22,350 nt of DNA from a virus, in IMG/VR virus record IMGVR_UViG_3300042868_005185, positions 1 to 22,350 of that record. One strand, 5' to 3'. Within the stretch, counting starts at the first letter, position 1. Each line of letters opens with the position of its first letter. Positions 1 to 22,350 of this stretch are shown one piece after another. The position numbers and the translations under genes are program-made. The notes below the pieces were generated by a model. It did no database searches. It saw only the letters and a list, made by a program, of their open reading frames with translations, and was not told the origin of the DNA.

Positions 1-1
1 C

Positions 2-118
2 TCGCAAGTGGCGACGGCAAACGCCGAGCTAAAGCGCATGGATGAACAGGCTGCAAAGGCTGTGCCGCCGCCAGCCGCTGTGCTGGAACTGGCGCGGAAG
101 CTGCGGAGGGCTGCGTGA
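2..118 (+). CDS. C-terminal end of an unidentified phage protein (partial)
   Basis: Only the last 38 codons are inside the window; the reading frame is open from base 2 and stops at TGA 116-118. The visible tail is a charged, Ala-rich helical stretch with a triple proline (VPPPAAVLELARKLRRAA at the end). It has no recognisable motif and I do not know the family. Its stop codon overlaps the GTG start of the next gene, and the GGAGGG at 105-110 near its end serves as the ribosome binding site of that gene. This overlap with a well-supported downstream start is the main reason to believe it is a real gene rather than chance reading frame. Confidence 0.6.
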   Translation, partial: SQVATANAELKRMDEQAAKAVPPPAAVLELARKLRRAA

Positions 119-279
119 GCCTCGTTCAATGCGCCGGTGGTTGGTGCAAACGGCGCGAGTCCTGCGCCCACTACCACGCACCGCCGCTGCAAGACCACGA
201 ACCCAGCGAGCGGCTATGCCCCCCGGGGGAAGACCAGCCCGAGCCGATCAAGCCGGCGAAAGTGCCCGCAAATGGCTGA
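115..279 (+). CDS. 54-residue Cys-rich mini-protein
   Basis: This is a short ORF starting at GTG, four bases after GGAGGG at 105-110, with the preceding stop nested in the start (GTGA). The product has four cysteines, at residues 6, 11, 17 and 35, and histidines at 19, 21 and 28, all in its first 35 residues, followed by a Pro/Glu-rich tail. This pattern could bind one metal ion, but it matches no zinc-finger signature I can name. The strong Shine-Dalgarno and the overlaps at both ends (the next gene starts eight bases before its stop) argue that it is translated. It lies in the early accessory cluster next to recombination genes. The function is unknown. Confidence 0.6.
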   Translation: MSLVQCAGGWCKRRESCAHYHAPPLQDHEPSERLCPPGEDQPEPIKPAKVPANG

Positions 280-469
280 CCTCTGCCCCGGCAAGCACAG
301 CACCGCAGCAAAAGGGCTGCTCGGTCTGTGCATCCGCTGCGACCGCATGAGCGAGCGCGGGCGCATGGAGCCTGCGGCCAGGCTGGAAAGCGGAGTGGCG
401 GTTTGCGAGCACTGGGTTCGGCTGCGGATGGTGCAGCGGCAGAGGATGAGCGAGAGGGTGACGAATTGA
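272..469 (+). CDS. 65-residue Cys-rich mini-protein with a CX2C pair
   Basis: The ATG at 272 is chosen because it overlaps the stop of the upstream mini-gene by eight bases, as is usual in this cluster. The reading frame is open further upstream, but an earlier start would overlap that gene almost completely. The product has Cys5, a CIRC pair at 20-23 and Cys45, so four cysteines that could form a small zinc ribbon, followed by an Arg/Met-rich basic tail (VRLRMVQRQRMSERV). A basic tail with a metal site suggests nucleic-acid binding, but this is inference. There is no strong Shine-Dalgarno, so translation is probably coupled to the gene before it. I do not recognise the family. Confidence 0.55.
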   Translation: MADLCPGKHSTAAKGLLGLCIRCDRMSERGRMEPAARLESGVAVCEHWVRLRMVQRQRMSERVTN

Positions 470-852
470 GCGACAAGCGGCTTTTCATCCTGGCAGGCCA
501 AGGCCGGCGCAGTGCCGTGCAGTGGATCGAGCGCGAGGCCCCGGAAGGCTGGCGCATTGAGTGCAGCCCGCCCCGGCGCGGCGCCGACATCAATGCAGCC
601 CTGCACGCAAAGCTGGGGGAAATCGCCGCTGCTGTGCCGTGGGCAGGCAAGCACCGAAGCATTGAGGTGTGGAAGCGCCTGCTGGTGGCCGCATGGACGC
701 GCGTTCAGGGCGAGGCGGTCGAACTGCTGCCGGCTCTGGACGGGCACGGGGTAGACATCGTGTTTAGGCGCACGTCGCAGATGACGCAGGCGGAGATGCG
801 CGACCTGTTGGCGTTTGTCGATGCGTGGGCCGCTGAGAACGTGCCATCTTGA
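466..852 (+). CDS. ninB: NinB-like phage recombination protein
   Basis: The product (128 aa) resembles NinB/Orf of lambdoid phages, a single-strand DNA binding recombination mediator that helps load recombinase in place of RecFOR. Hallmarks seen are the central stretch with WAGKHRSIEVWKRLLVAAW, followed by a region ending in VFRRTSQMTQAEMRDLLAFV; the family shows W-hydrophilic-SxExWK and TSxM-xxxEhxxLL at the same places. Length is close to the family norm of about 140 residues. The start chosen is TTG at 466, nested in the upstream stop (TTGA), with GAGAGG at 452-457 upstream; no ATG or GTG fits the N-terminus. It sits in the same cluster as a VRR-NUC nuclease, as expected of a nin-like recombination module. 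Confidence 0.8.
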   Translation: MSDKRLFILAGQGRRSAVQWIEREAPEGWRIECSPPRRGADINAALHAKLGEIAAAVPWAGKHRSIEVWKRLLVAAWTRVQGEAVELLPALDGHGVDIVFRRTSQMTQAEMRDLLAFVDAWAAENVPS

Positions 853-877
853 AAGCGGCGGCGCGTGGCGCGCGGGC

Positions 878-1210
878 ATGGCATCACGAAAGGCAACCGT
901 GAAGTACGGCGCAAAGAAAGACGCAAACCACGCAGAGATTGTGGAGGCGCTGAAAGGCCACGGCGCGTATGTGATTGACACGTCAGGCATGGGCCAAGGC
1001 TTCCCCGATTTGATCCTCGGATATGCAGGGAAGACGCTCTTGATGGAAATCAAGAACCCAAAGACCTCTTACGGGCGTCGGGGCTTGAACAAGAACCAAG
1101 AGAAGTGGCGCCAAGCGTGGACGGGCGGCCCGTACAGCGTGGTTACAGATGTACCGGGCGCGCTGTCTGCGCTGCGGATGCTGGAAGACAAGAAAGAGGA
1201 AACAGAGTGA
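878..1210 (+). CDS. VRR-NUC domain nuclease
   Basis: This 110-residue protein is a PD-(D/E)XK nuclease of the VRR-NUC type, found as stand-alone phage enzymes thought to cut branched or junction DNA. The catalytic core is visible: Glu20 in the first helix, PD at residues 43-44 (GFPDLILGY), E57-I-K59 (LLMEIKNPK) and the following LNKNQEKW with the conserved Gln74. The ATG at 878 is preferred because the product then begins shortly before the domain. An in-frame ATG at 815 would add 21 residues read from inside ninB. The Shine-Dalgarno at 878 is weak. The protein is followed by a GTGA overlap with the zinc-knuckle gene. It is likely part of the phage recombination or junction-processing machinery. 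Confidence 0.8.
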   Translation: MASRKATVKYGAKKDANHAEIVEALKGHGAYVIDTSGMGQGFPDLILGYAGKTLLMEIKNPKTSYGRRGLNKNQEKWRQAWTGGPYSVVTDVPGALSALRMLEDKKEETE

Positions 1211-1641
1211 AGTGCACAAAATGCGGCCGTCTAGGCCACCTGTTCGCAAACTGCAACGTAGACCCAGAGGCAGCAGCCCGCGAAGCCGCAGCGGCAATCC
1301 GCGCAGTGGCGAAGCGCTATCCCGATGGCATAGAGCTTGCAGACCTCCTGGCCGAGGCGAACGTAAAGCGCGACCGTGGCGAGAAGCTGGTTGTCAGCCT
1401 GCGAAAGGCCGGGGAGTTGGTCAAGCGGCAGACCGTGGGGCGCAAGACGCTGTTCACTGCGGCAGAGCATGAGGCCGAGCTGCTTGCGTTTGTGGAAAGG
1501 CTCGCCAAGGCCGCCAAGAAGCCACAGGCAGTAGGCCGCCGCTGGCCCGAAACGTCTTCATGGACGCCGCCGCAGCCGCGAATCCCGAGCGTGTGGCATC
1601 TGGGCCAGATGGCGGCCAATGAGGAGAGGCAGGCAGCATGA
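1207..1641 (+). CDS. CCHC zinc-knuckle protein with a winged-helix-like middle
   Basis: The start is GTG at 1207, nested in the upstream stop, with AGAGGA about eight bases upstream. The 144-residue product opens with a perfect CX2CX4HX4C zinc knuckle (Cys3, Cys6, His11, Cys16), the motif known from retroviral nucleocapsids and single-stranded nucleic-acid binding proteins. Residues of about 25-85 form a helix-rich unit with a pattern like a winged helix (YPDGIELADLLAEANV, a second helix, then the hairpin-like VKRQTVGRKTLFT). The C-terminus is Pro/Trp-rich. I infer nucleic-acid binding, possibly RNA or single-stranded DNA. Its position downstream of ninB and the nuclease fits DNA metabolism or late-gene regulation. 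No named family can be given. Confidence 0.7.
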   Translation: MKCTKCGRLGHLFANCNVDPEAAAREAAAAIRAVAKRYPDGIELADLLAEANVKRDRGEKLVVSLRKAGELVKRQTVGRKTLFTAAEHEAELLAFVERLAKAAKKPQAVGRRWPETSSWTPPQPRIPSVWHLGQMAANEERQAA

Positions 1642-2117
1642 GAAAGCGCAGCAGCTACAGACCGCGCCATGTGAACCCCACGGCACACCTGATGGCAATG
1701 ATGGGCGCCTGTGCTCTGTCCCGTGACGATGTGCTGATCCGCGCAGACAACCTGCGCGCCAAGGTGGAGCTAGTGGCGCAAGGCAAGGCCACGCAGGACG
1801 ACTGGCGGTGGATCTTCGATTGCCTGAACGCAGTCGAGGAGCTTTGCCTGATGAAGATCGCGCGCGGGCTGGAAGTTGTGGAGAGTGTTCAGGAGTTGAT
1901 GGCAGAGGTTCTAGACCGCCAGAAGACCACCGGCACGAAAGCACTCCGCGCCTCGGAACTGGCCGCGCTCCGCGACTTCGCAGCCGACTACACGGCCATT
2001 CTGTCGGGCGTGACCCAGCAGCAGTACATGACGGCACAGCGCCGGGTAGAGGACCGCATCAGGCGGGTTCTGTCGGGGGAGAAGATTCCCGCGAGTTGGA
2101 AGGTGGTGGAGGCATGA
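1638..2117 (+). CDS. Phage protein of a recurrent family, function unknown
   Basis: The ATG at 1638 overlaps the preceding stop (ATGA) and follows a purine-rich GAGGAGAGG. The 159-residue product begins with the basic MRKRSSYRPRHV and is then almost wholly helical: a conserved-looking WRWIFDCLNAVEELC segment, a second helical pair with LRASELAALRDFAADY, and a basic end. The opening KRSxYRP motif and this helical layout recall a family seen in prophages of Burkholderiales just upstream of late genes, known only as hypothetical. Its position next to the helix-turn-helix gene and before terminase makes a regulatory role conceivable, but nothing in the sequence proves it. Confidence 0.75.
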   Translation: MRKRSSYRPRHVNPTAHLMAMMGACALSRDDVLIRADNLRAKVELVAQGKATQDDWRWIFDCLNAVEELCLMKIARGLEVVESVQELMAEVLDRQKTTGTKALRASELAALRDFAADYTAILSGVTQQQYMTAQRRVEDRIRRVLSGEKIPASWKVVEA

Positions 2118-2371
2118 GCGAAGACCGAGACATGCTCGCCCGCCGGCTGCTTCAGAACTACGACGCTGCCCGCGATGACTTGGCCTGCCTGACGGATGCC
2201 CAGCGTGAGGCGCTGACGCTCGCCGCCAAGGGCTACGCCTACAAAGACATAGCCGCACTGCTGGGCGTCAGCCGATCCGCTGTGCTGAAACGGCTGGAGT
2301 TGGCGACTAGCAAGCTCAATCGCAACATGGCCGAGTGCATCGCCCTAGCGGCGGTTGCTGGGTGGGTTTGA
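2114..2371 (+). CDS. LuxR/sigma-4-type helix-turn-helix protein
   Basis: The start ATG overlaps the upstream stop (ATGA) and is preceded by GGAGG. The 85-residue product has a helix-turn-helix of the GerE/sigma region 4 kind at residues 28-66: LTDAQREALTLAAKGYAYKD, then IAALLGVSRSAVLKRLELAT as turn and recognition helix. There is no receiver, ligand-binding or sigma region 2 domain, so it is a stand-alone DNA-binding unit. As the last gene before the terminase block, it occupies the place of the late activator or antiterminator in lambdoid phages. I infer that it may control the late operon; it could equally be a packaging accessory DNA-binding protein. Confidence 0.75.
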   Translation: MSEDRDMLARRLLQNYDAARDDLACLTDAQREALTLAAKGYAYKDIAALLGVSRSAVLKRLELATSKLNRNMAECIALAAVAGWV

Positions 2372-2392
2372 CAAAAGGCGGGATAATAGAGT

Positions 2393-2533
2393 ATGGCTAA
2401 GGCACTCGTGGCGGACATAATCAAAGCGTTGGTATATGGCGCATGTTTTGCCCTGCTGTATGTAGCAGGCGTTATCGCGCTAGCGTGCGCCTTCTTGGCG
2501 CCGCTGGCCATACTCATGAGGATGGCAGGGTAA
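2393..2533 (+). CDS. 46-residue single-pass membrane peptide
   Basis: This small ORF runs from ATG 2393 to TAA 2531-2533. The product begins MAKALVADIIKALVYGACF, and residues of about 11-41 are an uninterrupted hydrophobic stretch (Leu/Ala/Val/Ile with two Cys), followed by a short basic end. It would be one long or two short membrane helices. It is the only gene between the regulator and terS, an interval that in P22 and lambda is filled by lysis genes. A tiny holin-like or pinholin-like role is therefore possible but unproven. It is not overlapped by another good gene, and it stops three bases before the terS start. A GGCGGGA lies about 10 bases upstream of its start. Confidence 0.55.
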   Translation: MAKALVADIIKALVYGACFALLYVAGVIALACAFLAPLAILMRMAG

Positions 2534-2536
2534 CAG

Positions 2537-2995
2537 ATGACTGAGAAGCGCAAAGGCGGTCGGTCCGCGCCAGCTCAAGACAAACTCTCCGCCATCGGCG
2601 CTGAGGGTATCGCGCTGCGCATCGCAAACGGTGAGACATACCGCGAGATAGCGGGGAGTGTTGGCGTCAGCCTGGGGGTTTTGTGCCATTGGATTGAAGC
2701 GACACCCGAACGCTCTCAGGCGTGCGCGCGTGCGCGCGAGATTTCGGCGCAGGCGTTTGAAGAGCGGGCGCAGGAAGAGATTGAAGACGCCAAAGACCCC
2801 TTTGAGCTTGCCAAGGCCAAGGAGCTGGCTGTTCATTGGCGCTGGCGGGCAAAGGCTGTGAATCCGCGCAGGTATGGCGATAAGGTGGCTGTGGGCGGCG
2901 CTGACGACTTGCCCGCCATCAAGGGCATGCCTGACGATGCCTTGCAAGCCAAGATCGCCGCGCTGACGGCCAAGGTCAATGGCAAGCAGAGCTGA
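2537..2995 (+). CDS. terS: Terminase small subunit
   Basis: This 152-residue protein recognises the packaging site on concatemeric phage DNA and recruits the large subunit. A helix-turn-helix lies at about residues 33-55 (NGETYREIAGSVGVSLGVLC then HWIE), followed by a helical, acidic oligomerisation segment and the ELAVHWRWRAKAVNPRRYGD signature (about 97-115), which is typical of phage small terminases of this type. The C-terminal helix overlaps the start of the large subunit gene by 17 bases, the usual coupled arrangement. The ATG at 2537 follows the small membrane-peptide gene by three bases, with GGG at about ten bases upstream. In P22 the pac site lies within this gene. Confidence 0.88.
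   Translation: MTEKRKGGRSAPAQDKLSAIGAEGIALRIANGETYREIAGSVGVSLGVLCHWIEATPERSQACARAREISAQAFEERAQEEIEDAKDPFELAKAKELAVHWRWRAKAVNPRRYGDKVAVGGADDLPAIKGMPDDALQAKIAALTAKVNGKQS
2721..2738. repeat. 18-bp alternating purine-pyrimidine tract inside terS
   Basis: The sequence CGTGCGCGCGTGCGCGCG alternates pyrimidine and purine without a break and consists of two tandem 8-bp units plus CG. It falls in codons for an ACARAR stretch in the small terminase. Such tracts can adopt left-handed or locally melted DNA under supercoiling. Because P22 carries its pac site in the equivalent gene, a link to packaging initiation is possible, but compositional bias in GC-rich codons is a simpler explanation. Confidence 0.4.
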
Positions 2996-4421
2996 CCTAG
3001 AGGAGCTTGCGCTACTGCTGGAGGAGCAGGCCGCGAGAATCGCCGCGAATCGTTACCGCACGATATTCGGCAGCCTGTATGGCTGGCAGCGCGAGTTTAT
3101 CCACGCGACCGGCAGATACTCGCAGTGCTGCCTGATCGCAGCAAACCGCATCGGCAAGACGTACACGGGCACATATATCGACGCGATACACGCGCTCGGT
3201 GAGTATCCCGATGATTGGGACGGCCACAGATTCAGCCATGCCCCGCTTATCTGGTGCCTTGGATACTCGGGCGAGAAAACCCGCGACCTATTGCAAGCGC
3301 CGCTAGTAGGCCGGAAAAATGGGGATACTTTCGAGGGCGGGTTAATCCCCGCTGACAGAATCCTCGGCTATGAATCCATGACGGGCACGCCCAACGCGGT
3401 GCGAACCCTACTAATCAAGCACAAGAGCGGGGAAACCTCGCGTATCCAGTTCTGGAGCTACAGCCAAGGCCAGCACGCGCTGATGGGTGACGCTGTGGAC
3501 TGGTTCCACATTGACGAGGAGCCGCGCGATCCTGCCATCTTCCCGCAGGTCTTGGTGCGGACGGCTTCCGGCGACCGTGGAGAGGGCGGGCGGGGCATCC
3601 TGACGTTTACCCCGGAGAACGGGCGCACGGACTTGGTGTTGCAGTTCATGGACAGCCCAAGCCGCGCTCAGTTCTGTATGCAGAAGGGGTGGGACGACGC
3701 GCCTCACCTCAGCGAGAGCGTGAAGACGGACCTTCTAGCCAGCTTCCCGGCCCACCAGCGCGAGATGAGAACCAAGGGCATCCCGATGCTCGGGCATGGC
3801 CGCATCTATGACATTGCAGAGGATGACGTTATCTGCCAGCCGTTCCCGATACCCCCTCACTTCCGGGTTATCGGCGGCATGGACTTTGGTTTCGATCACC
3901 CGCAATCTCAGGTGCAGCTAGTTATTGACCCCGAAGGCGACATGCTGTATCTTACGAAGGCATGGAAGAAATCCCGCATAAGCCCGATTGAGGCATGGGG
4001 CGCGACTAAATCATGGGCGGCAGGGGTTCCTATCGCTTGGCCGCTGGATGGTCTGCAAACTGAGAAGGGCAGCGGCAAGCAGCAGAAGGCATACTATGTA
4101 GAGGCAGGGTTCAAACTTCTGTCAGAACATGCGACGTGGCCGGATGGCTCTAACGGCGTCGAGGCGGGGATATTTGAAATCCGCGACCTGATGCTGAAGG
4201 GCAGATTCAAGATATTCGCAGGGCTGCGGGATATTCTCGACGAGTTTCTGCAATACCACCGCGACGATAACGGGAAGATTGTCAAGGTGAAGGACGACGC
4301 CCTAGACGCGATGCGGTATGCCTACATGATGCGCCGCTATGCCGTGGCGTTTGGGGAGATTGGGCAAACCCCGCCGCCGCTGCCGCCCCCTATACCGATG
4401 GTTTCGGCGTGGTCGCGGTGA
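2979..4421 (+). CDS. terL: Terminase large subunit (packaging ATPase-nuclease)
   Basis: This 480-residue protein is the DNA packaging motor and headful nuclease. The ATPase half shows Walker A at residues 54-61 (AANRIGKT) preceded by the adenine-binding YGWQREF (34-40), Walker B with the catalytic Glu at 174-181 (DWFHIDEE), and the coupling motif at 209-215 (TFTPENG). The nuclease half has the first metal-binding Asp at 302 (GGMDFGFDHP) and the last acidic pair at about 439-443 (KDDALDAMRY). A Pro-rich tail closes the protein. All catalytic residues expected of the Terminase_6 type are present, so it looks intact. The ATG overlaps terS by 17 bases, with a modest AAGG three bases upstream. Confidence 0.95.
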   Translation: MASRADLEELALLLEEQAARIAANRYRTIFGSLYGWQREFIHATGRYSQCCLIAANRIGKTYTGTYIDAIHALGEYPDDWDGHRFSHAPLIWCLGYSGEKTRDLLQAPLVGRKNGDTFEGGLIPADRILGYESMTGTPNAVRTLLIKHKSGETSRIQFWSYSQGQHALMGDAVDWFHIDEEPRDPAIFPQVLVRTASGDRGEGGRGILTFTPENGRTDLVLQFMDSPSRAQFCMQKGWDDAPHLSESVKTDLLASFPAHQREMRTKGIPMLGHGRIYDIAEDDVICQPFPIPPHFRVIGGMDFGFDHPQSQVQLVIDPEGDMLYLTKAWKKSRISPIEAWGATKSWAAGVPIAWPLDGLQTEKGSGKQQKAYYVEAGFKLLSEHATWPDGSNGVEAGIFEIRDLMLKGRFKIFAGLRDILDEFLQYHRDDNGKIVKVKDDALDAMRYAYMMRRYAVAFGEIGQTPPPLPPPIPMVSAWSR

Positions 4422-4477
4422 TAAACTGAGGCAGCCGAGCATCATTCGCGCCGCCGGCAGCGCAGTGAGGGGGAAAT

Positions 4478-6526
4478 ATGGCCCAACTGAGCAAAGAAGA
4501 CCGGCTGCGCAATCTCCACGCGAGTGCGCTGGCTGAATTTGATACTGTCTGGGATGCCTCGCGCGATCAGCGTTTGCAGGCCCTGGAGGATCGGCGTTTC
4601 TACAGTATCGCAGGGGCGCAGTGGGAAGGCGCGCTAGGCGAGCAGTTCGCCAACAAACCGCGCTTCGAGTTCAACAAAGTCCATTTGGCGGTTATCCGCA
4701 TCATCAACGAATACCGGAACAACCGGGTAACCGTTGACTTCACCAGCCGCGACGGCTCAGACGCTGACGAGCTGGCCGATACCTGCGACGGCCTGCTGCG
4801 GGCTGACGAGACTGCTTGCAGCGCTGATGAGGCGTATGACAACGCTTTTGAGGAAGCCGCGTCCGGTGGCTTCGGCGCCTGGCGCCTGCGTGCCTGCTAC
4901 GAAGACGACGAAGACGACGAGAACGACGCGCAGCGCGTGATGATCGAACCGATCCACGATGCCGATACCTGCGTGTTCTTCAACCTTGACGCGCGCCGCC
5001 AAGACAAGGCAGACGCCCGCCGTTGCTGGGTGCTGACGCCCTACACCCATGCGAAGTTTGAGGCTGAGTTCGGCCATAGCCCGGTTGACTGGCCTAAAGA
5101 TCAGTGGGATTGGGCTTTCGAGTGGATGACGCCTGACATCGTGTGGGTGTGCGAGTTCTACGAAATCACGGAGACGCGCGAGCTTGTCCACGTTTTCGAG
5201 AGCCTGGACGGCCAAGAGGTCAAGGTAACCGCCGCCGAGTTGAAGGGAGACCCGGAGATGATGTCGCAGCTACTGGCGACGGGGCATCGCTTGGTGCGTG
5301 AAAAGCGCATGGAGCGCAAGCAAGTCCGCAAATACATCATGAGCGGGCAGGGCGTTGAGGAAGACTGCGGGGTCATCCCCGGCCGCTGTATCCCGATCAT
5401 CCCGGTATTCGGCAAGCGCTGGGTTGTGGATGGCGTGGAGCGCATGATGGGCCACGTTCGGCTAGCGAAGGACGCCCAGCGGCTTACCAACATGCTGATG
5501 TCGTGGCTGGCTGAGATGTCCGCCCGCTTCGACACCGAGAAACCAATCTTCACGCCCGAACAGGTTGCGCGTCACGCGGCCATGTGGGCGGAAGACAACG
5601 TCAAGAAATACCCGTACCTGCTGGCAGACAACCAGAAAGACGCCAGCGGCTCGCCAATCCCGGGCAGCAATGCGCCTGTGGCGTACACCCGCGCGCCGAA
5701 TATCCCGCCCGCTATGGCCGCGCTGTCGCAGCTTGCGGGGGTGGCGCTGACTGAACTTCTGGGCAACCAAGAAGCCGGCGAGCAGTTGCAGGCCAACATC
5801 AGCGGCAAGGTAATGGAGTTGATCCAGACGCGGATCGACATGCAGGCTTTCATCTACCTGTCCAACTTCGCCAAAGCTCAAAAGCGAAGCGGTGAAGTGT
5901 GGCTGTCGATGAAGAAAGAGCTGACGGTTGAGGAGTCGCGCCGCATGAAGACCGTGCAGCGCGACGGCAAGACCGGCTCTGTCGTGGTGAACGAACCCTA
6001 CTATGACCAAGAGCAAGCGCGCGAGGTGGTGAAGAACGACCTCAGCCGCGCGAACCTTGAAGTAAACGTGCAAGTCGGCCCGAGCAGCAGCAGCAAGCGG
6101 CAGGCTGTCGTGCGTCAACTGCTTAACCTGCGCCAGATTGAGCAAGACCCGCAGACGGCCAAGGCTCTTACTCTGTCGATCATCGCCAATATTGAGGGCG
6201 AGGGGCTAGGCGACCTCAACGATTGGGCGCGCATGGAGGGTATCCGCCTCGGCACGATCAAACCCACCGATGAGGAGAGGGAACAACTCGCCGCCGAAGC
6301 CCAAAACCAGCAGCCCAACGCCCAAGAGCAGTATTTCAGGGCAGCGGCCGAGCGGGAATCGGCAGACGCCGCGCTGGCCCGCGCAGGTACGGTGGACAAA
6401 ATCGCCGGCGCCGACCTGAAGAAAGCCCAGACCGCCGAAACGTGGGCCAAGGCGATGGGTGAGGAACAAGCGCAACAAATCGCCAGCATTGATACGCTCA
6501 GGGGATTGCTACAGCCGCAAATCTGA
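4478..6526 (+). CDS. P22-type portal protein
   Basis: This 682-residue protein forms the dodecameric DNA-entry ring at one capsid vertex. Length (P22 gp1 has 725), order after terL, and segments such as FEFNKVHLAVIRIINEYRNN (63-82) and EPIHDADTCVFFNLDARRQD (157-176) identify the P22 portal family. An uninterrupted acidic run at 142-149 (EDDEDDEN) lies in a wing-domain loop. The last 100 residues are helical, Gln/Ala/Glu-rich and coiled-coil-like, but shorter than the long barrel of P22. The ATG is well supported by GGGGGAAAT directly upstream. The 56-base gap before it carries no convincing gene or terminator. Confidence 0.92.
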   Translation: MAQLSKEDRLRNLHASALAEFDTVWDASRDQRLQALEDRRFYSIAGAQWEGALGEQFANKPRFEFNKVHLAVIRIINEYRNNRVTVDFTSRDGSDADELADTCDGLLRADETACSADEAYDNAFEEAASGGFGAWRLRACYEDDEDDENDAQRVMIEPIHDADTCVFFNLDARRQDKADARRCWVLTPYTHAKFEAEFGHSPVDWPKDQWDWAFEWMTPDIVWVCEFYEITETRELVHVFESLDGQEVKVTAAELKGDPEMMSQLLATGHRLVREKRMERKQVRKYIMSGQGVEEDCGVIPGRCIPIIPVFGKRWVVDGVERMMGHVRLAKDAQRLTNMLMSWLAEMSARFDTEKPIFTPEQVARHAAMWAEDNVKKYPYLLADNQKDASGSPIPGSNAPVAYTRAPNIPPAMAALSQLAGVALTELLGNQEAGEQLQANISGKVMELIQTRIDMQAFIYLSNFAKAQKRSGEVWLSMKKELTVEESRRMKTVQRDGKTGSVVVNEPYYDQEQAREVVKNDLSRANLEVNVQVGPSSSSKRQAVVRQLLNLRQIEQDPQTAKALTLSIIANIEGEGLGDLNDWARMEGIRLGTIKPTDEEREQLAAEAQNQQPNAQEQYFRAAAERESADAALARAGTVDKIAGADLKKAQTAETWAKAMGEEQAQQIASIDTLRGLLQPQI

Positions 6527-6561
6527 TATATTCGCGCGCATCCGGTAACCCGAGAGGACGC

Positions 6562-7443
6562 ATGCAAGACGCTGAAACGCCTGAACTGATCGAAGACGAA
6601 GCGCTGCCCGAGGCAGAATCAGACGCTGAGGCCCCCGATACTGGGGAAGAACAGGAAAGCGATGAGGCGGCAGATGCGCCGGATACTGAAGGCCCGCCCG
6701 GCGATGATGACGAGCTAGTTATCACGCTGGGCGAGGAGCAGCCCGAGCCGGAGCCGGAGGAAACCCCGGTTATCCGGCAGATGCGTCAGGCTTTGAAAGA
6801 AGCCAAGCGCCGCGAGCGCGAGAAGGACGCAATCCTCCAGCAACTCCAAGCCCGCCCCGCTGCGCCCGAGCCGCAAGACCCCGGCCCGATCCCCAAGATC
6901 GCGGACTTCGATTTTGACGACGACAAGCACGCCGCTGCCGTCAGCGAGTGGACCGCCAAGAAGGCCGCTGCCGAGCTTGCCAAGGCACAACGGCAACGCC
7001 AGCAGCAGGAACAGCAGGAGGCGTGGAACAAGCGCGTCCAAGCCTATGAGCAGGCCAAGACCGCGCTGAAGGTGCCGCGCTTCGATGACGCTGAGGAGGC
7101 GGTCAAGGATACGCTGACCATCGCGCAGCAATCCCTGATTCTCAAGGCCAAGGAGCCGGAGAAACTGATTTACGCGCTGGGCAACAACCCCAAGCGCCTC
7201 AAGGCTCTGGCCGCCATCACAGACCCGGTGGATTTCGTTTATGCCGTGGGCGAACTGCGGCAGGAGATGCGCGTGATTCCCAAGAAGAAGCCCCCGGTCC
7301 CTGAGCGCGTGCCTGCCCGTGGCGGCGCTGGCGGCTATACCACCGCAGATAACTCGCTGGAGAAACTGCGCGCGGAAGCCGAGAAAACCGGCGACTATTC
7401 CAGAGTGCTGGCCTATAAGCGTGACATGAAGGCCAAAAAGTAG
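6562..7443 (+). CDS. Scaffolding protein, P22 gp8-like
   Basis: This 293-residue, highly charged helical protein lies between portal and coat, the position and size of P22 scaffold (303 aa). The first 70 residues are extremely acidic and Pro-rich (DEALPEAESDAEAPDT and similar), residues of about 70-100 are a coiled coil (MRQALKEAKRREREKDAILQ), and a second Gln-rich helix lies near 145-170. The C-terminus is a basic helix pair (about 268-293, ending KRDMKAKK), matching the coat-binding end of P22 scaffold, which is a basic helix-turn-helix. It directs procapsid assembly and then exits. The start follows a good GAGAGGA. The acidic N-terminus is much more extreme than in typical relatives, which may be host-specific drift. 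Confidence 0.85.
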   Translation: MQDAETPELIEDEALPEAESDAEAPDTGEEQESDEAADAPDTEGPPGDDDELVITLGEEQPEPEPEETPVIRQMRQALKEAKRREREKDAILQQLQARPAAPEPQDPGPIPKIADFDFDDDKHAAAVSEWTAKKAAAELAKAQRQRQQQEQQEAWNKRVQAYEQAKTALKVPRFDDAEEAVKDTLTIAQQSLILKAKEPEKLIYALGNNPKRLKALAAITDPVDFVYAVGELRQEMRVIPKKKPPVPERVPARGGAGGYTTADNSLEKLRAEAEKTGDYSRVLAYKRDMKAKK

Positions 7444-7451
7444 CGCATAAT

Positions 7452-7588
7452 CGGCGCGTGGCGCATACTCTGCGCCGGATTCGCCCACCCACGGGCAGGA
7501 AACTCGGCCACCGCTCGGCCTTAAACGAGCGAGCAAAGCAGCACGGGGCAACCCGTAACCCTTTCTCGTTTATTTGAGGTAAGCAATC
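7452..7588 (+). promoter_or_regulatory. Structured RNA leader upstream of the coat gene
   Basis: This untranslated gap can fold into several stems. One is a 6-bp hairpin (GGCGCA 7460-7465 with TGCGCC 7471-7476). Another is a perfect 8-bp helix (7522-7529 with 7565-7572) enclosing a 5-bp hairpin closed by a GCAA tetraloop (ACGGG 7543-7547, CCCGT 7552-7556). A competing 6-bp helix (CGCTCG 7512-7517 with CGAGCG 7526-7531) uses the same bases as the 8-bp helix, so the two cannot coexist. The Shine-Dalgarno GAGGT (7576-7580) begins four bases after the nested element. I infer control of coat mRNA stability or translation; no known RNA family is claimed. Confidence 0.55.
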
Positions 7589-8857
7589 ATGGCTAGTTTC
7601 AGCAAAGAAGAGCGCGTTGCGTTCGAGGACATTCTCGCGGGTTTCAACGACGGCTTGGTTCTGAGCCGCGCCGCCAAGGTGTACCGCACCGACAGCGCTT
7701 CGATGGAGCGCTCGCAGGACACCATTTGGCGCCCGATGCCTTACATCCTGCGCAGCCAGGATCGCACGATGGGTTCCGCCATCACGCCGGCCGATGGCAC
7801 GCAGCTTTCGGTGCCTTCCACCCTCGGCTTTCAGAAGAACGTGGCTTGGACGCTGAACGCCAAGGAACTGCGCGACCAACTGCAAGAAGGCCGCCTCGGT
7901 GAAGCCGCGTACCAGCGTCTGAGCACTGACGTGAACGTGGCCGTCATGGACGTGGCGAGCAACCAGGGCACGCTGGTGGTCCCCATCAACGGCGCCGCTG
8001 GCACCTACAACGATGTGGCCCGCTGCGACACGCTGATGAACCAAATCGGTGTGGCTTCGTCTGACCGTCACCTGTTCCTGTCGTCGGGCAGCTACAACGG
8101 CATGGCGAACAACCTCGCCATCGCCACCCGCAGCTTCGGCAACGCCAAGTCTGACAGCGCCTACGAGCGTGGTCTGGTTGGCCCGGTGGCTGGTTTCACG
8201 ACCAGCAAACTGGACTACGCGAACCGCATCGCTGCCACCTCGGCAGCCGTGACGATTGCCACCAACGGCGCGCAGGTTCGCTACGTCCCGCGTTCGACCA
8301 GCACCAGCGTGGGCGGCAAGATCAACGTGGACAACCGCTATCAGCAAGTCACCGTGTCGACCACGACCGGCGTGGTTGCTGGCGCGTGCTTCACGCTGCC
8401 GGGCATCGAGGCTGTGCACCTCATCACCAAGCGCAGCACGGGCAACCTCAAGACGTTCCGCGTCATCAGCATCGACAGCCCCACGACGATGACCATCAGC
8501 CCGCCCATGATCGGCGCGAACAGCAGCCCGACCGCTGCGGAGCTTCAGTACAAGAATATCGAAGTCGCTTCGACCAGCGCGACCGCTTCGATCACTTGGC
8601 TGAACATCGACGCGGCCGACATCAACCCGTTCTTCCACAAGGACGCGGTGGAAATCCTGCCGGGCCGCTACAGCCTGCCGGATGGCGCTGGCGTGGACAT
8701 CCTGCGCGGCAGCACCGACCAGGGCTTTGAGGTGGTCATGGGCAAGAAGTTCGACAACTCGACCTTCACAACCCTCTACACGCTGGACATCCTGTTCGGC
8801 GTCGTGATGACTCAGCCCGAAATGGCCGGAATTTTGATTTTCGAACAAACTCCTTGA
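7589..8857 (+). CDS. Major coat (capsid) protein, P22 gp5-like
   Basis: This 422-residue protein (P22 gp5 has 430) has the HK97-type fold with the P22 telokin-like insertion domain. Diagnostic stretches are MASFSKEERVAFEDILAGFN (1-20), the TIWRPMPYILRSQDRT segment (45-60), AWTLNAKELRDQ (86-97), and the C-terminal GFEVVMGKKFDNSTFTTLYT (379-398). Residues of about 216-340 are Thr/Ser/Val-rich beta sequence matching the place of the insertion domain. It is translated from a strong GAGGT with optimal spacing. Codon use is the most strongly biased in the window, as expected of the most abundant virion protein. The stop is at 8855-8857. Confidence 0.93.
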   Translation: MASFSKEERVAFEDILAGFNDGLVLSRAAKVYRTDSASMERSQDTIWRPMPYILRSQDRTMGSAITPADGTQLSVPSTLGFQKNVAWTLNAKELRDQLQEGRLGEAAYQRLSTDVNVAVMDVASNQGTLVVPINGAAGTYNDVARCDTLMNQIGVASSDRHLFLSSGSYNGMANNLAIATRSFGNAKSDSAYERGLVGPVAGFTTSKLDYANRIAATSAAVTIATNGAQVRYVPRSTSTSVGGKINVDNRYQQVTVSTTTGVVAGACFTLPGIEAVHLITKRSTGNLKTFRVISIDSPTTMTISPPMIGANSSPTAAELQYKNIEVASTSATASITWLNIDAADINPFFHKDAVEILPGRYSLPDGAGVDILRGSTDQGFEVVMGKKFDNSTFTTLYTLDILFGVVMTQPEMAGILIFEQTP

Positions 8858-8872
8858 TATTAGATTAGACGG

Positions 8873-8878
8873 TATACT
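8873..8878 (+). promoter_or_regulatory. -10-like element TATACT before the homing endonuclease gene
   Basis: TATACT matches five of six bases of the sigma70 -10 consensus and sits in the only AT-rich patch between coat and the endonuclease gene. No good -35 lies 16-18 bases upstream: TTGATA at 8854-8859 is too close, with a 13-bp spacer. If used, transcription would start around 8885, inside the hairpin described next. Confidence is therefore low by itself; its placement is what makes it notable. Confidence 0.3.
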
Positions 8879-8900
8879 AGGCCCTTAAAAGGGGCTTAGT
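8876..8900 (+). promoter_or_regulatory. Start-abutting hairpin that buries the Shine-Dalgarno
   Basis: The arms at 8876-8886 and 8890-8900 form an 11-bp stem (nine Watson-Crick and two G-U pairs) with an AAA loop, ending exactly at the base before the ATG of the endonuclease gene. The only Shine-Dalgarno candidate (AAGGGG, 8889-8894) is inside the 3' arm. Transcripts reading in from the coat gene would thus hide the ribosome site. No U-tract follows, so it does not look like a terminator. Confidence 0.7.
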
Positions 8901-9695
8901 ATGATCGTCTACAAGCTGACGTTTCCGGGTGGTAAGTCCTACATAGGGCAAACCTCTCGGAAACTGAAGGTCAGGGTTACTCAACACAGGCAAAGTGTGC
9001 GGCTTGGGAGTATGTTGGCCGTACACTGCGCATGGCGGGCACACGGGGAGCCAGAAGTTTTGACTCTCTGTGTGTGCCAAACTCAAGACGAACTGAACGA
9101 CGCCGAGCGGCGCCTGATTGACGAGCACAAAACCATGTCTCCCAACGGCTACAACGTCAGTATCGGCGGGGATACCGCGCCGAGTAAGATGCCATCCGTT
9201 GCCGCGAAGATTGCGGAGAAAGCGACTGGCCGCAAAGCTAGCGCGCAGACAAAGGCGCTGATGAGTCAGGCAATGCAGGCCATGTGGAGTTCTCCGGAGT
9301 ATCAGGCTAGGGTAAGCGAGCAAATCCGCGCGGCTTATCAAAAGCCTGAAGTCAGGGCGCGACACGTTGCGGCGCTGACCGCAGCATGGCGCAAGAAAGT
9401 GGCGGACGGTTGGGTTATGTCGCCCGAACATCGCGCCAAACTTTCCGCCCGCGAGTTTTCGGAAGAAACCCGCCAGCGGATGAGCGAGGCGGCCAAAAAG
9501 CGTATTCGTCAACCGGCTTCCGAAGAAACCCGCCGCAAGATGGCCGAAGCCGCAAAGCTGAAGCATGCGTCGATGACGCCGGAGGAGCGCGCTGAACGTG
9601 GCCGCAAGATCAGTGAAGGACGGCTCGCCGCCCTGCGCCAAGAAGTTGCCGTAACGGGTTTAGAGGGCTCCGGCCCTCGTTTTTTGGAGCACTGA
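8901..9695 (+). CDS. Freestanding GIY-YIG homing endonuclease with NUMOD3 repeats
   Basis: The N-terminus (residues 2-90) is a GIY-YIG nuclease: VYKLTF...KSYIGQT (3-18) with Tyr4 and Tyr14, the catalytic-type Arg25 in KVRVTQHR, the metal-ligand Glu69 in NDAERRLIDEH and the closing NGYNVSIGG (82-90). The remainder consists of NUMOD3-like DNA-binding units, clearest at about 187-202 (SEETRQRMSEAAKKRI) and 207-222 (SEETRRKMAEAAKLKH), with weaker ones around 175, 225 and earlier. This is a mobile gene that spreads by cutting empty sites in related phages. It interrupts the usual coat-to-gp4 order, and its base composition is visibly less GC-rich than its neighbours. The last ten or so residues are read through a terminator and are probably acquired sequence. 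The gene appears intact. Confidence 0.9.
   Translation: MIVYKLTFPGGKSYIGQTSRKLKVRVTQHRQSVRLGSMLAVHCAWRAHGEPEVLTLCVCQTQDELNDAERRLIDEHKTMSPNGYNVSIGGDTAPSKMPSVAAKIAEKATGRKASAQTKALMSQAMQAMWSSPEYQARVSEQIRAAYQKPEVRARHVAALTAAWRKKVADGWVMSPEHRAKLSAREFSEETRQRMSEAAKKRIRQPASEETRRKMAEAAKLKHASMTPEERAERGRKISEGRLAALRQEVAVTGLEGSGPRFLEH
9663..9685 (+). terminator. Intrinsic terminator overprinting the end of the endonuclease gene
   Basis: A perfect 6-bp GC-rich stem (GAGGGC 9663-9668, GCCCTC 9673-9678) with TCCG loop is followed by G and six T's (9680-9685). This is the best terminator in the window. It lies wholly inside the endonuclease ORF (codons 255-262) and just before GGAG, the ribosome site of the next gene. 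It would lower transcription of the tail genes relative to coat unless late transcription is antiterminated. Confidence 0.85.
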
Positions 9696-9998
9696 ATGCC
9701 GACGATGTACCGCTGTCCGGGTGAGCTTCGCCACACGACGCGAGGCTTCCTCTACGACCAGCGCGAATTCGCGGACGCACAGCAGGCACGGGCCGATGGC
9801 TGGGCTGAAACGCTGGAGGAAGCGGCAGGGCTTGTCCCGATGCCGACTCCGGCGCCTGAGCCCCGTTCCATGCCCACGCCTGCCCCTTCACCTGTCACAC
9901 GCGCAGAGCTTGAGGCCGAGGCCGAAGCGCTGGGCATTGGTTTCAACGCTCGCACCAGCGATGAAAAGCTGATCGAGCGCATCGCCGCAAGGGGCTAA
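9696..9998 (+). CDS. Small protein with a C-terminal LEM/HeH-like helix pair
   Basis: This 100-residue protein starts at ATG 9696, six bases after GGAG. The N-terminal half (CPGELRHTTRGFLYDQREFA, residues 6-25) is a compact unit also seen in phage head-proximal small proteins. The centre is a Pro-rich spacer with two copies of a (S/P)MPTPAP(E/S)P motif (48-66). The end (about 68-100, TRAELEAEAEALGI...DEKLIERIA) looks like the HeH/LEM helix-extended-helix motif, known to bind DNA or protein in phage and recombination proteins. In this family of phages, such a gene commonly lies between coat and gp4. A head-stabilising or DNA-contacting role is inference. Confidence 0.7.
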   Translation: MPTMYRCPGELRHTTRGFLYDQREFADAQQARADGWAETLEEAAGLVPMPTPAPEPRSMPTPAPSPVTRAELEAEAEALGIGFNARTSDEKLIERIAARG

Positions 9999-10000
9999 CC

Positions 10001-10489
10001 GTGGCTTGGACCAAGGCGCAAATTGTCGAGCAAGCATTTGATGGCTTGGCACTGGCCGGCTATGAGTTCGACATCACGCCCGAGGAAAAGGCGCTCGCCC
10101 TTCGTCGCATGGATGCGATGGTGGCGCAGTGGGAGTCGCGCGGAATCCGCCTCGGCTACCTGCTGCCGTCTAGCCCCGGCGATAGCGACCTGAACAGCGA
10201 TTCGGGCCTGCCTGACGTTGCGATTGAGGCTGTGGAGCTGAATCTTCAGGTTCGGCTCGCTGCCAGTAAGGGCAAAAACCTGCCCCCTCAGACGCTTGCC
10301 CTTGCGAAAGCGGCATATGACGACCTCTTGACGTGCGCCGCTTTCCCGCAAGAGCAGCAGTTCAAGAACGGGCTGCCTGTGGGCGCGGGCAATTCGCCGC
10401 ACTACGGTTACCGGGGGATTTTCTTCCCCGAGCCATCCTCTGACCCGCTTGCGATTGCGCAGGGCGGCGACCTCATTTTCCCGGGGTGA
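10001..10489 (+). CDS. Tail accessory factor / DNA stabilisation protein, P22 gp4-like
   Basis: This 162-residue protein (P22 gp4: 166) binds beneath the portal to close the filled head and start the tail. Matching features are the N-terminal TKAQIVEQAFDGLALAG helix, the RMDAMVAQWESRGIRLGYLL core (36-55), the acidic DSDLNSDSGLPDVAIEAVEL run, and the C-terminal GLPVGAGNSPHYGYRGIFFP, which corresponds to the P22 PTGSGN...YFPGE end. GTG is the start, supported by AAGGGG six bases upstream; it lies three bases after the previous gene. P22 gp4 has reported peptidoglycan hydrolase activity, but no clear catalytic motif can be assigned here by eye. Confidence 0.88.
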   Translation: MAWTKAQIVEQAFDGLALAGYEFDITPEEKALALRRMDAMVAQWESRGIRLGYLLPSSPGDSDLNSDSGLPDVAIEAVELNLQVRLAASKGKNLPPQTLALAKAAYDDLLTCAAFPQEQQFKNGLPVGAGNSPHYGYRGIFFPEPSSDPLAIAQGGDLIFPG

Positions 10490-10491
10490 CC

Positions 10492-10947
10492 ATGAGCGCC
10501 ATTCAAAAGCTGAACCAAGGCACGTTGACCCTCGCGTCATCGCTGCCGTTCTACGACCCCAACAACGGCTCGGACCGTCGATCCTCAGTCGCGGACCTTG
10601 CCGCGCTTCTGGCCCAGCAAGAGGTGCAGGACGACGGCTTTGTCACGCAGTACCAATCACCTAGCGCGACGGGCTTTACCGTGACGGTGGCGCCGTTTGT
10701 CGCGGGCGGCAACGTCTGGGTGATTCTCTCGCCTCTGGCTGTCTACGCGGCCGGCACGATTGTTCTTCCCAGCAACCCGACGAACTCGCAGCGCGTTTTG
10801 CTGCACACCACGCAGGCGGTTACCTCGGCGACTGTGAGCGGCAACGGCGCGGCGCTTGTCTCGGGCGCCCCGACATCTCTCGCCGCCGGTGGCTTCTTCC
10901 AGATGCGCTATGACGGCGTGTCGCGTGGTTGGTATCGGGTGGGCTAA
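10492..10947 (+). CDS. Virion-associated protein, probable head or tail decoration
   Basis: This 151-residue protein starts at ATG 10492, six bases after GGGG; an in-frame GTG at 10486 would add two residues and is less well placed. The first 45 residues (SAIQKLNQGTLTLASSLPFY and the SSVADLAALL helix) resemble the leading segment of many phage virion proteins, where short strands precede an AD-L helix. The remainder is beta-rich, with a C-terminal motif FQMRYDGVSRGWYRVG typical of small bead or decoration domains. It lies between the gp4-like and gp10-like genes. A structural role is inferred from composition and position. Confidence 0.7.
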   Translation: MSAIQKLNQGTLTLASSLPFYDPNNGSDRRSSVADLAALLAQQEVQDDGFVTQYQSPSATGFTVTVAPFVAGGNVWVILSPLAVYAAGTIVLPSNPTNSQRVLLHTTQAVTSATVSGNGAALVSGAPTSLAAGGFFQMRYDGVSRGWYRVG

Positions 10948-11141
10948 TGGTTGACCTAGCAGGACAACCCGCAGAAATCCGGTTCACGCTGCAAATCACA
11001 AGGGCAGCGACCGGCAAGGTAGAAACAGTGGAAATGGTGGGCTATGTAAACCCGCCGAAGGAGCAAACAAATGGCAGTGACTCACTCGACGGCAGCGCGC
11101 AACGCGGCGACGGACGCAGTAACAGCCCTGATCGGGACTAG
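10947..11141 (+). CDS. 64-residue phage protein, unknown function
   Basis: The ATG overlaps the previous stop (TAATG). The N-terminal 45 residues (AGQPAEIRFTLQITRAATGK, then VETVEMVGYVNP) read as a small beta-sheet protein with good amino-acid composition and recur in related phages as far as I recall. The last 23 codons lie over the start of the next gene, where the composition becomes Ser/Gly/Asp-rich and looks like the other-frame reading of that gene. The functional protein is thus probably the first two-thirds. The function is unknown. Confidence 0.6.
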   Translation: MVDLAGQPAEIRFTLQITRAATGKVETVEMVGYVNPPKEQTNGSDSLDGSAQRGDGRSNSPDRD

Positions 11142-11460
11142 CGGGCGCCTGCGCTTTCGCCTCTCGGGCACGGTCGGCAGCCCCGGCACCTCGGTTGCCA
11201 ACCTCGCGCTGTCGGCTACGGCTTTCGGCGCGTCAAGCAGCGGCACGGCCACGGCAAACGCCATCACGAGCGACACCAACGCAACAGGCAACGCCTCGCC
11301 TGTTGCAACGGCAACGCTTGAGACGAGCGGCGGCACGGTGGTTATCCATTGCGCGGTAGCTGCATCGGGTTCGGATATCAACATGACGAACGGTCTGACG
11401 GTGGCGAACGGCGACACGGTGTCTTGCTCGTCGCTGACCTACACCGCGCTTCCGGCTTGA
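11071..11460 (+). CDS. Small beta-rich virion protein (decoration-like)
   Basis: This 129-residue protein has a very good AAGGAG seven bases before its ATG. After a short N-terminal helix (residues 4-22, STAARNAATDAVTALIGTSG), it is Ser/Thr/Ala/Gly-rich beta sequence with RLRFRLSGTVGSPGTSVANL and TVVIHCAVAASGSDINMTNG and a C-terminal strand. The helix followed by an immunoglobulin- or jelly-roll-like sheet resembles small proteins encoded among tail genes in many tailed phages. The strong ribosome site suggests high output, which favours a multi-copy decoration protein. The function is inferred only. Confidence 0.7.
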   Translation: MAVTHSTAARNAATDAVTALIGTSGRLRFRLSGTVGSPGTSVANLALSATAFGASSSGTATANAITSDTNATGNASPVATATLETSGGTVVIHCAVAASGSDINMTNGLTVANGDTVSCSSLTYTALPA

Positions 11461-11463
11461 GCC

Positions 11464-11769
11464 ATGAAGCACTGGTGGCGCGCTTTCCTGCATGTGTTCG
11501 GGCAATGGTGGATTGCGTTTGACCAGTTCGCGCACGCCACTCTTGCGCTGTTCTTCCCGCTTGCGTGGCTGGGGACGTGGGCTGACGAAACGCTTTCTTG
11601 TCGGGCTTACAGAACGTGGCGCGATGGCAAGCCGTGGGGAAAGGTCTGGATGCCGATCATTGACGGCCTGTTCTTCTGGCAGCGCATCCGGCCCGATGCA
11701 ATCGGCCATTGCCATCAAGCGTATCTGCGCGAGCTGACGCGCCACCACTTTCCCCCGGAGATGCGCTGA
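11464..11769 (+). CDS. Trp-rich phage protein with a membrane-like segment
   Basis: This 101-residue protein has a cluster of Trp/Phe in the first 40 residues (HWWRAFLHVFGQWWIAF, then ATLALFFPLAWLG), consistent with one amphipathic helix and one membrane-spanning helix. A more polar half follows with ADETLS, TWRDGKPWGKVWMPIIDGLF and a His/Arg-rich end. The ADETLSxRAxR...DGKxxG pattern recurs in proteobacterial phages, but I know no assigned function. The start has no good Shine-Dalgarno and begins three bases after the upstream stop, suggesting coupling. It might be membrane-associated during lysis or ejection; this is speculative. Confidence 0.65.
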   Translation: MKHWWRAFLHVFGQWWIAFDQFAHATLALFFPLAWLGTWADETLSCRAYRTWRDGKPWGKVWMPIIDGLFFWQRIRPDAIGHCHQAYLRELTRHHFPPEMR

Positions 11770-12626
11770 TGTTCGGCAACTGGATCAGACAGACCACGAC
11801 GACGACCGGCACCGGCCCCCTCACCCTGTCTCCTGTCTCGGGGTATCCGACTTTCGCCGATGAGTTCGCGGCCGGGGAGCGCTTCCAGTACCAAGTGCTT
11901 GACGACGCCACAGCCGCACCAATCGAGTCAGGCATGGGCTATCTGAGCGGCGGCGCGCTGGTGCGTGAGCGCATCGAATGCACGATGGTTTCGGGCACGT
12001 TCGATAACACCACGCCTGCCGCTGTGTCATTGGCTGCGGGTACGAAGCGGGTTATTTGTGCGGTTTCTGCGGCGTCAACGCAAAGTGTTGCAGCCGGGGC
12101 ATTTGGCACAAGCAGCGCAGTTAAAGGGTACGGCGACGGCAACCTGATCTTTGGTTCTGGCGGCGGCTACGTCACTGCCGGCGGTCGCGGCTTTGCAATG
12201 CCTTTTTCTGCACAGGCTGCAAATGAAATAGATGCTGTGCTGGTGCGCGTGACTACGGCAGGCCCTGGCGGAACTCTGATGCGAGGAGCTATTTACAGCA
12301 TCGGGGCAGACGGGCTTCCTGACGTACAGCTTGCGCTGTCTGGAACGGAAGACGGCGCCACTACCGGCCTTAAATCACTGACGTTCACGGCTTTCCGCCC
12401 TCCGCAAAGATTCTTTGTAGCTGTAATCACCAGTTCGTCTTTGACCGTCTACGGCACGCCCTCTGGAGTTAATGGCGGACACCTAGGGTTTTTCAACACC
12501 AACCTTGAAACCGTGGGCATTGTTTCCAAAGACGGCAGCGGGACCACGTTCCCTAGCTCTTGGGCCTCGCCATTTACTGACGTTGTTTTTGCTTGGCGGC
12601 CCGTTCTTGGCGTGAGATGCGTGTAA
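11769..12626 (+). CDS. Probable tail-fibre-like or virion structural protein
   Basis: This 285-residue protein starts at ATG 11769 in a TGATG overlap, with GGAG upstream. The N-terminal 110 residues (NWIRQTTTTTGTGPLTLSPV, FADEFAAGERFQYQVLDD and GGALVRERIECTMVSGTFDN) belong to a domain common in phage virion proteins, in which TTTTTGTGxhxL is the hallmark. The C-terminal 170 residues form a separate beta-sandwich-like unit (AMPFSAQAANEIDAVLVRV, then MRGAIYSIGADGLPDVQLAL) resembling carbohydrate-binding or receptor-proximal domains. An adsorption accessory or side-fibre role is inferred. The base composition of the second half is less GC-rich than the first, suggesting a swapped module. Confidence 0.75.
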   Translation: MFGNWIRQTTTTTGTGPLTLSPVSGYPTFADEFAAGERFQYQVLDDATAAPIESGMGYLSGGALVRERIECTMVSGTFDNTTPAAVSLAAGTKRVICAVSAASTQSVAAGAFGTSSAVKGYGDGNLIFGSGGGYVTAGGRGFAMPFSAQAANEIDAVLVRVTTAGPGGTLMRGAIYSIGADGLPDVQLALSGTEDGATTGLKSLTFTAFRPPQRFFVAVITSSSLTVYGTPSGVNGGHLGFFNTNLETVGIVSKDGSGTTFPSSWASPFTDVVFAWRPVLGVRCV

Positions 12627-13135
12627 TGGCTATCAACTACACCGAAAAAGGCAATGGCTTGCATAACGCCATTGCCGCTGCCGGCCTGTCTCTCTGGCAA
12701 GAGGGTAACGCGTGGAAGACCGGCCCCGGCCAAGAGTCCGCAGTGCAGGCCATCATCGACAGCTACACCCTGGCGCAAGCCAAGGCTGTGAAGAAGGCGC
12801 AAAGCCTCGCCATTGCCAAGAGTCTGCGCGACAAGGTAGTGGCCGCGATCAGCCCCGGCGAGATGGCCTCGTGGCCGATCAAGCGGGACGAAGCCCTGCG
12901 CTACGCCCAGACCGGAAGCGCCGCCGACGCCCCGCTGCTTTCCATGGAGGCCCAAGCGCGCGGCATCACGCTGGCGGCAATGATGGCCCGCGTAGCAGCC
13001 AACTCGGCCAGCTTCGCAGCCGCAGAGGCGGCCATCGGCGGCGCAGACGGCAAGCACCGTGACGCCATCGACGCGCTGGCGACCTTCGAGGCACTGGCCG
13101 CCTACAACCTCACCACCGGCTGGCCCGAGGTCTAA
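12626..13135 (+). CDS. DUF4376-like tail-associated protein
   Basis: The ATG at 12626 overlaps the upstream stop (TAATG); an in-frame ATG at 12617 would add three residues. The 169-residue product has an N-terminal unit (NYTEKGNGLHNAIAAAGLSL and AVQAIIDSYTLAQAKAV) and a helical C-terminus in which HRDAIDALATFEALAAYNLT ends in GWPEV. The latter resembles the DUF4376 domain found next to tail-fibre genes. It follows a fibre-like gene, so it may be a fibre assembly or attachment partner. The family call is by memory of motif pattern and is moderately uncertain. Confidence 0.65.
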   Translation: MAINYTEKGNGLHNAIAAAGLSLWQEGNAWKTGPGQESAVQAIIDSYTLAQAKAVKKAQSLAIAKSLRDKVVAAISPGEMASWPIKRDEALRYAQTGSAADAPLLSMEAQARGITLAAMMARVAANSASFAAAEAAIGGADGKHRDAIDALATFEALAAYNLTTGWPEV

Positions 13136-13981
13136 GTGAGTCTCGGGCTCTCCCCGCTCGGGACAACTCCGTTCGGGCTGGGGCCTGATGTCGCGGCTGG
13201 CGGCGGCCCGATAACGCATGACACAACCGGCGCGCTTGTCGGTTCTGCCTCAACGCTCACGGGCTCTGCGAACCGCATCCCGAATCACGCCACTACGGGC
13301 GCGCTGGCGGGCTCTGGCGCTGTCGTTGCGGGCTCTGCTGCGAGAACACGCGCGCACGCCACCAGCGGCACGCTTGCAAACGCTGGCGCGGTTATCGCGG
13401 CATCTGCTGCACGCACGCGGGCGCATCCGACAAGCGGGGCGCTGGCAGGATCGGGCGCGGCTGTTGTTGGCTCTGCCGCGCGGGCTGCGCCTGGCGTAAA
13501 GGTTGCCGCTGGCGACTTGATCGGCGGAGGGGCCGCGCTGGCGGGCTCTGCTGCCAGGACGCGGGTGCATCCAACTAGCGGTGTGCTTCTGGGGGCTGGC
13601 GCTGTCGTTGTTGGCTCTGCTGCGCGCGTCGGCGCTCCTGTCGCGCACGCAACCACGGGCAGCCTTGCGGGCGCTGGGGCGCTTATCGCCGGCTCTGCGC
13701 GTATTGCCACGCACCGCACAAGCGGCGTGCTGGTTGCTGGCGGCGCCTTGGTGGTTGGCTTTGCTGCGCTGCCGGCGCCCCCTGTTACTGAACAGGTCTT
13801 GGCAATCCCCCGCTTCGGTCTGCGCGTGAAAACGGGCGAACTGTTCCCGCTGGTGTTGGGGGCAGACAACGTGCCTATCGGCTACCTGCGGAACGGCTCT
13901 CAAGTGTCCATCCGACTCATCAACGCATCAACCCGCAGCGCAGCGATCAACGCGCAGGGCGATGTATTCCAGATCATTTAG
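13136..13981 (+). CDS. Repeat protein with eight ~23-residue H-x-T-(T/S)-G units, probable fibre or spike shaft
   Basis: GTG starts directly after the previous stop. The 281-residue product opens with SLGLSPLGTTPFGLG, a leader motif I recall from phage virion proteins. Residues 26-212 consist of eight imperfect units of the form H-x-T-(S/T)-G-x-L-x-G-x-G-A-x-x-x-GSAAR. Unit starts are at about residues 28, 51, 74, 97, 121, 145, 171 and 193; the fifth lacks the His-x-Thr. A unique C-terminal domain (about 219-281, AIPRFGLRVKTGELFPLVLG) follows. Regular alternation of small and hydrophobic residues suggests a beta-solenoid or trimeric shaft. It precedes the gp10-like gene. The function as an elongated virion appendage is inference. 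Confidence 0.7.
   Translation: MSLGLSPLGTTPFGLGPDVAAGGGPITHDTTGALVGSASTLTGSANRIPNHATTGALAGSGAVVAGSAARTRAHATSGTLANAGAVIAASAARTRAHPTSGALAGSGAAVVGSAARAAPGVKVAAGDLIGGGAALAGSAARTRVHPTSGVLLGAGAVVVGSAARVGAPVAHATTGSLAGAGALIAGSARIATHRTSGVLVAGGALVVGFAALPAPPVTEQVLAIPRFGLRVKTGELFPLVLGADNVPIGYLRNGSQVSIRLINASTRSAAINAQGDVFQII
13211..13771 (+). repeat. Degenerate tandem repeat array coding for the ~23-residue units
   Basis: Eight imperfect copies of a 66-78 bp coding repeat lie in one frame. Recurrent DNA words include GGCTCTGC(C/T)GC and CGCACGCCACCAGCGGC-like segments. All copies keep the frame, and unit spacing is mostly 69 or 72 bp, which is consistent with growth or loss by recombination between units. 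Confidence 0.75.
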
Positions 13982-13983
13982 AC

Positions 13984-15387
13984 ATGGCACAAATCCCCAT
14001 CCTGAGCGGCATCTACACCAACGAGGCGCCCGACTTCCGGCCGGCTTACCCCCGGAACCTGACGCCGACCGCGACGAATCAGGGCATCTCTAACGGATAC
14101 CTTCGGCCGGCTCCGGGGCTTGTGGGCATCGGCTCGGGGCCTGGCACACCACGCGGCGGCATCGTGTGGGAAGGGCGCGCTTATCGCGTGATGGGCTCCA
14201 AGCTGTGCGAGCAGTCTTCCACCGGCTCAATCACGGTGCTGGCTGACGTAGGCCCGGGGGCACAGGCATCGCTTGACTACGGATACGGCCGGCTTGCTGT
14301 TGCCTCGGGGGGTTCCCTGTACTACTGGACGGGCTCGGCGCTCGAAAAGGTGACGGACACAGACGCCGGCAACGTGCTGGACGTGGTGTGGATTGCGGGG
14401 TATTACGCTTTCACGGACGGCACAAACCTTATCGTCACAGACCTGACGGACCCGCTATCCGTAAACCCCCTGCGCTACGGCTCCAGCGAGTTTGATCCGG
14501 ACCCCATCGTCGGCGTGGATGAACTGCGAAACGAGCTTTACGCCTTCAACCGCAACAGTATCGAGCCCTTCCAGAACGTGGGTGGTAACGCTTTCCCCTT
14601 CCAGCGCATCGAAGGTGCGGCGGTGCCTCGCGGGCCTGTCGGCACGCATACCTTCTGCAAGTATCTGGAAACCTTCGCCTTTATGGGCTCGGGCCGGAAT
14701 GAGGCCATCGGCGTGTTTCTCACGCTGCCCGGGGATTCTCAGCGAATCTCAACGCCGGGTATTGAGGCCACCTTGCAGGAATATACCGAGGCCGAACTGG
14801 CTGCGGCTATCGTGGAGTGCAGGGTTCAGCAGGCAACGAGCGTGCTGTATATCCACCTTACAGATCAGACGCTGTGTTTTGATTCTGCGATGAGCAAGGT
14901 GGTAGGCGAGCCGGTTTGGTATACCCTGACGACGAGTATCGTTGACCGTGGGCAGTACCGGGCGCGCGATTTCCTGTGGGCTTACGATAAGTGGACGGCG
15001 GCCGATCCTGCGGGGACTGCAATATGTCGCCTAGATGAGACAATCTCCACCCACTATGGCGCGGTGAATGGCTGGCAGTTTGAAACTGTGGCGCTCTATA
15101 ACGAAGGGCGCGGGGCTTTGGTTCACGACCTAGAGCTAGTTGCACGGACGGGGCAAGTAAACGTGAACGCGCGCCCGGTGGTATGGCACAGCTACAGTAA
15201 CGACGGCGTTACATACTCCCAAGAGCGCCCGACCGCTGCGGGTGTTCGCGGCGACCGTGGCAAGCGGATTGCATGGCGCAGCCAAGGCCGGTTGGCGAAC
15301 TGGCGCACCCTGCGATTCAGGGGCACAAGTGACGCCCATATCGCAATGGCACGGCTAGAAGCCCGTCTAGAGGCTTTGAATGACTAG
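13984..15387 (+). CDS. Tail hub / DNA stabilisation protein, P22 gp10-like
   Basis: This 467-residue protein (P22 gp10: 472) forms the hexameric hub below the gp4-like ring. Matching features are the opening IPILSGIYTNEAPDFR and NLTPTATNQGISNGYLRPAP (25-44), a beta-propeller-like run (GRAYRVMGSKLCE, ASLDYGYGRLAVASGGSLYY), FDPDPIVGVDELRNELYAFN, which corresponds to the P22 PDGIIGIGTWRDFIVCFGSS region, and the end with SYSNDGVTYSQERPTAAG and RLANWRTLRFRG. The order after the gp4-like gene agrees. The start lies two bases after the previous stop without a clear Shine-Dalgarno, so it is probably translationally coupled to the repeat gene. Confidence 0.88.
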   Translation: MAQIPILSGIYTNEAPDFRPAYPRNLTPTATNQGISNGYLRPAPGLVGIGSGPGTPRGGIVWEGRAYRVMGSKLCEQSSTGSITVLADVGPGAQASLDYGYGRLAVASGGSLYYWTGSALEKVTDTDAGNVLDVVWIAGYYAFTDGTNLIVTDLTDPLSVNPLRYGSSEFDPDPIVGVDELRNELYAFNRNSIEPFQNVGGNAFPFQRIEGAAVPRGPVGTHTFCKYLETFAFMGSGRNEAIGVFLTLPGDSQRISTPGIEATLQEYTEAELAAAIVECRVQQATSVLYIHLTDQTLCFDSAMSKVVGEPVWYTLTTSIVDRGQYRARDFLWAYDKWTAADPAGTAICRLDETISTHYGAVNGWQFETVALYNEGRGALVHDLELVARTGQVNVNARPVVWHSYSNDGVTYSQERPTAAGVRGDRGKRIAWRSQGRLANWRTLRFRGTSDAHIAMARLEARLEALND

Positions 15388-15694
15388 CCCGCAGCCACCG
15401 ACCCGGGCCGAGCTTGCCTCGTTCATCCGCGATCAGCGAACGCTGCGTGCGTTTGAGCGGCTGTTTGAGGCTGTGCCAGGCGATACCCTGGCGCTGCAAG
15501 CCATTGTTGACGAGGTTGCGGCGGGCGCCCAGGTGGCAGCAGACACAGCGACTGCGGCGCGCTCCGATGCGCTGCGGCTGGCTGATGCGATAGAAAATCT
15601 AGGCAATATCCTGCTGACGCAGCGCTCGGCGAATATCTCCGCGCTGGAAAAGCGGGTTTCTGAACTTGAGTCGCTATTACTGGCGCAGAGGTGA
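15380..15694 (+). CDS. Coiled-coil small protein after the gp10-like gene
   Basis: This 104-residue protein overlaps the end of the gp10-like gene by eight bases. It is nearly all helix: FIRDQRTLRAFERLFEAVPG at the N-terminus, an Ala/Asp-rich middle (VAADTATAARSDALRLADAI), and a C-terminal heptad segment (SALEKRVSELESLLLAQ) likely to form a trimeric or dimeric coiled coil. In P22 the gene after gp10 is the tail needle gp26, a long trimeric coiled coil. This product is much shorter (233 residues in P22), so it could at most be a reduced plug. The family is found in related phages as hypothetical. Confidence 0.65.
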   Translation: MTSPQPPTRAELASFIRDQRTLRAFERLFEAVPGDTLALQAIVDEVAAGAQVAADTATAARSDALRLADAIENLGNILLTQRSANISALEKRVSELESLLLAQR

Positions 15695-15697
15695 ATC

Positions 15698-16039
15698 ATG
15701 GCACTGACCATCACGCAGCTTTTTACGCCTTTTCAGCTTCCGTCATCGTCGGGGGTGCTTTACACCGTGCCCGCGACCCCGGCAACAACGGTGCTGAAGA
15801 ATGGGCGCATCCGGCTTACAAATACCTCGGCATCGGCTGTCGCGGCTACTCTGTACGCTGACGCAGCAGCGGCCCCCTCGGCTGCCGGCAATATGTTTCT
15901 CTCTGCGGTGAGCATCGCTGCGAACGCTTCCATTGACTTGGACTTGCCGACTATGCGCGCGGGGGACACATTGCGAGGGTTTGCAGCTACTGGCAGCGTT
16001 ATCACTGTCCACGAAGCAGGCGGCACCCTGTACTCATAA
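15698..16039 (+). CDS. Small beta-sandwich virion protein
   Basis: The ATG follows AGAGGTGA closely. The 113-residue product has short alternating strands (TITQLFTPFQLPSSSGVLYT, ILRLTN-like NGRIRLTNTSASAVAATLYA, and TLRGFAATGSVITVHEAGG), composition rich in Ser/Thr/Ala, and no charged helices. Such single-domain sandwiches occur as decoration or fibre-attachment proteins among phage tail genes. Its stop codon coincides with a small hairpin. The exact function is unknown; structural is the reasonable guess. Confidence 0.65.
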   Translation: MALTITQLFTPFQLPSSSGVLYTVPATPATTVLKNGRIRLTNTSASAVAATLYADAAAAPSAAGNMFLSAVSIAANASIDLDLPTMRAGDTLRGFAATGSVITVHEAGGTLYS

Positions 16040-16051
16040 CCCTCCGGGGTT
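16038..16051 (+). terminator. Weak hairpin at the end of the tail-gene block
   Basis: AACCC and GGGTT form a 5-bp stem around a TCCG loop, the same loop as in the strong terminator at 9663, and the stem is followed by T and then GCC. The short U-tract makes it at best a weak intrinsic terminator, but it falls exactly at a stop codon and immediately before a promoter. Confidence 0.35.
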
Positions 16052-16080
16052 TGCCAGCGGTATACCCGCGCGGCTACAAT
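16051..16080 (+). promoter_or_regulatory. Sigma70-type promoter ahead of the ejection-protein genes
   Basis: TTGCCA (16051-16056) and TACAAT (16075-16080) each match five of six consensus bases and are separated by 18 bp. The pair lies in the only sizeable gap (106 bases) after the coat leader, about 65 bases before the first ejection-protein gene, and would drive the three ejection genes and the tailspike. It is the best promoter match in the window. Confidence 0.5.
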
Positions 16081-16145
16081 CAAACCAACGCTGAGTTTCG
16101 GCCCGCCAGCAGCCAAGCCCCCAGACATGGGAGAGAAGGCTTTTC

Positions 16146-17510
16146 ATGGCGACCGATCCCTATGCGGCACTTGCGCGGCTTCCGGCCGGCACGTTTCAGA
16201 ACCAAGTAATCCCGGCTTATACGTCTGGCGACGTATACACGCCGGAGATGTCGTCGCTTGGTATCAACGCGGGGATTTTTAGCGGCGCGCTTGCCCCTTT
16301 CCAATCGAAGTACAACTGGCCGGAAGACTTGGGTGATGGCCGGTATGCGCTGACGTTCCAAAACCCGGGGATGCACAAGTACGACACCCTCCGCGCGGTG
16401 TATCGGCTTGATCCTGCGACCGGCGAATACGTCATGGAGGGCGGCCCCGCCCAGACTCGCCAGATTTCTAGCGGCGAGAACTTCAGAGACGCGGCAGAGG
16501 CTGGCATTCCATTTGTCGGCGCGGTGCTTGGCGGCGCCTATGGGCTTTCGCAGCTTGCTGGAGCCGGCGCGGCTGCGGGCGGCACGGCTGCCCCGGCTGC
16601 GGGTGGCGCTTTTATCCCTGCGGGCAGCACTGGGCTAACCGCCCCCGCAGCTACAGCGAGTAGCGGTTTCACTGGCGGCGGCCTGCTTACTGGCGGCGCG
16701 GTGCCTGCCTCTGCCCCGCTGACTATCGCGGGCTCTGGCGGCGGTGCTGCGGCTGCGGGCGCGGGAACTGGCGCATTGACCATCGCGGGCGCGAGCGCGC
16801 CGGCCGGGGCGAGCTTCGTTACCCCGGGGCTCGGCTCAAGCATTGGAGCGGCCCCAGCCGCAGCAGGGGGCGGTATGACGATGGGCAACTACCTTACGGC
16901 GGCGCAGCTTGCCTCTGGACTGTATGGCAGCTACCAACAGGGCCAGGCGGCAGAGGCGGCAGCAGCGGCACAACAGGCCGCAGCGCAACAAGGGATCACG
17001 GCGCAGCAGCAGGCATTGCAGCAGGTTCGCGCCGACCTCTCGCCCTACACGCAGGCAGGCCCCGGCGCACTGAAGGCGCAGCAAGACCTGGCCGGCTTGA
17101 ACGGCCCGCAGGCGCAACAAGCGGCAATCGCTGCCCTGCAAGCATCGCCCCAATTCACGGCACAGCAGCAGCTAGGCGAGGAGCGGATTCTGGCGAATGC
17201 CTCCGCAACTGGCGGTCTGCGCGGCGGCAACGTGCAGGCGGCGCTGGCTCAGTTTTCCCCGGCGCTGCTGGCCGACACGATCAACCAGCAATACAGCCGT
17301 CTCGGCGGGCTTGTGCAAGTCGGCCAAAACTCGGCGGCGGGTGTCGGCACGGCCACGCTCGGCACGGCCAACAACACGTCCAACCTCCTACAGCAGCAGG
17401 GCGCGGCGGCGGCTGGCGGGGCTCTGGCGCAGGGCCGCACGCAGTTGGGCTACATCGGCGCGATTACCAACGCGCTTGGCCTTTACGCCGGCCTGAACGG
17501 GGGTTTCTGA
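16146..17510 (+). CDS. DNA ejection protein, P22 gp7 position
   Basis: This 454-residue protein is packaged in the head and expelled into the host to help form the DNA conduit. The C-terminal domain (about 285-430) has the family look: DLSPYTQAGPGALKAQQDLA, ASPQFTAQQQLGEERILANA, SATGGLRGGNVQAALAQFS, then QQYSRLGGLVQVGQNSAAG. A Gly/Ala-rich low-complexity zone (about 136-245) separates it from a distinct N-terminal domain (1-110, with SSLGINAGIFSGALAPFQSK). P22 gp7 is only 229 residues, so this is a long version. A purine-rich GGGAGAGAAGG lies just upstream of the ATG. It is the first of three ejection genes. Confidence 0.82.
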   Translation: MATDPYAALARLPAGTFQNQVIPAYTSGDVYTPEMSSLGINAGIFSGALAPFQSKYNWPEDLGDGRYALTFQNPGMHKYDTLRAVYRLDPATGEYVMEGGPAQTRQISSGENFRDAAEAGIPFVGAVLGGAYGLSQLAGAGAAAGGTAAPAAGGAFIPAGSTGLTAPAATASSGFTGGGLLTGGAVPASAPLTIAGSGGGAAAAGAGTGALTIAGASAPAGASFVTPGLGSSIGAAPAAAGGGMTMGNYLTAAQLASGLYGSYQQGQAAEAAAAAQQAAAQQGITAQQQALQQVRADLSPYTQAGPGALKAQQDLAGLNGPQAQQAAIAALQASPQFTAQQQLGEERILANASATGGLRGGNVQAALAQFSPALLADTINQQYSRLGGLVQVGQNSAAGVGTATLGTANNTSNLLQQQGAAAAGGALAQGRTQLGYIGAITNALGLYAGLNGGF

Positions 17511-18847
17511 TGGGTCCAATTCAGTATGGGATTGGCGGGCCTGACCCGTCGCAGATGCTGCTGCAAGGGCTAGGGCAGGGCTTGCAGATCAACCAACTAC
17601 AGCAGCAGGCGCAGGCGCAGCAGCAGGCGCAAGCCGCCGCAGCGGCACAAGCGGAGCGCCAAGCTCTCATCAACGCAGAGCTAGAAGCGGCGTCACGCGA
17701 CCCGATCCGGCTTGTCCCGGCGCTGATGATTAAGTACCCAGAGCTTGCGCAGAAACTTTCGTTTGGCGTCAAAGAGGCGACGGCGGCGCAGGCGCAAGGC
17801 ATGCTGCAAAGCAATGGCGAGGTTGCGGCGGCGCTGGCCTCTGGCAGCCCAGAGGTGGCGGTCGGCATTTACGAGCGCCGGCAGGGTCTGCTGCGCGAGC
17901 AAGGCGACAACCAAGCGGCTGACGAGATCGGCAAGATGATCGACCTCGTGAAGACGAACCCGCAGGCGGCGCTGACGGCAACAATGGCACGCATTGCGGT
18001 GCTGCCGGGCGGGAAAGACGCGATTGAAGCGCTGAATGCGCGGTTCAAGGACGTGCGCGACGCTGCCAAGGCTCCCGCTGAACTGCGCGAGGCAGAGGCG
18101 AACGCGCAGATTAAAGAGGCGGAAGCAAAAGCAAGCAGGCGAGGCAAGCTGGCGCCAGCAGTGCAAGAGGCGCTGGACTTCCTCAACCTGTCTCCAGAGG
18201 AGCAGGAAACCTTCCGAAGCTTGAGGCGGCTTTCCCAGCCTGTCACCAAAATCGGCATCACCAATCTTGAGCGCGGGGCGCAAGGCGAGCTTGCCAAACT
18301 GGTGCCTGACCTGTACTCGCAGGCCAACTCTGCGGCCGGCCAGTTGAACGACATCCCCCGTTACAGGGCGGCAATCAAAAGCGCTATCACTGGCCCGCTT
18401 GCAGAGCAGCGGCTGACTGCTGCGCGCGTTGCCAGCGCGCTAGGCTGGGCGGGCGACGAAGGCGTGAAAGCAACCGCTACGCTGGTGCAGGGCTTGGCAG
18501 AAATGACTCTGCAATCGCGGTCTATGCTTACCGGGCAGGGGCAAATCACCGAGGGCGAGCAGAAACTTTTGGAGCGGGCGCGCAGCGGCAGTATCAACTT
18601 CACAGGCGCCGAACTGGACACCATCTTTGGCGTCGCGGAGCGCGCTGCGAATTCGCAGTATGACCAGAGCAAGCGCCTCTTGGAGGGCGCCGCAAAGAGC
18701 AGCGAGACGGCTGCGCTGTTTGTGCAGAACGTGCGCCCGAAACCGACCGCATCGCCTGCGACAAAAGCCAATGAGCTAGTGGCGACAAACCCGCAGACCG
18801 GCGAAAAGATCGTTCTGCGCAACGGGCAATGGGTGCCGCTGAAATGA
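17510..18847 (+). CDS. DNA ejection protein, P22 gp20-like position
   Basis: This 445-residue protein (P22 gp20: 471) starts in a TGATG overlap. The N-terminal 60 residues are Gln/Ala-rich with short QQAQAQQQAQ repeats, followed by the DPIRLVPALMIKYPELAQKL segment (64-83). The middle is helical (about 115-215, including ELREAEANAQIKEAEAKASR), and a C-terminal helical domain runs to about 410. The closing motif ATNPQTGEKIVLRNGQWVPL is a short strand unit seen at the end of many phage ejection and fibre-linked proteins. It is packaged and ejected with its two neighbours, forming a membrane-spanning channel in the P22 model. Confidence 0.8.
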   Translation: MGPIQYGIGGPDPSQMLLQGLGQGLQINQLQQQAQAQQQAQAAAAAQAERQALINAELEAASRDPIRLVPALMIKYPELAQKLSFGVKEATAAQAQGMLQSNGEVAAALASGSPEVAVGIYERRQGLLREQGDNQAADEIGKMIDLVKTNPQAALTATMARIAVLPGGKDAIEALNARFKDVRDAAKAPAELREAEANAQIKEAEAKASRRGKLAPAVQEALDFLNLSPEEQETFRSLRRLSQPVTKIGITNLERGAQGELAKLVPDLYSQANSAAGQLNDIPRYRAAIKSAITGPLAEQRLTAARVASALGWAGDEGVKATATLVQGLAEMTLQSRSMLTGQGQITEGEQKLLERARSGSINFTGAELDTIFGVAERAANSQYDQSKRLLEGAAKSSETAALFVQNVRPKPTASPATKANELVATNPQTGEKIVLRNGQWVPLK

Positions 18848-20706
18848 GCACGCCTCCGCTCCCACCGGGCTTCACCCTAGACCAGCCGCCCGCGCTGCCT
18901 GCCGGCTTCGTGCTTGATGCCGGCCAAGAACAATCGCCTAAGCGCAGTCTGATGCAATCTGCCGCGCGTCAGGTTGGGTTGACCGCCCGCGCTGGCGTGC
19001 AGGGTCTTGGTGGATTGGTCGGGCTTTTTAGCGACCCGGTTGCTAGTCTCATAAACACGATCACGCCGGAAGACGCCCCCAAGGCTGCGCGAGCGCGCGA
19101 TCTTGCCGCGCAGTTGGCAAACGTGCTGGGGCTGCCATCACCTGAGACGCCAGTTGAGCGCGTTGTCGGCCAAGCGGTTGAGTCAATGGCTGGCGCTGGC
19201 GGAACTGTCGCGGCTGCAAGAGGCCTTGCCGGCGGCCTCGGCGTTGTTGGGCAGAACGTAGCGGGACAACTCGCGTCACAGCCATTGCAGCAAGTCGCGG
19301 GCGCTGCGGGCGCGGGCGTGGGCGCGCAAACGGCGCAGGAAATGGGCGGTGGGGCTGCGGCACAACTGGCGGCAGGTCTTGCTGGCGGCGTGGCCGGTTC
19401 CGGCGCAGCGTCGCTTGGGCAGCGTATGGCCGCTCGGACTCCTGCGCCCGCCATCGTGCGCGAGGCTGAAGCGGCGGGGGTGCCGTTGATGGCCTCTGAC
19501 GTTGTACCTCCGCGCACGTTCGCTGGGCGGTTTATGCAGGCAATGGGCGAGAAAATCCCATTTGCGGGCACCGGTGGCATGCGCAGCGCACAGCAAGAAG
19601 CCCGGCAAGCGGCGGTCAAAAACCTCGTTGAAGATTTCGGTGTTGACGTTGGCACCAAGTTTGACGAGCAAGTGGCGGCGGACCTGTTAAAGAAGCGTGG
19701 CGGCCTGCTGACGCGTTACACCGACATGAAACAGCGCGCAATACAAGCGGCTGGAACTGAGCCTGTCGCGGTCAATCGTGCTGTTGCACAAATCGACAAA
19801 GAACTAGCCGACTTGGCGGCGATGGGTCCGGCGGCCGAGCGAACTGGCGTTGTGTCGTTGCTAGAAGACTTCAAGGCATCGCTACAGGGGCAACCTATCG
19901 CCCGGCTTGACGAGGTGCGTAAACTGCTTGGCGATCAGATCACTAGCCCGCAACTCGGCGTGCCGCGCGACCTCGCGGCCAAGATCCCATCTCGCGTCTA
20001 TGCCGCGCTTCGGCAGGATATGGCCGAGCACATTAAGCAGCAGGGCGGCGACCGCGCCGCGCGTGAATGGACGGTGGCGAATGGCTCGCTCTCATCTCTT
20101 ATGCGCGAGGCTGACAACGGCCGCTTAAAACTAGCGCTGAACACTGGCAGCGAGACGCCGGAAACCGTGCGGGCTCTGCTGTTCAGCACCAAACCCAGCG
20201 ACATGCGCGCTTTGTATCGCAACCTGACTCCGCAAGGTCGGCAGGTCGCGCAAGCAGCAGTTTTGCAAAAAGCGCTGCAAGACGCGGCACGCGACGGCCT
20301 AGACAACCTGAGCCCTAAGTTGTTCGCAAACCAACTACGCAAGCTGGGCGATCAGGTCGGAATCTTTTTCCCCGAGGCTGACCGGGAAAAGGTTGAGGGC
20401 TTGCGCCGGGTTCTCATAGCTACTCAGCGTGCGGGCGAGGCTTCGGCGGCTCCTCCTACAGGCGTGCAGGCTGTGCCGTTTTTCGGCGGGGCCTTTCTCG
20501 CTGATATGCTGGGCAGCGCTGGTGCAGCCACGGCGGGGGCTATTACGTCTGGTGGCATAGCCCGAGTGTTGGAATCTAAGCCGATGCGCGGGATGCTGAT
20601 CCGAATGGCCGCCACAAAACCAGGCAGCGCAGAGGAAGCTGCGCTGCTGAAACGAATCATGAGCGCAGGCCAAGCCGCGCAACCTGACATAGAAAGCCCG
20701 CCATGA
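18844..20706 (+). CDS. DNA ejection protein, P22 gp16-like position
   Basis: This 620-residue protein (P22 gp16: 609) starts at ATG 18844 in an ATGA overlap; an in-frame ATG at 18829 is less likely because it would overlap more. The N-terminus carries two copies of a P-x-GF-x-LD motif (LPPGFTLDQ, then LPAGFVLDA). Residues of about 105-205 are Gly/Ala-rich and could insert into membranes. The remainder is a large helical domain with RTFAGRFMQAMGEKIPFAG and MRALYRNLTPQGRQVAQAAV. It is the third ejection protein and the largest. No transglycosylase catalytic motif is visible, so it is not called an enzyme. Confidence 0.8.
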   Translation: MSTPPLPPGFTLDQPPALPAGFVLDAGQEQSPKRSLMQSAARQVGLTARAGVQGLGGLVGLFSDPVASLINTITPEDAPKAARARDLAAQLANVLGLPSPETPVERVVGQAVESMAGAGGTVAAARGLAGGLGVVGQNVAGQLASQPLQQVAGAAGAGVGAQTAQEMGGGAAAQLAAGLAGGVAGSGAASLGQRMAARTPAPAIVREAEAAGVPLMASDVVPPRTFAGRFMQAMGEKIPFAGTGGMRSAQQEARQAAVKNLVEDFGVDVGTKFDEQVAADLLKKRGGLLTRYTDMKQRAIQAAGTEPVAVNRAVAQIDKELADLAAMGPAAERTGVVSLLEDFKASLQGQPIARLDEVRKLLGDQITSPQLGVPRDLAAKIPSRVYAALRQDMAEHIKQQGGDRAAREWTVANGSLSSLMREADNGRLKLALNTGSETPETVRALLFSTKPSDMRALYRNLTPQGRQVAQAAVLQKALQDAARDGLDNLSPKLFANQLRKLGDQVGIFFPEADREKVEGLRRVLIATQRAGEASAAPPTGVQAVPFFGGAFLADMLGSAGAATAGAITSGGIARVLESKPMRGMLIRMAATKPGSAEEAALLKRIMSAGQAAQPDIESPP

Positions 20707-22350
20707 CCGCCATCGTCGCCCCTCTGCCGCAGTTCTTCGACATCACCGGGCTTCCGCTCAACAACGGCTCTGTCTGGATTGGCGAGCCGAACCAAAACCC
20801 CGAAACCTCTCCGGCTTCGGTGTATTGGGACGAAGCCCTGACGCAGCCGGCGCAGCAGCCCTTGCTGACGAAGAATGGCCTGATCGTGCGCAGCGGCACG
20901 GCGGCGCCGGTTTACCTGTCGGGCGACTACTCCATGACGGTGAAGAACGCCGCAGGGGTGCAAGTGTTCTACGCGCGCTCGGCGGCTGCGGTCAACAACG
21001 GCCTAGCCGTGGAAACCCTGCGCGCGGACATTCTGAGCGCTGCAACGGGCAAGGGCGCGGCCATCGTCGGCACGCAAGGCGCGGCGCCTGGTTCTGTGGC
21101 TCGCACGCAGCAGGACAAGAACGAAGACACGGCCAGCCTGATGAACTTCGGCGCTGCGGGCAACGGCACCACGGACGATTCTGCGGCTCTAGCTGCTGCG
21201 GCGGTGTCTGGGCGGGCGGTGGTAGACGGCGACGGGCGCACCTTCCGCCTTGTGAGCAAAATCACCTTCTCCGCGCCGATCACGCTGCGCAACGCGCGGC
21301 TGCTGTTTGATGGCCCGATCACCTCGCGCCTGTGCGACATCACCGGCTCGGATGTGACCTTTGAAGGCGTGACCTTCGACGGCAACAACAAACAGCCCCG
21401 TTATTCGCTGGTCTACGTCGCGGCTGATGTGCTGCGGCCCAAGTTCCGGCGCTGCAAGTTCGTCAACATGTACGGCACGGCCACCGGCACAACGCTGGTG
21501 AACCAGATGGCCGCTCTGAACATCAACCCTTACGGGGTGGTCGGCTTCGAGGTGGAAGGCTGCGAGTTCCGCAACCTGCGCAAGCTGAACGATGGCTCCA
21601 TCGTCCCGCAAACCGTGGGCTTTGGCTTCGTCGGCGGGGTCTACTTCAACACGGAAGACGGCAGCGACCCGGCCGCATCTCAGGCTACGCCCTCGCAAGG
21701 CATCATCTCAAACAGCCAGTTCGACACGATCAAGACGATCCTTGCGACGGGCCTGTCTGACAACGACGTAAGCCTCTACGACGATGGCGACGGCATCCGC
21801 ACCATTGAAGGCGCCGGCGCGAAGCGGCTGTATGTGGACATCACCGGCTGCACGTTCCGCAACGTCAGCAAGCGCGCGGTGAAGCTGCGGGCTAGCGGCG
21901 GCACGTTCAGCGATAGCACCATCGTGGCGAGCCTTGGGGCTTACGGCATGAGCACGCCGATTGACCTCGTAAACGGCTGCTGGGCGGACAACATCCGCCT
22001 CATCACTTCCAGCGCGCTCCCCGTGCTGAAGGTCGCCACGCTGGCGAACAGCGGCGACATGGCGAACCTTCCCCTGTCTTTCGGTGTGCGCGGCATTACC
22101 TGCGGGCACGCGAAAGTCGGCGTTGAGTTGACCTCGGCCGGCGCTGTGCCGATGGCGGGCATGGTGGTGCAGGACGTGAAGATCGGCGCGTGCAGCGACC
22201 GGGGATTCCTGACCACCGGAACCGCTCCCAGCACGCAGAGCAACATGGTGATTGACGATTTCCAGATCGTCGGCAGCGGCAACAACTGCGCGGCCATCCG
22301 TGCGAGCGCGGCGGCTGACAGCACGGGCGGGTGGTTCATCTCTGGTGTCG
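20703..22350 (+). CDS. Tailspike with P22-type head-binding domain (truncated by window end)
   Basis: ATG overlaps the preceding stop (ATGA). The frame is open through the last base, 549 codons. Residues 1-95 resemble the P22 tailspike head-binding domain (FFDITGLPLNNGSVWIGEPN, ALTQPAQQPLLTKNGLIVRS, GDYSMTVKNAAGVQVFYA). A linker (97-145, ETLRADILSAATGKGAAIVG and SVARTQQDKNEDTASLM) and the FGAAGNGTTDDSAALAAA start motif of the pectate-lyase-like beta-helix follow. Beyond 200, short strands with repeated G-C-x-F-R-N turns (VEGCEFRNL, ITGCTFRNV) indicate right-handed beta-helix coils. It is the receptor-binding and probably glycan-cleaving spike; the catalytic residues and C-terminal end lie outside the window. 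Confidence 0.88.
   Translation, partial: MTAIVAPLPQFFDITGLPLNNGSVWIGEPNQNPETSPASVYWDEALTQPAQQPLLTKNGLIVRSGTAAPVYLSGDYSMTVKNAAGVQVFYARSAAAVNNGLAVETLRADILSAATGKGAAIVGTQGAAPGSVARTQQDKNEDTASLMNFGAAGNGTTDDSAALAAAAVSGRAVVDGDGRTFRLVSKITFSAPITLRNARLLFDGPITSRLCDITGSDVTFEGVTFDGNNKQPRYSLVYVAADVLRPKFRRCKFVNMYGTATGTTLVNQMAALNINPYGVVGFEVEGCEFRNLRKLNDGSIVPQTVGFGFVGGVYFNTEDGSDPAASQATPSQGIISNSQFDTIKTILATGLSDNDVSLYDDGDGIRTIEGAGAKRLYVDITGCTFRNVSKRAVKLRASGGTFSDSTIVASLGAYGMSTPIDLVNGCWADNIRLITSSALPVLKVATLANSGDMANLPLSFGVRGITCGHAKVGVELTSAGAVPMAGMVVQDVKIGACSDRGFLTTGTAPSTQSNMVIDDFQIVGSGNNCAAIRASAAADSTGGWFISGV

Follow-up and report, generated by a model that had tools for sequence, protein, structure and literature searches.

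A conserved leader of P22-type coat genes with a pseudoknot and two mutually exclusive folds, a probable translational switch

In T4, translation of gp32 is repressed by gp32 itself, by way of a pseudoknot located 5' of the start (PMC3014915), and a pseudoknot is also part of the translational operator of Escherichia coli rpsO (S15) (PMC3014915). The leader described in this work, which precedes a P22-type coat gene, shares with the T4 gene 32 operator an H-type pseudoknot in a phage mRNA, upstream of the ribosome-binding site and start (PMC3014915). In gene 32, however, unstructured A+U-rich RNA extends from the pseudoknot to the ribosome-binding site, and the RNA is bound by the gene's own ssDNA-binding protein (PMC3014915), whereas in the leader helix P3 or helices P4/P5 (listed below) occupy that region and the following gene encodes coat. 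Having no unstructured A+U-rich tract, the leader was not placed in the gene 32 type of operator. The rpsO operator differs in belonging to a ribosomal protein gene, and the leader was compared with it through the Rfam search only.

Translational riboswitches, with their platforms that sequester the Shine–Dalgarno sequence, are similar in another way: on comparative and computed evidence, the leader also has an upstream domain followed by exclusive anti-sequestor and Shine–Dalgarno-sequestor helices. It differs from them in being associated with a capsid gene, not with metabolism or transport, and in having no known ligand. The leader resembles a riboswitch expression platform, but only with a ligand could it be called a riboswitch.

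The coat locus and the leader

The window, i.e. the whole stretch of DNA analysed, comprises 22,350 nt of the IMG/VR record IMGVR_UViG_3300042868_005185, and all coordinates are positions in it. An intergenic gap of exactly 145 nt separates the stop codon of scaffold (7443) from the ATG of coat (7589). The first-pass annotation considered this gap the largest non-coding one of the window, which is plausible: the interval 2372–2536 is longer by the ORF calls, yet by eye it holds one short open frame (about 2393–2536), apparently encoding a small hydrophobic protein. Directly 3' of the coat gene there is a GIY-YIG homing endonuclease with a NUMOD3 motif (8901–9695). The features of the locus are as follows.

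6562–7443, plus strand: head scaffolding protein gene, the 5' neighbour (phrog_648, E 1.9e-48)
7421–7451, plus strand: possible sigma-70-like promoter (GTGACA, 19 nt, CATAAT; weak consensus only)
7444–7588: leader, the intergenic interval between scaffold and P22-type coat
7452–7477, plus strand: GC hairpin 5' of the pseudoknot (MFE pairs 7452–7458/7471–7477)
7476–7588, plus strand: whole element (covariance model R2 match, 59.9 bits, E 1.4e-13)
7477–7489, plus strand: stem S1 of pseudoknot 1, pairs 7477–7478/7488–7489 (homologue comparison)
7483–7496, plus strand: stem S2 of pseudoknot 1, crossing S1, GCCC 7483–7486 with GGGC 7493–7496 (homologue comparison)
7506–7520, plus strand: probable stem P2, GGCC 7506–7509 with GGCC 7517–7520 (p 5e-5; p 0.004 to 0.15 after thinning)
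7512–7531, plus strand: helix P3, anti-sequestor, 7512–7517/7526–7531 (covariation)
7518–7580, plus strand: sequestor extension, P3 loop 7518–7525 with the Shine–Dalgarno region 7573–7580 (MFE and loop:SD statistics)
7527–7571, plus strand: helix P4, base of the sequestor, excluding P3, 7527–7533/7565–7571 (covariation)
7543–7556, plus strand: hairpin P5 with a GCAA tetraloop, within P4 (fold and homologue comparison)
7576–7580, plus strand: coat Shine–Dalgarno GAGGT (sequence)
7589–8857, plus strand: P22-type coat gene, the likely regulated gene (PF11651, E 3e-77; phrog_283)

The fold of positions 7444–7600 has an energy of −65.2 kcal/mol (z −4.1 relative to dinucleotide shuffles), and none of 200 shuffles was equally stable. 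Every pair given in the first-pass annotation can be found in the window sequence: an 8-bp helix (TAAACGAG at 7522–7529 with CTCGTTTA at 7565–7572), a 6-bp helix identical to P3 (CGCTCG at 7512–7517 with CGAGCG at 7526–7531) and the hairpin ACGGG-GCAA-CCCGT at 7543–7556; the extra GC hairpins that it had placed 5' of the competing helices are also present. Stem S1 has only 2 bp in the window and 3–4 bp in most relatives.

Of all pairs in the upstream 75 nt, the promoter candidate of the window scores best (p 0.01 versus shuffles). The best sigma-70-like −10 ends 5–17 nt 5' of S1 in 24 of 34 leaders, and 24 nt 5' of it in the window, while most individual promoter scores fall short of significance (p < 0.05 in 11 of 34). 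It is plausible that a local promoter is present, which would put the pseudoknot close to the 5' end of the RNA. At the position of the window's GC hairpin, relatives carry, by eye, an inverted repeat spanning the putative −10. In leaders L033, L036, L037 and L060 such repeats over the putative −10 vary in sequence with the palindrome kept, again by eye.

Homologous leaders and their distribution

Coat loci were collected by scanning viral contigs with the window coat and four further coats, and by one scan of species genomes. Homologues of the leader are found in the scaffold–coat interval of many related metagenomic phages and of a few bacterial genomes. The lengths of this interval are bimodal, either about 1–32 nt or about 118 nt upward, and the long gaps have a motif in common: pyrimidine-UCGCC, GGCAG, a GCC/CC stretch, GAG, a hairpin, CUC and the Shine–Dalgarno sequence. 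As the first MAFFT alignment misplaced the 3' strand of P4, the seed was segmented by hand. The covariance model R1 was built on 19 leaders, window included, with variable loops trimmed to common columns and missing positions given as N. A search of the loci with R1 yielded 35 aligned matches, window and its near-twin L001 excluded, which constitute model R2. R2 matches the window over its full length (59.9 bits, E 1.4e-13), a score obtained with R2 members that had been aligned by R1, which had included the window.

In 20 records the strong R2 match is single per record and always in the coat leader (E 0.42 for the divergent L010), and R2 detected no convincing further copies elsewhere in these phage genomes. 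A DNA pattern scan that is independent of the coat matched three contigs, in two of which the match again lies 5' of a P22-type coat; the third looks like chance. In line with the first-pass annotation, which could not name an RNA family, Rfam 15 gave no family at gathering threshold, and low-threshold searches gave only sub-threshold matches. Among the families tried, GP20-b (RF03003) was rejected, with a partial match to the window of 13.7 bits (E 1.8; gathering score 36.2) and, in a low-threshold search, none in four other leaders. The leader is undescribed in the openly accessible literature searched. Judged from sequence comparison, it is a conserved RNA of a previously uncatalogued family, associated with coat genes only in the material searched.

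Among the 162 coats placed on a tree, the leader is present in 43, absent in 108 and unclear in 11, i.e. it is found in 43 of the 151 classified. Its distribution requires 18 changes on this tree, versus about 38 when shuffled, so the leader clusters on the tree, though with frequent losses or gains. The nearest coat neighbour of the window (L006) is without it, as are many related phages and P22 itself. In the cultured or complete phages closest by coat (MW202867, MW202475, PfAn1 and P22), the gap is short or absent. The leader is present in the isolate genome of Massilia sp. ZL223 (L346, a prophage copy) and in MAGs labelled Burkholderiales (L342), Emcibacteraceae (L338) and Alphaproteobacteria (L345). 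Besides the prophage copy, a scan of 392 genomes of the Massilia family returned a single weak match (L350), which was discarded as its flanks are unlike a coat locus.

Some long intervals hold additional elements. Between scaffold and coat, L036 (323–911) and L077 (2496–2992) have an HNH endonuclease-like frame, recognized from sequence; in L036 it is inserted between leader and coat, so that the leader there precedes the endonuclease start. The long gap of L079 contains a frame with an SPPY motif (1734–2772), DNA methyltransferase-like by eye. In L009, L010 and L013 the coat is preceded by a leader of another kind, whose long outer helix reaches near the Shine–Dalgarno sequence (by eye); this type has no match by R1 and is matched weakly by R2 (L010, E 0.42).

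Two mutually exclusive folds

Pairing was counted in 34 leaders segmented by hand. Every one of the 34 forms the two inner pairs of S1 and three of the four pairs of S2, and two to four pair types are represented; P3 is formed in every lettered cell and P4 in nearly all, although no P4 could be placed in L104, L289 and L338. In 300 simulations of random substitutions along the coat-protein tree, none equalled the summed paired fraction or the covariation observed for S1, S2, P3, P4 and P5. Most weight is given to the counts from the model alignment and from the thinned sets, because hand segmentation may bias a few members towards pairing. In the model's own alignment, 90.8% of the cells of S1, S2, P4 and P5 are paired, versus 72.9% when shuffled and 35–48% when slid; P3, which is outside the model, is 92.9% paired, with 22 double-change cells versus 4.2 shuffled. 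Neither S2 nor P3 is part of the model structure, and both still covary on this alignment. When the leaders are reduced to 20, 15 and 10 sequences by coat distance, S1, S2, P3, P4 and pairing between the P3 loop and the Shine–Dalgarno sequence retain p ≤ 0.03. For P2 the respective values are 0.004, 0.045 and 0.15; this helix is likely, but we are less sure of it than of any other. P2 and P3 together would constitute a second pseudoknot.

Far from varying without compensation, both competing helices keep pairing through compensatory change, and covariation in homologous leaders strongly supports the earlier proposal of a cis-acting coat leader with two mutually exclusive folds. A bistable structure, made up of the crossing pseudoknot S1/S2 and the exclusive helices P3 and P4, is well supported by these comparisons. 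The 8-bp helix had been put at the right place, but in a register specific to the window: across 30 leaders this register averages 4.7 of 8 pairs and reaches 8 of 8 in the window only, and was rejected as the conserved helix. The conserved register, P4, uses the same 3' strand and a 5' strand shifted by 4 nt, the 8-bp strand being the farther upstream (7527–7533 with 7565–7571, and neighbours; mean 7.1 of 8 pairs in the same 30 leaders). Both registers may form in the window.

Two elements that together provide a plausible output for the switch had been overlooked in the first-pass annotation, namely the 5' pseudoknot and base pairing between the P3 loop and the Shine–Dalgarno sequence. This loop is complementary to the Shine–Dalgarno region, and their pairing directly prolongs P4. 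Cognate loop:SD pairing has an energy of −8.49 kcal/mol versus −6.30 for permuted pairs (p 5e-5), with 12 contiguous pairs in L291 and 11 in L311; four of six control segment pairs gave no signal, and two (I5:T and I5:I3) were weakly positive. In computed folds, forced P4 has a lower energy than forced P3 in 26 of 27 leaders, a comparison biased towards the closed state since the energy model ignores pseudoknots. Mean Shine–Dalgarno accessibility over the 27 leaders decreases from 0.40 with P3 forced to 0.24 with P4 forced (p 5e-4), a modest difference that is reversed in some members (L017, L195 and L236).

Possible function of the leader

The leader is probably a cis-acting translational switch on coat synthesis; comparison supports the two exclusive folds, and from these we infer the output and the default state. 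In the ON fold, the pseudoknot or pseudoknots and P3 would engage the middle strand, so that the 3' part and the Shine–Dalgarno sequence stay free and the coat can be translated. The OFF fold would close the site, with the middle strand and the P3 loop paired to the 3' strand of the sequestor (P4b) and to the Shine–Dalgarno sequence. The ON helices emerge earlier during transcription, whereas the OFF hairpin has the greater computed stability; new transcripts are therefore expected to be ON and then OFF, a passage that should take place unless the pseudoknots are held. Candidates for setting the state are feedback by coat or scaffold, a small ligand, or co-transcriptional timing alone. Tentatively, the pseudoknotted leader might represent a new class of sensing RNA, in which a metabolite, or free capsid or scaffold protein, is the signal by which production of the major capsid protein of tailed phages is switched at the level of translation.

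A feedback operator would be one specific form of the translational switch, with coat or scaffold binding the pseudoknot or P5 and so fitting coat synthesis to assembly. The P22 scaffold is known to limit its own synthesis post-transcriptionally, which is a point in favour of this possibility. So are the coat specificity of the element and the phage precedent of the T4 gp32 pseudoknot (PMC3014915); many close relatives nevertheless manage without the leader, and we regard such an operator as possible but somewhat doubtful. Timing without a ligand, where co-transcriptional folding gives an ON burst followed by OFF or couples coat output to transcription rate, is consistent with the early emergence of the ON helices and with the greater computed stability of OFF in 26 of 27 leaders (pseudoknot energies left out), but would not by itself explain the conserved 5' pseudoknot, and is rather unlikely. 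The 5' pseudoknot could also be the aptamer of a small-molecule riboswitch responding to a host metabolite. The aptamer-like 5' domain, the exclusive anti-sequestor and sequestor and the sequestration of the Shine–Dalgarno sequence are as expected for it; the alignment, however, has few invariant unpaired columns that could form an aptamer core, unlike typical metabolite aptamers, and the leader is associated with one gene type only, making this unlikely.

Explanations other than a switch were also considered. Were the leader a passive 5' UTR, with structure serving mainly to protect the mRNA or tune initiation and no regulated switching, the predicted nearby promoter would set this structure close to the RNA 5' end; such a UTR does not predict that one strand stays complementary to two partners, and seems to us improbable. 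The inverted repeats that overlap the putative −10 in relatives are what a DNA-level element (an operator, recombination or packaging site) might display. Covariation disfavours this reading and chance folding alike, as the sequence changes with pairing kept, crossing pseudoknot included, and both are very improbable.

We therefore retain the translational switch as the preferred reading. The balance of coat and scaffold in tailed phages is an old question, for which the leader supplies a defined, testable RNA, and its presence in the isolate Massilia sp. ZL223 makes a bench test possible. If the fold is indeed set by a ligand or a protein, the leader would be a new class of regulatory RNA.
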